This document shows, piece by piece, positions 1 through 64,000 of a DNA stretch of 64,000 nucleotides. Made by a program: the position numbers and the translations under genes. Position 1 is the stretch's first letter; each line of letters starts with the position of its first letter. The notes beneath the pieces are model-generated. The model had not been told where the DNA came from. It made no database searches and was given only the letters and a program-made list of their open reading frames with translations. This stretch comes from Chryseobacterium sp. 3008163 (GTDB taxonomy: Bacteria; Bacteroidota; Bacteroidia; Flavobacteriales; Weeksellaceae): positions 558,001 through 622,000 of the forward strand of contig NZ_CP033070.1 in NCBI RefSeq assembly GCF_003669035.1, in the 5' to 3' direction.

Positions 1-2
1 CA

Positions 3-71
3 ATTCTATTGTTTACTCCTACTAAAAAAGAAATCGATATGGTAATGTTTAATAAAAGTATAATCCAATAA
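3..71 (+). CDS. C-terminal tail of an unidentified protein
   Basis: An open frame enters from the left edge and stops with TAA at 69-71, giving a 22-residue tail that begins ILLFTPTKKEID and ends in FNKSIIQ. The composition looks like real coding sequence, and the stop lies 36 bp before the end of the convergent aminotransferase gene. Nothing more can be said about function from this fragment, and I cannot exclude that it is a chance open frame. Confidence 0.35.
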   Translation: MLLFTPTKKEIDMVMFNKSIIQ

Positions 72-106
72 ACAAATTTATACTTAAAAACTTTCCTTTT
101 CATTCT

Positions 107-1231
107 TTATTTCATAAACTCCAACACAGCATCCGTAATATACTTCAACTGTTCTTCGTCTAATTCTGTATGCATCGGAAGAGAAATCACCTGATCCAAA
201 AGCTTATCTGTATTCGCAAAATCTGCATCATTACTTTCCTGAAAATAAGCTTTTTGTTTTCTTAAAGCTACCGGATAATAAATCATTGCAGGAACTTCTT
301 TTTCAGTTAAAAATTTCTGCAATTCGTTACGTTTTCCGTTAAGAATTCTTAAAGTATATTGATGAAAGACGTGTGTTGAGTATTCAGCTCTTTTTGGGGT
401 TAAAATATTTTCGTTACCAGCAAAAGCTTCGTCATAATAGTCAGCTGCTTTTCTTCTTGCATCATTGTAAGAATCAAGATTCGGAAGTTTTTTTCTTAAA
501 ATTGCTGCCTGGAGGCTATCTAGTCTAGAATTTACACCAACCTCATCGTGATAATATCTTTCGTACATTCCGTGATTTACAATCCCTCTTATTTTATATG
601 CTAATTCGTCATTATTTGTAAAAATCGCTCCACCATCACCGTAACAACCTAAGTTTTTAGATGGAAAAAAAGAAGTAGTTCCTACTGTTGACATCGTTCC
701 TGCATCTCTTACAGTTCCGTCTGAAAATGTAAATTGAGAGCCGATTGCCTGCGCATTATCTTCGATAACGAATAAATTATGTTCTTCAGCAATCTTCAAA
801 ATCTCTTCCATATTCGCACATTGTCCGAAAATATGAACCGGTATAATCGCTTTAGTTTTTGGAGTAATCGCCTTTCTGATTTGTTCTGTAGAAATTGTAA
901 AAGTATCATAATCTACATCTACCAAAACAGATTTTAATTTAAGCAAATGAATAACCTCTACGGTTGCTGCAAAAGTAAAATCAGCTGTAATTATTTCATC
1001 ACCTTCTTGTAAATCCAATGCCATTAAAGCAATTTGTAAAGCATCAGTTCCGTTTGCGCAAGGAATTACGTGCTTTACATCAAGATAAGTCTCCAATTCG
1101 TTTTGGAAAGATTTCACTTCAGGACCATTGATGAACGCAGCAGAATCCATCACATTAAGAACCGCATTATCTACATCATTTTTTATTTTGTAATACTGAC
1201 TTTGCAAGTCAACCATCTGTATTTTTTTCAT
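107..1231 (-). CDS. DegT/DnrJ/EryC1/StrS-family sugar aminotransferase
   Basis: A 374-residue PLP-dependent aminotransferase of the family that transfers an amino group to keto sugars of UDP- or dTDP-linked intermediates for surface polysaccharide. The sequence shows the substrate/PLP-contact segment CANGTDAL (58-65), the cofactor-holding aspartate in VIEDNAQA (D158) and the internal-aldimine lysine in FFPSKNLGCYGDGG (K192). The C-terminal YYPVALRKQ segment resembles the WbpE/WlbC type that acts on UDP-sugar 3-ketones, but the exact substrate cannot be assigned from sequence alone. Length is normal for the family. It is a single gene on the minus strand, with no other polysaccharide gene inside the window. 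The start is the only ATG near the conserved N-terminal MVDLQSQY motif. Confidence 0.9.
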   Translation of the reverse strand: MKKIQMVDLQSQYYKIKNDVDNAVLNVMDSAAFINGPEVKSFQNELETYLDVKHVIPCANGTDALQIALMALDLQEGDEIITADFTFAATVEVIHLLKLKSVLVDVDYDTFTISTEQIRKAITPKTKAIIPVHIFGQCANMEEILKIAEEHNLFVIEDNAQAIGSQFTFSDGTVRDAGTMSTVGTTSFFPSKNLGCYGDGGAIFTNNDELAYKIRGIVNHGMYERYYHDEVGVNSRLDSLQAAILRKKLPNLDSYNDARRKAADYYDEAFAGNENILTPKRAEYSTHVFHQYTLRILNGKRNELQKFLTEKEVPAMIYYPVALRKQKAYFQESNDADFANTDKLLDQVISLPMHTELDEEQLKYITDAVLEFMK

Positions 1232-1399
1232 ACGTAAATTTATTTTTTCTAAGTTAAATGTAACCGCTTTACTATTATTATTTTTTCACACAAATCTTGC
1301 GCAGCGATTTCACAAACAAATATTTTCGTAAAAATAAGGAATTTAAAATCCTATCAAAAATTTTATTGAATTTGTTTTATCTTTATACAAAATAAAGAG

Positions 1400-3004
1400 A
1401 TGAAAAAACTTTTATTATTTTGTTTTCTAACAGGTTATGGATTGAGTAATGCACAGACCGAACTTGTTTTTGTTTATTTTAATGACAAACCAAATAAGGC
1501 AGCATTTTATGCGAATCCTTTGTCAGAGCTCACTCAAAAGGCATTGAATAGAAGAACTGCTTTGGGAATTGCTCTCAATGATCAGGATGCACCTATCGAA
1601 CAATCATACATTCAAAATCTTCAGAATTTAGGATTTACCATCACAGATTATTCTAAATGGTTGAACGGAGTTGCTGTAACTGTAAACCAGGCTCAGGTTA
1701 ACTTGATTAAAGCACAGCCTTTTGTACAATCGGTAGAAAGTTTCGCTAAAAACTCTTCTTTGACCTTAAAGGCTCAACACTTTAATAAATGGGAAAGTTT
1801 TGAACAAAATCAAAAAACTTTAACAACTTTTGATTACGGATCTGGTTCTGCACAGATTGATCAAATTAATCTGCGACCACTTCACCTCGCCGGATATACA
1901 GGAACAGGAGTTACAATTGCGGTGATTGATACAGGTTTTCCTACAGTCAATACCGGTACTGCGTTCTCAAGATTATGGACCAATAATAAGATTAAAGGTG
2001 GCTACGATTTTGTCACAAAAACTTCAAATATCTACGAAAGCACATTAAATAACCATGGAACGGTGGTTTTAGGAGCTATTGGCGGATATATTCAGGATAG
2101 TTTTGTGGGTTCTGCTCCAGATGCAGATTTTTATTTATATCGAAGCGAAAATGCTACAGTAGAAGTTCCCGAAGAAGAATTATATTGGATTGAAGCTGCT
2201 GAAGAAGCCGATAGAAAAGGTGTTGACGTTATAACGACATCTTTAGGTTATAATATTTTTGACGACCCAAAATACAGTTATACGTATGCTCAAATGAACG
2301 GAACTACTTCTTTCATTGCGAGAGCAAGTCAAATTGCAGTAAGCAAAGGAATTTTTGTTTTGATCGCTATGGGAAATTCAGGGCAACAACCTTGGCATTA
2401 CCTAATGACTCCTGCAGATAATGCACAAGTTTTTAGTATTGGTTCAGTAGATTCTGCGGGACTTTCTTCTGGATTTTCATCTTTCGGACCCAATTCTTCA
2501 GGAGTTATCAAACCTGATGCGAGTGCGAGAGGATCAGCAGCTACAACGGTGAATAATAATTCTACAATCTCTGTTACAGGAACTTCCATTGCAACACCTA
2601 TTGCAGCAGGCGGAGTTGCATGTCTGATACAAGCATTTCCTGCAATGAACAGAAATACGATGAGAGCTCAATTAAAACAAACTGCATCACTGTTTCCGAG
2701 CCATACTGACCAAATGGGATATGGAATTTTAAATTTTGGAAGTTTGTATAATTCTGTTTTAAACACTTCCGAATTGGTGAAGAAAGAAAAATTGGTCATC
2801 TTCCCAAATCCGGTAAAGTCTATTTTAAATATTGCAACTGAAGGTGATGTTTCGTCTCTTGAAATTTATGACAATCTTGGAAGATTGATTAATAAAATTA
2901 ATAATCAAAAATCAATGAAAGTCGAAGATTTTGCGAAAGGAGTTTATTATTTGAAAATTCAGACGAAAGACAAAGTTTATTACGAGAAATTTATAAAAGA
3001 ATAA
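1400..3004 (+). CDS. Secreted subtilisin-like (S8) serine protease with T9SS sorting domain
   Basis: A 534-residue peptidase. Residues 1-19 form a signal peptide ending NAQ. The peptidase S8 domain carries the complete catalytic triad: D177 in VIDTG, H219 in NNHGT and S396 in GTSIATP, with the oxyanion asparagine in GNSG (N326). The segment from about 20 to 130 precedes the catalytic domain and is probably a propeptide or inhibitor-type prodomain. Residues from about 463 (IFPNPVKS) to the end match the type A C-terminal sorting domain of the type IX secretion system, so the enzyme should cross the outer membrane through T9SS and be anchored or released at the surface. It stands alone and is followed by about 210 bp of regulatory sequence for the next gene. 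Confidence 0.93.
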   Translation: MKKLLLFCFLTGYGLSNAQTELVFVYFNDKPNKAAFYANPLSELTQKALNRRTALGIALNDQDAPIEQSYIQNLQNLGFTITDYSKWLNGVAVTVNQAQVNLIKAQPFVQSVESFAKNSSLTLKAQHFNKWESFEQNQKTLTTFDYGSGSAQIDQINLRPLHLAGYTGTGVTIAVIDTGFPTVNTGTAFSRLWTNNKIKGGYDFVTKTSNIYESTLNNHGTVVLGAIGGYIQDSFVGSAPDADFYLYRSENATVEVPEEELYWIEAAEEADRKGVDVITTSLGYNIFDDPKYSYTYAQMNGTTSFIARASQIAVSKGIFVLIAMGNSGQQPWHYLMTPADNAQVFSIGSVDSAGLSSGFSSFGPNSSGVIKPDASARGSAATTVNNNSTISVTGTSIATPIAAGGVACLIQAFPAMNRNTMRAQLKQTASLFPSHTDQMGYGILNFGSLYNSVLNTSELVKKEKLVIFPNPVKSILNIATEGDVSSLEIYDNLGRLINKINNQKSMKVEDFAKGVYYLKIQTKDKVYYEKFIKE

Positions 3005-3087
3005 TGTATTATTTTTACAATATAAAAAAGGATTAATAGAACGTTTTCAGCTAAAAAAACTTGTTATTTTGAATTTTTAAACAGAAA

Positions 3088-3135
3088 ACAACTTACAGTT
3101 GTCATATAACAACTAAAAGTAGCGTAATTACAACT
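3088..3135. promoter_or_regulatory. Phased ACAACT repeats, candidate operator
   Basis: Three direct copies of ACAACT start at 3088, 3109 and 3130, exactly 21 bp (two helical turns) apart. An inverted copy AGTTGT lies at 3097-3102 and forms a palindrome with the copy at 3109 (6-bp spacer). The array lies 43-90 bp upstream of the promoter element of an HTH gene, so it is a candidate binding site for that protein or another regulator. Confidence 0.55.
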
Positions 3136-3177
3136 ATTCGATTCTGGTTTCTTCACAGCTTTTGGTACTGATGTAAA

Positions 3178-3185
3178 TATCTTTG
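3178..3185 (+). promoter_or_regulatory. -7 promoter element of the HTH-pentapeptide gene
   Basis: TATCTTTG is an exact match to the Bacteroidota -7 consensus TAnnTTTG, 29 bp before the start codon at 3215. No TTG lies in the usual 17-23 bp window upstream, which would fit a promoter that needs an activator bound at the repeats at 3088-3135. Confidence 0.55.
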
Positions 3186-3214
3186 CTTCATTAAAACAAA
3201 GAAAAAATTACACT

Positions 3215-4114
3215 ATGTTAAACACTAAAATCATTGGCAATAAAATTGTCAAGGCACGAAAAGAGACCAATATGTCTCAGGCACAACTTGCAGAACTCTT
3301 ATTTATCAGTCCTCAGGCAATAGGAAAATGGGAACGCGGAGAATCAATTCCTGATCTTATCACATTCAATCGTCTTGCGGAAATTTTAGGGGTAGATCTT
3401 AATTATTTTTCAGAAAACTTTCAGTCTGCAACAAGCGAAACAACATCTGATGAGCTTTCGGAAAAGCAAACTATTGAACTCCCATCCGAAAAGCAGGAAC
3501 AAAAGCCTAAATGGAATATGTCACTCGGAAATTGGATTGATGCCGACTTTTCCGGATTGAAAAATCTTGATGAAAAGTTTGGCTCCTCAAATATGCAACG
3601 TTGTAAATTTGTTGGTTCAGATCTTTCTCATCTTATTCTAAAAAATAATAATGTTGATCTTTGTGATTTTTCAAAATCTGAGATTCGCAAAAGCCGCATT
3701 CAGAATTCTAATTTATCTAACAATACATTTAAGAATGGTTCCCTGAATGAAACGGAATTTTCTAAAAGCTACATCTCAGGCTGCGATTTCACGGACACCG
3801 ATTTTACAGGAGTAATTTTAAAAGATGGCGGTTTCGAGAAAAATATCATTGCTGAATCTATCTGGAACCGTACTTCTTTCATTAATACACATATTGCTGA
3901 CGTTGTTTTTGAAGGTAAGTTGGATGATTGCTATTTTGAAAATTGTAAATTTACCAAAGTGACATTTCAACATTCGGTACTCAATAACATTTTTTTTAAA
4001 AACAATAATCTAAAAAGAGTACAGTTCATCGATTGTCAGGCAGATAGAATAACTTACGAATTCCTAGAAAGTGGGAAAGCAGATATTAGCGGCATCACTT
4101 TATTAACTCAATAA
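3215..4114 (+). CDS. XRE-type HTH protein with C-terminal pentapeptide repeats
   Basis: A 299-residue fusion. Residues about 8-62 are a Cro/C1-type helix-turn-helix (MSQAQLAELL followed by SPQAIGKWERGESIPD), a DNA-binding domain. After an acidic, Glu/Ser-rich linker (about 66-100) the rest consists of degenerate pentapeptide repeats of the A(D/N)LxX type, for example DADFSGLKNL, CDFSKSEIRKS, CDFTDTDFTG and DCYFENCKF, predicted to fold as a right-handed quadrilateral beta-helix. Pentapeptide proteins such as Qnr/McbG mimic DNA, but many are of unknown role. Here the helix could be an effector, oligomerisation or sensing domain. The gene is monocistronic, sits behind a repeat array suggestive of autoregulation, and ends at a bidirectional terminator. 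The function is unknown beyond probable DNA binding. Confidence 0.85.
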   Translation: MLNTKIIGNKIVKARKETNMSQAQLAELLFISPQAIGKWERGESIPDLITFNRLAEILGVDLNYFSENFQSATSETTSDELSEKQTIELPSEKQEQKPKWNMSLGNWIDADFSGLKNLDEKFGSSNMQRCKFVGSDLSHLILKNNNVDLCDFSKSEIRKSRIQNSNLSNNTFKNGSLNETEFSKSYISGCDFTDTDFTGVILKDGGFEKNIIAESIWNRTSFINTHIADVVFEGKLDDCYFENCKFTKVTFQHSVLNNIFFKNNNLKRVQFIDCQADRITYEFLESGKADISGITLLTQ

Positions 4115-4123
4115 AATAATATT

Positions 4124-4164
4124 AAAAAAATAGACTGTTTCGTTTTTGAACAGTCTATTTTTTT
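4124..4164. terminator. Bidirectional intrinsic terminator
   Basis: A perfect 9-bp stem TAGACTGTT / AACAGTCTA (4131-4139 and 4149-4157) is flanked by seven A on the left and seven T on the right. It serves both the HTH gene (+) and the converging PEP carboxylase gene (-). Confidence 0.9.
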
Positions 4165-4166
4165 AT

Positions 4167-6701
4167 TTAAGCTGAATTCCTACTCGCATTAATATTACCG
4201 AACAACGATCTCGTTACCAATTTTTCATATGCTTCTTTATTTCCTTCACCTTTCTGAATTTTCATTAAAGCGTATTGTTGAATGCTCAACAACGGAAGCA
4301 CAATTTTCTCACGAATTTTCACCGACTTTCTTGACAATGGATCTTCTTCCTGAAGCATTTTAAACCCAGTCAATTCCAGCATAATATCTTTTGAAAGATT
4401 ATATTCACTGAAAAGGACATTCCAGAATTCACCGAATTTAGGATTATCTTTAATATAGTAAGTCAATGGGAAATAGGATTTGTTCATACTCATCATTGAG
4501 TTTAAAACTAAAGTTTTAAAGAAGTCAGAACCTTTATACAATTCTCTCACTTCGTCGAATCTTCCCTCTTCTTTCAACTGCTGCATTGCAAAACCAAAAC
4601 CGAAGAAACCGGGAACATTCTGTTTCAACTGCGACCAGGATCCTACAAAAGGAATGGCTCTTAAATCTTCAAATTTCAACTCGTTTCCACCACCACGTTT
4701 TGACGGACGACTTCCGATATTGGTTTTTCCGTAATATTCGAGTGTACTCATCTCCTGAAGATAAGGGACAAACATCGGATGCGCCTTTAAATCTGAATAT
4801 TTTTTATAACTGATATTGGCCAGCTCAAGAATTAGCGCTCTTTCTTTTTCAGTTAAATCCTTTTTAGAGTTTTTAAACACATCATTTTCTACTCCGGCAG
4901 TCAACAGCTGTTCAAAATTATACTTTGCCTGCTCTTTATTTCCGAAAATACTTGTAATGGTTTGCCCCTGGATGGTTAATTCAATTTTATTATTGGCAAT
5001 AGTTTTTCCTTGAGAAGCGTAGAAATCGTGTGTTTTTCCACCACCTCTTGCCGGTGGACCGCCTCTACCGTCGAAGAAGACTACTTTAATACCATTCTCT
5101 TCTGACAGTTTAGTCAAAACTTCTTTCGCTTTATAAATTTCCCAATTGGCTTTCAAATAACCTCCGTCTTTAGTTCCGTCTGAGAACCCAAGCATAATCG
5201 TCTGCTGATTCCCTCTTCTCTCAAGATGTTTCTGATAAATCGGATTTTTATACAATTCGGTCATTACACTTTCGGCATTATCTAGACCTTCCATCGTTTC
5301 AAAAAGCGGAACAATATCCATATTGATTTCTTCGTCCTTGTAGCCTGTAATTTTGAAGAATGCATACACATTCATCACATCTTTCACCGCATCAGAATTG
5401 GAGATGATGTATCGATTCATCCCTCGGTTTCCGTTGGCAAACTGAATATCTTTTACCTGAGCGACGTTGATTAAAGTATCTTTTATAATATCCTCAAAAC
5501 CATCAGCATCTATTTTCTCTGAAACCTGAATTAACTGATTAAATTTCTCATCGTTGCTAACCTCAGATTCACCAAATTTAGCTTTATAAACATCATCAAT
5601 CACCTGTTGGTGGATTCTGCTGTCTTGTCTGATATCCAAAGTTGCAAAGTGAGTTCCGAAGATCTTCACACGGTCTTTGAAATTTTCAAGCTGATCGATG
5701 AAAAGAGAATTATGTTGTTCTACCAATATTTTCTCGGCTTCATTTAATCTTTTAAGAATATCTTCTGCGGTGATTCTTTCATTTCTAAAAATCGCAGTAT
5801 AAAGCTCAGCACTCAGTTGTCCCAGAACTTCCGAAACTCCTCTGAAACTTAATCTTCTTCTTACATCTTTTAAATTTCCATAATATGATTTTAAAATGGC
5901 TGAACGCAGTTCTTCAGAAACTCTTTTCGTAACATCTGCTGTCACAAAAGGATTTCCGTCTCTGTCACCACCCGGCCAGAAACCAAGCTGAATGAGATCT
6001 TCATGCAAATGAAAATGCCCATTGCCAAAAGTCGTTTTGATTTTGGTAAATAATTCGCCAATCGTATCGTAATAAACATACCTCAGATAATGAATGATGC
6101 TCAAAGCCTCATCAATCGGAGTTGGCTTTTCTTTATTCACGAATGGAGTTTTCCCTAATTGCTGCAAAAGCATGTCAATATTGGTAATCGAATCGTCAGT
6201 GATTGATTTTCTTAAATCATGCAGAATTCTCTGTACCGAACTCGGATAAAACTGAGTGGGGTGAGCGGTAAAAACTACTTTCACCGTAAAATCTCGCAAC
6301 TTTTCACGCACTTTCTCCAGTTTATGATCTTGCAATGAGCGCTCAAAAAGATTGGTTACCGTTCCGCTGTCACTTTCAGAATGTAAATTTGGGAACGCTG
6401 CATCTTCAATACTATCAAACAAAACAACTTGTCTCTCAATATACTGAATGATTTTAAACAACAATTCGAGTTTTTGTTCCTCTGTATGTAAATCGGTATG
6501 ATTAGCAAAGAATTCTTCTACGATTTGTTCAGGAGTTTTTCCGGCATGGTAACCCTCTTTGCTTTCTTCATATAAAAACGGGAGTAGCATCCCGATGTTG
6601 GTCATTTTATCATAAGGCAGGCTCATAAATAATGAATTGTAAATTTGAAATTTATTTTCTACAATCTGCCTGAATTTTTCTGCGCGCTGGTCGTGTCTCA
6701 T
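4167..6701 (-). CDS. ppc: Phosphoenolpyruvate carboxylase
   Basis: An 844-residue cytoplasmic enzyme that carboxylates PEP with bicarbonate to oxaloacetate and refills the TCA cycle. Signature segments are in the expected order: VVFTAHPTQ with the catalytic histidine (H147), GGDRDGNP (244-251), SDGTKDGGYL (around K512) and the glycine-rich loop FDGRGGPPARGGG (543-555). The length is slightly below the E. coli enzyme (883). The extreme C-terminus reads NASRNSA instead of the usual RNTG; I take this as a lineage variant. It is monocistronic and ends at the shared terminator at 4124-4164. A TACATTTG element finishes 4 nt before the ATG, suggesting a leaderless transcript. Confidence 0.97.
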   Translation of the reverse strand: MRHDQRAEKFRQIVENKFQIYNSLFMSLPYDKMTNIGMLLPFLYEESKEGYHAGKTPEQIVEEFFANHTDLHTEEQKLELLFKIIQYIERQVVLFDSIEDAAFPNLHSESDSGTVTNLFERSLQDHKLEKVREKLRDFTVKVVFTAHPTQFYPSSVQRILHDLRKSITDDSITNIDMLLQQLGKTPFVNKEKPTPIDEALSIIHYLRYVYYDTIGELFTKIKTTFGNGHFHLHEDLIQLGFWPGGDRDGNPFVTADVTKRVSEELRSAILKSYYGNLKDVRRRLSFRGVSEVLGQLSAELYTAIFRNERITAEDILKRLNEAEKILVEQHNSLFIDQLENFKDRVKIFGTHFATLDIRQDSRIHQQVIDDVYKAKFGESEVSNDEKFNQLIQVSEKIDADGFEDIIKDTLINVAQVKDIQFANGNRGMNRYIISNSDAVKDVMNVYAFFKITGYKDEEINMDIVPLFETMEGLDNAESVMTELYKNPIYQKHLERRGNQQTIMLGFSDGTKDGGYLKANWEIYKAKEVLTKLSEENGIKVVFFDGRGGPPARGGGKTHDFYASQGKTIANNKIELTIQGQTITSIFGNKEQAKYNFEQLLTAGVENDVFKNSKKDLTEKERALILELANISYKKYSDLKAHPMFVPYLQEMSTLEYYGKTNIGSRPSKRGGGNELKFEDLRAIPFVGSWSQLKQNVPGFFGFGFAMQQLKEEGRFDEVRELYKGSDFFKTLVLNSMMSMNKSYFPLTYYIKDNPKFGEFWNVLFSEYNLSKDIMLELTGFKMLQEEDPLSRKSVKIREKIVLPLLSIQQYALMKIQKGEGNKEAYEKLVTRSLFGNINASRNSA

Positions 6702-6705
6702 ACAA

Positions 6706-6713
6706 CAAATGTA
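6706..6713 (-). promoter_or_regulatory. -7 element 4 nt upstream of ppc
   Basis: The minus strand reads TACATTTG, then four bases, then the ppc ATG. It is an exact TAnnTTTG match. At this distance transcription would begin at or next to the start codon. No TTG is present at -33. Confidence 0.45.
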
Positions 6714-6822
6714 ATAGATTTTAAATTTAATTGCGAGCGATTGAGTTTAAAAAAGTGTGAAATTTAATTTATTTTTAATTTTCAGATAGGTTAAAAGAAT
6801 AATAAAAGACAAGAATCAGCAA

Positions 6823-6850
6823 TTGTTTAAAAAAATTAACCCTATATTTA
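6823..6850 (+). promoter_or_regulatory. Promoter of the small membrane protein gene
   Basis: TTG (6823-6825), a 17-bp spacer, then TATATTTA (6843-6850), one mismatch from TAnnTTTG. The start codon follows 28 bp later. Confidence 0.5.
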
Positions 6851-6878
6851 TATTCAAATTTGTTTACAATCATTTATT

Positions 6879-7136
6879 ATGACTGAAAAACCATTATCTC
6901 ACCAAACAATTGATGAGCTTTATCAGAACGAAAACAAGGCAAAAAAAAGCTTCATTAATAATATCATTCTTTTCCTTTTCATCATAGCAATTTCAATTTT
7001 CGTAACCTCTGAAAAAGGATTCGGCTTTTATACGTTCTTCCCAATATTCTTCAGTTATTCTATTATATCTTCTCATTTTAGATTGAAAAAAATCAGAGAA
7101 GAAATCAAGTCCAGAATATTGCATTTAAGAGGTTAA
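6879..7136 (+). CDS. Small two-helix membrane protein
   Basis: An 85-residue protein of unknown function. It has an N-terminal polar stretch (IDELYQNENKAKKSF), two adjoining hydrophobic segments (about 25-43 and 48-64) and a charged C-terminal helix LKKIREEIKSR. The layout and the final (E)EIKSR motif recur in the product of the next gene at 7297, so the two look like tandem paralogues. A TTG-N17-TATATTTA promoter precedes it. There is no signal peptide or catalytic motif. Database annotation may file such proteins under misleading names; I assign none. Confidence 0.7.
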   Translation: MTEKPLSHQTIDELYQNENKAKKSFINNIILFLFIIAISIFVTSEKGFGFYTFFPIFFSYSIISSHFRLKKIREEIKSRILHLRG

Positions 7137-7296
7137 TCATGTAATTATTTTTCAACAACAAGGGAATTCACTAAGTTTTCTAAGTATATTTTTTTGTATT
7201 TTCGCTCTGCCAAATTCAAAAAGAAATATGGATGTTTAAGAGAATACTTTATTATTTTCTATCATCACAGTTTTAGAGTAATAAAATACAGTTGTT

Positions 7297-7554
7297 ATGA
7301 AAAATAATAAATTAGCAGACCTTACCACGGAACAGTTAGAAGCAAAAAAGAAAACACTTAAAGGTGCATTGATAGGATTGGGAATCGTTATGATTATTGC
7401 CTGTTCATTTCTCTTTTATCTTGCAATCGTTAATAAAAACTATGCACTTCTACCTATATCTACCGGATGTTTTATCACTCTACTTCCTAGCGTCATCGGT
7501 TTAAAACAGATTAATGCTGAAATAAAATCGAGAGAATCTAAGTACATTAAATAG
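7297..7554 (+). CDS. Small two-helix membrane protein, paralogue of the preceding gene
   Basis: An 85-residue protein of unknown function with the same plan as its neighbour: a polar N-terminus (LADLTTEQLEAKKKTLKGA), two transmembrane segments (about 24-45 and 49-67) and the C-terminal motif LKQINAEIKSRES. A single cysteine sits in each hydrophobic segment (ACS, GCF). It lies 160 bp after the first paralogue and only 10 bp before the third membrane gene, so the last two may be cotranscribed. No function can be inferred. Confidence 0.7.
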   Translation: MKNNKLADLTTEQLEAKKKTLKGALIGLGIVMIIACSFLFYLAIVNKNYALLPISTGCFITLLPSVIGLKQINAEIKSRESKYIK

Positions 7555-7564
7555 TACTATTGTT

Positions 7565-8247
7565 ATGCATAAAACCCGCATATATTTTCTTATTATAATT
7601 GCAATAATCACATGTGCCATTGGATTTTTTTTCTTAAAAATATTCCATTACTTTCTTTTATTTTCTTTTTGTCAACAATTGCAAACATATTCTTTGCATT
7701 CAGAGAAAACAAAATGGAAACATTACTTAAGGAGAACTCAAAAATCTATTCCAATGTAAATGAAATACAGATAAAAACTTATAAATCCATCAACGCCATT
7801 ACTATTTTAACGTGTTCAATTTTTATAATAATCAGTACATTCTTTCTATATCTTGTCTTAAAAAAGGGAATAGATATTTTTTTTAGCCTTGTTGCAATAA
7901 TGCCAATTACTGTGATAATATTTTTTGTATTCATGATTTATAAGGAAATAAAAAAAATGAACTCCACCATAATTACAATAAACAGCAAAGGAATACAAAT
8001 ATTGAAAAAGCCATTCATGAATTGGTATGATATAGAAAATGAAAGAATCATCTCAAGATTTTATACTTTTAAAGAATCAAAACATGACAATAGCAGTGAA
8101 GTCAATCATTTATTATTTTATTATAAAAATGAAAGAATTGAGATAGCAATTGATGAACTAGATATTACTGACTCACAATTAAATCAACATCTTAAAATTT
8201 TCCGCACAAGATTTAATGATGAGAAATCAAGATTGCAGCAACTTTAA
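7565..8247 (+). pseudogene. Membrane protein, broken by a 1-base contraction of a T run
   Basis: The frame starting at ATG 7565 (MHKTRIYFLIIIAII) runs into the wrong frame after the eight-T run at 7625-7632. Adding one T rejoins it to the long downstream frame, giving a 227-residue protein. The restored product has four hydrophobic segments, two near the N-terminus and two central ones around LTCSIFIIISTFF and VAIMPITVIIFFVF, followed by a cytoplasmic or periplasmic domain of about 95 residues (SKGIQILKKPFMNWYDIENE). The TM hairpin plus a following YKEIKK stretch resembles the two small genes upstream. The function is unknown. If the base is truly missing, translation could restart at 7612 but would lose the first membrane segment. 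Confidence 0.65.
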
Positions 8248-8368
8248 TTACAAAATTGCTGCAACTCCTCATAGTTTTAATAAAATTCAATCATACAAAC
8301 TTTACACTTTTATTAACTGAAATTTCGCTACTCAATGCGTAAATTTGGTCTAAAATAAATTTAGAACA

Positions 8369-9531
8369 ATGCTTAATTTCGAGTTAAAAAATCCAACAAA
8401 AATACTTTTCGGGAAGGGAGAAATCGCTAAAATTTCAAAAGAAGTTCCACAAGATGCCAAAGTCTTAATGATTTACGGTGGCGGAAGCATCAAAAGCAAT
8501 GGTGTTTACGATCAGGTAAAAGATGCTTTGAAAAACCATGATGTTCAGGAGTTCGGTGGTGTTCCTGCGAATCCTGAGTATGAAGTTTTAGTAAAAGCTT
8601 TACAATTTATCAAAGAAAATAATATCACTTATTTACTGGCTGTAGGAGGCGGATCTGTAATTGACGGTGTAAAATTCCTTTCAGCAGCAGCCAATTACAA
8701 TGGTGAACCTTGGGAAATTTTGAAAAAACCAGTGAGAACCCTTGAAGATGAAGGAATGCCCTTTGGTACTATTCTAACGTTACCAGCAACCGGTTCTGAA
8801 ATGAATTCAGGATATGTTATCTCTAGAAGAGAAACCAATGAAAAGCTATCGTCCGGCGGTCCAGGATTGTTTCCTCAATTCTCGGTTTTAGATCCTGAAG
8901 TCATCAGATCAATTCCAAAAAACAAATTGCAAACGGTATTGCCGATGCTTATACGCATGTTTTAGAACAATATATGACGTCACCATCTTCGGCTGATCTT
9001 CAGGAAAGAATTGCCGAAAGTATTCTAATCTCTCTACAAGAAACAGCACCTAAAGTAATGAACGAAAACTTTGATTACGATGCGGCAGGTAACTTTATGT
9101 GGTGTTGTACAATGGCGCTGAACGGACTTATTCAAAAAGGAGTAATTACCGACTGGGCAGTTCATGCAATGGGACACGAACTTACCGCTTATTATGGAAT
9201 TGACCATGCAAGAACACTCGCTGTAATCGCACCTTCTCACTACCGCTATAATTTTGAAACCAAAAAAGAAAAATTAGCTCAATACGCAGAAAGAGTGTGG
9301 AAAATAACTGAAGGAACTGTAGAACAAAAAGCAGAAGCTGCAATCAAAAAAATGGAAGCGTTTTTCCACAGTCTCGAAATTCAAACAAAACTTTCAGATT
9401 ACACCCCAGATTATCAAAACACAGCAGAGCGTGTAGAAAAAGCTTTTACAGAAAGAAACTGGCTGGGTCTGGGAGAAAATAAAAATCTTACACCGCAAGA
9501 TGCTTATAAAATTGTAGAAATGAGTTATTAG
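8369..9531 (+). pseudogene. Iron-containing alcohol dehydrogenase (YqhD/BDH type), frameshifted
   Basis: Two adjacent frames (8369-8965 and 8974-9531) together encode one family III alcohol dehydrogenase of 387 residues. The first half has the NAD(P)-binding segment GGGSIKSNGVYDQV and GGGSVIDGVKFL; the second contributes metal-ligand histidines in HAMGHELTAYYGIDHART. The break is at the A run 8917-8922. Six A give IPKNKLQTVL-stop, whereas seven A give the family sequence IPKKQIANGIADAYTH, which includes the missing metal-binding region. The product would be an NADPH-dependent aldehyde reductase with broad substrates. A TAAATTTG element at 8340-8347 is a plausible -7 box 21 bp before the ATG. 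The single missing base is probably a sequencing error. Confidence 0.88.
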
Positions 9532-9541
9532 GAAGTCGGGA

Positions 9542-9617
9542 AGTCAGAAGATCGTGGTTAAAATCTAACGGATTGTAATTATAAAATTCAATATTTTTAA
9601 ATTTCAATCTTCTGACT
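9542..9617. repeat. Inverted repeat downstream of the alcohol dehydrogenase
   Basis: Perfect 11-bp arms AGTCAGAAGAT (9542-9552) and ATCTTCTGACT (9607-9617) enclose an AT-rich loop. There is no clear T tract, so it is either a weak transcript end or one of the palindromic intergenic elements common in this window. Confidence 0.5.
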
Positions 9618-9719
9618 CTACTCTCTGAGAACAAATATTACATTTTTTATAAACATTAGTTTAAAAAACCTGAATTTCATTATAAATATTTCAAATTTAT
9701 TTATATTTTAGCATATTCT

Positions 9720-9727
9720 TAAATTTG
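9720..9727 (+). promoter_or_regulatory. -7 element 5 nt upstream of the lipocalin-like gene
   Basis: TAAATTTG ends five bases before ATG 9733. It is an exact TAnnTTTG match, with no TTG in the -33 window. The placement implies a nearly leaderless mRNA and argues against the GTG at 9727 as the start. Confidence 0.4.
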
Positions 9728-9732
9728 TGAAA

Positions 9733-10191
9733 ATGAAAAAATACTTACTTTTATTTGCCTTTTCAGCCTTAGCGCTTAGTTCTTGTGAAGATGATGATAT
9801 TCAAAACTATGAATTGGATATGCTAAAAGGTGAATGGAAGACGACAAAATCGGAAGTTGTTTCTGGAAAAGACCTTAAAACTGTACTCTCAACCGATACA
9901 CCTACCGGATGTAGTGCAAAAAGTACAACAGAATTCAGAATTGATTACTATGCAGCATACACAGCAGTAACCGGAGTGGGAACAAGCTGTACAAGCACTA
10001 AAACAGAAGGTAAATATTCTTACGATGCAGAAGAAAAATTGCTTACTATTCAATATGATGACAATAGTATCTTTGTATTTAAAGTTATCATTCTAAGCAG
10101 TACAGAAATGAAATTGATGACAATGATTGGTAATATTGATCAAAACGGAGACAAAGTCATCGACTTTACCCAGATCAGCTATGTAAGATAA
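9733..10191 (+). CDS. Lipocalin-like lipoprotein
   Basis: A 152-residue lipoprotein. The signal peptide MKKYLLLFAFSALALSSC ends in a lipobox (LSSC), followed by acidic residues EDDD, which in Bacteroidota can mark surface-exposed lipoproteins. The mature part opens with LDMLKGEWKTTKSEV, the GxW signature of bacterial lipocalin-like beta-barrels, and continues with short beta-strand segments to DFTQISYVR. Two cysteines (TGCSAKS, GTSCTS) could pair. The ligand is unknown. I prefer ATG 9733 to GTG 9727 because the GTG overlaps a promoter element. The gene ends at a strong terminator ten bases downstream. Confidence 0.8.
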   Translation: MKKYLLLFAFSALALSSCEDDDIQNYELDMLKGEWKTTKSEVVSGKDLKTVLSTDTPTGCSAKSTTEFRIDYYAAYTAVTGVGTSCTSTKTEGKYSYDAEEKLLTIQYDDNSIFVFKVIILSSTEMKLMTMIGNIDQNGDKVIDFTQISYVR

Positions 10192-10200
10192 AATAACTAA

Positions 10201-10226
10201 ACTCCCGATATTTTCGGGAGTTTTTT
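10201..10226 (+). terminator. Intrinsic terminator of the lipocalin-like gene
   Basis: An 8-bp perfect stem ACTCCCGA / TCGGGAGT (10201-10208, 10214-10221) with a five-base loop is followed by a T tract. Confidence 0.9.
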
Positions 10227-10259
10227 ATTATATTTATTTCCTACAAAAATTAGACAACA

Positions 10260-10916
10260 ATGAAGAAGATTTTCGCAGCATTTCTTTTGCTCACTTTTGC
10301 CCTTATTTTTTCGCAGGAAAAAAAGCCAATGTACTGGCAGGACATTCAAAATTTCAAAAAACTGGATCAGGAATCTGCACCGCCTAAAAATGCTATCCTT
10401 CTAATTGGGAGTTCATCTTTTACCAAATGGCAGGATGTTTCAGATTATTTTCCCGAAAAAGTGATTATTAATAGAGGTTTCGGAGGTTCAAGGTTGACAG
10501 ATCTCAATTATTATTCTGAAGATTTATTAACCCCTTATCAACCCAAGCAAATCATCATCTATTGTGGTGAAAATGATTTTGCAGATGATGCCAAGTTAAA
10601 AGCAGATGTCGTTGTCGAGAGATACAAGACTTTTTACAGGAAAATTCGTGAAAAATTTCCAAATATTCAGGTTGATTATATTTCAATTAAATATTCTCCA
10701 AGCCGGGAGCATCTTTGGCCTCAAATGAAACAAGCCAATAAAAAAATCGCAAAATTCATGAAGAAAGAAAAAAATGCAGATTTCATAGACATTACAAAAG
10801 CAATGAACGATGCAAATGGAAATATTAGAAAAGACCTTTTTGTGGAAGACATGCTTCATATAACTCCTGAAGGTTATCAGCTTTGGACTAAAGTGATGAA
10901 ACCTTATATGAAGTAA
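10260..10916 (+). CDS. Secreted SGNH/GDSL-type hydrolase
   Basis: A 218-residue esterase/acetylhydrolase-fold protein with an N-terminal signal peptide (about 1-19, ending IFSQ). All four SGNH blocks are visible: block I IGSSSF with the nucleophilic serine (S52), block II glycine in GFGGS (about 73-77), block III asparagine in CGENDF (N105), and block V D197-x-x-H200 in EDMLHITPEGY. The family removes acetyl or acyl groups from carbohydrates or lipids (platelet-activating-factor acetylhydrolase-like); the substrate cannot be predicted. It acts outside the cytoplasm. It is a single gene between two terminators. Confidence 0.9.
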   Translation: MKKIFAAFLLLTFALIFSQEKKPMYWQDIQNFKKLDQESAPPKNAILLIGSSSFTKWQDVSDYFPEKVIINRGFGGSRLTDLNYYSEDLLTPYQPKQIIIYCGENDFADDAKLKADVVVERYKTFYRKIREKFPNIQVDYISIKYSPSREHLWPQMKQANKKIAKFMKKEKNADFIDITKAMNDANGNIRKDLFVEDMLHITPEGYQLWTKVMKPYMK

Positions 10917-10956
10917 ATTATTAGTAATAGAATCAAGTATTTAATTCAAATAAACA

Positions 10957-10987
10957 AAAAACGATTCCAATTTTTGGAATCGTTTTT
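10957..10987. terminator. Bidirectional intrinsic terminator
   Basis: A 14-bp perfect inverted repeat AAAAACGATTCCAA / TTGGAATCGTTTTT (10957-10970, 10974-10987) with a three-base loop ends both the SGNH hydrolase (+) and the DEAD-box helicase (-). Confidence 0.92.
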
Positions 10988-10995
10988 CTTTATGC

Positions 10996-12348
10996 TTATT
11001 TCTTTCTCTTCGATTTTGAGATTGCTTTTTGTTGTGCTCGGTTGGCTCCGAATTTCTTAGGCTCTTTCCTTTTTGATGGTCCGCCCCAGTTTTCCTTCTT
11101 ATTTTTATCTTTCTTCTCATGGAATGCTCCGCCACCTTCATAAAGCTTACCTTGTGCAGGATTTTTCATCAGGATAACATCTTCTTCCGAAGCAATCTTT
11201 TTAGGATTGATTTTCACTTCAGACGGGAAGTCAATATACCTTAATTCTTTATCCATCAATAATTCGATGTCAAGTACTAAAGTTTCTTCTTTTTTAGTCA
11301 CAAAAGTGATGGCTTTACCATCTTTGTCTGCTCTACCCGTTCTACCAATTCTGTGAATATATTGCTCCTGAACCTCCGGAGTTTCAAAGTTGATAACGTG
11401 GGTAATATTTGAAATATCCAGACCTCTCGCCATAACATCCGTCGTAATCAAACCTCTGATCTCTTCTTTTTCAAAGCTTTTCATCGCTTTCAATCTGTAG
11501 TTCTGAGATTTATTTGAGTGAATTACATCAAATTCTTCCGGGAAAAGTTCATTTATTTTTACAAATAATAAGTCTGCGTGTTTTTTGTTATTCGCAAAAA
11601 TCAAGACTTTAGACATATCTTGATTGTTCTTCAACAAATGCTCAAGCAAATTGATTTTGGTATTGAAGTTTTCAACTTTATAAGCGGTCTGCTCAATTTT
11701 CTCAAGCGGAGTTCCTGATTTTGCTAATGAAATTTCAATCGGTCCTGCGAAATACTGTTCAAGCATTTCGTCAACAGCTTCTGTCATGGTTGCAGAGAAA
11801 AGAATATTCTGTCTTTTATCTCTCATCATTTCAAAGATGTGTGTCAACTGAGGTCTGAAACCTAAATTCAACATTTCATCAAACTCATCAATAATCAGTT
11901 TCTGAACTTCTCTTAATGAAATGGCATTATCAATCGCTAAATCCATGATACGACCAGGAGTTCCAACTAAAATATCACAACCGTCGTTGAATAAAAGCTT
12001 TTGCGTGTTGATGTTTTTCCCACCGTAAATTCCGATTACTCTTGCAGTGATATTTTCTGTCAGTTTTTCTACGATTTCTGATACCTGAACGACCAATTCT
12101 CTTGTAGGAACTAAAACAACAACTGTAGGGTTTCCCGTTTTATTGTATTTCCAGGTCTTCAAAACCGGAAGAAGATACGCCAAAGTTTTCCCTGTTCCCG
12201 TCTGTGCAATTCCCATCACATCTCTTCCTGAAAGGATCGGTCCGATACTCTTCTCCTGAATTGGAGTAGGTTCAAATAAATTTAAATCTGCTAAAACATC
12301 AAGAACTCTAACCGGAAGGTCAAAGTCTGCAAAAGTGAGTTTTTCCAT
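10996..12348 (-). CDS. DEAD-box RNA helicase (DEFD variant)
   Basis: A 450-residue ATP-dependent RNA helicase probably acting in ribosome assembly or mRNA turnover. Motifs in order: Q motif (PTPIQEK, from 28), Walker A AQTGTGKT (48-55), PTREL, GTPGR, motif II as DEFD at 154-157 instead of DEAD, SAT (185-187), TTDVMARGLDI and HRIGRTGR. The C-terminal tail of about 60 residues is very rich in Lys/Arg (KKDKNKKENWGGPSKRKEPK), typical of RNA-binding extensions of RhlE-like proteins. The phenylalanine in motif II is unusual, but it spares the residues that contact Mg-ATP. TATCTTTG ends 4 nt before the ATG. It is monocistronic. Confidence 0.93.
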   Translation of the reverse strand: MEKLTFADFDLPVRVLDVLADLNLFEPTPIQEKSIGPILSGRDVMGIAQTGTGKTLAYLLPVLKTWKYNKTGNPTVVVLVPTRELVVQVSEIVEKLTENITARVIGIYGGKNINTQKLLFNDGCDILVGTPGRIMDLAIDNAISLREVQKLIIDEFDEMLNLGFRPQLTHIFEMMRDKRQNILFSATMTEAVDEMLEQYFAGPIEISLAKSGTPLEKIEQTAYKVENFNTKINLLEHLLKNNQDMSKVLIFANNKKHADLLFVKINELFPEEFDVIHSNKSQNYRLKAMKSFEKEEIRGLITTDVMARGLDISNITHVINFETPEVQEQYIHRIGRTGRADKDGKAITFVTKKEETLVLDIELLMDKELRYIDFPSEVKINPKKIASEEDVILMKNPAQGKLYEGGGAFHEKKDKNKKENWGGPSKRKEPKKFGANRAQQKAISKSKRKK

Positions 12349-12352
12349 TTTG

Positions 12353-12360
12353 CAAAGATA
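12353..12360 (-). promoter_or_regulatory. -7 element 4 nt upstream of the DEAD-box gene
   Basis: The minus strand reads TATCTTTG, CAAA, ATG. This is an exact TAnnTTTG match four bases from the start codon, with no TTG at -33, again suggesting a leaderless transcript. Confidence 0.45.
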
Positions 12361-12461
12361 GGCAATTAATTTGGTTGTGTATTATTGTAGAAATTTGTAG
12401 GATACAATATGAATTATGGTAAGTTTCATGTCCATTTTTTTTTGAAAAGTTAACATAATGT

Positions 12462-12524
12462 TTGTCATTCCATACGAAACTAGCCACTAAACTTTTCTAT
12501 TCCTAGCTTCCTACGGAATGACAA
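12462..12524. repeat. Inverted repeat TTGTCATTCC / GGAATGACAA
   Basis: Perfect 10-bp arms at 12462-12471 and 12515-12524 enclose a 43-base loop in the gap between the helicase and the ABC1-kinase gene. It resembles the palindromic GTCATT...AATGAC elements at 21,426 and 34,474. Confidence 0.6.
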
Positions 12525-12562
12525 TTGGACGCATATTTTTAATATTAATAATCTACGTAAAA

Positions 12563-14206
12563 TTACTTCCTCGTAATTCTCAACATAAGAATCACAACCA
12601 GTAAAACCGAAAATATAAATCCTAAAACCGCTACCAAGGACATCTCCCCAATTCTTGGTCCTGATTCTGAAACAAAAACAATTGCCGTGGCAATAATATT
12701 CGCTCCCAAAACCATCGCCAAAATCAAATTGACAATGCTCGATTTAATCAGCTGATTGGTCTTTTCGATATTTTTAATCTCACTTGATATAGTAAATTTA
12801 TTATCATCCAGTTTCTGCAGAACAGAACGCAACTCTTTCGGAATTTCATCCACATTATCGGTGAAATTCATCATTTTATCCATTCCGGATTTGAAAAGCT
12901 TTTTGGGACTGATCTTTCTTGTCAGGATTTTTTTTGTGTACGGATGAAGACTTTTTACAATATCCAGATCAGGATTAATGGTTCTTCCGACACCTTCTAT
13001 CAACCCAATTCCCTTGAATAAAAGATAGAAGTAATCTGGCATATATAACTGATTAACCTTCAAAACATCTTTCATTTTGTTGATGATAATATGCGGATCA
13101 ATATCTTTTAGTGAAGTGCTGTGAACGAAATTCAAAACTTCTTCTACATCATTTTCAAATCTTCTTTCATCCGGAATTTCATAGCTGACCGCCATTTTTT
13201 TGAGATAACGAACAATTTTGTTGGAATTTTTAGCCACAAAAGCGACAATCAGACTTTCGAGAATTTCTTTATCATTCGGTTGAATTTTTCCTACTGCTCC
13301 AAAATCGATGAACACAACTTTTCCATCTCTTTTTACCAAAATATTTCCGGCGTGCGGATCAGCATGAAAAAAGCCGTAATCTAAAATCTGTGAAACAAAA
13401 AGTCTTAAACCAACTTCAGAAATGACAACGGGATCAATTTGATGTTTTACTAATTCTTCTTTGTCTGTTACTTTAATTCCGTCAATAAATTCCATGCAAA
13501 GGACATTATTGTTTGAAAATTCATCATAGACAATCGGAACGTATGTTTCTTTATTGTTTTTAAAATTTAAAGCAAACTGTTTGATATTATTCCTTTCATT
13601 AACGAGAGAAACTTCTTCCAGCAAAGATTTTTCGAAGGTGGCAATGGCTTGTTTTAAATTAAGTTTTGACCCAATCTCAGAATAGGTAGAAATCAATTTC
13701 ACCAAATCTTTAATGAGCAGCAAATCATCTTCAATGACGCTGAGAACATCAGGTTTTTTGATTTTTAAAATGACTTCTTCTCCAGTCATTAGAGTCGCTC
13801 TGTAAACCTGAGCTATAGAAGCTGTTGCTAAAGGTTTTGTGATAATTTCTGAGAAATGCTCATTGACAACGATATTAAATTCATTTTCCAGAATTTCTTC
13901 AACATTCATTTCAACTACTTCTACCCGATCCTGAAGTTTCTGTAATTCCTGAATCAATTCTGGTGGAAGCAAATCTTCACGGTTGCTGAATGTCTGTCCG
14001 AGCTTCACAAAAGTAGGACCCAATTCTTCTAAAACCAATCGTATTCTTTCGTAAACGGTTCCTTTAGAAATAATTTCGTCAGACGACGCAGAACTTTCTT
14101 CCGGTCTTTTGCCCATTCTGGCAATCATATCTTTGAAGCCGTATTTACTTAAAACGGAAATTAAGCGTGCAGATCTTTTCAGCTTTCGCTGTTGTTTGTC
14201 AAACAT
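12563..14206 (-). CDS. ABC1/AarF/UbiB-family atypical kinase-like membrane protein
   Basis: A 547-residue member of the ABC1 (UbiB/COQ8-like) protein-kinase-like family. It shows the family-specific KxGQ motif in FVKLGQTFSNR (67-76), the alanine-rich loop replacement ATASIAQVYRA (127-137), the catalytic-loop sequence HADPHAGN (281-288) and the DFG metal-binding motif (301-303). Two hydrophobic segments close the protein (about 495-520 and 525-543), anchoring it in the inner membrane. UbiB proteins support isoprenoid quinone synthesis or lipid handling through ATPase activity. In a menaquinone-using flavobacterium the role is probably related but is unproved. It lies 81 bp downstream of the membrane protein gene at 14288-14989 on the same strand, so the two may be cotranscribed. 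Confidence 0.9.
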   Translation of the reverse strand: MFDKQQRKLKRSARLISVLSKYGFKDMIARMGKRPEESSASSDEIISKGTVYERIRLVLEELGPTFVKLGQTFSNREDLLPPELIQELQKLQDRVEVVEMNVEEILENEFNIVVNEHFSEIITKPLATASIAQVYRATLMTGEEVILKIKKPDVLSVIEDDLLLIKDLVKLISTYSEIGSKLNLKQAIATFEKSLLEEVSLVNERNNIKQFALNFKNNKETYVPIVYDEFSNNNVLCMEFIDGIKVTDKEELVKHQIDPVVISEVGLRLFVSQILDYGFFHADPHAGNILVKRDGKVVFIDFGAVGKIQPNDKEILESLIVAFVAKNSNKIVRYLKKMAVSYEIPDERRFENDVEEVLNFVHSTSLKDIDPHIIINKMKDVLKVNQLYMPDYFYLLFKGIGLIEGVGRTINPDLDIVKSLHPYTKKILTRKISPKKLFKSGMDKMMNFTDNVDEIPKELRSVLQKLDDNKFTISSEIKNIEKTNQLIKSSIVNLILAMVLGANIIATAIVFVSESGPRIGEMSLVAVLGFIFSVLLVVILMLRITRK

Positions 14207-14287
14207 AATTTTGAGGATGAATTGAATTGCAAAGTAACTTCAAAAATTATTCCGATTGGAAATTAACTGAGAATTATCAAGATAATT

Positions 14288-14989
14288 TTAAATCACTTTA
14301 AATCCCGTCAAAATCAATATTAAAAGATTAATCCCCAAAATCACCCAAAAGAAAAGTCGGCTTGGTTCGGAAATACTTTTCAGTTGATCGATGATTTTCA
14401 CTTTAATAATTTCAGAAAAGCTTACGTTTTCGTCTTTGAAATCAATTTCATTCAAGTCTACTTTTTTAAAACCAAACGTGATAATTTTCTTCAGCCATTT
14501 GTTTTGTTTTGAATCTCTGATTTCCTGCAAAATTCTCAGCTGCAACTTAGTTTTGTCAACGCCTTGCTTGAATAATTCAGGTTGATGTTCTTTCACCTTT
14601 AAAAGAATTTTATCTATAATCGGGAACAATAATTTTTCACCTTTATCAGCAATCAGTCGGTTGATTGTTTTGAACATCACGTATTTATTTCCCATTGAGA
14701 ATAATAAAAACGGACTGCCTATCATACTTAGCAACGTCAAACCAAACGCAATAGGTCTTTGCATAAAAAGCACAACAATGGCAGCATCACCATTTGTGTG
14801 AACTGGACCGCTGCCATTTGAATATGTTTGTCGGATGATTATCATTATTGTCGCAATGCAAAGAATTGCAATCGAGAATTGGCCTATCAAATTTATTTTC
14901 AAAAAGCTCAGAGTTGACCTTCCAAAAAGCTTTGCAAAATATTTGAAATCTTCGTTAATGAAACTCTTCTGTTTTTCTTTAATCATCAT
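14288..14989 (-). CDS. Membrane protein of unknown function
   Basis: A 233-residue protein I do not recognise. It has about three hydrophobic segments: around 33-51 (GQFSIAILCIATIMIII), 72-98 (VLFMQRPIAFGLTLLSMIG) and the C-terminal 212-231 (FFWVILGINLLILILTG). The soluble stretch of about 110 residues between them is rich in Lys and Ile (IDKILLKVKEHQPELFKQGVDK). No catalytic motif is visible. It sits just upstream of the ABC1-kinase gene in the same direction and may be its partner at the membrane, but that is only a positional inference. M1 and M2 are adjacent, so the start is uncertain by one codon. Confidence 0.7.
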   Translation of the reverse strand: MMIKEKQKSFINEDFKYFAKLFGRSTLSFLKINLIGQFSIAILCIATIMIIIRQTYSNGSGPVHTNGDAAIVVLFMQRPIAFGLTLLSMIGSPFLLFSMGNKYVMFKTINRLIADKGEKLLFPIIDKILLKVKEHQPELFKQGVDKTKLQLRILQEIRDSKQNKWLKKIITFGFKKVDLNEIDFKDENVSFSEIIKVKIIDQLKSISEPSRLFFWVILGINLLILILTGFKVI

Positions 14990-15054
14990 GTGTGTGAATT
15001 TTATATCTTAAAAATACGAAGAATTGAACACATGAAACCAATATTTAACTGAAA

Positions 15055-15891
15055 TTATTCTGTAAAAACATATTCATTGTAATGTCCTAAAAATTTCACA
15101 TTAGAACCTAAAGAAATAATCTCATCGATGACGTTTTGAGACAAAACATTGTGCCATTCACTGGCAACATTGATGAAGAAAAAGTAATTTCCCAAACCCG
15201 TTTTCAAAGTTCGGCTTTCAATTTTTGAAAGGTTCATTTTTCGCCATGCAAAAGCGGAAAGTACCTGATGAAGACCTCCCGCGTGATCTTCGGGAAGTGT
15301 GATGATAAGTGATGTTTTCTCAGAAGTTTGCGGTAAATCCAATTTTAAACTTTCTTTCTTTTTTGAAATCACAATAAACTTGGTATGATTCTGTTCAAAA
15401 TCCTGAATATTTTGATGAATGATTTTTAAACCATACAATTTTGCTGAATATCGATTGGCAACTGCTGCCCATTTCTCGTCTGGATTTTCAGAAACCAATT
15501 TTGCGGCTGCGGCTGTTGAACTATAATCCTGCGACTGAATATCTTTATAATAATCATGTCTAAAGTGAAAAGTCTGCGCCAAGGCTTGAGGATGCGAAAT
15601 GATTTTATCAAAAGTCTCGTTATCAGGATGAATCATCAGATGATGCGCGATCGGCATCACCAATTCAGTTTCAATAAATACTTCGAAGTCATAGAGATAA
15701 TCCAATGTCATTGAAACCGTACCTTCAATAGAATTTTCTAAAGGAACGACCGCTTTATCAACTTCATTATTTTTAACGGCATTGAAACAGTCTAAAATGC
15801 TCGACTGTGGAACCAATTCTTCATTCGGGAAAATCTGTGTGGCTGCCAACTGCGTAAAACTCGCCTGTGGACCAAGGTATGCTATCTTCAT
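15055..15891 (-). CDS. pheA: Prephenate dehydratase with ACT domain
   Basis: A 278-residue enzyme that converts prephenate to phenylpyruvate in phenylalanine synthesis. The catalytic domain begins MKIAYLGPQASFTQ and contains VVPLENSIEGTV and the catalytic TKF in NHTKFIVI. The C-terminal ACT domain (from about 190) carries GGLHQVLSAFAWR and IESRTLK, variants of the GALx and ESRP motifs that bind phenylalanine for feedback inhibition. It is a stand-alone dehydratase without a chorismate mutase domain. TACATTTG ends four bases before the ATG. It lies 57 bp downstream-facing from the ABC transporter genes but has its own promoter. Confidence 0.95.
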   Translation of the reverse strand: MKIAYLGPQASFTQLAATQIFPNEELVPQSSILDCFNAVKNNEVDKAVVPLENSIEGTVSMTLDYLYDFEVFIETELVMPIAHHLMIHPDNETFDKIISHPQALAQTFHFRHDYYKDIQSQDYSSTAAAAKLVSENPDEKWAAVANRYSAKLYGLKIIHQNIQDFEQNHTKFIVISKKKESLKLDLPQTSEKTSLIITLPEDHAGGLHQVLSAFAWRKMNLSKIESRTLKTGLGNYFFFINVASEWHNVLSQNVIDEIISLGSNVKFLGHYNEYVFTE

Positions 15892-15895
15892 TGAA

Positions 15896-15903
15896 CAAAT
15901 GTA
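15896..15903 (-). promoter_or_regulatory. -7 element 4 nt upstream of pheA
   Basis: The minus strand reads TACATTTG, TTCA, ATG: an exact TAnnTTTG match four bases from the start. No TTG is seen in the -33 window. Confidence 0.45.
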
Positions 15904-15961
15904 AAAAATTAATCATAAAAAATGTTCGGATGAAGCTGTAAAACGATGAACCAATTTATTT

Positions 15962-16597
15962 TTAAAATTTAAAATTACTCAGTTGATCAAAATCTGAGCG
16001 ATCAAATATATCTTTAATAACTCCTTCTTCCAAAATTGCAATTTTGTCACAGGTATGAAATAGAGTCTCAATAATATGCGAGCTAATCACCACAATTTTG
16101 TTTTTATCTTTCAGTTCACGGATGATTTCATATAAAATATGAACGCCTTCAAAGTCTACTCCATTAAAAGGTTCGTCAAGAATGTTGATGGGTTTATCGA
16201 GCATCAGCATTCCCATCAACGCAATTTTCTTTTTCATTCCGCTGGAATAATCTTGAACAAATTTATTGAGTGGCAACTTAAATTTTCTGGTAAGTTCGCT
16301 TACAGATTGCTGCTCGTTTTCTGAGAAATATTCTAAATACTCTTTTCCGGTGATGTATGGGTAGAAGTAGTTTTCAGTTTCGAGATAAGAAATGCTCTTT
16401 CTTTTGAGTTTTTCGTTATTCCAAAGAATTTCGCCAGTATATTTTTGATTCTGATACAGAGATTCAAATAGTGTAGTTTTTCCTGCTCCATTTTTTCCAA
16501 GCAAACCAATGATAGAACCTTCTTTTAAATTTAGATTCAAGCCTTTTAAGACATTTTTATCTTTAAAACTGACCGATAAATTTTTAATTTCCAACAT
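15962..16597 (-). CDS. ABC transporter ATP-binding protein
   Basis: A 211-residue nucleotide-binding subunit. Walker A is GLLGKNGAGKTT (32-43), the ABC signature is YSSGMKKKIAL and Walker B is INILDEPF, followed by the H-loop histidine in VISSHII. Short single-domain ATPases of this kind usually belong to ABC-2 type exporters or to lantibiotic/bacteriocin immunity and gliding-related transporters. Its start overlaps the end of the permease gene by 14 bp, so the two are translated together and form one transporter. The substrate is unknown. Confidence 0.92.
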   Translation of the reverse strand: MLEIKNLSVSFKDKNVLKGLNLNLKEGSIIGLLGKNGAGKTTLFESLYQNQKYTGEILWNNEKLKRKSISYLETENYFYPYITGKEYLEYFSENEQQSVSELTRKFKLPLNKFVQDYSSGMKKKIALMGMLMLDKPINILDEPFNGVDFEGVHILYEIIRELKDKNKIVVISSHIIETLFHTCDKIAILEEGVIKDIFDRSDFDQLSNFKF

Positions 16598-17498
16598 AAA
16601 TTCTGATGTTTTGTTTTGCCTCTTTGATATTTTGTTTGATTACGAAAATTGCAGGAATAATCAATATACTGCAGACAAAAAATTCTAAAAAGACAATCAT
16701 TCCGTAGTAATTTCCTCTTTCTTTAAAGTTGTATATTTTGTATTTTCTGGTGAGAATCAAAAGGAAATACAGATTCATAAATACCATATAATACAGAAGA
16801 TAAAAGCTTTCAGAGTAATTAAAAACCAAGAAACCAATATAAGTAGGCAGCAAAACAAGGTTGAAAAAAGCGAGATTATTTCGCAGTTTAAATGTAAAAT
16901 CATACTTTTTAAAATACATTTCCAACATTTCTTTACTTTCATTGGGCTCAAAAATAGCGCCTATAAAATCAAATGTAAAAATTCCGCATAAAATAAAACT
17001 TGCCGGATAATAAGACGACATCACTAGAATTAGATAAACCAAAATCACCAAAATCGTATTTTTCCTAAAATAACTTTTCCATTCAAAAAGAAAAGTCGGA
17101 ATAAAATTCCATTGAAGCCCGAAGCGAATTTGTTTTTTGGGATAGAAAAAAGCGAAGGAAATCACAGCAGCAAAAAACAGAAGTGCATATTGATCAATTT
17201 TATAATTGATGTTTGCTAGCAGGAATATGCTGTAAATAATTACCGATTCAAGAAAAACCACTAACCTCCATTCTCTTACGAAGACTTTTTGCAGAAACGG
17301 AATATCTTTTCTGTTGATGTGAAAAACAAATGTCAATAGAAAAAATAGTGAAGGATATAAAATTGCTAGAGGAAATTTCACCACCACCAGACATCCAAAA
17401 ATTAAAAATGCAGGAAGACTGATTTTCGGATTTAAATTAAACATCCGCAAACTTTGATTGATTCGGAACTTGAAATGGGTATAAAACTTTCTCAACAC
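16584..17498 (-). CDS. ABC-2-like transporter permease subunit
   Basis: A 304-residue polytopic membrane protein with about nine hydrophobic segments, beginning around FLIFGCLVVVKFPLAILYPSL and ending near FFVCSILIIPAIFVIK, with short aromatic- and Lys-rich loops. It has no obvious family motif. The 14-bp overlap with the downstream ATPase gene identifies it as the membrane partner of that ABC protein. An exact minus-strand TATATTTG at 17540-17547 lies 41 bp before the start codon and is the likely -7 element of this two-gene operon. Confidence 0.82.
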   Translation of the reverse strand: MLRKFYTHFKFRINQSLRMFNLNPKISLPAFLIFGCLVVVKFPLAILYPSLFFLLTFVFHINRKDIPFLQKVFVREWRLVVFLESVIIYSIFLLANINYKIDQYALLFFAAVISFAFFYPKKQIRFGLQWNFIPTFLFEWKSYFRKNTILVILVYLILVMSSYYPASFILCGIFTFDFIGAIFEPNESKEMLEMYFKKYDFTFKLRNNLAFFNLVLLPTYIGFLVFNYSESFYLLYYMVFMNLYFLLILTRKYKIYNFKERGNYYGMIVFLEFFVCSILIIPAIFVIKQNIKEAKQNIRIYVGN

Positions 17499-17539
17499 TT
17501 TATTTTAAAGGTTTCTTGCTATATTTTTTTCTGAATTTT

Positions 17540-17547
17540 CAAATATA
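17540..17547 (-). promoter_or_regulatory. -7 element of the ABC transporter operon
   Basis: TATATTTG on the minus strand, an exact consensus match 41 bp upstream of the permease start. No TTG was found at the expected -33 spacing. Confidence 0.4.
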
Positions 17548-17675
17548 TGAAAAATTTAAGATGAGTTGATTATTTTAATCACTTAAAAGTGATATTAATT
17601 GAACTATAAATAAAATCAGCTGTAAAAACACTTTAAATTTTGTCTAATAATCTTTATTTTTGTCAAAACTAAAAG

Positions 17676-17957
17676 ATGAAATATTTCAGACTCATACATA
17701 TTATCACAATACTTATTATTTTTATTTTAAGAATATTTTTTCCTGATTTAATAAATAATATTACATATAATATAAATTTGTTTTCTTATTCATCTCTTAA
17801 CAACGCTGAAGTAAAAAGTTCAATTTTCTTTGTGTTTGGTCCATTACTATTTCTAAGTTATCTATTGGCAGGTGAAAATAAAATTTTCAAAATTTTGTAT
17901 TGTATTTTAATTCTCCTAAATATCTCAGTAATTACTATGTTTTTGCATAAATTCTAA
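17676..17957 (+). CDS. Small hydrophobic membrane protein
   Basis: A 93-residue protein of unknown function with three predicted membrane segments: IIHIITILIIFILRIFF-like (about 7-24), IFFVFGPLLFLSYLLAG (about 50-66) and KILYCILILLNISVITMFL (about 71-89). A TATTTTTG element at 17655-17662 precedes the ATG by 13 bp, although TTG lies only 12 bp farther upstream, so the promoter is not canonical. It is convergent with a lipoprotein gene and shares a hairpin terminator with it. No motif gives a role. Confidence 0.6.
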   Translation: MKYFRLIHIITILIIFILRIFFPDLINNITYNINLFSYSSLNNAEVKSSIFFVFGPLLFLSYLLAGENKIFKILYCILILLNISVITMFLHKF

Positions 17958-17961
17958 ATAG

Positions 17962-17992
17962 TAAAATAAAAAACCAGCCTCGAAAAGCTGGT
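17962..17992 (-). terminator. Terminator between convergent genes
   Basis: A 6-bp stem ACCAGC / GCTGGT (17973-17978, 17987-17992) with an eight-base loop. On the minus strand it is followed by a T-rich tract (17962-17972), so it mainly ends the lipoprotein gene at 17998-18516. Confidence 0.75.
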
Positions 17993-17997
17993 ATTTG

Positions 17998-18516
17998 TTA
18001 ATTTGCGTAATCTGACATTGATATTTCAGAAATGTTACTGAATTCAACTGAATCTTTTTCTTTATTGTATTTTAAATACATGGTTCTCCATTTCTCTTTT
18101 GCTACTTCTGCCTTTTCAGGATAATTGTCTTTCATAATAAAATGGTCTTTCATTTTATCAAAATTCTCATATTTTAATTTAAAAGTTTTATTCAGTCTTT
18201 CTGAAACTAAAAACTCGTAATCCTTATATTTAAAATATCCATATTTTTCATTTTTTACTTCATCATTAATTCTCTTAGAATTTTCATTAATGATTGTAGG
18301 TTTTTGATTGGCAAATAATAGCTCAGTGACATTCTTATTACTATCATCAGTTCCCGAAACAACAATAAATTTCACTTTCTTCTTATTATTAGAATCTGTA
18401 ATAAATTTATCAATTTCAGAAATTATTTTTTGATTGTTAATAACCTCAGTAATTTCCGGGTTTCTATTACATCCGAGTAAAATTATTAAAATGCTTGCGA
18501 TTAAAATATTTTTCAT
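17998..18516 (-). CDS. Lipoprotein of unknown function
   Basis: A 172-residue lipoprotein. The signal peptide MKNILIASILIILLGC ends in a clear lipobox (LLGC, C16), followed by NRNPEITEV. The mature part is highly charged (KKVKFIVVSGTDDSNKNVTELLF, KAEVAKEKWRTMYLKYNKEKDS) without recognisable motifs. A CAAAAATA (minus TATTTTTG) element at 18544-18551 may be its -7 box. It lies 100 bp downstream of the retropepsin-like lipoprotein on the same strand, but a hairpin terminator separates them, so they are probably independent units. Confidence 0.75.
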   Translation of the reverse strand: MKNILIASILIILLGCNRNPEITEVINNQKIISEIDKFITDSNNKKKVKFIVVSGTDDSNKNVTELLFANQKPTIINENSKRINDEVKNEKYGYFKYKDYEFLVSERLNKTFKLKYENFDKMKDHFIMKDNYPEKAEVAKEKWRTMYLKYNKEKDSVEFSNISEISMSDYAN

Positions 18517-18554
18517 GCACTTAATTTTTTAAGAAAGAGATTTCAAAAATAATA

Positions 18555-18584
18555 TAAAAATCCCACCAGAAAAAAGGCAGGATT
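18555..18584 (-). terminator. Terminator of the retropepsin-like lipoprotein gene
   Basis: On the minus strand, arms at 18576-18584 and 18559-18567 form a 9-bp stem that includes two G-U pairs, followed by a T-rich stretch. Confidence 0.7.
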
Positions 18585-18616
18585 ATTTTATTCAATTGCA
18601 CTATGAGTTTTTGGAG

Positions 18617-19582
18617 TTAGTTCACTACCCCGAATTTATTATTTTTAAAATCCAGTACAATAATGTTATTAACAAAAAACGCATTTCCTGTCAGACCGTC
18701 AATGTTCTCGGTTTTATTGAATTCCTGAAGTCTTTTGTTATCATTATACCAGGCATAATCATTTTCCAGCTTTCTTTTTCCCAGATATACTTTTTCTTTA
18801 ATTGGTCGTCCATAAAATTTAACTTTTTCACCCCATGAATTCGCAATTATCGTATCTGTTTTGACAGTTTGGTCTACCGATGAAGTCCACAGCTCTTTAT
18901 TGGTATTAATGGGAAATAAACTTGCACCTGTATCAAACATAAACCAATGGGTTTTGCCTGCAATAGTAAGAGGAATATTCAGTCTACCATTATTAGATTT
19001 TGCATCTACAAATGTCGTCATTTTCTTTAAATGGCTGTCTAATGAATCAAGGACACACATTCTTTTATTAGGATAATCAATGATAAGTATTTTATTATTA
19101 AACATATCTGCACCTAAAGTTCCGATGTGCTTAGGTTTTTTGTTAAATAATGAATCTGTAGGAATTTTATCTCCGTAGTTTTCTTTATACACTAAATTAT
19201 CTTTAGACAGTTTTCCTAAATGATAAATCAGTCCTTTTGTCTTATACACTGTTTTTCCTCCATTATCCGTAGACTTAGAGCTTTCTATGAGGAAGTTTTT
19301 CACTTCACTTTCTTTATAGTAACTGTTTATTGTATTTCCGTAGACAAGTGTTGCATCGCTTCCCAAATCGAACTGAAGGGTGAAATTTGCATTTAAATCA
19401 TTAACTTTAACAGGAACAAGCATGGCTACTTTATCAAAATTCTTTCCTGAAATCTTTGCGGCATACCATGAAAACGGAAACCATGGATAGTTTTCAGAAG
19501 GTGAATTATTTTTACTGGAAGCCATACAACTGGTCAGTATTGAGCCAAGTACGATTATTGTAATCAGATGTTTTATTTTCAT
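18617..19582 (-). CDS. Retropepsin-like aspartyl protease-fold lipoprotein
   Basis: A 321-residue lipoprotein. The signal peptide ends in the lipobox LTSC (about C19). Two separated segments resemble the two active-site loops of pepsin/retropepsin folds: FDLGSDATLVYG in the first half and FMFDTGASLFPI in the second. In the second the D-T-G-A motif is intact, while the first has D-L-G-S. Each half continues with a GADMF/GNAFF-type segment (TLGADMFNN, LTGNAFFVNN) followed by hydrophobic strands (IIDYPNKR, VLDFKNNK), which supports an internally duplicated beta-barrel. It is exported and membrane-anchored. Whether it is proteolytically active is uncertain because only one loop has a canonical DTG. 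Confidence 0.78.
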   Translation of the reverse strand: MKIKHLITIIVLGSILTSCMASSKNNSPSENYPWFPFSWYAAKISGKNFDKVAMLVPVKVNDLNANFTLQFDLGSDATLVYGNTINSYYKESEVKNFLIESSKSTDNGGKTVYKTKGLIYHLGKLSKDNLVYKENYGDKIPTDSLFNKKPKHIGTLGADMFNNKILIIDYPNKRMCVLDSLDSHLKKMTTFVDAKSNNGRLNIPLTIAGKTHWFMFDTGASLFPINTNKELWTSSVDQTVKTDTIIANSWGEKVKFYGRPIKEKVYLGKRKLENDYAWYNDNKRLQEFNKTENIDGLTGNAFFVNNIIVLDFKNNKFGVVN

Positions 19583-19755
19583 TTTTTCGGATTATTAGCC
19601 TGAGAGTTGAATTGTAAAAAATTACTGGTGCTAAATGTATAATAATTCTACAAAAAAAGGGTCAATTTATTTTTCAATTTAAAAATAAAAAATAAAGGTC
19701 TCAGAGTAACGAAAATATCTTTAATTGAGACATAAAAAAGCTTTTTGATAATAAC

Positions 19756-19787
19756 AAAAAAGCCTGCTATAAAGATATAACCAGGCT
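19756..19787 (-). terminator. Terminator of guaA
   Basis: Arms AGCCTG (19761-19766) and CAGGCT (19782-19787) are extended by runs of A on the left and T on the right. On the minus strand the hairpin is followed by a T tract (19756-19760), 29 bp after the guaA stop codon. Confidence 0.8.
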
Positions 19788-19815
19788 TTTTTTTATTTAA
19801 ATAGTTCGTATAGGA

Positions 19816-21345
19816 TTACTCCCACTCAATCGTTGCAGGTGGTTTGCTTGAAATATCGTAAGCTACTCTGTTGATTCCTCTTACTTCGTTGATGATTCTG
19901 CTTGAAACAGTATCTAAAAACTCGTAAGGAAGTCTACTCCACGTTGCGGTCATAAAATCGATAGTGTTGGCAGAACGAACTACTGCTGTGTATTCATAGG
20001 TTCTTTCGTCACCCATAACTCCGACAGATTTTACAGGAAGAAGAACTACGAATGCCTGAGAAACTTTCTCATACAAATCGTTTTTATATAATTCTTCGAT
20101 GAAAATATCATCAGCTTCCTGAAGGATTTTCACTTTTTCAGCATCAACAGCACCCAAAATTCTGATTCCCAAACCTGGACCCGGGAAAGGATGTCTGTGT
20201 ACCAAATGATGAGGAATACCCAATTCTTCACCCACTTTTCTTACTTCGTCTTTAAAGAGTTCTCTTAAAGGCTCAAGCAATTCAAATTCCATTTCTTCTG
20301 GAAGTCCACCCACATTGTGGTGAGATTTGATTACAGCTGAAGGTCCATTTACCGACTGACTTTCGATCACGTCAGGATAAATTGTTCCCTGCGCTAAGAA
20401 TTTTGCTCCTTCAATTTTATGAGATTCTTCGTCGAAAACATGAATAAATTCGTTTCCGATGATTTTTCTTTTTTGTTCAGGATCGTCAACTCCGGCTAAT
20501 TTTGATAAAAATCTTTCTGAAGCGTCAACCAATTTGATGTTCATATTAAAACTCTCGCCGTAATTTCTCATCACTTTTACGTCTTCGTCTTTACGAAGAA
20601 GTCCGGTGTCTACAAATATACAATGAAGCTGATCACCGATTGCTTTGTGAATTAAAACGGCAGCAACAGAAGAATCTACACCACCTGATAGACCAAGGAT
20701 CACTTTGTTGTCTCCTACTCTTTCTTTGATTTCTTCAACTGTTTTGTCGATATAATTGGTCAGTTTCCAGTTTTTCTCTGATTCACAGATGGCAAAAACG
20801 AAATTCTCCAACATTTTACCACCTTCTTCTGTGTGAGAAACTTCAGGGTGGAACTGTACGCAGTAGATTTTCTTTTCTTCGTTGGCAATTGAAGCGATTA
20901 CTCCTGATTTTGCATTTAATTCAAAACCTGCAGGCAACATTCCTACTTCGTCAAAGTGGCTCATCCAAACTACAGAATTCTGAGTAACGCCTTTTAATAA
21001 AGATGATTCTTTTACAATATCCAAATGTGCTTTACCGTACTCGCCTTTTACGCCTTTGTGTACTTTTCCGCCTAAAAGATGTGCGGTCAACTGCATTCCG
21101 TAACAGATTCCTAATACAGGAATTCCTTGTTCATACAATTCTTTTTCAACCAAATGAGCATTTTCTGCATTTACAGAGCTTGGTCCACCGGAAAGGATGA
21201 TTCCTTTTGGCTGTTTTTCTAAGATTGTTGCTAATGGTGTATTGAATGGTAAAATTTCAGAATACACTCCCATCTCACGGATTCTTCTTCCGATAAGCTG
21301 GTTGTACTGAGATCCGAAATCTAATATGATAATACCGTTATTCAT
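19816..21345 (-). CDS. guaA: GMP synthase (glutamine-hydrolysing)
   Basis: A 509-residue enzyme that aminates XMP to GMP using glutamine and ATP. The N-terminal class I glutamine amidotransferase has the nucleophile in GICYGMQ (C81) and the HxE pair in QFHPEVSHTEEG. The middle ATP-pyrophosphatase domain has the P-loop LSGGVDSSVAAVL. The C-terminal dimerisation domain ends in the conserved KPPATIEWE. It is the last gene of a purine block on the minus strand (purM, purN, purH, purD, guaA), but a terminator and a 119-bp palindromic repeat lie between purD and guaA, so it probably has its own transcription signals. Confidence 0.97.
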   Translation of the reverse strand: MNNGIIILDFGSQYNQLIGRRIREMGVYSEILPFNTPLATILEKQPKGIILSGGPSSVNAENAHLVEKELYEQGIPVLGICYGMQLTAHLLGGKVHKGVKGEYGKAHLDIVKESSLLKGVTQNSVVWMSHFDEVGMLPAGFELNAKSGVIASIANEEKKIYCVQFHPEVSHTEEGGKMLENFVFAICESEKNWKLTNYIDKTVEEIKERVGDNKVILGLSGGVDSSVAAVLIHKAIGDQLHCIFVDTGLLRKDEDVKVMRNYGESFNMNIKLVDASERFLSKLAGVDDPEQKRKIIGNEFIHVFDEESHKIEGAKFLAQGTIYPDVIESQSVNGPSAVIKSHHNVGGLPEEMEFELLEPLRELFKDEVRKVGEELGIPHHLVHRHPFPGPGLGIRILGAVDAEKVKILQEADDIFIEELYKNDLYEKVSQAFVVLLPVKSVGVMGDERTYEYTAVVRSANTIDFMTATWSRLPYEFLDTVSSRIINEVRGINRVAYDISSKPPATIEWE

Positions 21346-21425
21346 TGTATAATTGATGATTGATAATTTATAAATGATAAAACAAATGATGTTGATTTAC
21401 CTAATTTTTTAAAAGGACGAAAACC

Positions 21426-21544
21426 CTAGCCCTGATGGAAGCGGCATCCTTTTTTGTTATTGCGATTGAGAAATAGTTCAACAAATTAATTCACGTTGTT
21501 CGCAATGACAAAAAAGATACAGCGGACAGCAGGTTCTCGGCTTC
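21426..21544. repeat. Palindromic intergenic repeat, copy A
   Basis: The left arm, from CTAGCCCTGATGGAAGCGG at 21426, and the right arm, ending AGCGGACAGCAGG...GGCTTC at 21544, match the arms of copy B at 25314-25389 apart from a few bases, while the centre differs and is longer. In this copy the centre is itself a palindrome of the TTGCGA...TCGCAATGAC type. It looks like a structured dispersed element with a variable insert, located between guaA and the purD terminator. Confidence 0.75.
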
Positions 21545-21548
21545 TAAT

Positions 21549-21573
21549 AAAAAAGCCCCGAAAAAATCAGGGC
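21549..21573 (-). terminator. Terminator of purD
   Basis: On the minus strand GCCCT (21573-21569) pairs with GGGGC (21559-21555, one G-U) around a loop, followed by six T (21554-21549). It lies seven bases beyond the purD stop. Confidence 0.8.
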
Positions 21574-21579
21574 ATTATA

Positions 21580-22818
21580 TTAAAATTTACCGATGTCTTC
21601 TCTGTAGAAACTGTAATCGAAGTGAACGTGAAGTGCGTCTTCATATACTTTCTTTCTGGCTTCGTCGTATGTAGCTCCCGTAGCAACTACGTTCATTACT
21701 CGACCTCCGTTAGAAACTATTTTGTCCCCTTTTTTTACAGCTCCTGCACACAATACCTGGCTGTGTTTTGCTTTTTCTATTCCTGTGATTTCAAATCCAG
21801 TTTCGATGTTTCCAGGGTAACCACCAGAACACATTACCAAGCAAACTGCTTTTTCGTCTTTGAATTTAAGATCTAAATCTTTTCCGTTCATACAATCGTT
21901 GATCACGTCTAACAGATTATTTTCCATTAACGCCATCAAAACTTGAGTTTCAGGATCTCCGAATCTCATGTTGTATTCTAAAAGATACGTTCCGTTTTTA
22001 GTTACCATCAATCCGAAGAAAATGATTCCTTTGAAACTGAAACCTTCTGCTTTAAGGCCCGTCAATGTTGGCTCTAAAATATTTTTTTCAAAATCTGCAG
22101 TATGTTCTGCCGTAAATTCCGGACTTGGTGCTACAGAACCCATACCACCTGTGTTTGGACCTTTATCACCGTTTCCAGCTTTTTTATAATCTTTTGCAGC
22201 AATACAAGGGAAGATTTTTTCACCGTTTGAGAATGCAATGATTGATGCTTCAAAACCTTGTAAATATTCTTCAATCACCAAACGAATACCAGCATCACCA
22301 TAGATTCTTCTAATCATGAAATCGTGGATCGTCGCTTCAGCTTCTTCAAGAGTGTCGCAAATAACAACTCCTTTTCCGCCTGCTAAACCACTCGCTTTGA
22401 TTACCAAAGGATATTCCTGAGTCTGTACGTATTCTTTAGCTTCGTTATATGAATCAAATACCACAGCTTTTGCTGTTTTGATATCATAGGTCTGCATAAA
22501 TTTCTTAGAGAAAGCCTTACTTCCTTCAAGACTTGCTACCTTTTGGTTCGGACCGAAAACTTTAAGATCATGTTTCTTAAATTCATCCTTCAAACCAGCT
22601 ACCAAAGGAGCTTCCGGACCTACAATCGTAAGATCTACTTTTTCTTTTATCGCAAAATCTCTCAATTCTTTGATTTCTGACATATGAACATTTTGCCCGA
22701 TGGCATCTGTAGACGCATTACCGTTGGCAAAAAACATTTTAGTAACTCTGTTGTCCTTTTGAAGTTTCGCTGCCAGTGCAGATTCTCTTCCACCTTCACC
22801 TATGATTAATATTCTCAT
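21580..22818 (-). CDS. purD: Phosphoribosylamine-glycine ligase (GAR synthetase)
   Basis: A 412-residue ATP-grasp ligase that joins 5-phosphoribosylamine and glycine in step 2 of purine synthesis. The N-terminal domain starts MRILIIGEGGRESALA. The ATP-grasp region includes PLVIKASGLAGGKGVVIC and GPNTGGMGSVAPSP, then YNMRFGDPETQ for metal binding. Length and motif order are normal. A full promoter lies just upstream (22845-22876), so it can be transcribed separately from purH although it follows it in the same direction. It ends at its own terminator. Confidence 0.97.
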   Translation of the reverse strand: MRILIIGEGGRESALAAKLQKDNRVTKMFFANGNASTDAIGQNVHMSEIKELRDFAIKEKVDLTIVGPEAPLVAGLKDEFKKHDLKVFGPNQKVASLEGSKAFSKKFMQTYDIKTAKAVVFDSYNEAKEYVQTQEYPLVIKASGLAGGKGVVICDTLEEAEATIHDFMIRRIYGDAGIRLVIEEYLQGFEASIIAFSNGEKIFPCIAAKDYKKAGNGDKGPNTGGMGSVAPSPEFTAEHTADFEKNILEPTLTGLKAEGFSFKGIIFFGLMVTKNGTYLLEYNMRFGDPETQVLMALMENNLLDVINDCMNGKDLDLKFKDEKAVCLVMCSGGYPGNIETGFEITGIEKAKHSQVLCAGAVKKGDKIVSNGGRVMNVVATGATYDEARKKVYEDALHVHFDYSFYREDIGKF

Positions 22819-22844
22819 ACTTTATTTATTTCTAATCTAGTTTA

Positions 22845-22876
22845 CAAATATATAATTTTGAATGCTATAAATACAA
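22845..22876 (-). promoter_or_regulatory. purD promoter
   Basis: On the minus strand: TTG (22876-22874), a 21-bp spacer, then TATATTTG (22852-22845), an exact match to the Bacteroidota consensus. The purD ATG follows 26 bp later. Confidence 0.7.
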
Positions 22877-22902
22877 TCTCAAATTACTATTTTAATTCAA
22901 TT

Positions 22903-24417
22903 TTAATGAAAGAAATGTCTTACACCTGTGAACATCATTGGGATTTTGTGTTCGTTGGCAGCATCAATACTTTCCTGATCTTTTACGCTTCCGCCAGGTT
23001 GAATTATTGCTGTAATACCTTCCTGAGCGCAGAAATCTACCACATCACGGAAAGGGAAAAATGCATCAGAAGCCAAAACTAATTCTCCTGTGAATTTCTC
23101 TTTTGCTCTTTCGATGGCCTGTTGAGTTGCCCAGATTCTGTTCACCTGTCCGCCTCCGATTCCGAAAGCCTGGATTCCGTTTGAAACAACGATTGCGTTT
23201 GATTTCACGTATTTTACCACTCTCTGAGAGAATAATAATGCTTTTTTCTGCTCTTCAGTCGGTTGAGTTTCAGTAACCACTTTAATATCGTCTGAGAAAA
23301 TACTGTCGTTGTCCTGAACCAAGATTCCACCGTCAACTTTTACCCAAGTTTGCTTATCTGAAACCGGATTAACGATTTTTATAATTCTTAAATTTTTCTT
23401 TTTTCTTAAAATTTCCAAAGCATCCTCATCAAATTCCGGAGCCATTACGATTTCTAAGAAAGTTTTGTTTAATTCTTCAGCGGTTGCAGCGTCGATTTTG
23501 AAGTTGGCAGCAACAATTCCTCCGAAAATAGAAACAGGATCACATTCGAAAGTCTTTTTATAAGTTTCTAAAGCTGAAGTTCCAATCGCCACTCCACAAG
23601 GTGTGGAATGTTTTACGGCACAACAAGCCATTTCTTCTTTAAATTCTGTTACCACTTTCCAGCAGAGATCCATATCACGAAGGTTGTTGAATGACAATTC
23701 CTTACCTCCTAACTGTTCGAAATCTTTCATCGCACCATTTTCAAAAGTTGAAACGTAGAACGCTGCAGTCTGGTGTGGATTTTCTCCATATCTTAAGTCT
23801 GAAACTTTCTTATATGAAGCGCTTAGATAAGTCGGATAATCTTCTTCTAAAAGCATTCTTGAGATTGCCGCATCATAAGCTGAAGTCAAGTTAAATACTT
23901 TTCCTGCTAATCTTTTACGGGTTTCGATGAACGTGTCACCGTTTTGTTCCATTTCGATTTTTACTTTTTCGTAATCTTCAACGTCAGTAATTACAGTTAC
24001 AGAATCGAAATTTTTTGCAGCAGAACGAAGCATTGAAGGACCTCCGATATCGATGAATTCAACTTTTTCGTGTAATGAAATGTCTTTGTTTACATTTTCA
24101 AAAAACGGATACAAATTCACAATCACCATGTCGATCAAACCGATATTGTGCTCCTGAACGGTTTTCATGTGCTCTTCGTTTGAACGAACCGCCAATAAAC
24201 CACCGTGAACTTTCGGGTGTAAAGTTTTAACTCTTCCGTCCAACATTTCAGGAAAATCGGTCACCTCATCGATCTGAATCGGATTTAAACCAGCGTCTTT
24301 CAAATGTTTGAATGTACCTCCTGTAGAGATCAATTCATAATTTTGAGATTCTAAAAACTGTGCGAATTCTGTTAATCCGCTTTTGTCAGAAACACTGATC
24401 AAAACTCTCTTGCTCAT
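22903..24417 (-). CDS. purH: Bifunctional AICAR transformylase / IMP cyclohydrolase
   Basis: A 504-residue enzyme for the last two steps to IMP. The N-terminal cyclohydrolase domain (about 1-195) starts [15 protein letters not shown] and contains STGGTFKHL and [18 protein letters not shown]. The C-terminal transformylase domain has [14 protein letters not shown], the catalytic lysine-histidine in AVKHSTPCG and the terminal [14 protein letters not shown] choose ATG 24417 because the conserved sequence starts there; an in-frame ATG at 24468 would add 17 poorly conserved residues and cannot be excluded. The upstream region has an unusual array of 8-bp repeats (24626-24684). Confidence 0.96.
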
Positions 24418-24625
24418 AGATTTTTCATTTTTTGAAGCGAAAATCGCAGGATTGCGATTTTCACTCATTTTTACTTTTGTCCCTTTCAGGACTTTTTCAA
24501 CTTTTACTTTTTACAGTTATTTCAAACTGTAGACCGGTTCTTTCACCTCCGATCTTACTTTTACTTAGATTTTTTACTTTTTCGAAATATTCTTTTTTTA
24601 TCTAAGTGTGTCTTTTTTATTTAAT

Positions 24626-24684
24626 ATAACAATGTATCAGTTTAACAGTGTAACAATACCTTTAATTGGTAAATTGTTAGATTA
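24626..24684. repeat. Array of 8-bp units, forward then inverted, between purN and purH
   Basis: Four tandem 8-bp units ATAACAAT, GTATCAGT, TTAACAGT and GTAACAAT (24626-24657; consensus nTAnCArT) are followed by units of the same type in reverse orientation (AATTGGTA, AATTGTTA, GATTATTA) that run into the purN stop codon. A related four-unit array lies before purM at 26393-26424; the two share 22 of 24 bases over the core. Confidence 0.7.
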
Positions 24685-25254
24685 TTAGATTGGTACATTG
24701 AGTAATTTATTGATGGCTATTGGAAAAATTTCATATTCGATTTTGTGAACTTTTTCTGCTAACGTTTCGGGAGTGTCGTTTTCTGTGACTTCGAATGATT
24801 TTTGGAGGATTGCTTCTCCTTCATCGATTCCTACGGTTACAAAATGGACGGTTGCTCCGCTTTCTTTTTCTTTAGCTTCAATTACCGCATTATGAACGTG
24901 ATGTCCCCACATTCCTTTTCCACCGTATTTTGGAAGTAAGGCTGGATGAATATTGATAATTTTATTTTCCCAACTTTCCACGAACTCAGGTTTGAGGATG
25001 GATAAAAATCCTGCCAATACGATTAAATCTGTATTTTCGGGGATGATTTTACCCAAGTCACTGCTAAAGTTTTTCCCTCTCGGAATCAACGCAGTTTCAA
25101 TGTTGTGGTTTTTTGCTCTTTCGAGTCCGTAACATTCTCTGTCAGCAACAACTAAAGATACTTTTGCATTTCGGATTTCTCCGCTGTCGATGGTATCAAT
25201 AATTCTCTGAAGATTGGTTCCTGAACCTGAAACGAGTATAACTAAGTTTTTCAT
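24685..25254 (-). CDS. purN: Phosphoribosylglycinamide formyltransferase
   Basis: A 189-residue folate-dependent GAR transformylase (step 3 of purine synthesis). It shows the phosphate-binding start MKNLVILVSGSGTNLQ, the folate/catalytic segment NIHPALLPKYGGKGMWG with the catalytic asparagine and histidine, and GATVHFVTVGIDEGEAI with the catalytic aspartate. ATG 25254 is chosen because a longer frame back to 25335 would translate through a perfect palindrome and an intergenic repeat. It lies between purM and purH in the same direction, and the gap to purM is filled by the two repeats at 25267-25389. Confidence 0.95.
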   Translation of the reverse strand: MKNLVILVSGSGTNLQRIIDTIDSGEIRNAKVSLVVADRECYGLERAKNHNIETALIPRGKNFSSDLGKIIPENTDLIVLAGFLSILKPEFVESWENKIINIHPALLPKYGGKGMWGHHVHNAVIEAKEKESGATVHFVTVGIDEGEAILQKSFEVTENDTPETLAEKVHKIEYEIFPIAINKLLNVPI

Positions 25255-25266
25255 TTTTATTTTGTG

Positions 25267-25299
25267 AGCCTTGTCAAGGTTTAAAACCTTGACAAGGCT
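25267..25299. repeat. Perfect 33-bp palindrome in the purN leader
   Basis: Two 16-bp perfect arms, 25267-25282 (AGCCTTGTCAAGGTTT) and 25284-25299 (AAACCTTGACAAGGCT), surround a single central base. The element ends 12 bp upstream of the purN ATG and would form a very stable hairpin in the leader mRNA. Confidence 0.85.
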
Positions 25300-25313
25300 T
25301 TGACTGTTATTAA

Positions 25314-25389
25314 CTAGCCCCGATTGAAGCGGCATCCTTTTGTGTAGCGAAGCGGAACAAAAGATATAGCGGAAAGCGGGATTAAGCTC
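25314..25389. repeat. Palindromic intergenic repeat, copy B
   Basis: This has the same outer arms as the element at 21426-21544: CTAGCCCCGATTGAAGCGG at the left and AGCGGAAAGCGGG..AGCTCC at the right, with inner CCTTTT / AAAAG pairing and a different short centre. It exactly fills the space after the purM stop codon (25390) up to the palindrome before purN. Confidence 0.75.
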
Positions 25390-26382
25390 CTAAAATTTTA
25401 AATCGATCTTTTCAGCTCCTTCAGTGATTTCTCCGATTTCGTAAGCGTCGTCTAAAAGGTGAAGCACTTTTTCAGCGTGCTCAGGATCAACAACTACGAT
25501 CATCCCTACACCCATATTGAAAGTTCCGAACATTTCTTCACGAGCGATGTTTCCTCTTTTTTCCAACTCCAACATTACGCTAGGAATCTGGATTTTTGAG
25601 GCATCGATTGAAGCACACAATCCGTCACCGATGATTCTTGGGATATTTTCGTACAAACCGCCACCTGTAATGTGAGCAATTCCTGAAACTTCCACTTCTT
25701 CGATTACGCTGTGAATATCTTTGAAATATAATCTTGTAGGAACCAAAAGTGTTTCATATAAAGGTTTTCCTTCAAATTCTTCTTCGAAATTCGGGAATAT
25801 TTTTCTCACTAAAGAGAAACCGTTTGAATGGAATCCTGAACTTGGTAAGGCGATGATCTTATCTCCGGTTTTGATTTTAGTACCGTCAATAATCTGGTCT
25901 TTTTCAACAATTCCTACACAGAAACCTGCAACATCGTAATCTCCCGGCTGGTACATTCCCGGCATTTCGGCAGTTTCACCACCAATTAATGCACAGTTGT
26001 TGTCTTTACAAGCTTTTACCATTCCTAAAACGATTTCAGCAGCGATTTCAGAATCAAGTTTTCCACAAGCTAAATAATCAAGGAAAAACAAAGGCTTTGC
26101 ACCGTGACAAAGGATATCGTTGGCACACATTGCGAAACAGTCTACACCGATAGAATCATATCTTTTTGAGTCTAAAGCAACTTTCAATTTCGTTCCTACT
26201 CCATCAGTTCCTGAAACCAAAACCGGGTTTTTGTAACCTCCGATTTCGTAAAAAGCACCGAAGCTTCCCAAATGATTCAATACATTGGAGTTGTGCGTTT
26301 CGCCCACCGCTTTTTTGATTTTATCAACGGTTTTGTAACCTTCTTCTTTGTCTACACCTGCAGATTTGTAAGTATTGCTCAT
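25390..26382 (-). CDS. purM: Phosphoribosylformylglycinamidine cyclo-ligase (AIR synthetase)
   Basis: A 330-residue enzyme that closes the imidazole ring in step 5 of purine synthesis. It belongs to the PurM/PurL/SelD ATP-binding family: GTDGVGTKLKVALDS, GVDCFAMCANDILCHGAKPLFFLDYLA and GGETAEMPGMY are all present, followed by HITGGGLYENIPRI and FGTFNMGVGMIVVV in the C-terminal domain. It is the first gene of the purine block. A four-unit 8-bp repeat array ends 10 bp before its ATG, and no TAnnTTTG box was recognised between the two. Confidence 0.97.
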   Translation of the reverse strand: MSNTYKSAGVDKEEGYKTVDKIKKAVGETHNSNVLNHLGSFGAFYEIGGYKNPVLVSGTDGVGTKLKVALDSKRYDSIGVDCFAMCANDILCHGAKPLFFLDYLACGKLDSEIAAEIVLGMVKACKDNNCALIGGETAEMPGMYQPGDYDVAGFCVGIVEKDQIIDGTKIKTGDKIIALPSSGFHSNGFSLVRKIFPNFEEEFEGKPLYETLLVPTRLYFKDIHSVIEEVEVSGIAHITGGGLYENIPRIIGDGLCASIDASKIQIPSVMLELEKRGNIAREEMFGTFNMGVGMIVVVDPEHAEKVLHLLDDAYEIGEITEGAEKIDLKF

Positions 26383-26392
26383 AGTATGTAAT

Positions 26393-26424
26393 GTAACAGT
26401 GTATCAGTTTAGCAGTATAACAAT
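26393..26424. repeat. Four tandem 8-bp units upstream of purM
   Basis: GTAACAGT, GTATCAGT, TTAGCAGT and ATAACAAT are contiguous (26393-26424). Reverse-oriented AATTG-type units follow at about 26429-26450. It is the same family as the array at 24626-24684. Confidence 0.7.
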
Positions 26425-26477
26425 CTTTTCAATTGTAATCATGCCCAATTGGTACAATTTATTTTTAATTATCTCAA

Positions 26478-26511
26478 TAAAAAAGCCGACAATCTTGGTA
26501 GATTATCGGCT
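26478..26511 (-). terminator. Terminator downstream of the FMN reductase gene
   Basis: A stem AGCCGA-c-AATC / GATT-a-TCGGCT (26484-26494, 26501-26511) is followed on the minus strand by six T. It lies about 130 bp after the reductase stop codon. Confidence 0.8.
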
Positions 26512-26641
26512 GATGTTTTATCTCAGAATTTCAGAGGCCACAATTTTTCCATTAAGGGAAAAACATTCTTTGAAAGTGGACTGAATCTTCATTCTTTTTT
26601 TCTTTGTGCAAAGATATTAATTTTAAGTTAATATTCAAATG

Positions 26642-27193
26642 CTATTTTTCTAAGATTGTTTCAACTGCAGAAATCTTATTTACTTTTTCGCGTAACTCGC
26701 TGTCTTTTTCAGCGTTAGAAATCTTCTGAGCTTCTTTATCGAAGTTATCATTAAAGAAAGGAAGCGTAAAAGTGTCTACAATATTTCCGCCATGCAAAGG
26801 AAAACGTTTTTCTGCAGCTTCTAAAACTCCTAAACCGCCTCTTCCACCGGGAGCTGTCGCCATTAACAACATCGGTTTTTCGTTCCAGACTGCTCTTTGT
26901 TTGATTCTTGAAGTCCAGTCAAACACATTTTTAAATGCTGTTGAATATGTTCCGTTGTGCTCAGAAAGTGAAATTAAAAGTACATCTGCACTATCAATTT
27001 TTGAAGCAAAATCGATAGCTTGTTGTGGAACGCCACTTTCTACTTCACGCTGATGTTTGTAAATTGGCATTTCAAAATCGTTCATGTCTACGATCTCTAT
27101 TTCTGCATTTTCGAATAAAGTTGTAGCATATGTTACGAGCTGTCTGTTGATTGATGTTTCGGAATTGCTTCCTGCGATGGCTAGGATTTTCAT
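26642..27193 (-). CDS. NADPH-dependent FMN reductase-like flavoprotein
   Basis: A 183-residue flavodoxin-fold protein of the NADPH-dependent FMN reductase/quinone or azo reductase family. The FMN phosphate loop is at the N-terminus (IAGSNSETSINRQL), and further conserved parts are SLSEHNGTYSTAFKNVFDW and APGGRGGLGVLEAAEKRF. It is cytoplasmic and probably reduces quinones or flavins with two electrons. It is upstream of the purine block but separated from it by a terminator. The next gene upstream encodes a pirin, whose family often acts as quercetinase or redox sensor, so the pair could be a small redox unit. Confidence 0.88.
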   Translation of the reverse strand: MKILAIAGSNSETSINRQLVTYATTLFENAEIEIVDMNDFEMPIYKHQREVESGVPQQAIDFASKIDSADVLLISLSEHNGTYSTAFKNVFDWTSRIKQRAVWNEKPMLLMATAPGGRGGLGVLEAAEKRFPLHGGNIVDTFTLPFFNDNFDKEAQKISNAEKDSELREKVNKISAVETILEK

Positions 27194-27227
27194 TGTATAA
27201 TTGTTGTCTGTTTTTTATTTCATAAGG

Positions 27228-27358
27228 CAAAGCCCTATGCTTTGTTATGTCGCCCCTTTGGGGCTTGTTGGTGAGATGTTTTGTTTTATTTTATTGTACT
27301 GTTTTAAACCACCCCTTCAAAAATTCTTTGAATTTTCGCCACCCCTCCAGTGGAGGGG
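27228..27358. repeat. Cluster of small perfect palindromes
   Basis: Three GC-rich or perfect hairpins occur within 130 bp: CAAAGC/GCTTTG (27228-27244), GCCCC-TTT-GGGGC (27252-27264) and CCCCTCC-AGT-GGAGGGG (27342-27358). AAAATTC-TTT-GAATTTT lies between the last two. None has a good T tract for the pirin gene just upstream on the minus strand. Confidence 0.7.
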
Positions 27359-27385
27359 AATTTTGGTTTGCGAAAATATTACTTT

Positions 27386-28114
27386 TTATTTTAGATATTC
27401 AGGTAAATCCATTGGAACTTCCATTAAAAGAATTTCGGTGTCTTCAACTGCTTCGATGTTAAAACTTTGGGTGTCCCAGATTCCTAAGCCGTCTTTTTCG
27501 TTTAAGATTCTGTCACCAACTTTTGCGCTTCCTTTTAAAACAAAAGCATAAACGCCATTTCCTTTTTTGTTAATGGTGTAGTTTTTACCATTTCCTTTGG
27601 TAAAGTTGGCTAAATTAAACCAAGCATCCTGATGAATCCAAACTCCGTCGTCGTTTTTATTGGGAGATAAAATCTGTTGAAAACCGTTGATTTTTTCTCC
27701 GTCTTTGATGCTTTTTTGGTCGTATCTTGGTTCAACATTTTCTTCTCTTGGGAAAACCCAGATTTGTAAGAATTTTACAGCTTCATCTTTATTTTGATTG
27801 TATTCGCTGTGCATTACACCAGTTCCGGCGCTCATTACCTGAATTTCTCCTTTTCTGATAACTGCAGTGGTTCCCATAGAATCTTTATGCTCTAAATTTC
27901 CTTCTAACGGAATAGAAATGATTTCCATGTTTTTGTGAGGGTGCGTTCCAAACCCCATTCCTTGTGAAACGGTATCGTCATTTAAAACTCTCAACACTCC
28001 AAAGTTAGATCTTTCTCTGTTTTGATACCCCGCAAAACTAAAGGTATGATAAGAATTTAACCAACCGTGATCTGCGTGACCTCTAGAATCTGCTTTGTGA
28101 TATACTGTTTTCAT
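27386..28114 (-). CDS. Pirin family bicupin protein
   Basis: A 242-residue protein of the pirin/YhhW type. The N-terminal cupin has the metal-ligand pattern in FGTHPHKNMEIISIPLEG (two histidines and a glutamate) and HKDSMG, with the fourth ligand in GTGVMHSEYN. The second cupin (about 150-230) lacks such ligands, as is usual. Family members bind Fe or Mn and act as quercetin dioxygenases or redox-sensing cofactors. An exact TACATTTG (minus strand, 28146-28153) lies 31 bp before the ATG and is a probable -7 element. It runs in the same direction as the FMN reductase gene. Confidence 0.92.
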   Translation of the reverse strand: MKTVYHKADSRGHADHGWLNSYHTFSFAGYQNRERSNFGVLRVLNDDTVSQGMGFGTHPHKNMEIISIPLEGNLEHKDSMGTTAVIRKGEIQVMSAGTGVMHSEYNQNKDEAVKFLQIWVFPREENVEPRYDQKSIKDGEKINGFQQILSPNKNDDGVWIHQDAWFNLANFTKGNGKNYTINKKGNGVYAFVLKGSAKVGDRILNEKDGLGIWDTQSFNIEAVEDTEILLMEVPMDLPEYLK

Positions 28115-28283
28115 ATTGTAGATATTTTTTTGATTATTTATAGTACAAATGTACAGCGAGCTTTGTCGGAAAATGTTGATGTAAGGTAAGAAGTGATTGT
28201 AAGTAAAATGTGAATTTTCTTCGACTTGAATTCCTTTTAGATTTAATTAAAGTTTTGGCTAAAGCCATTCATCCATATCAAAT

Positions 28284-28306
28284 AAAAAAAGCGAACTAAA
28301 GTCCGC
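28284..28306 (-). terminator. Terminator of the GH97/SnoaL-like operon
   Basis: On the minus strand GCGGAC (28306-28301), loop TTTA and GTTCGC (28296-28291) form a 6-bp stem with one G-U pair, followed by seven T (28290-28284). It is 32 bp after the stop of the gene at 28339. Confidence 0.85.
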
Positions 28307-28338
28307 TCCTATTGATTAATTACTTTTTTTATTGCTTT

Positions 28339-28860
28339 TTATTTTTTAGAAGATTTTAATTCCTGTAACAAAACATCTTCTAACGCAGATTTTTCTGAAA
28401 CCACTTTGTCCGAAACATCATTTGGAATCGTCATCGAGAGAACATATTGTTTTACTTTCCAAGCGCCGTTTATTTTTTCTAAAACTCCCGAGCCGCGGCA
28501 GATTTTCATCTGAGTATCTAATAATTCATCAAACCAAGCCAGCTTTCCGTCTTTGCTGAAATAGATATTTCTTTTCAAGGACGTGAAATTCCAGGTCTTT
28601 TTTCTGTCGAAATGAGGTTTTGCCCAAACTTTAAACTCTTGCTTGTTCCAAATTTCGGTTGCATCAGTTCCAATAAATGTTGATTCATCAGCGTAGAAGT
28701 CGAAATATTTTTCGAATTCAGCATTTGCTGCTGCCACATTAAAATCATTAAGCATTTTTGAAATTTCTATTTTTTCTTTTTCAAATTTTGCCTGAGCTGA
28801 TAACGTGGTAAAACCGAATACATAAAGTATTACTGTAAAAATTATTGTAGTTTTTTTCAT
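28339..28860 (-). CDS. Exported SnoaL/DUF4440-like (NTF2-fold) protein
   Basis: A 173-residue protein with a signal peptide (about 1-22, ending LSAQA) and an NTF2-like cone fold suggested by EISKMLNDFNVAAANAEFEKYFDFYADESTFIGTDATEIWNKQEFKVW and the later LAWFDELLDT segment. In DUF4440 proteins this fold often binds small molecules, and many have no known reaction. It starts only 7 bp after the stop of the GH97 gene, so the two form an operon and this protein probably acts in the periplasm alongside the glycosidase. Confidence 0.82.
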   Translation of the reverse strand: MKKTTIIFTVILYVFGFTTLSAQAKFEKEKIEISKMLNDFNVAAANAEFEKYFDFYADESTFIGTDATEIWNKQEFKVWAKPHFDRKKTWNFTSLKRNIYFSKDGKLAWFDELLDTQMKICRGSGVLEKINGAWKVKQYVLSMTIPNDVSDKVVSEKSALEDVLLQELKSSKK

Positions 28861-28867
28861 ATTTAAA

Positions 28868-31021
28868 TTATTTCACAGGTTTAATTGAGATAGCAAAACC
28901 TCCGCTTCGAGCCATTTTAAAATTGATTTTAGATTTGCTGTTAATCTGTTTTTTGTAAATATTATAACTCTGAGGATTGTCAATGTAATCTGCATCTTTT
29001 CCGTCTTCATAGATTATCGCTTCGTATTTTTTTCCTTTATCTAAAAATGAAAAACCTACCGTATAATCTCGTTTGTTCTCATCGGTAATTCCGCCTACGA
29101 ACCAATTTTCAGTTCCTTTTGCTTTTCTGGCTGTAATCACGTAATCACCCGGTTCTGCAGAAAGTATTTTGGTATCATCCCAATCTGCCGCCACATCTTT
29201 GATAAACTGAAACGCATCCATGTGTTTTTTGTAGTTTTCAGGTAAATCTGCAGCCATCTGCAAAGGCATGTACATTGTCACATACAAAGCCAACTGTTTT
29301 GTCAAAGTAGTTTTCACAAAACGTTGATCTCCCGGAAAATAATAATCTAATTTTGTCTGGAAAATTCCAGGAGTGTAATCCATCGAACCGCCCATCCATC
29401 TGGTAAACGGAAGAATAGTCTGATGGTCAGGATTGTTTCCGGCAAACGCTTCGTACTCTGTTCCTCTTGCTGCTTCTGCTGAAATATAATTCGGATAGGT
29501 ACGGCTTTCTCCTCCCGGACGAACAGATTCATGAGAATTGACCATAATTTTATAGTCGTTTGCTTTTTCAACAATTCTATAATAATGATTGATCGTCCAC
29601 TGCGAATAATGATGCTCTCCTCTCGGAATAATATCGCCTACATAACCCGTTTTCACAGAAGTATAACCATATTTATTCATCATTTGAAAAGCCTGATCTG
29701 CCCATCTTTCATAATTCGTTGCCGAACCAGAAGTTTCATGGTGCATGATTAATTTTAAACCTTTAGATTGAGCATATTCGTTCAACATTTTAATATCAAA
29801 ATCAGGATAAGGCGTCAGGAAATCAAAAACATATTCTTTCGAATGACCGAACCAATCTTCCCAACCAACATTCCAACCTTCAATCAACAATCCCTGGAAA
29901 CCATTTTCAGCGGCAAAATCAATATATTCTTTAACTTTTGTATTATTGGCTCCATGTTTTCCGTTGGGTGTTAATTTAGAAAAATCGGTTACTCCAAGAT
30001 GCACATTATCTGCTGTAGAATATGCCCACTGTGCTTTTCCGATGATCATTTCCCACCAGACTCCCATGTATTTTGTAGGTTTTATATAAGAAGTGTCGGT
30101 ATATTTCGTAGGTTCATTCAGATTAAAAAGCATTTTAGAATCCATCAACTCTTCTGCTTTTGGCGAAACAATAATGGTTCTCCAAGGCGTCACAGAAGGA
30201 GTCTGAATATATCCTTTTGCGCCTTGCCTGTCTGCCGTAAGATGGGTTTTAAATTTAAAATTCTGAGCGTCAACTTCAAGATGAGATGCTGCATAATTAA
30301 GAACTGCCGCTTCTGCAATATTGATGTACAAAGGTTCTTTTCCGTTCTTTTTTAACATTAACGGAGACTGAACCGCATTTTTGATTAATTTCTGAGAAGC
30401 ATTAGAATCAAAAGCTTTATCCCATTTTTGTGGAATTTCAGAGATATTGGTTTCCTGATATTTGTATTCCTGAGAATCGTAGTCAGCGACCATCCACCAG
30501 GCTTTCATATCCGTCAGAAAATCAAATTCTGTATCTTCTTCTCTGATGACAAAATAATTCAGGTTTTTTTGCTGTGGAAATTCATATCTAAAACCCAGAC
30601 CATCATTAAACAATCGAAATTTCACTACAACACTTCTGTCCGTAGATTTTTGATTTAACGTAACCGCCAATTCATTATAATGGTTGATATAATTTTTCTT
30701 TTCGCCTAAAACCGGTTGCCAGGTTTCATTTTTTGAATCTCTTTTCTCAGAAGTTTTAACGAAATCATTATTCAAATCAAATTTCGCATCTTCAGTTTTA
30801 GCAATTTCAGAAGCAAATGTTACCGAAGTATCTTTAAAAAGCCTTAATCCCAATTTGGAGTCTTCAATAACAGTAGACCCGTTATATTTTAAATTATAAA
30901 AAGGAATTCCGTTTTTCAACTGGAAATTCATTTCAAATTTTCCATCGGGAGATTTCAACGACTGCGCATCTGCACCCGCAAACATCATCGTAAGCAAAAC
31001 TGCGCTAATTGTAATTTTCAT
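28868..31021 (-). CDS. Glycoside hydrolase family 97 alpha-glycosidase
   Basis: A 717-residue periplasmic glycosidase of the SusB type. A signal peptide (about 1-20, ending GADAQ) is followed by an N-terminal beta-sandwich (SPDGKFEMNFQLKNGIPFYNLKYNG), the catalytic TIM barrel with YMGVWWEMIIGKAQW, LLIEGWNVGWEDW, LIMHHETSG and MVNSHESVRPGGESRTYPN, and a C-terminal sandwich. The acidic residues in these barrel segments fit the calcium-dependent inverting members (alpha-glucosidase), though GH97 also includes retaining alpha-galactosidases. I choose ATG 31021 because the signal peptide begins there; the frame extends to 31078. It forms an operon with the NTF2-fold gene. No SusC/SusD genes are present nearby. 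Confidence 0.93.
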   Translation of the reverse strand: MKITISAVLLTMMFAGADAQSLKSPDGKFEMNFQLKNGIPFYNLKYNGSTVIEDSKLGLRLFKDTSVTFASEIAKTEDAKFDLNNDFVKTSEKRDSKNETWQPVLGEKKNYINHYNELAVTLNQKSTDRSVVVKFRLFNDGLGFRYEFPQQKNLNYFVIREEDTEFDFLTDMKAWWMVADYDSQEYKYQETNISEIPQKWDKAFDSNASQKLIKNAVQSPLMLKKNGKEPLYINIAEAAVLNYAASHLEVDAQNFKFKTHLTADRQGAKGYIQTPSVTPWRTIIVSPKAEELMDSKMLFNLNEPTKYTDTSYIKPTKYMGVWWEMIIGKAQWAYSTADNVHLGVTDFSKLTPNGKHGANNTKVKEYIDFAAENGFQGLLIEGWNVGWEDWFGHSKEYVFDFLTPYPDFDIKMLNEYAQSKGLKLIMHHETSGSATNYERWADQAFQMMNKYGYTSVKTGYVGDIIPRGEHHYSQWTINHYYRIVEKANDYKIMVNSHESVRPGGESRTYPNYISAEAARGTEYEAFAGNNPDHQTILPFTRWMGGSMDYTPGIFQTKLDYYFPGDQRFVKTTLTKQLALYVTMYMPLQMAADLPENYKKHMDAFQFIKDVAADWDDTKILSAEPGDYVITARKAKGTENWFVGGITDENKRDYTVGFSFLDKGKKYEAIIYEDGKDADYIDNPQSYNIYKKQINSKSKINFKMARSGGFAISIKPVK

Positions 31022-31130
31022 CTTATTGAATTTTATAAAGTTTAAAAATAAAAAATTAGCATCAACAATTAGTAACAAATCAAATAAAGATTCCTAACCG
31101 TTGTGCATTTTGAAAAATTGCAATATTGGA

Positions 31131-31254
31131 TTCGTCAATTCGAGTGTTTTTTCGTAACAAAGTGGAGAAAAAATGTATCGAGAATAGTTTTATCTTCAAA
31201 ATTACAAACTTCTCGATACTATTTTTTTTCAAAAATCTACTCGAAGTGACGAAA
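31131..31254. repeat. Nested palindromic repeat, copy 1
   Basis: The outer arms TTCGTCAATTCGAG (31131-31144) and CTCGAAGTGACGAA (31240-31253) match in 13 of 14 positions. The inner arms GTATCGAGAA (31175-31184) and TTCTCGATAC (31210-31219) match perfectly. A degenerate second copy with the same order of motifs is at 39220-39290. Confidence 0.75.
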
Positions 31255-31398
31255 GTACTTTAAAATGTACAACGAGTAAAGATTCTTTTTATCTTTTATA
31301 TAAATCTTTGTATTCAGAAAATAAGTGAAACGGCTTTGTTTATCCCAAATTTTTCACTGCATTTATTTCTCTTTGTTTTGCCTTGTTTTTAAAATTAT

Positions 31399-31415
31399 CG
31401 CAAGGTTAGACAAAG
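31399..31415. repeat. Short dispersed repeat, copy 1
   Basis: CGCAAGGTTAGACAAAG occurs here and at 56325-56341. In both places it is preceded by CTTGTTTTTAAA. Confidence 0.6.
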
Positions 31416-31559
31416 TCTTTTTCTAAAAATAATTATTTTTTTATGCTAAACAAAGCCACTTCGTTTAATGAAGAAATACAATAGTTACTAATAAAGCTTT
31501 GCGAAAATATATTACATACATTATACTAAGCTAATTCAGGAATTTTGGCAGATTATCTT

Positions 31560-31567
31560 TATCTTTG
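31560..31567 (+). promoter_or_regulatory. -7 element of metG
   Basis: TATCTTTG is an exact TAnnTTTG match 22 bp before the metG ATG. The nearest upstream TTG is only 12 bp away, so the -33 part is not canonical. Confidence 0.5.
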
Positions 31568-31589
31568 CAGACTTAAAACTATACTATAA

Positions 31590-33623
31590 ATGTCAAACAG
31601 AAAGATGATTACGGCGGCTTTGCCTTACGCAAACGGACCGGTTCATATTGGGCATTTGGCGGGAGTTTACATTCCTGCAGATGTTTACGCAAGATTTCAG
31701 AGAAGATCGGGAAAAGATGTTGCTTTTATCTGTGGATCAGATGAGCACGGAATTCCTATCACCATAAGAGCTAAAAAAGAAGGAGTTACACCACAGGATA
31801 TCGTCGATAAATATCATGAAATCATCAAAAAATCTTTTGCAGATTTAGGAATTTCATTCGATGAATATTCAAGAACGACATCGGCTAATCACCGTGAAAC
31901 GAGTCAGGATTTCTTTAAAGTGCTTTACGAAAAAGGAAAGTTCACAGAAGAAATGTCTGAACAGTATTTTGACGAACAGGCAAATGAATTTTTAGCAGAT
32001 CGTTACATCGTTGGAACCTGCCCGAATTGCGGCAACGAAAACGCTTACGGAGATCAGTGTGAGAAATGTGGCTCTACCCTTTCGCCATCAGAATTGATCA
32101 ATCCAAAATCAATGTTGAGCGGAAATGTTCCGATTTTAAAAGAGACTAAAAACTGGTATTTACCTTTAAATGAATATGAAGATTTCTTAAACGAATGGAT
32201 TATTGAAGGTCACAAAGACGACTGGAAACCGAACGTTTACGGACAGGTAAAATCTTGGTTAACCGATGGTTTGAAACCTCGTGCCATGACCAGAGATCTG
32301 AACTGGGGTGTTCCTGTTCCACTTCCAAATGCAGAAGGAAAAGTTTTGTATGTTTGGTTTGATGCACCAATCGGATATATTTCTTTCACCAAAGAGTGGG
32401 CTGAGAAAAATGGAAAAGACTGGAAAGATTACTGGCAGAGTGAAGAATCTGATTTGGTTCATTTTATCGGAAAAGATAATATTGTATTTCACTGTATTAT
32501 TTTCCCTGCAATGATGAAGGCTCACGGAGATTTCAAAATGCCTAAAAATGTTCCTGCTTTTGAATTTTTGAATCTTGAAAACGACAAAATTTCAACCTCA
32601 AGAAACTGGGCGGTTTGGGCACACGAATATGTGGAAGAATTCCCTGGACAGCAGGATGTTTTGCGTTATGCATTGCTTTCATCAGCTCCTGAAACGAAGG
32701 ATAACAACTTTACATGGAAAGATTTTCAGACGAAGAATAATTCAGAATTAGTTGGGATTTTTGGGAACTTTATCAACAGAGTTGCGGTTTTAATTCATAA
32801 ATATTATGACGGAATTATTCCTGCAGGAAATGAAAATGCTGATGAACTCAACGAAATTACAAAGGCAGCAACAGAAGTTGAAACCTTTTTAGAAAACTAC
32901 GAATTCAGAAATGCTTTGACTTCAATGATGAATTTGGCAAGATTCGGAAATCAATATTTACAAATTGAAGAACCTTGGAAAACCATTAAAGACAATCCTG
33001 AGAAGGCGGCAAATTCACTTTTCATCGCTGCACAAATTGCAGTTGGTTTAGCACAAATTTGTGAACCTTTTTTACCTTTCAGTGCAGAAAAATTACAGAA
33101 GATGTTTAATGTTTCACAATTAAATTGGAGCGACATTAAAAATGAAAAAATCTTAATTAAAACTGGACATCAGATCAACGAATCGTCTCTTCTTTTCTCA
33201 AAAATTGAAGATGATGTGATTGATTTTCAAATCCAGAAATTAGAAAATACTAAACAAAACAATAAAAAAACAAATCCTAACGCCAACCCTATGAAAGACG
33301 AAATACAGTTTGATGATTTTACAAAAATCGACTTGAGAACAGCAACGATTTTAACTGCTGAAAAAGTAGAAAAAGCAGATAAATTATTAAAACTGACTGT
33401 TGATACAGGTGTTGATGTAAGAACCGTAGTTTCAGGGATTGCAGAAAGTTTTACCGCTGAAGAAGTGATTGGAAAGCAGGTGATGATTTTATTAAATCTT
33501 GCTCCAAGAAAAATCAGAGGAATCGAATCTCAGGGAATGTTGTTATTAACGACAAAAGCTGATGGGAAATTATCTTTTGTGACACCTGATGAAACGGTGG
33601 AAAACGGTATTGAAATAGGATAA
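31590..33623 (+). CDS. metG: Methionyl-tRNA synthetase
   Basis: A 677-residue class I aminoacyl-tRNA synthetase that charges tRNA-Met. The HIGH motif is at residues 19-22 (PVHIGHLAG). A zinc knuckle uses C144, C147, C157 and C160 (CPNC, CEKC). The second ATP-binding signature is KISTS (333-337) in place of KMSKS, with the lysine kept. The anticodon-binding helical domain follows. From about 569 ([14 protein letters not shown]) there is a C-terminal tRNA-binding (EMAPII/Trbp111-like) OB-fold domain, which makes the protein the long dimeric form. It is monocistronic and ends at a strong terminator. Confidence 0.97.
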
Positions 33624-33644
33624 TTTTTAAATCTTAAAATATAC

Positions 33645-33677
33645 AAATGGGCATTTTCTGATGCCCATTTTTTTTCT
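33645..33677 (+). terminator. Terminator of metG
   Basis: A 9-bp perfect stem AAATGGGCA / TGCCCATTT (33645-33653, 33662-33670) is followed by a run of T. It ends 6 bp before the next start codon. Confidence 0.88.
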
Positions 33678-33682
33678 GAATA

Positions 33683-34341
33683 ATGGTCAAAAAAAATGTT
33701 TTAAGTAAACTTTCCAATAAGGAACTAGAAAATTATTTAAACCCCCAAAACCGCTTCGTTCCAGAAGCTGTTCAGATGGCGCTTGAAATCCTTGAAGAAA
33801 GGGGACGGATTTTCAATGAATCAGAAAAAATCAACATTCAGAATATTATTCAGCAAAAAATAGAAACTGAAGCAGCAAAAAAGCACGAAGAAACAGAAGA
33901 CTGGAAAGATCATATCACCAATGATCCATCCGCTGTAAAACTATATTCAAGAACATTGATTTTGGTTTCAAGCTTTTTTTGGGAACATTTTTCGGAGCAG
34001 TTTTATTAAGTTTAAATTTCTTAAAATTAAAAAAATACATTCCCGCAACTTTCACTTTTCTGTTTGGAACGATTTATCTTCCGTTACAATATTATGTTTA
34101 CAATTTTTTAGTTGAAAATAATTTGGTAACTTCATCAAGATACAGCCCAGAAACATTTCCTATTATTTTAGGTCCAATAATTTTGATTATAATTTGGGTG
34201 ACTACAATGCCCAAGAGAATCGTGTATAGATCCCAATCTTACTTGTTCCCTATTCTGTTTGCAGTTGTCATGTTATTTCTGATTTTCAACAATTATTACG
34301 GGTTATTTTCAAGTTATTTTTTAATGAGATTTTCAGAATAG
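33683..34341 (+). pseudogene. Membrane protein of unknown function, broken by a 1-base contraction of a T run
   Basis: The first frame (33683-34009) has a soluble helical part (LSNKELENYLNPQNRFVPEAV, then ALEILEERGRIF), and it goes out of frame at the seven-T run 33974-33980. With eight T the reading continues as SSFFLGTFFGAVLLSLNFLK into the frame ending at 34341, giving 219 residues with about four membrane segments. Small proteins in this group often show a repeated YLNPxNRFVPEA-type segment before the membrane part, but I cannot name the family with confidence. It starts directly behind the metG terminator, so its promoter is not obvious. Confidence 0.7.
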
Positions 34342-34473
34342 AATTTCGTGAATAGTAGGCAATCATTTAACTGAACTTAAAACGAAGTTAAACTTAAATT
34401 TTCTTATATCCTTAATAGATCTTAATGGTTAAAAAGATTGTAACAGTAAATATTTAAGAACTTCAAATTTTTA

Positions 34474-34505
34474 GAGATTGCTTCGCTATGCTCGCAATGA
34501 CAATT
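34474..34505. repeat. Palindromic AGATTGC...GCAATGAC element
   Basis: GATTGC and GCAAT arms around TTCGCTATGCTC. The CGCAATGACA end is shared with the centre of the repeat at 21426-21544. It lies just after the stop codon of the methyltransferase gene on the minus strand. Confidence 0.6.
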
Positions 34506-34506
34506 T

Positions 34507-35211
34507 TTATCCCTTAGTCAATTTTGCCAAATAAGAATCCTCATCCTGCAAAATCATTTCAATTTTGAAACCATTATTTACTGCTGCATTTTGCAAAGTA
34601 TTAAAATCAAGATACAGCCATTTGATAGGGTCTTCAGACTCATTTTTATAGTGAACCACATAATCTAGTTCACCATAATATCCATTTGCGGGAATCAAAA
34701 CTCCGCCATCTTCATCAACATCAAACATGTATAAAATATCGGTACTATCAATAAGAATTTGTCCGTTTTTATTTAATAAGGAATAAAGTTTTTTGAGGTA
34801 AATATCAATCACGTTCAGGCTTTGGAAGATTCCGGTTCCGTTCATTAACAGAAGAATGGTATCGAAAGTTTCTCCTGAAAATTCAAGCATATTCTGAGCA
34901 ACTGCTTTCTGAATCCCCCTCAATTGGCAAACTTCAATTGATTTTGGAGAAATATCCAAAGCGGTAACCTCTAAATTTCTTTCATTTTGAAGATAGAGTG
35001 AATGCGAACCCGCTCCTGCTCCAATATCGAGAACTTTTCCATGAGCTAATTTCAAAGCTTTTTGTTCAATTTTGTTCATCTCCTCAAAATCTCTGAAAAG
35101 ATAGTCTACCGGAAGTTCATCGAGTTCGGAAATTGAAGTTTCAGTCTGCAGATCTTCAGGATTTTCGTTGTGAAAATAATCCCAGATTGCGCGTCCCATT
35201 AAGTCTTTCAT
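34507..35211 (-). CDS. Class I SAM-dependent methyltransferase
   Basis: A 234-residue Rossmann-fold methyltransferase of unknown substrate. Motif I is VLDIGAGAGSHSLYL, the acidic post-I residue is in VTALDIS, and motif IV-like DTILLLMNGTG follows. The N-terminal part (MGRAIWDYFHNEN) and the C-terminal strands are typical of small-molecule methylases. I prefer ATG 35211: an upstream in-frame GTG at 35229 overlaps the -7-like sequence TATCTTTG (minus strand, 35236-35229). It is divergent from the AbiJ-like gene, with about 120 bp between them that contains both promoters. Confidence 0.85.
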   Translation of the reverse strand: MKDLMGRAIWDYFHNENPEDLQTETSISELDELPVDYLFRDFEEMNKIEQKALKLAHGKVLDIGAGAGSHSLYLQNERNLEVTALDISPKSIEVCQLRGIQKAVAQNMLEFSGETFDTILLLMNGTGIFQSLNVIDIYLKKLYSLLNKNGQILIDSTDILYMFDVDEDGGVLIPANGYYGELDYVVHYKNESEDPIKWLYLDFNTLQNAAVNNGFKIEMILQDEDSYLAKLTKG

Positions 35212-35270
35212 AGCATTAATTCTGGACACAAAGATAACATTTTACAATTTCACAGTGCATAATTTAGTAT

Positions 35271-35299
35271 TTGAGTACCTTAAAAATGTTTTATATTTG
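35271..35299 (+). promoter_or_regulatory. Promoter of the AbiJ-like gene
   Basis: TTG (35271-35273), an 18-bp spacer, then an exact TATATTTG (35292-35299). The start codon is 35 bp downstream. Confidence 0.7.
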
Positions 35300-35334
35300 G
35301 CATAAATAATAATTTTGTAATAAACTAAATAAAA

Positions 35335-36209
35335 ATGAAATTTAGTCAACGAATAGGTAAAAGTATCATAATAAAAGATATTCAAATTGAAAGTATTGAT
35401 AATGATCTAAAAAATGGACTTTGGAATATTTATGATCTCTACTTATTAGGGCGGATTAGTGAAGAATATGACTATTATCACAATGTAATCCCATCTGTCT
35501 TTTTCAGTAACTCTTTATGGCATAATTTATTTAAATATCCAATAGATCAAATACCTTCATACTTTCCTGATGTAAAAACCTCTATTAGAATTTTTTTTTC
35601 AATACTGATTGGTATAAACTTTATGACTTAATCGAATATAGTATAGAGCTAGCAGAAAATTCTATATTTACAGATTGTATAAATACAGAAGAATTATATG
35701 AAAATTTTAATCTAATTCTTGAAAGGGAATTTGCTGGATATAGATTTATTGACGGTGAACTTGTTCCAATAACCAACAAAACAGAAATAAAAGAGATTGA
35801 AGAATCTTTATTTATAACTCAAGACTTCACATCACTTAAATCTTGTAATACACATCTAAAATCATCATTATCAAAACTTTCTGATAGACTTAATCCCGAT
35901 TATAGAAACTCTATAAAAGAATCAATTTCAGCAGTTGAATCAATTTCAAAAATTATTTCAAATAATTCAAAAGATAGTTTGGGTGGCGCATTGGACAAAA
36001 TCAAAGGTAAATTAAAAATCCATTCCGCACTTGAAAGGGGTTTCAAACAAATCTATGGTTATACAAGTGATACAGATGGAATAAGGCATGCTTTGACTGA
36101 AGACAATAACTGTGATTTTGAAGATGCAAAATTTATGTTAGTATCATGTAGTGCTTTTATAAATTATTTAGTAATTAAAGCTGATAAAGCAGGAATTACT
36201 TTTAATTAA
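35335..36209 (+). pseudogene. AbiJ-like abortive-infection protein, broken by a 1-base contraction of a T run
   Basis: The N-terminal frame (MKFSQRIGKSIIIKDIQIES..NGLWNIYDL) has the look of the AbiJ N-terminal domain 4, whose members start with FSxRxG and a DxLRNxLWN segment. After the nine-T run at 35591-35599 the frame is lost. With ten T it continues through FFNTDWYKLYDLIEYSIEL and joins the C-terminal part (GGALDKIKGKLKIHSALERGF, EDAKFMLVSCSAFINYL), giving 291 residues. The C-terminal part resembles the HEPN-like domain found in Abi proteins, which act as RNases on phage infection. It is low in G+C and has its own canonical promoter. The family assignment is from pattern memory, not a search. 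Confidence 0.7.
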
Positions 36210-36311
36210 TTTTTTAAAGACTATCACCATCATCCACATTTTCTATTTTTAACCCACTCCACTCCTACAAAAAATCCCTAACTTGTCTTTTCTAAAAACG
36301 AGATTCTTCTC

Positions 36312-37454
36312 ATGACAGATAAACAATTTAATTTTCAACAGGGATTTACATTCAGCAAACACGTTCCGGAAGAAATATCGCATTTTGACCGGGTTTTTGA
36401 TGTGTTCAAAGATTTGCTGACCCACACTTCCGGCGATATTGAGGAAGCTTTTGAATGGCTCGATATGCTTGATAAAGAATACGATATTTTCACCGACGAA
36501 TATACGCTAGAAGACTTTGAAGAAGACCTCAGAAAACGAGGCTACATCAAAAAAGAAGACGATTCCGAAGAAGGAAATACAGGACCCGGAAAAGGCAAAA
36601 ATATTCTGACCGCCAAACTGGAAGCAGCTTTGCGTGAATATGCTTTAGACCAGATTTTTGGTAAGCTTAAAAAAAGTGGCATCGGAAATCACAGAACCAA
36701 CAAATCCGGAGTCGGTGACGAACGTGATGGCGAAAACCGAAACTTCCAATACGGTGATGATTTATCAACGGTGAACATGACTGAAAGTCTGAAAAACGCC
36801 CAAATCAACAACGGAATTGCAGACCTTCGAATGACCGAAGACGACCTCATCGTGGAAGAAACCAAACACAAAGCTCAGATGAGCACGGTTTTAATGATCG
36901 ACATCAGTCATTCGATGATTTTGTACGGTGAAGACAGAATCACTCCAGCCAAAAAAGTGGCAATGGCTTTGGTGGAACTCATCAAACGAAAATATCCAAA
37001 AGATTCCATTGACATCATTGTGTTCGGAAACGAAGCGTGGCCAATTAAAATCAAAGACCTTCCCTATTTGCAGGTCGGTCCGTATCACACAAATACCGTT
37101 GCAGGATTGGAATTGGCAATGGATATTCTCCGCAGAAAAAGAAATACCAACAAGCAGATTTTCATGATCACCGACGGAAAACCAAGCTGTCTGAAGCTAC
37201 CCAATGGCGAGTATTACATGAACAGTGTCGGACTTGATCAGAGAATTGTAACTGAATGTTTGAATAAAGCTGCACAGGCAAGAAAACTGAAAATTCCGAT
37301 TACCACTTTTATGATTGCCCAGGATCCTTATCTTCGTCAGTTTGTGAATGCTTTTACTGCACAAAATAAAGGAAAAGCTTTTCTGACTGGACTTTCAGGT
37401 TTGGGACAGATGATCTTCGAGGATTACGAGAAGAACAGGATAAAAAGGATTTAG
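36312..37454 (+). CDS. VWA-domain protein, partner of the AAA+ ATPase
   Basis: A 380-residue protein. The first 120 residues are helical and acidic, the next 70 low in complexity, and from about 192 there is a von Willebrand A domain with a complete MIDAS: DISHS (197-201), a threonine in the loop around GPYHTNTVAGLELA and an aspartate in MITDGKPS. Proteins like this pair with MoxR/ChlI-type AAA+ ATPases, as subunits D and I do in magnesium chelatase, to remodel or insert metal into client proteins. The next gene on the strand encodes such an ATPase. A TAnnTTTG box was not seen. It probably acts in the cytoplasm; the client is unknown. Confidence 0.85.
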   Translation: MTDKQFNFQQGFTFSKHVPEEISHFDRVFDVFKDLLTHTSGDIEEAFEWLDMLDKEYDIFTDEYTLEDFEEDLRKRGYIKKEDDSEEGNTGPGKGKNILTAKLEAALREYALDQIFGKLKKSGIGNHRTNKSGVGDERDGENRNFQYGDDLSTVNMTESLKNAQINNGIADLRMTEDDLIVEETKHKAQMSTVLMIDISHSMILYGEDRITPAKKVAMALVELIKRKYPKDSIDIIVFGNEAWPIKIKDLPYLQVGPYHTNTVAGLELAMDILRRKRNTNKQIFMITDGKPSCLKLPNGEYYMNSVGLDQRIVTECLNKAAQARKLKIPITTFMIAQDPYLRQFVNAFTAQNKGKAFLTGLSGLGQMIFEDYEKNRIKRI

Positions 37455-37666
37455 GCTAAGAGCAAAGGGAAAAGTAAAAGGTTAAAAGTGGGATTTCTAT
37501 TTACCAAGTAAAATTACTTGACTTTAGAAACATTGCGATCTTTGCTGAGTGAAATGCCTTTGCGAACTTAAAATAAAACAGTTAGTAGTAAAAAAATCAT
37601 TGCGGACTTTGAGTTAAATATATTTTTTAAAGCATTCCCACTCAATAAATAATTACATCATTACAA

Positions 37667-39120
37667 ATGAAAAACGATACAACATTTAAAGAATTAAAAA
37701 AATCAGGATATACCGATAAAACCATCAATCAGGAGATTCAGGCAAATTTAATTGCGAAAATTAAAGCGAAAGAACCTGTATTTGAAGGACTTTGGGGTTA
37801 TGAAGATTCTGTGGTTCCGCAATTGAAAAAGGCGATTTTAGCGGGGCATCATATCAATTTATTAGGTTTGCGCGGACAGGCAAAAACCAGAATCGCAAGA
37901 AGTATGGTCAATCTTTTGGATGAATTCATGCCGATTGTAAAAGGTTCGGAAATCAATGACAGTCCGTTTCAGCCGATTTCGAAATTTGCGAGAGATCTGA
38001 TTGCAGAATTGGGCGACGAAACTCCAATTTCTTGGGTTCACCGTTCGAACCGTTTCTTTGAAAAATTAGCGACTCCCGATGTGAATGTGGCAGATTTAAT
38101 TGGTGACATCGACCCAATAAAAGCTGCAACTTTAAAACTACCTTATTCTGACGAGCGAGTTTTACATTACGGAATGATTCCTAGAGCGAACCGTTCTATT
38201 TTTGTATTGAATGAATTGCCCGATTTACAGGCGAGAATTCAGGTTTCGCTTTTTAATATTTTACAGGAAGGTGATATTCAGATTCGTGGATTTCAGTTGA
38301 GAATGCCTTTGGATATTCAGTTTGTGTTTACCGCAAACCCAGAAGATTACACCAACCGTGGAAGCATCGTTACGCCTCTGAAAGACAGAATCGGGTCACA
38401 GATTTTCACGCATTACCCGAAAACAATTGCTTTAGCTAAACAAATTACCGAGCAAGAAGCACAAGTTTCCGCTGAAGATAAAGCACAGATTCAAATTCCT
38501 GATTTGGCAAAAAACCTATTGGAAGAAGTAGCTTTTGCAGCCCGTGACAGTGAATATGTAGATGCAAAAAGTGGCGTAAGTGCAAGACTAACCATTAGCG
38601 CAATGGAAAACTTAGTAGCTGCCGCAAAATTACGTCTGATAGAAACTGATGCTTCAAAAACAACAGTCCGTTTGTTAGATTTTATGTCCATCATTCCATC
38701 GATTACGGGAAAATTGAACTAGTGTACGAAGGCGAACAGGAAGGTGCAGATTACGTTGCGAAAATATTAATTGATAAAGCCGTGATGGTGCAGTTTGAAA
38801 GTATTTTTCCTCGTATTTCAAAATTAGAAAAAGAAGGCATCAAAACACCTTACACAGATTTAATTAAATGGTTTAATAAAAATCATTTAGAGCTTAATTA
38901 TACCGACACTGACGAAGAATTCTACAGCAAGCTCAACAGCATTGCTCCATTGACAACTGTTATAGAAGAAAACGTTTCTGAATTAAGTACAGAAGACAAA
39001 AACTTCTGCAAAGAATTGGTTTTATGGGCATTGACTATCAGCAATAAATTAGATAAATCTGAAAACTCTAATGCTTATACTTTTGATTCTGCAGATATCG
39101 GGCAGTATTTGAGAAATTAA
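37667..39120 (+). pseudogene. ChlI/MoxR-type AAA+ ATPase, broken by a 1-base contraction of an A run
   Basis: Two frames, 37667-38722 and 38722-39120, form one 484-residue ATPase when the four-A run at 38710-38713 is read as five; the junction then reads ITGKIELVYEGEQEGA. Walker A is GLRGQAKT (67-74). The Walker B-like region is RSIFVLNELPDL, with sensor residues in FVFTANPEDYTNRGSI, and the lid has GVSARLTISAMEN. The family is close to magnesium-chelatase subunit I. It follows the VWA gene by 212 bp and should act together with it as an ATP-driven metal-insertion or protein-remodelling pair. It ends at a 15-bp hairpin terminator. Confidence 0.85.
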
Positions 39121-39143
39121 AATGTGAAAATCTTCATCATATT

Positions 39144-39190
39144 GGAGTCATAAATTACTCAGATTGTTGGGTAATTTATGACTCCTTTTT
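39144..39190 (+). terminator. Terminator of the AAA+ gene
   Basis: A 15-bp perfect stem GGAGTCATAAATTAC / GTAATTTATGACTCC (39144-39158, 39171-39185) is followed by five T. Confidence 0.92.
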
Positions 39191-39219
39191 ATTGGATAAA
39201 TTGTTAAAATGAGTTGTTT

Positions 39220-39290
39220 GTCAGTTCGAGTAGAAATTCTGAAAGAATTTTGTATCGAGAACATACACTCACAACTTCAATTCTCTATAC
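39220..39290. repeat. Nested palindromic repeat, copy 2 (degenerate)
   Basis: GTCAGTTCGAGTAG at the left, then TGTATCGAGAA (39251-39261) facing TTCTCTATAC (39281-39290; one mismatch in the stem). Order and sequence match the left part and inner arms of the element at 31131-31254. The outer right arm is missing. Confidence 0.65.
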
Positions 39291-39341
39291 ATGTTTCCTT
39301 CTCTTTTTTCCGTAAAAACATTACAACTGACCTAATATCAT

Positions 39342-39375
39342 TTTGCTTTCAATTTCATTCTAAATTGTATATTTG
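39342..39375 (+). promoter_or_regulatory. Promoter of the DUF4956 gene
   Basis: TTTG (39342-39345), a 22-bp spacer, then an exact TATATTTG (39368-39375). It supports the TTG start codon at 39396. Confidence 0.7.
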
Positions 39376-39395
39376 CTAAAACTAAAAACACAATT

Positions 39396-39953
39396 TTGGA
39401 ATTACAGGAACTTTTCGAACGTTTATTGATACTTTGTCTGTCAATTTTTACCCTATATTATTTTTCAAACAGAAATCGAAATATCAGACTGCATCCTCTT
39501 TTAGGGTTGATCAGCATTTGTACATTTTTTATGTGTCTGGTTTTCACGAAAGCTGAATACAGTCTCGGAGTTGGCTTCGGATTATTTGCCGTTTTTTCGA
39601 TTCTCCGTTTCAGAACAGAAACTTTCACCATTCAGACTATTGTTTTTCTGTTTGTATCGATTACGCTTTCCCTTCTAGACGGACTTTTACCCATTAAAAA
39701 TCTCGAGATCCTTTTAGGAATCAATATTACGATTGTAACGATTTATTTGATTTTAAATTATTTCGAAAAGAAGTCACCGATTGTTTCTGAAAAGAGTTCG
39801 ATTGAAATTATTTCTTCATTAGATTTTCTCCAGCTCGAAGAAGCAGAACGCAAAAGAGTTTTAACGGAAAAAACCAAACTTAAGAATTTCAGTTACAATA
39901 TTAAGAGTATCAATCTGAATGATAATATTGTGATTTTAAAGGTTTCGCATTAA
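39396..39953 (+). CDS. DUF4956 membrane protein
   Basis: A 185-residue protein with four predicted membrane segments in the first 120 residues. The DUF4956 hallmark is in FGLFAVFSILRFRTETFTIQ (about 68-87), followed by a hydrophobic hairpin (VFLFVSITLSLLDGL, LLGINITIVTIYLIL) and a polar C-terminal tail that could sit in the cytoplasm. The start is a TTG codon at 39396, 20 bp after the -7 box; no in-frame ATG occurs before the conserved part. DUF4956 genes are often near polyphosphate or VTC-type genes in other genomes, but none is here, so the role is open. Confidence 0.82.
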   Translation: MELQELFERLLILCLSIFTLYYFSNRNRNIRLHPLLGLISICTFFMCLVFTKAEYSLGVGFGLFAVFSILRFRTETFTIQTIVFLFVSITLSLLDGLLPIKNLEILLGINITIVTIYLILNYFEKKSPIVSEKSSIEIISSLDFLQLEEAERKRVLTEKTKLKNFSYNIKSINLNDNIVILKVSH

Positions 39954-39968
39954 GATTTATTCAGGAAT

Positions 39969-40053
39969 TTTTTATTTCACGCAGATCTAGGAGATTACGC
40001 AGATTTTTCAATTAATTATCTGCAAAATCAGCTCAATCTGCGAGAGAAAAAAT
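39969..40053. repeat. Palindromic ATCTGCG repeat
   Basis: TTTCACGCAGATC TAGGAGATTACGCAGATTTT is followed by ATCTGCAAAATCAGCTCAATCTGCGAG. Several ATCTGC/GCAGAT words in both orientations allow hairpins. The end AATCTGCGAGAGAAAAAAT (40035-40053) recurs exactly at 59097-59115. Confidence 0.65.
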
Positions 40054-40220
40054 AATCCTTTAAGCTATTAACTGCTTAAAATTTCTAAAGAATCGGATTT
40101 AATTAATAAGAGGATAACAGTCTTTTCAAGCTTAATTAAAGTCAAATTTATTGATTCAAACTTTGCTCGTTTAAATCAAAATTATAAATAAATCTTTGCG
40201 TTTAAATCTCATTTAAAAAA

Positions 40221-42104
40221 TTAATCCATATAAGCTCTAGCCTGCTTGATGTACAGCTGCTTCTCATCACCCAAATATTTAAACTCAATATCTAGAGGAT
40301 AATGTCTTTTCGACATTTTTCTTTTCTGCCAAAGCAGATTCAGTCTTCTTTCCAAAGGAGATGAAATATCAAATAACTTTTTAATTTCCTTCTCAGTCAA
40401 AATGGGTTTTCCATTGTTAAGACTCGATGTAGAACGGTAATCGACCACAAACGAACCAAAACTATTGAAATTGTGACAGTAAAATTCATCGCACGTAACA
40501 CCCGGTTCCGGCTTGACTACAGATTCTTCACCCAACTGAACATTCACGGTAATTCCGTCATATTGATTTCGGTATAGATTTTTTGAAACCAAAACTCCGT
40601 TCGCTTTTTCGTCAGGGAACGATCGGTGAACAAGAACGCCCATTGCACAACTTTCGTGATTGATCCCAAACAAATCGCGTTCCTGAAACGCACGGAAATT
40701 CCAAAAACTTGACCAAACGTCTAATATCGCTTTTTCTACGGTCTTATCGGCATCTCCGATGATAGCTGTTTTAGAATCGTACAATCCCGCTCCGTTAAAA
40801 CCTTCCATATCTTCAGCGTTGGTGGAAGAACGGAATCTGAAGTTTTTAAAATCACTTTGAGCATTCAGCTTTTCTTCAATTTTCTTCAAGAGTGCAGGAT
40901 TAACTTTTGAATTTTTGACCGTCTTTCTGAAAGCTTTCAGTTCTCTCTCAAGAAGCTTTACAGAATCTTTTGGGATCGCATACAACTCATTGATCTTATC
41001 CTGCAAATGATTGTCTTTAATATGCTGATCAAAATAATAAAACGGAATCGCAAAAGCATATTCAGGAGTTTTGAACGACTTCATTTCTTTCTGAATCTGT
41101 TTTAAAAGCCCAAGGTTGGTTGCCTTTGAACCAATTGAATGAACAATATTTAATGGTGTTGTTGTTTCCAAATCTACCAAATCGGTAACCGAAAAATCTT
41201 TTTTCAGAATAATTTCTTTTACTGCTTTTTTTGTTGGAATGGGTTTCTGTGAAGCTTTTAATAAGTATGAATTTTCTTTGGTAATCAACTCCACTTTCTT
41301 TCCCAAAAGTGCATTTACAGATTGCTTATCCCAAAGTTTGGTATCTACATACACCGGAATATTTCTGTTTTTTGCCAATAAAACCAGGTGACTCAACGGA
41401 GTTTGAAGCTCGGTAATAATAATTCCCCGTACAGTCGGAATAAATTCTGGCGTTGTGTTGATGATAATGATTTCATCTGATTTCGGATTAAAGTCTTCCT
41501 TTTTCTGCAGGTCATATTTTTTAAGAATTCCAACATTTGAAGTGTTTTCAATTGACTGTTCAGTAATTCTTTTAAAAATAAAATCCGAGAGAACGGTCGG
41601 GATTTTCAGTTGTTTCTTTGAATTTAAGCCAATCACATGAGGAGAGTTGAGATAAAACTTCAGCTTATCTTTGAAAAATACGTTCTTGCTGACTTCATTA
41701 TAAAAGAAATTAATCAGTCCGGCATTCATTTCATCTGAAGCAGCCAGCTCCATCACCCAATCGTCAGAATCCTGCAGATAGTTGATATTGGCGAGAAGAT
41801 AAGTTCTCTTATTGGTTGGGTTGTACGACTGTTTATTGAACTCACCAATCTCATCATTAAAACCCAAAACTTTCAGGCAAAAATCATAATGATAGGTATA
41901 TCTCGTACTGTTAAAAAAATACAGTTTTTTCGCACCGTAATCATACACCACTTTTACCGATTTCATATTGGTAAATTTATCGGTAAGTGGTTTACCTGAA
42001 AGATTCAAAAACTGTTGTTTCTTGGCAATTGAGTTCACATAATTATCCTGTGAATATGATAAAACAGAAATGGTGAGGAATAAGAATAGTAATATATTTT
42101 TCAT
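40221..42104 (-). CDS. Exported PEP/pyruvate-binding (PEP-synthase-like) protein
   Basis: A 627-residue protein with a clear signal peptide (MKNILLFLFLTISVLSYSQ, about 1-19). After about 200 residues without recognised motifs it has a phosphohistidine-type swivelling segment, GIIITELQTPLSHLVLLAKNRNIPVYVD, with H239 at the position of the catalytic histidine of PEP-utilising enzymes. From about 322 (VHSIGSKATNLGLL) follows an ATP-grasp PPDK_N-like domain with FRFRSSTNAEDMEGFNGAGL and GVLVHRSFPDEKANGVLV. The domain order (His domain before ATP-grasp) is the reverse of PpsA/PpdK, and the signal peptide is unexpected for an ATP-using enzyme. ATG 42104 is chosen because the signal peptide begins there; the frame extends to 42152. 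The function is unknown. Confidence 0.82.
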   Translation of the reverse strand: MKNILLFLFLTISVLSYSQDNYVNSIAKKQQFLNLSGKPLTDKFTNMKSVKVVYDYGAKKLYFFNSTRYTYHYDFCLKVLGFNDEIGEFNKQSYNPTNKRTYLLANINYLQDSDDWVMELAASDEMNAGLINFFYNEVSKNVFFKDKLKFYLNSPHVIGLNSKKQLKIPTVLSDFIFKRITEQSIENTSNVGILKKYDLQKKEDFNPKSDEIIIINTTPEFIPTVRGIIITELQTPLSHLVLLAKNRNIPVYVDTKLWDKQSVNALLGKKVELITKENSYLLKASQKPIPTKKAVKEIILKKDFSVTDLVDLETTTPLNIVHSIGSKATNLGLLKQIQKEMKSFKTPEYAFAIPFYYFDQHIKDNHLQDKINELYAIPKDSVKLLERELKAFRKTVKNSKVNPALLKKIEEKLNAQSDFKNFRFRSSTNAEDMEGFNGAGLYDSKTAIIGDADKTVEKAILDVWSSFWNFRAFQERDLFGINHESCAMGVLVHRSFPDEKANGVLVSKNLYRNQYDGITVNVQLGEESVVKPEPGVTCDEFYCHNFNSFGSFVVDYRSTSSLNNGKPILTEKEIKKLFDISSPLERRLNLLWQKRKMSKRHYPLDIEFKYLGDEKQLYIKQARAYMD

Positions 42105-42188
42105 CTTGTGCGGATTAGGCAACAAATGTAGAGAATATCTTGATTGTGGCAAACTTTGAAAGTTTGGGATGAGTACTACAATTTTATG

Positions 42189-42886
42189 TTACTCTTTTCT
42201 CATCTTCGTTTTCATCAAATCAGTCAAAGAGACAGTAAATGGCAGACCTGCTCTTGAATATTTATTTGTCACATCCTCTAAGATTTTTTTGTACGTCTCC
42301 AATTCTTTAAAATCCCAGCTAACATTTTCAAATTCTATATCTGATGCTTTTTCAATCTCGATAGCCAAATAATATTCTTTTGGATTTTTTGATGGTGGGT
42401 AATTAAGCGTATCCAGATAACTTCTCGAGAACACTTTTAGACCTTTGCTTTTAATCTGGTACAAATCTGATGCATGTGCTTCACCTTTTTTTCTCAACAA
42501 TAAATATTTGGCATTCACCACATCATTATTGAGTTCTAAAGATCCAGTGTTGCCATCCATTCGGAAAATGTATTTCTTATTTTCTTCATACCATTTGAAA
42601 CGATCATTGGATGTGGAATATCCTATCAACACAAAAACCTCACTCGGAATTAGCTTTTTACCACTTATATATTCGGGGAGAGATTCGTGTAATAAGTGAT
42701 TATCGTCTTTAGGATTTTGATAAATCTGATGTGCTTTATGACTCACATTCTCTCTTTGAGATGCCCGATCTAACAAGTGAGCAATCACCAAATCAATAAA
42801 CTTAGATAATTCACTAATATCATCAGCTTTTCCATTTGGATTGACTGAAAAAGCACCCAACCCTGGAATAATTTCATGAAAACCTC
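42189..42886 (-). CDS. C-terminal part of the DUF2357 nuclease, out of frame with its N-terminal part
   Basis: A frame of about 230 codons that has no good start: its first candidate codon is TTG 42860, while coding-like sequence (GFHEIIPGLGAF) continues upstream into the A/T run shared with the previous gene. If the eight-T run at 42894-42901 had nine bases, it would be read as one protein with the gene at 42887-44542. The content includes the helical segment KFIDLVIAHLLDRASQ and then a compact domain EVFVLIGYSTSNDRFKWYEENKKYIFRMDG with LLLRKKG and LNYPPSKNPKEYYLAIEI, which I cannot name. It is the last part of the restriction operon. Confidence 0.7.
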
Positions 42887-44542
42887 TTATTTCTTTTTTT
42901 TCAGTTCCCGGATATAAAATATACGCACCACCCGATCTTCTGATCGCATCTTTGTAGCATGCATTTTCAGTAAGTCTACATTTTTATAAATACCTTTTCG
43001 CTCGTTTTCTTCTTCCTCTTCTAAATTAATATCTATATTTGTTTGAATCTGAAATTGTGTGACTTTATATTTAGCATCAAAATGAATATGAACAATTAAC
43101 TCTTGCCTCTCCGCTTCCTTTTCATTTAACATCGATGGCCATACAGATAATGTGTAATCCGGTCGCAATGTTGTCGTGTAACTTCCCGCAATATTATCTT
43201 TGTAATCTGTACCTCCTTTGAAAGAACGATTGTAAGAAAACTTCACTTTTAGGATTCTATTTTCTGTGACAAAATCACCATACAGCGCTGTGTGTTTTCC
43301 TTGCTTTACCATGACGTTCAAACCGTCTTTCGTTGGCTCTAATAAATGCTCATAAGGTTTTTCCTCGTACTCAATATCATTGATTTTAAATTTTGATTTA
43401 AACAAATCATACAAAGTAAAAAACAACCAATATTCATACAAAGTTGCGATATCTCTTTTTCCAGCTTTGTACACATCGTCACCACCTTTCCAAACTAATT
43501 TTGATGCTAAATCAAACTGCAACCATGCACTTAAAATTTCACGATAACCGCTCTTTCTTTGTAAAACCGGACTGTTTAATTTCAGGGAAGTTGGTCTTGA
43601 AATTTCTTTAAAAAATGACTGACTCAAATAACCATCTAACTGAGTTACCAAATTGGTAGCTTCCATGAATGGTCTTGAATAATTCTTTTCCTTAAAATAT
43701 TGCTGACAGTCTTCCACAAATTTCAAGAAGACCTCTAATGCGTGTTTTATAAATCTATTTTCAGGCGTATCGATATGTTCAATTTTCCCGAAACTATTGA
43801 TTTTACTTGGGATAGATTCAATTCCATTTTGGTATAAAGAATGAGATTGTTGCAACGGAATTCTATTAGAACCTGATGTAATTTGTTTTGTAGCAGAATT
43901 ATTAAATCTCTTTATTCTTCTGATGTCAACCACTTCTTGTTCTGTATTCCAAGTGGTTTTTGGAGAAGCCATAATTTTAAGTACCGCTTCCTCAAAATCT
44001 TTATTCTGAATGATACTATTTACAAAACTAAACCGTTGATAAATCGTTTCATTGTCTCTAGAAAAATCAGTTTCGAAATTTTGGTTTACCGGAGAATTGA
44101 TTTGCATTAACAGTTCGGTACACTTATCGGTAATATCTTTGAGCATATACCGGTAATTTTCCCGATAACTTTTATCTTCTTTGGTGTCGAACTTTGTTGC
44201 TAATACCTCAATTGTAATTTCAAATTCTTTTCCTGCTTGAGTTTCATCAGTTATAAATAAAGTGAGCGTCCCTACATAAATATTCGGAACAATTCTGCCC
44301 CTATAACGATCACGTTTGGATTGATAAACAATACTATCACATTTTAATCGATATGTTTTTTTACTAAAAAAGTATTCATAAAAGTTCCCTTCCAATATTT
44401 GAAAGACACTTTCACCATTTTCCCGAGCCACTTCTTCTGAAATTTGAAAAAGTTTTGCCTCGTTTTCAGGATAGATTTCTAAAAAATCTTCATCACTAAA
44501 AAATGGTAACGGAATTCGAATAAACTGTTTTGCTTCGTCCAT
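42887..44542 (-). CDS. DUF2357 / PD-(D/E)XK nuclease, McrC-like subunit
   Basis: A 551-residue frame whose C-terminus (RELKKKK) is caused by the A run; the full protein is probably 784 residues including the frame at 42189-42886. Residues about 20-310 match the layout of DUF2357. A nuclease core is suggested by YEYW (E370), RPDYTL (D462) and IHFDAKYKV (D489-x-K491), the D...(D/E)XK pattern, followed by DLLKMHATKMRSEDRVVRIFYI, which is usual in this nuclease family. It lies six bases after the McrB-like gene. Together they should be the cleavage and motor subunits of one enzyme, the position held by the LlaJI R2/McrC-type protein. Confidence 0.82.
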   Translation of the reverse strand: MDEAKQFIRIPLPFFSDEDFLEIYPENEAKLFQISEEVARENGESVFQILEGNFYEYFFSKKTYRLKCDSIVYQSKRDRYRGRIVPNIYVGTLTLFITDETQAGKEFEITIEVLATKFDTKEDKSYRENYRYMLKDITDKCTELLMQINSPVNQNFETDFSRDNETIYQRFSFVNSIIQNKDFEEAVLKIMASPKTTWNTEQEVVDIRRIKRFNNSATKQITSGSNRIPLQQSHSLYQNGIESIPSKINSFGKIEHIDTPENRFIKHALEVFLKFVEDCQQYFKEKNYSRPFMEATNLVTQLDGYLSQSFFKEISRPTSLKLNSPVLQRKSGYREILSAWLQFDLASKLVWKGGDDVYKAGKRDIATLYEYWLFFTLYDLFKSKFKINDIEYEEKPYEHLLEPTKDGLNVMVKQGKHTALYGDFVTENRILKVKFSYNRSFKGGTDYKDNIAGSYTTTLRPDYTLSVWPSMLNEKEAERQELIVHIHFDAKYKVTQFQIQTNIDINLEEEEENERKGIYKNVDLLKMHATKMRSEDRVVRIFYIRELKKKK

Positions 44543-44548
44543 ATTTCT

Positions 44549-46477
44549 TTACGCTTCTGCATAACTTGTAAAACCATTTGCCAAAACATTTTTATACATT
44601 CTGGTGAGCTTCTCAAAAGAAATTGGATATTTAACAGTTATTCCGTCGAAATTATTTTTATAAAGAGTATCATATTCTTTCTCAAAGTACTCATAGGAAA
44701 TATTTTCTAGACATAATACTGAAAGGGAAAGAAGAATCTTCACCAACTTACTTCTGGAACCATGAAGTTTTGGTAACAATTTTTGCATAATTGCAATATC
44801 TAAACAATCCTTATCTTGAAATGAAGGCTCCAGCATTTTTAATTTTGAAACCAATTGCAGGATTTCAGTTGCAGAACGATAGCCAAACTCAGCACCAACA
44901 TTTTTAAGTTGATTAAAAAATGAAATCAGCTCTTCTGAAATCTTAGGATTTTTTTCTAATTTGTAATCCTCAGAAATCTTTAAGAAACTTTCAGCCATAG
45001 AGACTCCTTGTCTTTCTAATTTTTTCAAATCAGGAACTCCCGGATTATCTAAGTAAGTATTGATTTCCTCCTCAGTAATTCTGAATTCTATTACATTGGC
45101 TCTGTCTAAAACTTTTGGACTGAACATATACGTCGTTTCATCAATATTCACTGTACCGATAATGAAAACATTTTTCGGCCAACCTATTTCTTGTGGAATT
45201 GCTTTTCCGTCAATACTTATTCTCTCTTTCCCTGTATATAATTTCATCTTGTCTTTAGACTCCATAATACTCAGGAAATCTGCAAAATAACGTTCTACGT
45301 GACTAAGATTCATCTCATCTAAAATTAGGAAGAAAGGTTTATTTTCATTACCTGCACTTTTTGCTTCCAATAACAAATGAATGATGCCACTATCTGGTGT
45401 AATATATTCTTCGGTAACCAAACCGTTCGGATAACCAACTAAAGGTTCACGATTCGTCCAATCTGCACCTACAGGAACAATTTTATATTGGGAATCGCTT
45501 TCGCAAATCCATTGAGCAAAGCTTTGTGCTATTTTGGTTTTCCCTGAACCTGATAAACCACTGAGGATTACAAAAGGTTTTGAGGTTAATGAGGCGATGA
45601 AACGTAGGATTAAGGATGGGGAGAAATTGAGGTTGGATTGTTGTACTATTTCTCTGAATGAATTTAAATTGAAATCAATTTGAGTAATTCTATTTTTAGA
45701 TAAGTTTTCCTTTAAAAACTTTAAATAATTTTTTTTACCCAGAATCGCTCTAGGCATATGTGTTGATGTTTTTAAACTAAATTCATAAAACTCACCTTCT
45801 TCTAGATATAGATTTTTTTCTATTTGAGATATAAATTCATTTAAATCTATTTCAGGTAAGCTAAAAATAGATGTTCCAAATTGTTGATTATATACAGAAT
45901 CATATTTAGTTAATTGTTCAATAAAATTAGATCGTTTTGAACCAAATGAATCTGTAAAATAATTATGCTTTAAACCATCATCCTTGATAAACCAATCGGC
46001 GAAATCTTCCTTCAAATTTACTAAGTCAGTATTATCAATAAATGAAAAATCATGATATATTTCTTGATCATCTTCAATGACAAGTTCATGATTTCTACCA
46101 CTTAGAATAGCCTTATAGGTATTGTAGGATGCTGTTCCATCAGGTATGAACTCAAATTCATATGATTCCTTATTAATCGCTCTAAAAACAATTACATCCT
46201 CAATTTTTGCTTTTAAATCATCTCGGAAAAACTGTTTAAGTTCTCCATCTATACGCGATTCGCTTTTAGCAGAATACAATCTAGTTTTGATAATTTTCCC
46301 ATTAAATAAATAGAAAGGAGAAGAAACGTCTGTATCTTTGAACTTAAAGCTTATTCTTCTCTCAGGATCATCATCGCTAAAACTAAATTTAAAAAATACA
46401 TTAGAAGGTTCTGTAGGAAAAGCAATCTGCTTTCCATCTCTAAGATCCTGCGTGAAAAGATTTCTTATATAAATCAT
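44549..46477 (-). CDS. McrB-like AAA+ restriction motor with N-terminal DNA-recognition domain
   Basis: A 642-residue protein. Residues about 1-150 form a domain (RLYSAKSESRIDGELKQFF, VIVFRAINKESYEFEFIP) that resembles the B3/EcoRII-N type DNA-binding fold known from LlaJI R1. From about 280 comes an AAA+ module of the McrB branch: Walker A GLSGSGKT (307-314), VGADWTNREPLVGYPN, Walker B FFLILDEMNLSHVERYF and FIIGTVNIDETTYMFSPKVLDRA with the arginine finger. McrB-type proteins hydrolyse GTP and move on DNA until they trigger the nuclease subunit. The gene starts 9 bp after the second methyltransferase and ends 6 bp before the nuclease gene. Confidence 0.88.
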   Translation of the reverse strand: MIYIRNLFTQDLRDGKQIAFPTEPSNVFFKFSFSDDDPERRISFKFKDTDVSSPFYLFNGKIIKTRLYSAKSESRIDGELKQFFRDDLKAKIEDVIVFRAINKESYEFEFIPDGTASYNTYKAILSGRNHELVIEDDQEIYHDFSFIDNTDLVNLKEDFADWFIKDDGLKHNYFTDSFGSKRSNFIEQLTKYDSVYNQQFGTSIFSLPEIDLNEFISQIEKNLYLEEGEFYEFSLKTSTHMPRAILGKKNYLKFLKENLSKNRITQIDFNLNSFREIVQQSNLNFSPSLILRFIASLTSKPFVILSGLSGSGKTKIAQSFAQWICESDSQYKIVPVGADWTNREPLVGYPNGLVTEEYITPDSGIIHLLLEAKSAGNENKPFFLILDEMNLSHVERYFADFLSIMESKDKMKLYTGKERISIDGKAIPQEIGWPKNVFIIGTVNIDETTYMFSPKVLDRANVIEFRITEEEINTYLDNPGVPDLKKLERQGVSMAESFLKISEDYKLEKNPKISEELISFFNQLKNVGAEFGYRSATEILQLVSKLKMLEPSFQDKDCLDIAIMQKLLPKLHGSRSKLVKILLSLSVLCLENISYEYFEKEYDTLYKNNFDGITVKYPISFEKLTRMYKNVLANGFTSYAEA

Positions 46478-46486
46478 TTAAATTAT

Positions 46487-47698
46487 CTAATTCTGGTTTA
46501 TAATCGACTCAAATACTGATTCTGCTATCCTCATCGCCATTAATGGTGGAACAGCATTTCCAACTTGCATGTATGTTTCTTGTTGATTACCAATAAATAC
46601 AAAATCGTCAGGAAAAGATTGAATCCTAGCTGCTTCCCTAACAGATAAGGTTCTATCTTCGGTTGGATGAATATACATATAACCGTCCATGCCAATATGA
46701 GCTAGAACAGTCCAGGATGGATTTTCTTCTACCAATCTCTTTAATCTATCCTTAAAAATATCTTCTCTGAATGGTAAAACTTTTCTAATTTCTGGTGGCA
46801 AATCCATGTAAATACATCCCTGGTACATGTGTGAAAATACAATTTTCGCTCTTTCGTTCGTTAGTCTACAAATATTGTTTTTCACTGTTGTTCCCGAGTT
46901 TTTTCTCATCAATTTCTGATAAGAATCTAAATCTTTTTGTTTACTATATTCCACCTCGGAAACTCTCCAATTATCTGTGATTTTGGGTAAATCAGATATT
47001 GCGCTTTTCACTGAAATATGCTTTTCTAATTTTTCAGCATCAATATCTGTATTATTGGGATTAATATTAAATTTGCCTTCTCTAAACCAATGCGTGATTT
47101 CAGGATATTTAAAATTTATTCCTTTTAAATATCCAACCAAAATCATCCTTCTTCTGTTTTGAGGTACTCCATAATTTACACTATTCAATACTTTAACTTC
47201 CTCAACTAAATCATATTCGGGTAAATCTCTTTTGATAATTTCTTTAACAGCATTGAAAGTTGCGCCTTTGTACTTTGTTAAAAATTGAGGTACATTTTCC
47301 ATTACAAACATTTTTGGTCTGAAATAATCTACATAATTGAAGAAATCCAAGAACAAATCGTTTCTTGGATCATTAGTTATATCCTTATCAATATGTTCCT
47401 TGTAAACGGATTGGATTTTTGCATGACCGATAGTGCTAAATGTTGGGCAAGGCGGTCCTCCTATAATTAAATCTACTTTTTGACCATTCAATAGTTTTTC
47501 AAATTCTTCAGGTGGAACATTTCGAATATCATCACATATTGAAATTGAATCTTTAAAATTATGTTTATGTGTTTCAATCGCAGAAGATTTATTGTCTATT
47601 CCTCCAATACATTTGAACTTACCTGTCATTTCAAATCCTTTCGCAAATCCACCTGCTCCACAGAATAGGTCAATAAAGTTATATGTTTTGTTTGGCAT
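46487..47698 (-). CDS. DNA (cytosine-5) methyltransferase 2
   Basis: A 403-residue m5C methylase that protects one recognition sequence or one strand of an asymmetric site. Motif I is DLFCGAGGFAKGFE, motif IV GGPPCPTFSTIG with the catalytic cysteine (C84), motif VI MENVPQFL, motif VIII around QNRRRMILVGY, motif IX REAARIQSFPDDF and motif X YMQVGNAVPPLMA. The target-recognition region between VIII and IX is about 150 residues. It is paralogous to methylase 1 in the same operon, and their C-terminal motif sequences are almost identical. Its start overlaps the end of the HNH gene by 20 bp, so translation is coupled. Confidence 0.94.
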   Translation of the reverse strand: MPNKTYNFIDLFCGAGGFAKGFEMTGKFKCIGGIDNKSSAIETHKHNFKDSISICDDIRNVPPEEFEKLLNGQKVDLIIGGPPCPTFSTIGHAKIQSVYKEHIDKDITNDPRNDLFLDFFNYVDYFRPKMFVMENVPQFLTKYKGATFNAVKEIIKRDLPEYDLVEEVKVLNSVNYGVPQNRRRMILVGYLKGINFKYPEITHWFREGKFNINPNNTDIDAEKLEKHISVKSAISDLPKITDNWRVSEVEYSKQKDLDSYQKLMRKNSGTTVKNNICRLTNERAKIVFSHMYQGCIYMDLPPEIRKVLPFREDIFKDRLKRLVEENPSWTVLAHIGMDGYMYIHPTEDRTLSVREAARIQSFPDDFVFIGNQQETYMQVGNAVPPLMAMRIAESVFESIINQN

Positions 47699-49097
47699 GA
47701 TACTTAAAATAGTGGGCTGTTTCTTTTTTAAAATAATTACATTTTTTATCTTCTAAATTTAAAATGTAATCGGTAAGTGGTTCAGTGGTATTTTTGTTTT
47801 CTAGATTACTATGAATATATCCATCTTTTATATAGATATATCCTTCTTCATAAATTTTATCACACCCAAAATGACAAGCGGGCATAACAATATTTAAATC
47901 TCTCTTTTCTTCTTCAGAACAATCTTTTCTCTTTTTTATATGTGCAGTTGCTAGAAATTTTATTGGATAGTCTTTTTGACATATTGCACATTGACAACTA
48001 TCTTTACTTTTAGTCAAATAGTTTCTAAGAATATACTGTTCTGTTCTCCTTCTTGATATGGTTTCTCTATCTAAAGAAGCTAACCTTTTTAATTGATTTG
48101 CAATTTTAAACAACTCGAACTCTTCTGACTTAAACTCCTTTGTCTCAATGTGGACAGTTTTAAATATATCTTTTTGATCTAAGTGAATATCAACCTTCTG
48201 TAACCAATTATTTATTCGTTCATGATCATAAAGATAATTTGAATAGTTAAAAGCTAATTCTCTATTTCGTTCACTTACTGTTCTGTCAAATTCAAATACA
48301 TCATTTGAGTTTTCAATTATTGAGTCAATCGTTTCAAGGATGTTTTCAGATTGGACAAGCCCTAAAAATAAATCATTTGTCTCAACATAATTTAAAGGAT
48401 TATCACTTAAAACTGATGAGTTTTTAAGAAACCCTTTCGGATAGGACAAATGTGGACCTTTTTCTAAGGTTTTGTATATTTCCCATCCGCCATTTTTTCT
48501 TAATTTAACTATATCTTCCGCCCATATTTTTGAACTATCCAAATTGAAAGTTTTTCCTGAGCCTTTGTAAAATTGATAACCGATCCAATAGAATTCTGAA
48601 TTCGAAAAATATGATGCATCTGGAGAAATTAAATAAAGTTCTTTTAGAATGGATAAAAGTACCTGATATGGTTTTACGAATGGAAAATCTAACCTTTGAT
48701 TATTGATAATTAAATCTAAGTTTTTAATATATTTTTGATCATTATGCGTTACGATTGGATGCGGATATTGCCATTGGCTCAATAAATAATCAAATAGAAT
48801 TTCAGATGGTTTAGTATTATGATTATCATATTCATCAGAAATATATTCAAGTAAGGGAATCCTATCAAAGCTATTGTCAGAGTTTAATTTTTTTATCCCA
48901 AGAAAATTAAATATTGTGATAATGCTATCCCAATATCTTAAGTTGTCCTTATCATAGTATACTGAACACTTTTCATTGACTTCTGCTCTATGGTACTCTT
49001 CACCATATAAAGATTGAATAAAACCAAAATGATCATCTTCTCCAAAAAGAGTACTTGGTTTTAATTGGCCAACAGACGGAATACTAAAAAATATCAT
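47679..49097 (-). CDS. HNH endonuclease-domain protein within the RM operon
   Basis: A 472-residue protein. The first 350 residues are unassigned and mainly helical, with many aromatic and Asn/Asp residues. The C-terminus holds an HNH-like module with zinc ligands: CAIC (C370, C373), AHIKKRKDC (H386), then VMPACHFGCDKIYEEGYIYI (C408, C412). This is the pattern of HNH nucleases linked to restriction systems, so the protein probably cuts DNA near the sites protected by its neighbours. The stop codon of methylase 1 and this start share one base, and the gene overlaps methylase 2 by 20 bp. I do not recognise the N-terminal domain. The sequence is noticeably AT-rich. Confidence 0.8.
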   Translation of the reverse strand: MIFFSIPSVGQLKPSTLFGEDDHFGFIQSLYGEEYHRAEVNEKCSVYYDKDNLRYWDSIITIFNFLGIKKLNSDNSFDRIPLLEYISDEYDNHNTKPSEILFDYLLSQWQYPHPIVTHNDQKYIKNLDLIINNQRLDFPFVKPYQVLLSILKELYLISPDASYFSNSEFYWIGYQFYKGSGKTFNLDSSKIWAEDIVKLRKNGGWEIYKTLEKGPHLSYPKGFLKNSSVLSDNPLNYVETNDLFLGLVQSENILETIDSIIENSNDVFEFDRTVSERNRELAFNYSNYLYDHERINNWLQKVDIHLDQKDIFKTVHIETKEFKSEEFELFKIANQLKRLASLDRETISRRRTEQYILRNYLTKSKDSCQCAICQKDYPIKFLATAHIKKRKDCSEEEKRDLNIVMPACHFGCDKIYEEGYIYIKDGYIHSNLENKNTTEPLTDYILNLEDKKCNYFKKETAHYFKYHAKQNI

Positions 49098-50299
49098 TAT
49101 AAAAACTTTTTAATTGCTTTTGCTATTTGTTGCGCCATTAAAGGTGGAACAGCATTACCGACTTGTTTGAATTGATTTGTTCTAGAACCCATAAATACAA
49201 AATCATCAGGAAAAGACTGAATTCTCGCAGCTTCTCTTACTGTAAATGTTCGCTCTTGTTTATGATCCGGATGAATAAATAAATTACCATCCTTATAAAG
49301 ATGTGCAACTACAGTTGTCCCAGGTAAATTATTTTTCTGCACTGTATATCTATTTCCAAAATGTTTAGGATCATGATGCACCAATTCAGGACTTACTTCA
49401 GCTAAGTGCTTTAATTGCCATTCGTTCTTACTTAGTAATTGGTATCTTTTTCTATCATTCTCATTATGTCTCCTTGCCTCATGATTGAACAATTTATCAA
49501 AATCAGATGTTCTTATTTTTTTTAAATAAGGATTAAATTTTGAAGGTTTAAACTCAATTTCATTTTTTCCTTCGCCCGGAAATAATTTAGGTAAATCAGA
49601 TATTGCTTCTTTTACAGTAACATACTTAGAGAAACCATCTGTATTACCTTTAGTTTCCATTTCTGGACTATAATGAGTTTTAATAATATTTCTATAAATA
49701 TTTTTTGCTGTAAATTTCAAATCCTTTCTTACACCAACAATAATAACTCTTTTTCTTATTTGTGGAACTCCATAATGAACAGAGTTAAGTAATAGCGTTT
49801 CTTTGTCATCACATACATCATAGTATTTAGACATTTCTGCAATTATTTTAGGAAAGATAAATTCGCCATTAGGTTTTGCTGATAACAAGCCTGAAACATT
49901 TTCAAAAACAAAAACTTTAGGCATATACTTTTCTAAAATTTTCAGATAATTTAGAAATAAATAATTTCTAGGATCATCAAACATTGAATTAGGATCTTGT
50001 GCTCTTCCAACTGTTGAAAAACTTTGGCAAGGTGGACCACCAACTAAAACATCAACTTTTGAATCTTTAACAATATTTTCTATATGAACATTGATTTCTT
50101 CTTTTGTTAAATCACCACATATTACACTATTCTCAATTTCTTCTTGAGAATAATCATAATATTTCATTCTTTCCTTTATTGTAAGACAAGCTGCTTCATC
50201 AAAGTCAACATGAACTAATGATTTAAAACCTTCTTTATAAAAACCTTCACTCAATCCTCCACAACCTGCGAATAGATCTATAAATGTATAATTACTCAT
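49097..50299 (-). CDS. DNA (cytosine-5) methyltransferase 1
   Basis: A 400-residue m5C methylase, first gene of the restriction operon. Motif I DLFAGCGGLSEGFY, motif IV GGPPCQSFSTVG with the catalytic cysteine (C91), motif VI FENVSGLL, motif VIII QIRKRVIIVGV, motif IX REAARIQSFPDDF and motif X FKQVGNAVPPLMA are all present in normal order. The variable target region (about 200-325) differs from that of methylase 2, consistent with methylating a different sequence or the opposite strand. Being first allows the DNA to be protected before the nuclease subunits are made. A possible promoter lies about 110 bp upstream. Confidence 0.94.
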   Translation of the reverse strand: MSNYTFIDLFAGCGGLSEGFYKEGFKSLVHVDFDEAACLTIKERMKYYDYSQEEIENSVICGDLTKEEINVHIENIVKDSKVDVLVGGPPCQSFSTVGRAQDPNSMFDDPRNYLFLNYLKILEKYMPKVFVFENVSGLLSAKPNGEFIFPKIIAEMSKYYDVCDDKETLLLNSVHYGVPQIRKRVIIVGVRKDLKFTAKNIYRNIIKTHYSPEMETKGNTDGFSKYVTVKEAISDLPKLFPGEGKNEIEFKPSKFNPYLKKIRTSDFDKLFNHEARRHNENDRKRYQLLSKNEWQLKHLAEVSPELVHHDPKHFGNRYTVQKNNLPGTTVVAHLYKDGNLFIHPDHKQERTFTVREAARIQSFPDDFVFMGSRTNQFKQVGNAVPPLMAQQIAKAIKKFL

Positions 50300-50674
50300 T
50301 TTTATTTGCTTTTTTTGAAACCATAATAATTACTTAAACAAATAATCTATTTCATGATTAATTTTTTCTACTAAATAAAATAAATATTATTTAAAAGAAA
50401 ATTCCTCCAAAAATACAAAATCTACTATCAAAAAACGACAATGAACTCTACTGATTTCATAATCATTCAATAAATAGTATCAAATTATTTTTTATTTAAT
50501 TCTGATTCCCGAACCACCTACTTTCTAATATTATACCCATCTGAAAACACTTTAAAAATATACAGCAGTTCTGAGAAATCAACGTTTTAGCACTGAGGAT
50601 TCTAATCAGATACTTAAAAGTAAAGCCCCGATTTGAGAACAAAACGAGACTTTACGGATAAAAACAAGGTTTCT
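50300..50674. promoter_or_regulatory. Gap upstream of the RM operon, with candidate promoter
   Basis: 375 very AT-rich bases without a gene. On the minus strand TTG (50441-50439), a 23-bp spacer and TATTTTTG (50415-50408) form a consensus-type promoter about 110 bp before the methylase 1 start. A weak hairpin (GTAAAG at about 50622, CTTTAC at about 50650) lies behind the MFS gene stop. I saw no controller-protein (C-box) operator. Confidence 0.4.
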
Positions 50675-52264
50675 TTATAGCGCAGGACCGGCTGCGCCTT
50701 TGATGTCTTCTTCTAATTTTTTTCTTTCACGGGCTCTACGTCTCGCGATGACCGATTTTCCGTTGAGGATTCTTATCACTCTTAAATATTCTGTACGTTT
50801 TCCAAAATGATGGGTAATCACGTAGAGCATTACCCCGAAACCGGCAACGATGATGTAACCGAATATCTTTTTATTGGCAGATATGATGGCGTTGAGCTGA
50901 ATGCTTTTCATATTGGCAGCAACGGTCTGTGGCGTGATGGTCATTCCGTCCATATAAACAGCCAAATCTCCTAAACTGACAATTTGAAACTGATACTGAA
51001 ACCACGAGAACAAAGCTGAGAAAAATCCTACCGCAAGGAAGGTTCGCCATACCAAAACCAGTCCGATGGCCGCCAGCATTTCGTTGAGTTCCAATTTATC
51101 TAAGGTGTAATACCAAACTGAAATGAAGAGTGAACACATTCCGTAACCTTTCAGGAACATCGGTAAGTACCAGTTTTCGTAATTGAATTCCAGCACCATC
51201 GAAAAGTACATAATGATGGCATAAGCAGTCATTGAAGCGAAGCCTGAAAAAATGAACATTTTGAGCGGTCGTTCTTTTTTAAACCAAAATACAGCGATGA
51301 CTCCGGCTAAGAATATTCCGGGCGTCATCATTACATTCAGTTTGGCATTGGTCAATTGGTCATAACCTAAAACTCCAACTGAATAGATGTTTTGAATCGA
51401 TGTTGTTCCTAAAAACATTCCCAGCCACAAAAGCATAAACAATCCGTTCAACACATTGCTTTTTGTAAAAATATGAAATGAAATATACGGTCTTTTTAAA
51501 GTCATCTGACGAATCGCCAGTAAGGCAAAACTCACAAATGCTGCGATGCTGGCGTTGATGATATTTTTCGAATTGAGCCAATCCTGCTGTTTTCCAAATG
51601 AAAAAACATACGCCGAAAACATAAAGGTCGACACAAACAGAATGATGCTCAGCCAATCGATGTAATGCAACGGAACTTTTAAGGCAAAATATTTATCGTG
51701 CATCAAAACCCAACACAAAATCGCCAGCACAAAACACAATACGGCTGCCAAGATAAAAAACTGCTGATAATTGTACAGCACCGAAACTTCCACTGCATAA
51801 TAAGCAGAGACCTGATTTAATATCAAAACAAATGTGTAGAAAACTCCGTAAAAAATCCCACGTCCGCCGAGCATTGCCATCAGCGGAAGAAATAACTCAA
51901 TGGTAATCATCATTTTTAAAAATCCGATTACCAAAGAGGTTATCACAATAATCATTGGTTCAAAAGTGGTTGCGTTGATATAACTTAATGCACCGAGAAG
52001 CACCAATAAAATCACAACTTTATCACGCACTTTGAATCGCATTTTCATTCTTAAAACCACAGGCATACACGCTCCCATCCCAATGGTGGTGGCATAATTT
52101 GCCCACAGAAAATATTCCTGCATCACACCGGTTCCGCCCACCATAAAACTGATGTTTCCGGTGTAAACGCCACCCAACGGCATTACCACAGTAAGCAGTA
52201 AAACCATCATCAGGAGCTGCACGGGTTTCGGAACCCAATCGCTGAAAAGACCTTTATTATACAT
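50675..52264 (-). CDS. MFS efflux transporter (EmrB/DHA2-like)
   Basis: A 529-residue major facilitator with about 12-14 hydrophobic segments, starting near VQLLMMVLLLTVVMPLGGVYTG and ending in FGYIIVAGFGVMLYVITHHF followed by a basic C-terminal tail (RRRARERKKLEED). It is the inner-membrane pump of a tripartite drug exporter. The classical MFS motif A is not obvious, so the family placement rests on topology, length and its neighbours: a membrane fusion protein and a TolC-type channel directly upstream on the same strand. It is the third and last gene of that operon. Confidence 0.85.
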   Translation of the reverse strand: MYNKGLFSDWVPKPVQLLMMVLLLTVVMPLGGVYTGNISFMVGGTGVMQEYFLWANYATTIGMGACMPVVLRMKMRFKVRDKVVILLVLLGALSYINATTFEPMIIVITSLVIGFLKMMITIELFLPLMAMLGGRGIFYGVFYTFVLILNQVSAYYAVEVSVLYNYQQFFILAAVLCFVLAILCWVLMHDKYFALKVPLHYIDWLSIILFVSTFMFSAYVFSFGKQQDWLNSKNIINASIAAFVSFALLAIRQMTLKRPYISFHIFTKSNVLNGLFMLLWLGMFLGTTSIQNIYSVGVLGYDQLTNAKLNVMMTPGIFLAGVIAVFWFKKERPLKMFIFSGFASMTAYAIIMYFSMVLEFNYENWYLPMFLKGYGMCSLFISVWYYTLDKLELNEMLAAIGLVLVWRTFLAVGFFSALFSWFQYQFQIVSLGDLAVYMDGMTITPQTVAANMKSIQLNAIISANKKIFGYIIVAGFGVMLYVITHHFGKRTEYLRVIRILNGKSVIARRRARERKKLEEDIKGAAGPAL

Positions 52265-52280
52265 TTTTTTATAGATATTA

Positions 52281-52356
52281 GATTTCAGATATTAGACATC
52301 AGATTTCCAGCGTTCTTCATTTTCTTACTTCAAGTCTGGAATCTGAAATCTGAAAT
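52281..52356. repeat. Repeat of ATTTCAGAT/ATCTGAAAT words
   Basis: CAGATTTCCAG (52300-52310) and CTGGAATCTG (52336-52345) are near-perfect inverted arms. ATTTCAGAT at 52282 and ATCTGAAATCTGAAAT at 52341 add further pairing. It lies between the fusion-protein and pump genes inside the efflux operon. Confidence 0.6.
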
Positions 52357-52359
52357 CGT

Positions 52360-53487
52360 TTAGTCTTTAATTGAAACATTCATATTCATCCCCGCACTCA
52401 GTTTTGCGACATCTTCTTTTTTATTGGCGTCTGTGAACTCGATTCTTACGGGAATTCTCTGTTGCACTTTGATAAAGTTACCAGTTGAGTTATCTGTCGG
52501 AACGCTTGAATATCTTGAACCCGTTGCTGCTGAAACTGCGGTGACTACGCCTTCAAACTGTTTTCCACCTAAAGCATCTGCTGTCATCATTAACTTTTCA
52601 CCAATTTTAATATTCGGCATTTGACTTTCCAAGAAGTTGGCTGTGACCCATTTTTGATTGTTTAAAACGATAGTGGCAACTTGTTGTCCGGGCTGAATTA
52701 ACTGTCCTTCAGAAATCGTTCTTCTTCCCATCACACCGTCGTAAGGCGCTGTAATTACGGTGTACGAAAGATTGATTTTAGCCATATCCAAAGCGGCTTT
52801 TGTTCTTTTGATTTCAGCATCATTGATTCCCAACTTACTTTTCACTTCCGTTGTAGAAAGGTTGGCAGATTGCTTCTGATTGACCAAAGTTTCGTAGGCT
52901 GCTTTCTGCGCATCATATTCAGTTTTGGCTTGGTCAAATTGTTGTCTGGTTACTGCCTCTGCAGCTAAAAGGTTTTTGTATCTGCCTAAATTCTGTTCGG
53001 CATTCCACAATCTTGCCTTTGCACCGGCTATGTTGGATTCCATCACGCTGACATTGTTGGAAACGGTATTAATTGAAGAACCTGTAGCAGAACGCTGAGC
53101 CAATGCATTTTGATACGCTGCTTCCGCTTGTCCTAATTGGGTAATGATTTCACGGTCGTCCAAAATGGCTAACGTATCTCCTTTTTTCACCTGCTGATGT
53201 TCGATGAATTTTATTTCTTTAATGTAAGCTGAAACTCTTGTGTTGATTGGATTGATGAATTCCTCCACCTGAGCCGCTTCTGTATAGGTTTTGTCACCGA
53301 TGTGGAAATACTGACGAATCAGCCAGAACAATCCGAAACCTATCAATGCAAAAACGACAACGTTTGAAATGATGGCTCTGATTTTATTCTTTCTGTTTTG
53401 TTTTTTCTTAGCATCAACGTTTGAAACCACAGGTTTTGCTGCTGTTTGTGGTTGTGTATCTTGAGTATTTTGTTCCTTGTTTTCCAT
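52360..53487 (-). CDS. EmrA/HlyD-family membrane fusion protein
   Basis: A 375-residue periplasmic adaptor. A cytoplasmic N-terminus rich in Gln/Lys is followed by one membrane anchor (about 43-60, VVVFALIGFGLFWLI), then a lipoyl/barrel-sandwich half-motif (VSAYIKEIKFIEHQQVKKGDTLAILD), a long alpha-helical hairpin (about 105-225, with several coiled-coil-like stretches) and the second half-motif ITAPYDGVMGRRTISEGQLIQPG. The C-terminal beta domain ends in GMNMNVSIKD. It links the MFS pump to the outer-membrane channel. It is preceded by the tolC-type gene by 26 bp. Confidence 0.92.
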   Translation of the reverse strand: MENKEQNTQDTQPQTAAKPVVSNVDAKKKQNRKNKIRAIISNVVVFALIGFGLFWLIRQYFHIGDKTYTEAAQVEEFINPINTRVSAYIKEIKFIEHQQVKKGDTLAILDDREIITQLGQAEAAYQNALAQRSATGSSINTVSNNVSVMESNIAGAKARLWNAEQNLGRYKNLLAAEAVTRQQFDQAKTEYDAQKAAYETLVNQKQSANLSTTEVKSKLGINDAEIKRTKAALDMAKINLSYTVITAPYDGVMGRRTISEGQLIQPGQQVATIVLNNQKWVTANFLESQMPNIKIGEKLMMTADALGGKQFEGVVTAVSAATGSRYSSVPTDNSTGNFIKVQQRIPVRIEFTDANKKEDVAKLSAGMNMNVSIKD

Positions 53488-53513
53488 TGTTTTTGATTTT
53501 CAGTTTTAAATAA

Positions 53514-54824
53514 TTAAAGCGTCCCAGTAGATTTCAATAAATTGTAATATTGATACAGCACATTGATTTCCGCATTGGCAAAGTCCAATTCAGATTGAAG
53601 TTTTTGGTTTTGCGCATCAATCATTTCTGCCTGCACCGCCAATTGATTGAGGTATTTTGCTTCAGTGATTTTATAGTTTTCTTCGGCCAGTCTTTTTGAA
53701 TCGTTTAAAATATCTGCTTGCTGAATTGCTTCCTGATATTTTACATAAGATGCATTGACATTCATATCAATATTCTGTTGCGTTAAAGTCAGCGCATCAT
53801 TTGCCTGTGTTTTCTGCAATTCACCCAACTTTACTTTCTCTTTAGTTTTATATAAATTATCAATATTATAACTTAAAGAAATTCCGCCTTGCCAACCGCT
53901 TGCGTACATATCCAAAACAGGATTTCTATTGGTAATCGGTCTTTGCAAACTGTAGCCTCCAAAACCTGAAAGCGTCGGCATTCTGTCAGTTTTAATGATT
54001 TCAATATTTTTGTCGGCCACACCAATGTTGGTTTGTGCAGATTTTAGTTGCGGATTGGTATCGTGAGCAAGATTTAAATAATAATCCATTCCGATTCCTG
54101 ATTCTTTATTGCCTAAATTTTCAACAGGAATAATTTCTGTATCCGCAGGCAATCCCAAAGCGATATTTAAATTGTAATTAAGGATTTTTCTGTTGTTGGA
54201 TAACGTAAGAATTCCCTGATCTAAATTTTTAATCGCCAATTCAGCACGGATGACTTCATTTCTCGTCAGCATTCCCTGTTTGTAAAAATCGTTGATGTTC
54301 TTCAATCGTTGCTGAGCCAGTTTTTTGTTGTTTTCAAAAACCGATTGTTGATTAATGATTTTATAAACATCTAAATAATTTGAGATCACTAAAAATTTAA
54401 CGTCCTGCTTATTCTTTTCTAAATCCAGTTCAGAAAGCTGTTCACGAAGGCCTGCCAATTCGACAGATTTATTAACCAATCCACCTTTAAAAATAAGTTG
54501 AGTAGCCTGCACGCCATACGTACTTCCGTAATGAGGCATCTGAATGGTTGTAGAATTTGAGAAATCTTTATCGATCGCAACCACATTTCCCAAATAAAAC
54601 TGAGTAGTGGAAGCCGTTATTGAAGGAAGCTTCTGAAGTTTGGTAATATCCGTCTGCTGTTTGGCAATATTGATATTCTGCGCAGAAACTTTTAACTGAT
54701 AGTGATTCTGAAGTGCCAGTTCGGCGACTTCATTCGCTGTCATCTGTTTTATTTCTTGTGAAAAAAACAGCGCAGGAAAGATAGTCACTACAAGCGATAG
54801 TGCTGTTTTTATGTTCTTTGTCAT
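53514..54824 (-). CDS. TolC-family outer membrane efflux protein
   Basis: A 436-residue outer-membrane channel protein. A signal peptide (about 1-22, ending FFSQ) precedes two repeated halves of long helices and strands, shown by MTANEVAELALQNHYQLKVSAQNINIAKQQ and again by YLNLAHDTNPQLKSAQTNIGVADKNIEII, with GFGGYSLQRP strand segments. Trimers should form the duct through which the EmrAB-like pump exports drugs. It is the first gene of the operon. It is preceded by a TAnnTTTG-type box (54844-54851) and a 22-bp perfect palindrome that may be its operator. Confidence 0.92.
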   Translation of the reverse strand: MTKNIKTALSLVVTIFPALFFSQEIKQMTANEVAELALQNHYQLKVSAQNINIAKQQTDITKLQKLPSITASTTQFYLGNVVAIDKDFSNSTTIQMPHYGSTYGVQATQLIFKGGLVNKSVELAGLREQLSELDLEKNKQDVKFLVISNYLDVYKIINQQSVFENNKKLAQQRLKNINDFYKQGMLTRNEVIRAELAIKNLDQGILTLSNNRKILNYNLNIALGLPADTEIIPVENLGNKESGIGMDYYLNLAHDTNPQLKSAQTNIGVADKNIEIIKTDRMPTLSGFGGYSLQRPITNRNPVLDMYASGWQGGISLSYNIDNLYKTKEKVKLGELQKTQANDALTLTQQNIDMNVNASYVKYQEAIQQADILNDSKRLAEENYKITEAKYLNQLAVQAEMIDAQNQKLQSELDFANAEINVLYQYYNLLKSTGTL

Positions 54825-54843
54825 TTTACCTTGTTTTACGAAG

Positions 54844-54884
54844 CAAAGTTACGACGACTGCAATCTCAAACAAATGTTTGAGAT
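54844..54884 (-). promoter_or_regulatory. Efflux operon promoter and palindromic operator
   Basis: On the minus strand TAACTTTG (54851-54844) lies 19 bp after a TTG (54873-54871). A perfect 22-bp palindrome, arms ATCTCAAACA and TGTTTGAGAT with a 2-bp centre (54863-54884), covers that TTG, so a bound protein would block the promoter. Another exact box, TACATTTG, lies upstream at 54907-54900. Confidence 0.6.
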
Positions 54885-54912
54885 TTGGAAAAAGATGTTC
54901 AAATGTAGGATT

Positions 54913-55758
54913 CTAACCTTCGAACTGATTTCGGTATTGAGAAGGACTCACCTCCAAATGTTTCTTGAAAAAGTGAGAAAATGAATACTGGTCGCTAAAA
55001 CCTAGGATTGTAGAAATCTCTGAAACAGGCTTTTTAGAAGAGTTTAATAAAACCTTCGCTTCATTCATTACAATTATAGCAATAATCTGACTCGCTGACT
55101 TTCCGGTAATGGCTTTCACCACTGATGAAAGATGTCTGGTTGTAATCGACTGTCTCTCGGCATAGAATTCTACTGTTCTATCATTATGATGATGAGAAGC
55201 CAAATCATTGAGAAAAACGAAAACAATTTCTTCTTGTCTCGACATTTGATTCATTGAATTATTGTCCTCCCTTGAAATAATTCCAGCCATTTGGTAACAG
55301 AAAACCGAGAAAAGATGCTCCACCATTTCCTTTTTGTAAATCATTTCTGTCTGAGAATCGAGAATATATTTTAAAAAATTAACGCTTTTCCAAACTACAT
55401 CCATATCATCCTGATGAAAAGGAACGCCGACATTCATCTGCTGACGGAAATAGCGATACGTAATCAACCGATTAAATTTCAGAGATAAAGCTGAAATAAA
55501 ATCTCTTTTGTAAGAAACCATCCTCGACTGAAAATCGTCACTCACCGAGATCATTTCGTAAACCGTCTGCGGGTCGGTCACCATAAACATATTGGCAGAC
55601 AATTCTAGGTCGCTGAAATGCTGTCGCAGTTTGATAGAACCACTTTTGATAAAGATAAAAGCAGGATTATCGGGACGGAAAGGTTTGTCGGCAGAGATTC
55701 TTTCAAAGATATTATGTTGCGTAAAAATCTCAACCCCGAATGTTTCTAAAGCAGACAT
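54913..55758 (-). CDS. AraC-family transcriptional regulator
   Basis: A 281-residue regulator. The C-terminal AraC DNA-binding domain has two helix-turn-helix units (TTRHLSSVVKAITGKSASQII and ILGFSDQYSFSHFFKKHLEVSPSQYRNQF, the family signature). The N-terminal domain (about 1-150) is a cupin-like sensor, FIKSGSIKLRQHFSDLELSANMF. It is directly upstream of the efflux operon on the same strand (88 bp to the tolC-type start), so it is the natural local regulator. TACATTTG ends four bases before its ATG, with a TTG 20 bp upstream. Confidence 0.92.
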   Translation of the reverse strand: MSALETFGVEIFTQHNIFERISADKPFRPDNPAFIFIKSGSIKLRQHFSDLELSANMFMVTDPQTVYEMISVSDDFQSRMVSYKRDFISALSLKFNRLITYRYFRQQMNVGVPFHQDDMDVVWKSVNFLKYILDSQTEMIYKKEMVEHLFSVFCYQMAGIISREDNNSMNQMSRQEEIVFVFLNDLASHHHNDRTVEFYAERQSITTRHLSSVVKAITGKSASQIIAIIVMNEAKVLLNSSKKPVSEISTILGFSDQYSFSHFFKKHLEVSPSQYRNQFEG

Positions 55759-55762
55759 AAGG

Positions 55763-55793
55763 CAAATGTAATCAATCTCTTTTTCGATTGCAA
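55763..55793 (-). promoter_or_regulatory. Promoter of the AraC-family gene, apparently leaderless
   Basis: On the minus strand: TTG (55793-55791), a 20-bp spacer, TACATTTG (55770-55763), four bases, ATG (55758). Both consensus elements are present, and the start codon falls at the expected transcription start. Confidence 0.6.
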
Positions 55794-55827
55794 AAATTTA
55801 TTATTTTAGTACACCCAAATTCAAACT

Positions 55828-56301
55828 ATGAGAAAGATTGATTTACTTTTCGCAGAATACGCTGAAAGCCACAGAAACTCCACCAACAAGCTGATTCACT
55901 GGATCTGTGTTCCGCTGATCTTCTGGACGATTTTAGGATTTATTTCTTTGATTCCTTCCCCACATTTTTGTGCGCCTTACTTTGGATGTATCAGTTTGGT
56001 GAGTTTGATTGTTGTGATTTTGATTACTCTATTTTATCTCAGACTTTCACTTTTGATTGGTTTCATTATGATTTTCGCTATGCTTTTGATGGAGCATCTA
56101 GCGTATGCTGTAAATATTCATTTTGGAAATAAATCGTGGATGGTTTATTTGGCAGTTTTTGTGATTACCTGGATTTTACAATTTGTTGGACATAAGATTG
56201 AGGGTAAGAAACCTTCTTTTCTGAAAGATTTGCAGTTTCTTTTAATTGGACCGATTTGGTTGTTGAGTTTTATTTTGAAAAAAATGGGGATTAGATATTG
56301 A
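55828..56301 (+). CDS. Mpo1/DUF962-like membrane protein
   Basis: A 157-residue protein of the Mpo1-like (YGL010w, DUF962) family. It starts with the family segment LFAEYAESHRNSTNKLIHWICVPLIFW and has four to five membrane segments and HxxG..H-type residues in MEHLAYAVNIHFGNKSW and FVGHKIEGKKPSF. In yeast Mpo1 is an Fe-dependent dioxygenase of 2-hydroxy fatty acids; its histidines are found at comparable places here (HRN, IHW, GHK). The function in this bacterium is inferred only from family. It is a single gene. Confidence 0.85.
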   Translation: MRKIDLLFAEYAESHRNSTNKLIHWICVPLIFWTILGFISLIPSPHFCAPYFGCISLVSLIVVILITLFYLRLSLLIGFIMIFAMLLMEHLAYAVNIHFGNKSWMVYLAVFVITWILQFVGHKIEGKKPSFLKDLQFLLIGPIWLLSFILKKMGIRY

Positions 56302-56324
56302 TTTTAATTTTTCTTGTTTTTAAA

Positions 56325-56341
56325 CGCAAGGTTAGACAAAG
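56325..56341. repeat. Short dispersed repeat, copy 2
   Basis: CGCAAGGTTAGACAAAG, identical to 31399-31415 and also preceded by CTTGTTTTTAAA. It lies 24 bp after the Mpo1-like stop codon. Confidence 0.6.
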
Positions 56342-56405
56342 GCGTTTCACTTAACTAAGAAAGACAATTATTTAGAATTAAGTTTATTAAAATTTCAGTT
56401 AAATA

Positions 56406-57473
56406 TTAATCCTCTAAAGCATACACCGCAAAACTTGCCAACCAATGATCTCCTCCATAATTTCCTTGGAATAATAGTGGTAGACCGTTGTTCAAAAATA
56501 TGGTCGCTGTTTTCTGAAATTCTTTTTTCAATGGATGATTGGCTGGAAGAGATTTTGCAATTCCTTTCATGCACCATGCTTTTGTGAAAGATAATCCGAC
56601 CAAATGTACCGTTTGATAATCGCTCAAATCACTGACCACAGGAATTTTTTCAATATTTTCTATGCTTCTTTTTTCGTAGAATTGATCAAGCCATTTTACA
56701 AATTCTTTTTGTGGAAGAATTCTTCGCATCAAATCTGCAATTTCAAGGCTTGGCGAGAAAAAATCTGAACCATCTGGCTCGAGATAAGCAGGTGTTTTTG
56801 TATTATTTAAATAAAAGTATTTTGCTTTCTCAGTCAGTTGATTTTCAAAATCTTTATCCTTCGCAGCTCTTGCCCAATCTAGCGCAAAAACCATAGCAAA
56901 TGCAGTGTTCGGATGAACTCCAGTTCTGTTGGGGTAGGTTTGTTTAGGCAGATAGGTTTTCCATGAAGCAAGAATTTTATCAGTGAGGGGCTTTAAATTC
57001 TCATGCCATATCTTTGCTTTAGGATGATTCCATGTCATGAGTTCTTCGTCTAATTTGAGAAGCCAAGCCCAACCATACGTTCGCTCGAAAGTTGTAGTCA
57101 ATTGATATTTTGTAAAATAATCGGCCTCAACCTGAAGATTTTCTTTCTTAAATGAATTCTCTAAAATATTCTCAATGTCTTTAGCAACTGATAAATTAGG
57201 TTTTGTTTTCAGCATCCGCACTAACATCCAATGTCCATGAACAGACGAATGCCAATCAAAACAGCCGTAGAAACTTGGGTGCAGATCTTTCGGTGTTAAA
57301 GGAACTTCATTTGCATTATTGATAATGTGTGCTGTTTTATTGGGATATTCCTGATTGATACAGTGCAGTGGCTTTTCAGAGAGCTTTATAGCCATTTCAT
57401 CCGTTAATTTCGGAGATTCCTGAGCAAAAATTAAAAATGGAGAGAAGATAAATACTAAAAGACTTGTTTTCAT
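56406..57473 (-). CDS. Exported DUF2891 protein
   Basis: A 355-residue protein with an N-terminal signal peptide (MKTSLLVFIFSPFLIFAQE). The rest follows the DUF2891 pattern: CFDWHSSVHGHWMLVRML, TFERTYGWAWLLKLDEEL, HPNTAFAMVFALDWARA, EPDGSDFFSPSLEIADLM and the terminal GNYGGDHWLASFAVYAL. Many Trp, His and Asp residues in an alpha/alpha-toroid-like helical arrangement suggest a glycosidase-like fold, but no activity is known to me. It is a single gene and probably periplasmic. Confidence 0.88.
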   Translation of the reverse strand: MKTSLLVFIFSPFLIFAQESPKLTDEMAIKLSEKPLHCINQEYPNKTAHIINNANEVPLTPKDLHPSFYGCFDWHSSVHGHWMLVRMLKTKPNLSVAKDIENILENSFKKENLQVEADYFTKYQLTTTFERTYGWAWLLKLDEELMTWNHPKAKIWHENLKPLTDKILASWKTYLPKQTYPNRTGVHPNTAFAMVFALDWARAAKDKDFENQLTEKAKYFYLNNTKTPAYLEPDGSDFFSPSLEIADLMRRILPQKEFVKWLDQFYEKRSIENIEKIPVVSDLSDYQTVHLVGLSFTKAWCMKGIAKSLPANHPLKKEFQKTATIFLNNGLPLLFQGNYGGDHWLASFAVYALED

Positions 57474-57612
57474 TTTATAAAAATATTAATTAAAATTTAA
57501 CTGTAACAGTCTTACAGCGAATTATTAATTAATTCAAATTAAAATATTTGAGATATTTACAACAAATAAGACTTCAAGCACGTTTTTTGATACCACATTG
57601 AAAAATTCATTT

Positions 57613-58491
57613 ATGAAAAAGATAATTTTACCATTATTTTGTTTGATCCTTCTTAACTGTAACAAATCAGAAGCTGTTGCCAATGAATCAGTAAGTGCAA
57701 TGGCAGTGATGGAAGATGTTGCCGTTGATTCAGCGGCTGCTTCCTATTCTCCTTCTCCATCAACTACCACTTCGGACAAACAAGTACAAAACAGTGAACC
57801 AAATTCTTCTAATCCAAAAACCAATATTGTTTCTAAAAAAATTATTAAAAATGGGGAGATGGAAATTCAGGTTGGTGAGATTAAGAAAGCACAAAATCAA
57901 ATCAGTGAAATTCTAAAGAAAAATAATGCATACATTCAATCTGAACGTTTTAATAATAATGATACTGCCGAAAATTTAAATGTAACCATAAGAGTTCCCC
58001 ATCAAAATTTTGATCCACTTATTAATTCCTTTTCCAATGGTGTTGGTTCTGTTTTATCTAAAAATATTTCGTCCGATGACGTGACAGAAGAATATACAGA
58101 TGTTTCTATCAAATTAGAGAATAAGAAAATTTATCTAGAAAAATATCGTGACATGTTGCGAAGTGCAAAAACCACAAAAGACATGTTGGAAATTCAGGAA
58201 AATATTCGGTCATTGGAAGATGAGATTGACGTTTCGGAGGGAAGACTTCGTTTTATAGACGACAGAGTCAACTACAGTACTTTGGAATTAATGCTGTATA
58301 AAGAGAAAGTGAGAAGTTCAGCAACCTCAAAAATAGGTTTTGGAAGCCGTTTTGGAGATTCTATTACAGAAGGCTGGAATAGTTTCATAGCATTCTTTTT
58401 AGGAGTTATTTCTTTCTGGCCTTTCTTGCTACTGATTCCAATAGTCGTTTTCGTTTGGAAAAAATGGAGGAAAAACAGAGTTAAAAAATAA
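57613..58491 (+). CDS. DUF4349 lipoprotein with membrane anchor
   Basis: A 292-residue protein. The N-terminal lipobox LILLNC (C15 or so) indicates a lipoprotein; a TTG five codons farther upstream is also possible as start. A low-complexity Ser/Pro/Thr linker follows, then the DUF4349 domain (VSKKIIKNGEMEIQVGEIKKAQNQI ... IRVPHQNFDPLINSFSNGVGSVLSKNISSDDVTEEYTDVSIKLENKK), a coiled-coil stretch (LEIQENIRSLEDEIDVSEGRLRF) and a C-terminal transmembrane helix (IAFFLGVISFWPFLLLIPIVVFV) with a basic tail. The function is unknown. It ends at a shared terminator. Confidence 0.87.
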   Translation: MKKIILPLFCLILLNCNKSEAVANESVSAMAVMEDVAVDSAAASYSPSPSTTTSDKQVQNSEPNSSNPKTNIVSKKIIKNGEMEIQVGEIKKAQNQISEILKKNNAYIQSERFNNNDTAENLNVTIRVPHQNFDPLINSFSNGVGSVLSKNISSDDVTEEYTDVSIKLENKKIYLEKYRDMLRSAKTTKDMLEIQENIRSLEDEIDVSEGRLRFIDDRVNYSTLELMLYKEKVRSSATSKIGFGSRFGDSITEGWNSFIAFFLGVISFWPFLLLIPIVVFVWKKWRKNRVKK

Positions 58492-58506
58492 AATCATAAA
58501 ACAAAA

Positions 58507-58537
58507 AACATCCGAATACTTTTGATATTCGGATGTT
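58507..58537. terminator. Bidirectional intrinsic terminator
   Basis: An 11-bp perfect stem ACATCCGAATA / TATTCGGATGT (58508-58518, 58526-58536) with a seven-base loop, A-rich on the left and T on the right. It ends the DUF4349 gene (+) and the small protein at 58559 (-). Confidence 0.9.
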
Positions 58538-58558
58538 TCATTGCAATAAACAATTTAT

Positions 58559-58936
58559 CTAAGCATTAAAATGCGATTTTACAGTTTCTAAAACCTGCTC
58601 ATCAGACATTTGTTGCGAAGTTTCTAAAGTGATTTTTAAATCTTTAAACTGAGCGGTGTCATGCAGATACTTTTTCAATTCTTCCTGAATAGTCCCAGGA
58701 CCAGTAATTAAAACATCTTCAGAATTTGTCAGAAGATGCTCAACCTCTTTAAAGAATTTTACTCTATTTGTTTGTTCGGCATTATTTCCTGCATTTTCAC
58801 TGGAGTTCCCGTGCTGAATAATTGCTTTTACAGGACTGCATAAGAAAAATTTGAATGCATTCTGTGCATCATGATTTTTTACGACTACAGCTTTTTGGGT
58901 ATCGATCCAAAGACCTGCTAATTTTTTGTCAGACAT
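58559..58936 (-). CDS. Small eRF1 domain-3-like protein
   Basis: A 125-residue protein. It opens with KLAGLWIDTQKAVVV, has a central SEDVLITGPGTIQEELKKYLHD segment and ends in KDLKITLETSQQMSDEQVLETVKSHF. This order resembles domain 3 of archaeal/eukaryotic release factors and the bacterial baeRF proteins (ligand-binding alpha/beta fold, VLitGpG...K..L). Catalytic GGQ is absent, so no peptidyl-tRNA hydrolysis is suggested. The role is unknown, perhaps ribosome-associated stress. The gene has no close neighbour on its strand. Confidence 0.65.
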   Translation of the reverse strand: MSDKKLAGLWIDTQKAVVVKNHDAQNAFKFFLCSPVKAIIQHGNSSENAGNNAEQTNRVKFFKEVEHLLTNSEDVLITGPGTIQEELKKYLHDTAQFKDLKITLETSQQMSDEQVLETVKSHFNA

Positions 58937-59096
58937 ATTATATTTTTTTAATGTTATATGTATGTAATGACAAGAATGATGCTAAAGAGTTGTTAACGGC
59001 TGTTAAATAATAAATAAAGAATTTCCTAAACACAAATTTCACAAATGAATTTCACGAATGACATTATGTTTAAAAATAAATCTGCTCAATTTGCTT

Positions 59097-59115
59097 AATC
59101 TGCGAGAGAAAAAAT
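59097..59115. repeat. AATCTGCGAGAG repeat, copy 2
   Basis: An exact 19-bp match to 40035-40053, again preceded by a CTGCTCAAT-type sequence. It abuts the stop codon of the methyltransferase gene. Confidence 0.6.
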
Positions 59116-59813
59116 TATTTTCCTAAAACGAACACAGCAGGAATTTTATGCAATTCAGGTTTTTGTTTTTGCCAATCTTTGATGCTTAAAGTTTTTATGA
59201 ATTCATGCTCCGAATCATTAATGTTTGCAGCAATACAAAGTTTCGTATTCGGCGAGAGAAATTTACACAAATCATCGAAGAGCGCATTATTTCTGTAAGG
59301 CGTTTCCATGAAAATCTGGGTGTACCCCGTTTTTTGAAGTTCACTTTCAAGATATTGGATTCTCTTTTTCTTCTCGCCCTTTTCTATCGGAAGATAACCG
59401 TTGAAACTAAATTCTTGACCGTTAAAACCGCTTGAAATTAAAGCTAAAATAATCGATGAAGGCCCAGAAATAGGAATCACTCTGATTTTTTTCTCATGAC
59501 ACCATTTTACAATCAGATTTCCAGGGTCTGCGATACACGGAAGTCCGGCTTCTGATAATAATCCGAAATCCTGACCGTTGAGCATTCTGTCCTGAGCTTC
59601 TTTGACATCAGAATTTTCTGTGTATTTATCTAAAAGAAATAACTTTAAATCTGCCTGCTTTTTTTCAGGAGCAAAAAACTTGATCACTTTTCTTGCCGTT
59701 TTTTCATTTTCAACAAAGAAAAAGTCGGTCTGCATGATATAGTCTTTAATCACTGGAGAAAAATGAGTGATTGGGGTATTTTCTGAAAGATAAGCCGGAA
59801 TTAAAAAAAGCAT
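59115..59813 (-). CDS. RsmI-like SAM-dependent methyltransferase
   Basis: A 232-residue protein of the tetrapyrrole methylase/RsmI superfamily. It begins LFLIPAYLSENTPITHF and has the family glycine-rich segments DFGLLSEAGLPCIADPGNLIV and VIPISGPSSIILALISSGF, plus EFSFNGYLPIEKGEKKKRI and the later METPYRNNALFDDL. RsmI methylates the 2-prime O of C1402 in 16S rRNA. The Bacteroidota have a shorter paralogue of this type besides true RsmI, and this protein fits that group, so its target is uncertain. It is followed upstream by the phosphatase gene with only 46 bp between, so both may be one unit. Confidence 0.88.
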   Translation of the reverse strand: MLFLIPAYLSENTPITHFSPVIKDYIMQTDFFFVENEKTARKVIKFFAPEKKQADLKLFLLDKYTENSDVKEAQDRMLNGQDFGLLSEAGLPCIADPGNLIVKWCHEKKIRVIPISGPSSIILALISSGFNGQEFSFNGYLPIEKGEKKKRIQYLESELQKTGYTQIFMETPYRNNALFDDLCKFLSPNTKLCIAANINDSEHEFIKTLSIKDWQKQKPELHKIPAVFVLGK

Positions 59814-59859
59814 TGTTGTAAATTATAAGTTGAAATTTAATTAAAAGAAGATGTTTATT

Positions 59860-60330
59860 CTATACTTTATTAGTAATAACCTGTTGTTGTAATTGATGTG
59901 AAATTTTATTGCAGGCATCATCCAATAACTGAAAAACATTTTCAAAATCATTCATGTCGCCCCAGTAAGGATCAGGAACTTCTGAGTTTTGATGATTTCC
60001 AGCTTCTTCTAAAAACAGATGAACTTTCTGACGTTGTTCTTCATTTTTAGTCATAGAAATCACATCTTCAAGATTTTTCAAATCCATACAGTAGATTTTA
60101 TCAAATTTGTCTAAATCTGATATAAGAAGTGGTCTGGATTTTTGTTTTGAAATATCAATGCCATGATTGGCCGCGGTTTTCACGGCTCTTTTGTCAGGTA
60201 TTTCTCCTTCATGCATGGAGATTGTCCCTACAGAATCGACCAAAAAACTATCAGGAAGTTTAGATCTTAAAATTCCTTCAGCAAGCGGACTTCTGCAGAT
60301 ATTTCCTAAACAAACCATTAGTATTTTCAT
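59860..60330 (-). CDS. Low-molecular-weight protein-tyrosine phosphatase
   Basis: A 156-residue phosphatase. The P-loop CLGNICRSP near the N-terminus gives the C(x)5R signature (C7, R13), and the general-acid aspartate is in VPDPYWGD. Length and both catalytic motifs are those of active enzymes. In bacteria they dephosphorylate Wzc-type tyrosine kinases in polysaccharide export, or stress proteins. No kinase gene lies in the window. A CAAAATTA (minus TAATTTTG) element at 60365-60372 could be its -7 box. It lies just downstream of the dnaA terminator. Confidence 0.92.
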   Translation of the reverse strand: MKILMVCLGNICRSPLAEGILRSKLPDSFLVDSVGTISMHEGEIPDKRAVKTAANHGIDISKQKSRPLLISDLDKFDKIYCMDLKNLEDVISMTKNEEQRQKVHLFLEEAGNHQNSEVPDPYWGDMNDFENVFQLLDDACNKISHQLQQQVITNKV

Positions 60331-60374
60331 TGAACAAAATTTAGAATTATATATTTTCAGTTGACAAAATTAAA

Positions 60375-60403
60375 TAAAAAATGGAGAACAAAAATATTCT
60401 CCA
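60375..60403 (-). terminator. Terminator of dnaA
   Basis: A 7-bp stem TGGAGAA / TTCTCCA (60382-60388, 60397-60403). On the minus strand the hairpin is followed by a T-rich tract (60381-60375), 26 bp after the dnaA stop. Confidence 0.82.
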
Positions 60404-60428
60404 CTTTCCTATTATTTTTAGTTACAGA

Positions 60429-61883
60429 TTAATGCTTGATTTTCTCTGTCAATTCTTTTACGTATTTTTTAATTTCCTTATCGATTTTAGAAACATCTTT
60501 TATCGTATCGCAAGCGTACATCACTGTTGAATGGTCTTTTCCTCCCATCTCTTCACCAATTTTTGTAAATGTTGCATTGGTAAATTCTTTAGCAAAATAC
60601 ATCGCTAATTGTCTTGGTAAAGCGATTTCTCTTTTTCTGGTCTTAGATAAAAGCTGTTCTCTTTTGATTCCGAAATACTCACAGACAACTTCCTGAATGT
60701 AAGGAATATTGATAACCTTTTTCTGATTGGCAGCAATCTTATTGATTGTTTCCTTTAATAATTCAAGACTTAGCTCAGATTTATAAATAGTAGAATAGGC
60801 AATTACTGAATTGATAACCCCAATCAGTTCTCTTACGTTAGTTTTTGCTTCTGCGGCAAGGAAGTCTAACATATCTTCTGTTAAAACAATTCCGTCCCTG
60901 CTTAGTTTATCAACGATAATTTTTCTTCTTGTATCTAAATCCGGAGATTTGATTTCTGCAGAAAGTCCCCATTTGAAACGAGAAACAATTCTGTCCTGAA
61001 TATCCATAATATCAACGGGAGCTTTATCTGAAGTCAAGATAATCTGCTTCCCGTTTTGATGTAAATAATCAAAAATATGGAAGAAGCTGTCCTGTGTTGC
61101 AGACTTACCAGATAAGAACTGAATATCATCGATAATCAAAACATCTACCATTTGGTAAAAATTAGCAAACTCTGTCTGTTTATGAGCTTTTGCAGCTGAA
61201 ATAAACTGCTGGATAAATTTTTCTGAAGAAAGATAAAGAACCACTTTATCCGGAAACTGGCTTTTCACTTCTAAACCAACCGCCTGACCAAGGTGAGTTT
61301 TACCAACACCATAACCTCCGTACAAAAATAGTGGATTAAATGCCGTAGAACCAGGTCTTTTTGCAATTGATCTAGCAACCGTAGAAGCAAACTTGTTGCT
61401 CTCACCTTCCACATAATTATCAAAAGAAAAATCAGCTTTCAGGTTAGAATCAATATTTACTTTTTTGATTCCCGGAACAACGAAAGGATTAACAATATTA
61501 GATGAAAAACCCTGAGGCATTGTTTCCTGCATTTTTGGTGTAGGAACGGTTTTGCCTTTCATATTCATTGTAACTGGTTTTTCTAAACCGCTTGGCTTAT
61601 TTTCCATTACCGAATACCAAAGTTTAACGCCTTTACCGATGTTTTTCTTCAGGGCAGCAGAAAGCAACGATAAGTAATTATCTTCAATATATTCTTTGTA
61701 AAAATCACTCGGAACCATTAATGTAAGATTGTTGTCAACCAATGAAATTGGCTGCACTTTATCAAACAGTAAGTCGAAGGATTTTTCGAGTTTTTTAAGA
61801 TCAGAATTGTCTTCAGCCGCGTTTAAATTATCTCGCATAAACTGAAGGCACTTCTGCCATATCATCATTAAATTTTCATCCAT
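60429..61883 (-). CDS. dnaA: Chromosomal replication initiator protein DnaA
   Basis: A 484-residue initiator that opens the origin and recruits DnaB. Domain I is MIWQKCLQFMRDNL; domain III is an AAA+ ATPase with Walker A LYGGYGVGKTHL, Walker B VDVLIIDDIQFLSGK and sensor/arginine-finger residues; domain IV has the DnaA-box-reading helix signature GGKDHSTVMYACDTI. I choose ATG 61883 because domain I begins there; a frame back to 61970 would add 29 residues unlike any family member. It is divergent from the thioesterase gene. No TTATCCACA-type box was found next to it, so the origin may be elsewhere. Confidence 0.97.
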   Translation of the reverse strand: MDENLMMIWQKCLQFMRDNLNAAEDNSDLKKLEKSFDLLFDKVQPISLVDNNLTLMVPSDFYKEYIEDNYLSLLSAALKKNIGKGVKLWYSVMENKPSGLEKPVTMNMKGKTVPTPKMQETMPQGFSSNIVNPFVVPGIKKVNIDSNLKADFSFDNYVEGESNKFASTVARSIAKRPGSTAFNPLFLYGGYGVGKTHLGQAVGLEVKSQFPDKVVLYLSSEKFIQQFISAAKAHKQTEFANFYQMVDVLIIDDIQFLSGKSATQDSFFHIFDYLHQNGKQIILTSDKAPVDIMDIQDRIVSRFKWGLSAEIKSPDLDTRRKIIVDKLSRDGIVLTEDMLDFLAAEAKTNVRELIGVINSVIAYSTIYKSELSLELLKETINKIAANQKKVINIPYIQEVVCEYFGIKREQLLSKTRKREIALPRQLAMYFAKEFTNATFTKIGEEMGGKDHSTVMYACDTIKDVSKIDKEIKKYVKELTEKIKH

Positions 61884-61964
61884 TTTTATGCCCTGATTAA
61901 TTCTTTGGTTGTTTGTTTTTATTGGGAAGACAAAGGTCACATATTTTAACTTTAAAAAAAAATA

Positions 61965-61996
61965 TTGCAAGTATTGATTATTAAAAAATATATTTG
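61965..61996 (+). promoter_or_regulatory. Promoter of the thioesterase gene
   Basis: TTG (61965-61967), a 21-bp spacer, then an exact TATATTTG (61989-61996). It sets the start codon of the thioesterase at 62019, since earlier ATG/TTG codons lie inside the promoter. Confidence 0.7.
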
Positions 61997-62018
61997 TATG
62001 TATAAATCAAACCTCAAG

Positions 62019-62431
62019 ATGATACACACAACTCACACAATACGAGTACGTTACGCAGAAACCGACCCTATGAAATACGTATATTACGGCAACTACGCCG
62101 CATATTTTGAATTGGGAAGAGTAGAACTTTTCAGAAGCATAGGGATATCTTATGACGAGATTGAAAAGCTTGGAATCTGGCTACCGGTTTCTGATTACAA
62201 TATTAAGTATTTAAAACCAGCTTTATACGATCAAAAATTAGAAATTCATACTTATGTAAAAAAATTCCGGGTGTGCGGATAGAATTTGAATATGAAATTT
62301 ACAACGAAGAAAAAATAAAAATCACCGAAGCCCGCACTACCCTTTTCTTTTTGGATGCTGCGACCAACAAAGTCATCAAATGTCCTGATTTTTTGATGAA
62401 GCTCATCGAAGAAAACTGGAAAGAAAATTAA
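62019..62431 (+). pseudogene. Hotdog-fold acyl-CoA thioesterase, broken by a 1-base contraction of an A run
   Basis: The frame from ATG 62019 (HTIRVRYAETDPMKYVYYGNYAAYFELGR) is a typical 4-hydroxybenzoyl-CoA-thioesterase/YbgC family start, with the catalytic aspartate in AETDPMKYVYY. It goes out of frame at the seven-A run 62258-62264. With eight A the junction becomes TYVKKIPGVRIEFEYEIYN and the frame ends at 62431, giving 137 residues, the normal family length. It hydrolyses short acyl-CoA thioesters. It is divergent from dnaA with its own promoter. Confidence 0.85.
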
Positions 62432-62474
62432 ATAAATAACAATCCATTGTAAAATTCACACAATGGATTTTTTA

Positions 62475-62505
62475 TTGACCTCTATTTCTCAAATTCTTAT
62501 ATTTG
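62475..62505 (+). promoter_or_regulatory. Promoter of the DUF2339 gene
   Basis: TTG (62475-62477), a 20-bp spacer, then an exact TATATTTG (62498-62505). The ATG at 62523 is 17 bp downstream; an earlier in-frame ATG (62463) lies upstream of the promoter. Confidence 0.7.
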
Positions 62506-62522
62506 ATGACAAATCTAGGTAT

Positions 62523-64000
62523 ATGAGTTCTATTTCTTCTTTAATTGTCATGTTAATAGTGATTCTCATATTGGTTTATTATAGACTTAATAGGCGCATA
62601 GAGATTTTAGAAAAAAAGATTTCTGATTTATCTAAAAAAGAAATTCCTTCAGTTGAGAAGACTGAAAATGAAGATAACATCCCAGAACCCATCCAATTTA
62701 TCAGTCAAAATACCGGAGTTGAAAGCCCAAATATCATTGCAACCAATTTTGAAGAACCCGAACCACAGAAAGATTGGCTGACCCCTATTTTTGATTTTTT
62801 AAAACAAAACGCGCTCACCATTATCGGAATTTTCACCCTTGTTTTAGGAATCGGATATTTTGTAAAATACGCCATCGACAAAAACTGGATTGGCGAGACT
62901 TCCAGAGCAGGAATTGGCTTCATTGTCGGCATCAGCATCATAGGAATCGGACATTTTTTAAGGAAAAACTACACGGTTTTTTCATCCATAATTACGGGTG
63001 GCGGTGTGGCAGTACTCTACTTTACTACAACGATTGCCTTTCGTGAGTACCAGATTTTTTCACAGAATACAGCGTTTTTGATAACATGTTTGATTACTGT
63101 GATTTCAATTGCTCTTTCCTACTATTACAAAAGTGAAATCTTAATTATATTTTCTTTATTTGGTGGATTTTTAGCACCGTTAATGATCAGCACAGGGCAA
63201 AGCAACTATATTTTCCTGTTTACTTATTTATCTGTTTTAAATATTGGAATGCTGATTATCGCTTATCTCAAACATTGGAAAAGTATTGGCTGGATCTCGC
63301 TTATTTTCACCTCAATTTATCTTTTCGCTTGGACTACAGATCATCCAATGCTGACAAGTATTCCTTTTTACAGTATTACGTATATTATATTTTATGCGTT
63401 TGCTTTACAGAATTACATTAAAAAGAATCTGTTGTTACAGCTTGATATATTAATGCTTGTACTGATTAATTTTTCGGCAGTCTCGGGTCTGGTTTATATT
63501 TTTAATGAGTTGCAAATGTTTCCTGTATCTGTATTTCCGGTTGCTTTTGCTATCATCAACGCTATTGGTTTATACAGAGAATATCAAAAGAAAAATTTCG
63601 GTATCAATTATTCAGTTTTTGCAAGCATCACTGTAAGCCTTATCACAATAGCATTTGCACTTGAGCTAAAAACTCACCTCACTACCAGTGTTTGGGCAAT
63701 CGAGGCGAGCCTTCTGCTGTATATCTGGAAGAAAACAAATCATAAGATCTTCAAAGTTTTCTTTTACGTGCTTTTTCCAATGGTTATTTTATCCCAGATG
63801 ATCACTTGGGCGAGGTATTTTGATTCAGCTTCTTTAAATGTGATTTTAAATCCTGTTTTTATTACAAGTCTGGTTGTGATTGGAAGCTGTTTTATGAATT
63901 TATTTTTACTGAAAAAAGATTCTGAAGAAGAAAAATCTGAATTGGAATTTTATGAAAATGTATTTAAATTTTTATGCATTTCGGTTATTTATTTCTCAGT
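62523..64000 (+). CDS. DUF2339 multi-pass membrane protein (continues past the window)
   Basis: An open frame of 492 codons that reaches the right edge without a stop. It begins with one membrane segment (SLIVMLIVILILVYY), a coiled-coil-like and acidic linker (to about 90), and then many membrane helices starting at LTIIGIFTLVLGIGYFVKYAIDKNWIGETSRAGIGFIVG, the DUF2339 hallmark. Later helices include ITGGGVAVLYFTTTIAF and FSLFGGFLAPLMI. Members have 20 or more helices and about 700-900 residues, so roughly half is inside. The function is unknown. The start at 62523 rests on the promoter just before it. Confidence 0.88.
   Translation, partial: MSSISSLIVMLIVILILVYYRLNRRIEILEKKISDLSKKEIPSVEKTENEDNIPEPIQFISQNTGVESPNIIATNFEEPEPQKDWLTPIFDFLKQNALTIIGIFTLVLGIGYFVKYAIDKNWIGETSRAGIGFIVGISIIGIGHFLRKNYTVFSSIITGGGVAVLYFTTTIAFREYQIFSQNTAFLITCLITVISIALSYYYKSEILIIFSLFGGFLAPLMISTGQSNYIFLFTYLSVLNIGMLIIAYLKHWKSIGWISLIFTSIYLFAWTTDHPMLTSIPFYSITYIIFYAFALQNYIKKNLLLQLDILMLVLINFSAVSGLVYIFNELQMFPVSVFPVAFAIINAIGLYREYQKKNFGINYSVFASITVSLITIAFALELKTHLTTSVWAIEASLLLYIWKKTNHKIFKVFFYVLFPMVILSQMITWARYFDSASLNVILNPVFITSLVVIGSCFMNLFLLKKDSEEEKSELEFYENVFKFLCISVIYFS

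Follow-up and report, generated by a model that had tools for sequence, protein, structure and literature searches.

The five co-directional genes on the minus strand of the Chryseobacterium sp. 3008163 stretch analysed here (64,000 nucleotides, hereafter the window) appear, with a probability of roughly two in three, to join two restriction systems in one operon: a Type IIS-like system, in which an HNH endonuclease is accompanied by two DNA cytosine-5 (m5C) methyltransferases, and a motor-driven arm of the LlaJI type, comprising a McrB-like protein with a B3-like N-terminal domain and a DUF2357/PD-(D/E)XK nuclease. The first gene encodes the methylase M1 (49097..50299, 400 aa), and is followed by those for the HNH protein (47679..49097, 472 aa), which is a putative Type IIS-like restriction endonuclease, the second methylase M2 (46487..47698, 403 aa), the McrB-like AAA+ protein with the motif N-I-D-E (44549..46477, 642 aa) and the McrC-like DUF2357 nuclease (42887..44542, 551 aa as encoded), whose frame is broken. 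M1 and the HNH gene overlap by 1 nt and the HNH gene and M2 by 20 nt, with gaps of 9 nt between M2 and McrB and 6 nt between McrB and DUF2357. The promoter presumably lies in the upstream intergenic stretch (50300..50674, minus strand), which has no listed ORF of at least 60 aa. The same-direction operon proposed in the initial annotation is borne out, with all five genes recovered; of the span assigned to it (42189-50299) the gene content stands, but its assigned start, 42189, marks where another ORF ends, one corresponding to the C-terminal part of the DUF2357 protein.

In blastn comparisons with loci L193-L195 the homology of the flanks stops at 42153-42159 and restarts at 50610-50616, and the whole block of about 8.45 kb (42160..50609, boundaries within about 10 bases) is an insertion when set against two congeneric genomes. 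This, along with the recurrence of the gene set, indicates that the cassette is more than a chance juxtaposition: the five-gene order was found again at locus L005. Orthologues of M1 and M2, respectively, immediately precede and follow the HNH gene in all six other loci, and the HNH gene lies between two m5C methylases in every one of the seven loci read, the window counted. In five of the six other loci the M1-HNH-M2 triad occurs without the McrB/DUF2357 pair, and such a McrB is also absent from those five genomes. As the triad can stand alone, the McrB/DUF2357 pair is the added part, and not the HNH gene, as had been initially proposed. The same distribution speaks against a single five-subunit LlaJI-like machine, towards which the initial annotation leaned, in which the HNH protein would serve the McrB/DUF2357 complex as a second-strand nicker or in DNA processing. 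Such a machine would accord with the LlaJI.R1-type N-terminal domain of the McrB and with the overlapping genes of a shared operon, but the HNH protein appears from its predicted fold to possess a recognition domain of its own, and we regard this alternative as unlikely.

Both M1 and M2 match PF00145 (2.4e-65 and 4.9e-65), and define two different m5C methyltransferases within one operon. This supports the original proposal of a restriction-modification operon whose paired m5C methylases would suit an asymmetric site, and we infer that the two are cognate to the nucleases of the operon.

The HNH protein recovered no model in Pfam (E<=0.1), PADLOC or NCBIfam (E<=0.01), and its profile had no match among PDB sequences, where a single-sequence search yielded only chance matches. 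It typifies a family of 69 proteins (clusters; E<=1e-3, its own protein counted), and an alignment of 24 of these shows an almost invariant CxxC...AHIKKR...C...MPAC..GCD region along with a variable asparagine in the HNH motif. In a structure model with a mean pLDDT of 89, residues 1-311 (48165..49097) and 334-472 (47682..48098) match different folds. The former give their best structural alignment with the site-reading domains of Type IIS enzymes, and the latter, predicted to be the HNH nuclease domain, are nearest to VcaM4I and TagI. The model hence suggests separate recognition and cleavage domains, as in Type IIS enzymes, which cut beyond the sequence that they recognise. A Foldseek search with the model returned nothing at E<=1e-3 (best 1.7e-3), and the likeness to Type IIS enzymes would not reach significance by Foldseek alone. 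The affinity of the nuclease domain to VcaM4I and TagI could alternatively imply a modification-dependent endonuclease rather than a cognate Type II enzyme; given the Type IIS-like alignment of the recognition half and the unvarying position between the two methylases, this is very improbable. The as yet uncharacterised family, with its Type IIS-like recognition half linked to a different type of nuclease domain, could be a practical source of new cutters.

Several Type IIS enzymes, namely N.BspD6I/R.BspD6I, BpuJI and FokI, possess a recognition domain with a fold resembling that predicted for the HNH protein; the nuclease domains of BpuJI and FokI are of the PD-(D/E)XK type, and the cassette differs from all three in having an HNH domain. 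Conversely, the HNH Type IIS enzymes HpyAV/Hin4II, Eco31I and MnlI, as far as available descriptions go, combine HNH catalysis, an asymmetric site and two methylase activities in the manner proposed here. HpyAV and Hin4II, likened by description and not by sequence, are paired with one m5C and one m6A methylase, unlike the two m5C methylases of the cassette. Similarly, the available description of a restriction-modification island of E. coli NILS69 has two methylases that restrain an HNH endonuclease; these methylases are encoded on the opposite strand, and that description mentions no McrB pair.

The McrB-like protein has a McrB-type AAA+ motor in residues 273-475 (45053..45661), and matches E. 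coli McrB in PDB (3.5e-5). It also matches PDC-M26A of the PADLOC candidate system PDC-M26 (5.5e-50), and among the matches listed none of the other five scanned sequences has a PDC-M26 hit. Its residues 1-136 (46070..46477) are predicted from sequence to be a B3-like site-specific DNA-binding domain of the LlaJI.R1 type. LlaJI, encoded on the Lactococcus plasmid pNP40 and compared here only through published papers and PDB 6c5d, the LlaJI.R1 of Helicobacter pylori, is described as having likewise two m5C methylases, a McrB-like R1 with a B3 N-terminal domain and a PD-(D/E)XK partner; the LlaJI-type site is GACGC/GCGTC. However, the LlaJI genes are reported in the order M1-M2-R1-R2 (PMC1459862), whereas the cassette has the order M1-HNH-M2-R1-R2 and falls outside a definition of LlaJI as M1-M2-R1-R2 without another nuclease. 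It is further distinguished from LlaJI by the HNH endonuclease between the methylases and by a partner nuclease of the DUF2357/PDDEXK_7 type in place of RE_LlaJI (PF09563). The DUF2357 protein matches PF09823 (1.7e-40) and PF04411 (PDDEXK_7, 1.9e-14), and neither it nor the genome has a match to PF09563, which among 14 control genomes was recovered in B. subtilis. BsuMI, by definition, has three restriction genes alongside two methylases. Thus, of the LlaJI-like subunits initially proposed, the motor is upheld by its N-terminal domain, but a LlaJI-type R2 is not. Three plasmid regions, one of Lactococcus with an AAA/nuclease pair and no adjacent listed methylase, one of Streptococcus containing a HaeIII-type system and one of Hymenobacter with a methylase, were each rejected as LlaJI systems.

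The expectation that the McrB would group with LlaJI.R1 held for its N-terminal domain; the motor half and the DUF2357 partner are nearest to pairs with other N-terminal domains. The closest motor half (86%) is that of P0122, for which the precomputed Pfam domain is PF12102 (MrcB_N), as it is in several of the close pairs with other N-terminal domains. In a tree of the motor halves, with 10 of 27 inner branches open and long branches for P0105, G383 and G552, the HNH-linked McrBs do not group together and at least two changes are forced. The alignment of the McrB comprises 37 sequences. From the comparison of loci, L118-L122 (whose McrBs resemble that of the window at low identity and chiefly beyond the N-terminal domain), the distant L152 and weaker McrB matches were left out, and G1029 and G1061 were not counted again, since they coincide with G499 and G307. 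Methylases do occur at L120 and L122/L153 among these. McrBs with the same N-terminal domain are also found on long contigs without a listed HNH relative, namely those of P0118 (2507493), P0101 (434316), P0081 (98712), P0130 (51576), P0106 (49258) and P0123 (34755), which implies that the HNH-McrB link is not absolute.

The affinities of the motor half and of the DUF2357 partner, together with the lack of an adjacent M1 or M2 relative in 11 of the 17 close loci read (two of the 11 at contig ends), could also mean that the pair is an ordinary modification-dependent Type IV enzyme that shares the operon and acts on modified or foreign-methylated DNA. The McrBC Type IV systems and the NxD branch of McrB share with the cassette the McrB motor with its NxD motif, DUF2357 and the nuclease, and the available part of the CoCoNuT census reports methylase associations of NxD GTPases. 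The cassette differs from them in the two probably cognate m5C methylases of its operon and in the match of its McrB to a putative B3-like reader domain instead of one that reads modified bases. In the available accounts of LlaJI.R1 such a domain reads unmodified sites (PMC12707154, PMC7680126); moreover, a protein that reads m5C would be expected to endanger its own host when encoded next to two m5C methylases. A Type IV role is therefore rather improbable. A further parallel is PcaI of Pectobacterium. In its published description this is a McrB-like and DUF2357 pair that restricts unmethylated DNA and has a cognate m5C methylase; as described it differs from the cassette in having one methylase, the site CCNGG and an operon without an HNH gene, the HNH enzyme of the same host, PcaII, being methylation-dependent and encoded by a separate gene (PMC8989522).

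Computation supports the composition and recurrence of the cassette, the autonomy of its M1-HNH-M2 core, both predicted recognition folds and the insertion; cleavage, the site, GTP use, the consequence of methylation and a common specificity are inferred. The joining of a Type IIS-like system to a LlaJI-type arm suggests a mechanism in which M1 and M2 would each methylate a cytosine in an asymmetric site, one enzyme for each strand. When that site is unmethylated, the HNH protein would bind it by means of its BspD6I/BpuJI-like domain and cut with its HNH domain, and a hexamer of the B3-McrB would bind unmethylated DNA, translocate at the expense of GTP and bring the DUF2357 nuclease to cut. 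The B3-McrB probably reads the same site as the HNH protein, such that a single pair of methylations would make both cutters safe. A usual restriction system pairs one methylation with one cutter; here one methylase pair would probably protect the cell from two unlike ones, one compact and the other motor-driven. More tentatively, at somewhat under even odds, this might be a form of dual restriction, wherein a single pair of methylases would license two unrelated site-specific restriction machines, each with its own fold for recognising a common asymmetric site. The McrB/DUF2357 pair would then be a plug-in, joined to Type II systems that are already complete through a swap of its N-terminal reader, and phages able to evade or inhibit one cutter would still face the other. 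Should the two arms share a site, the cassette would represent a naturally layered form of restriction, with two levels under one licence, and would illustrate how McrBC-like motors are recruited by cognate methylases, namely through exchange of reader domains.

The second arm may be inactive in this strain, or the break in its DUF2357 frame may be an assembly error. The ORF at 42189-42860, which is open back to 42893, encodes in a different frame the last ~234 aa of the DUF2357 protein, and this displaced part (42189..42893, minus strand) is no gene of its own. A sixth gene was ruled out by its match to the C-terminal part of single-ORF relatives, and its hits to CdiA_C (0.0056) and PilX (0.053) lie below the cut-off and were treated as chance. 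In all 18 close loci read the protein is a single ORF of 757-800 aa, and 110 of 119 other homologues (from the best 120 of 4875) have at least 700 aa. Relative to these the frame is lost at a conserved motif at the end of the nuclease domain, consistent with a true pseudogene that leaves only M1-HNH-M2 working, which would be compatible with the main reading and is quite possible, if less than an even bet. However, the PD and DAK residues of the nuclease, chosen by eye, precede the break, and a further gene of the window, conserved and encoding an iron alcohol dehydrogenase, is likewise split, suggesting assembly indels. Programmed -1 frameshifting at an A-run followed by G ahead of the stop was rejected, since comparison with relatives shows the frame to be already off upstream of the run, within the conserved-motif stretch.

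With respect to mobile elements, viral contigs gave no confirmed relative of either the HNH family or the McrB N-terminal domain, and in plasmids the latter domain had no match. When McrB residues 1-160 were searched against 397 genomes from a different family, the one match was weak (5e-4, 34%) and fell in a lipoprotein-like ORF of ~270 aa; it was taken as chance. Plasmid matches of the HNH protein (15 records, none covering 80%) are confined to its C-terminal domain, and those of the McrB (268 records) likewise all cover less than 80% of the query, with a maximum of 62% among the 30 listed. M1 matches 4615 plasmid records, with the 40 listed at ~38-40% identity and one further record, outside those 40, in the 60-80% band.

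The five genes are all encoded on the minus strand, in the order m5C methylase M1 (49097-50299), HNH protein (47679-49097), m5C methylase M2 (46487-47698), McrB-like AAA+ protein (44549-46477) and DUF2357/PD-(D/E)XK protein (42887-44542), and either overlap or are spaced by 6-9 nt, bearing out the initial annotation, which described five co-directional, closely packed genes. The start of its span at 42189 did not hold as the edge of these genes, as it takes in an ORF (42189-42860) that is the C-terminal part of the DUF2357 protein. This ORF was rejected as a gene of its own: in DUF2357 relatives its counterpart is the last ~230 residues, and its translation, when opened back to 42893, starts partway through a conserved segment. 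The relatives are single ORFs of 757-800 aa at all 18 close loci read (L005, L113-L117, L145-L151 and L172-L176), and 110 of the 119 other homologues among the best 120 of 4875 listed are at least 700 aa long. The break interrupts the sequence coding for a conserved motif that closes the nuclease domain, and copies with an intact frame exist elsewhere. A frame break elsewhere in the window, in a gene for an iron-containing alcohol dehydrogenase, makes an assembly error quite possible, and the two broken genes together suggest either assembly indel errors or unusual gene decay. The alcohol dehydrogenase occupies two plus-strand ORFs in different frames, 8369-8965 with PF00465 and 8974-9531 with ADH_Fe_C.

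The five genes constitute one inserted block. In a comparison of 40 genus genomes, the window's own among them, the gene flanking the operon on the low-coordinate side was present in four, and both flanks were read in three genomes besides the window's (G251, G262 and G220). The flanking genes adjoin each other in G251 and G262, whose homology to the window stops at 42153-42159 and picks up again at 50610-50616. In G220, whose two flank genes are more like the window's (96% and 94%) than those of any other genome compared, the operon's place is taken by a single gene of 1048 aa (L193 2479-5625), with Pfam ResIII, DUF3427 and PLD domains and a match to a PADLOC Type IV restriction model (6.4e-229). 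Since this helicase gene of Type IV restriction type occupies the same place, the insertion site looks like a defence hotspot. The G+C content in 2-kb windows is 0.29-0.33 within the block, and 0.33-0.35 and 0.35-0.40 in the two flanks. An efflux-like set lies upstream and co-directional with the operon (50675-54824, minus strand), comprising a protein of 529 aa that matches no Pfam family and is transporter-like by eye, an HlyD-like protein and an OEP outer-membrane protein. A 98-aa ORF elsewhere in the window (35335-35631, plus strand) matches the AbiJ N-terminal domain (PF18863, 1.5e-11) and may be left over from another defence gene.

Full-length copies of the HNH gene are scarce within the family and order, being found in one of 296 family genomes and one of 395 order genomes, the window's own both times; the remaining matches (one family and two order genomes) cover the C-terminal domain alone. 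A search of 84,980 species genomes, keyed on two short patterns and hence escaped by relatives without both, confirmed 87 loci, and among the best 80 kept only six matched over the whole length (L003-L008, from Olleya, a Flavobacteriales MAG, Maribacter orientalis and records labelled Alphaproteobacteria, OCS116 and Rickettsiales). All six carry M1-HNH-M2 in the same order, with identities to the window of 53-72%, 39-59% and 54-78%, respectively. Only in Maribacter orientalis (L005) do McrB (45%) and DUF2357 (51%) follow this core, so that the five-gene order, whose recurrence the initial annotation had left to be sought, recurs in one of the six core loci. In the other five the gene after M2 is unrelated, and an McrB like the window's is absent from these genomes at E<=1e-3, four of them being labelled MAG and perhaps incomplete. 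As these loci have no adjacent McrB/DUF2357 pair and their genomes no such McrB, the core can exist independently of the motor pair, and a single machine of five subunits is the less well supported reading.

At the core-only loci the HNH protein is the sole restriction enzyme in sight. It could be a methylation-dependent enzyme, which is less well supported beside its position between two m5C methylases in all seven loci read, the window included. An HNH endonuclease restrained by two methylases, described in E. coli NILS69 (PMC12409345), resembles the core HNH protein in this respect and may or may not belong to the same family. Systems already known include LlaJI, McrBC, HNH Type IIS systems, PcaI (PMC8989522) and a LlaJI-like four-gene system in Clostridium cellulovorans (PMC11779793). 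No report of the five-gene combination was found in the literature searched, of which coverage was partial.

The McrB/DUF2357 pair appears to be a plug-in module. Seventeen further close loci were read from the best matches of the McrB searches, excluding L152 as distant and L118-L122 for low identity, and in most of them the match to the window McrB is confined to the motor half. Relatives of M1 or M2 adjoin the pair in six: one methylase with a Vsr-like gene (by eye) in L114 and L150, a double methylase in L151, a methylase with two further genes in L173, an M1 relative 56% identical to the window's with a second methylase and two small genes in L174, and an HTH gene, a methylase and a 377-aa protein in L146, the last matching a PADLOC Type II REase model (7.6e-198) and Pfam NgoFVII_C (7.8e-12). 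The other 11 lack an adjoining M1/M2 relative, the only kind of methylase sought, with L145 and L147 lying at contig ends. In L174 (10183-11534) and L153 (3183-3860), where a 54-56% M1 relative is present and HNH absent, the second methylase is separated from McrB by small genes of 214, 236 and 225 aa; the 236-aa gene gives a weak hit to Type IV restriction (1.9e-5) and the 225-aa gene none to Pfam.

Among the loci read, the B3-like, LlaJI.R1-like N-terminal domain of the window McrB (residues 1-136), the proposed site reader, was found in the window and L005 only, both with HNH, and in none of the 17 other pair loci. A further six contigs of the protein collection apparently carry an HNH gene together with McrB (five contigs) or DUF2357 (one contig), as judged from identical longest-contig sizes (30328, 61170, 8513, 11812, 7787, 12137) and shared source. 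All five of these McrBs have the same N-terminal domain, though the list they come from, the top 120 of 7999 by similarity to the window McrB, is biased towards that domain. A strict link between HNH and reader is weakened by several McrBs with this domain on long contigs with no HNH relative listed (e.g. Winogradskyella sp. Asnod2-B02-A). The nearest relatives of the motor half have different N-terminal domains (P0122, 86%), and the contigs of the 89-90% DUF2357 relatives P0192 and P0194 appear, by size, to carry McrBs (P0133, P0076) matching the window's over about 60% only; the motor module thus changes readers. These relationships would accord with a Type IV pair sharing the operon by chance, which is less well supported beside an N-terminal domain resembling that of LlaJI.R1, a reader of unmodified sites. 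From the reader domain and the M1-HNH-M2 co-occurrence, we infer that HNH and B3-McrB read one same site. M1 and M2 would each methylate one strand of this asymmetric site, the HNH enzyme would cut unmarked DNA near it, and the B3-McrB/DUF2357 machine, where intact, would also cut unmarked DNA, after translocation.

A related HNH domain is often found in ~320-aa proteins starting ILQPSGNKDAREHY (L009-L018, L020, L044, L046, L061, L143 and others) from Bacillota, Pseudomonadota, Bacteroidota and candidate phyla. Three of four scanned against Pfam had no match and one only a match below cut-off. By eye, they often adjoin or closely follow a MazG-like gene encoding about 110-120 aa, with PF12643 in all three such genes scanned. 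In Olleya and two relatives (L003 2429-15502, L172 3646-17786, L173 723-18001) the cassettes have a polA-like neighbor, with a YgiQ-like gene and/or a ~1280-aa secreted protein nearby (all by eye). The cassettes differ, being M1-HNH-M2, a lone McrB/DUF2357 pair, or a methylase with 966-aa and 515-aa proteins and McrB/DUF2357, and this stretch looks like a defence hotspot where core and pair modules could meet.
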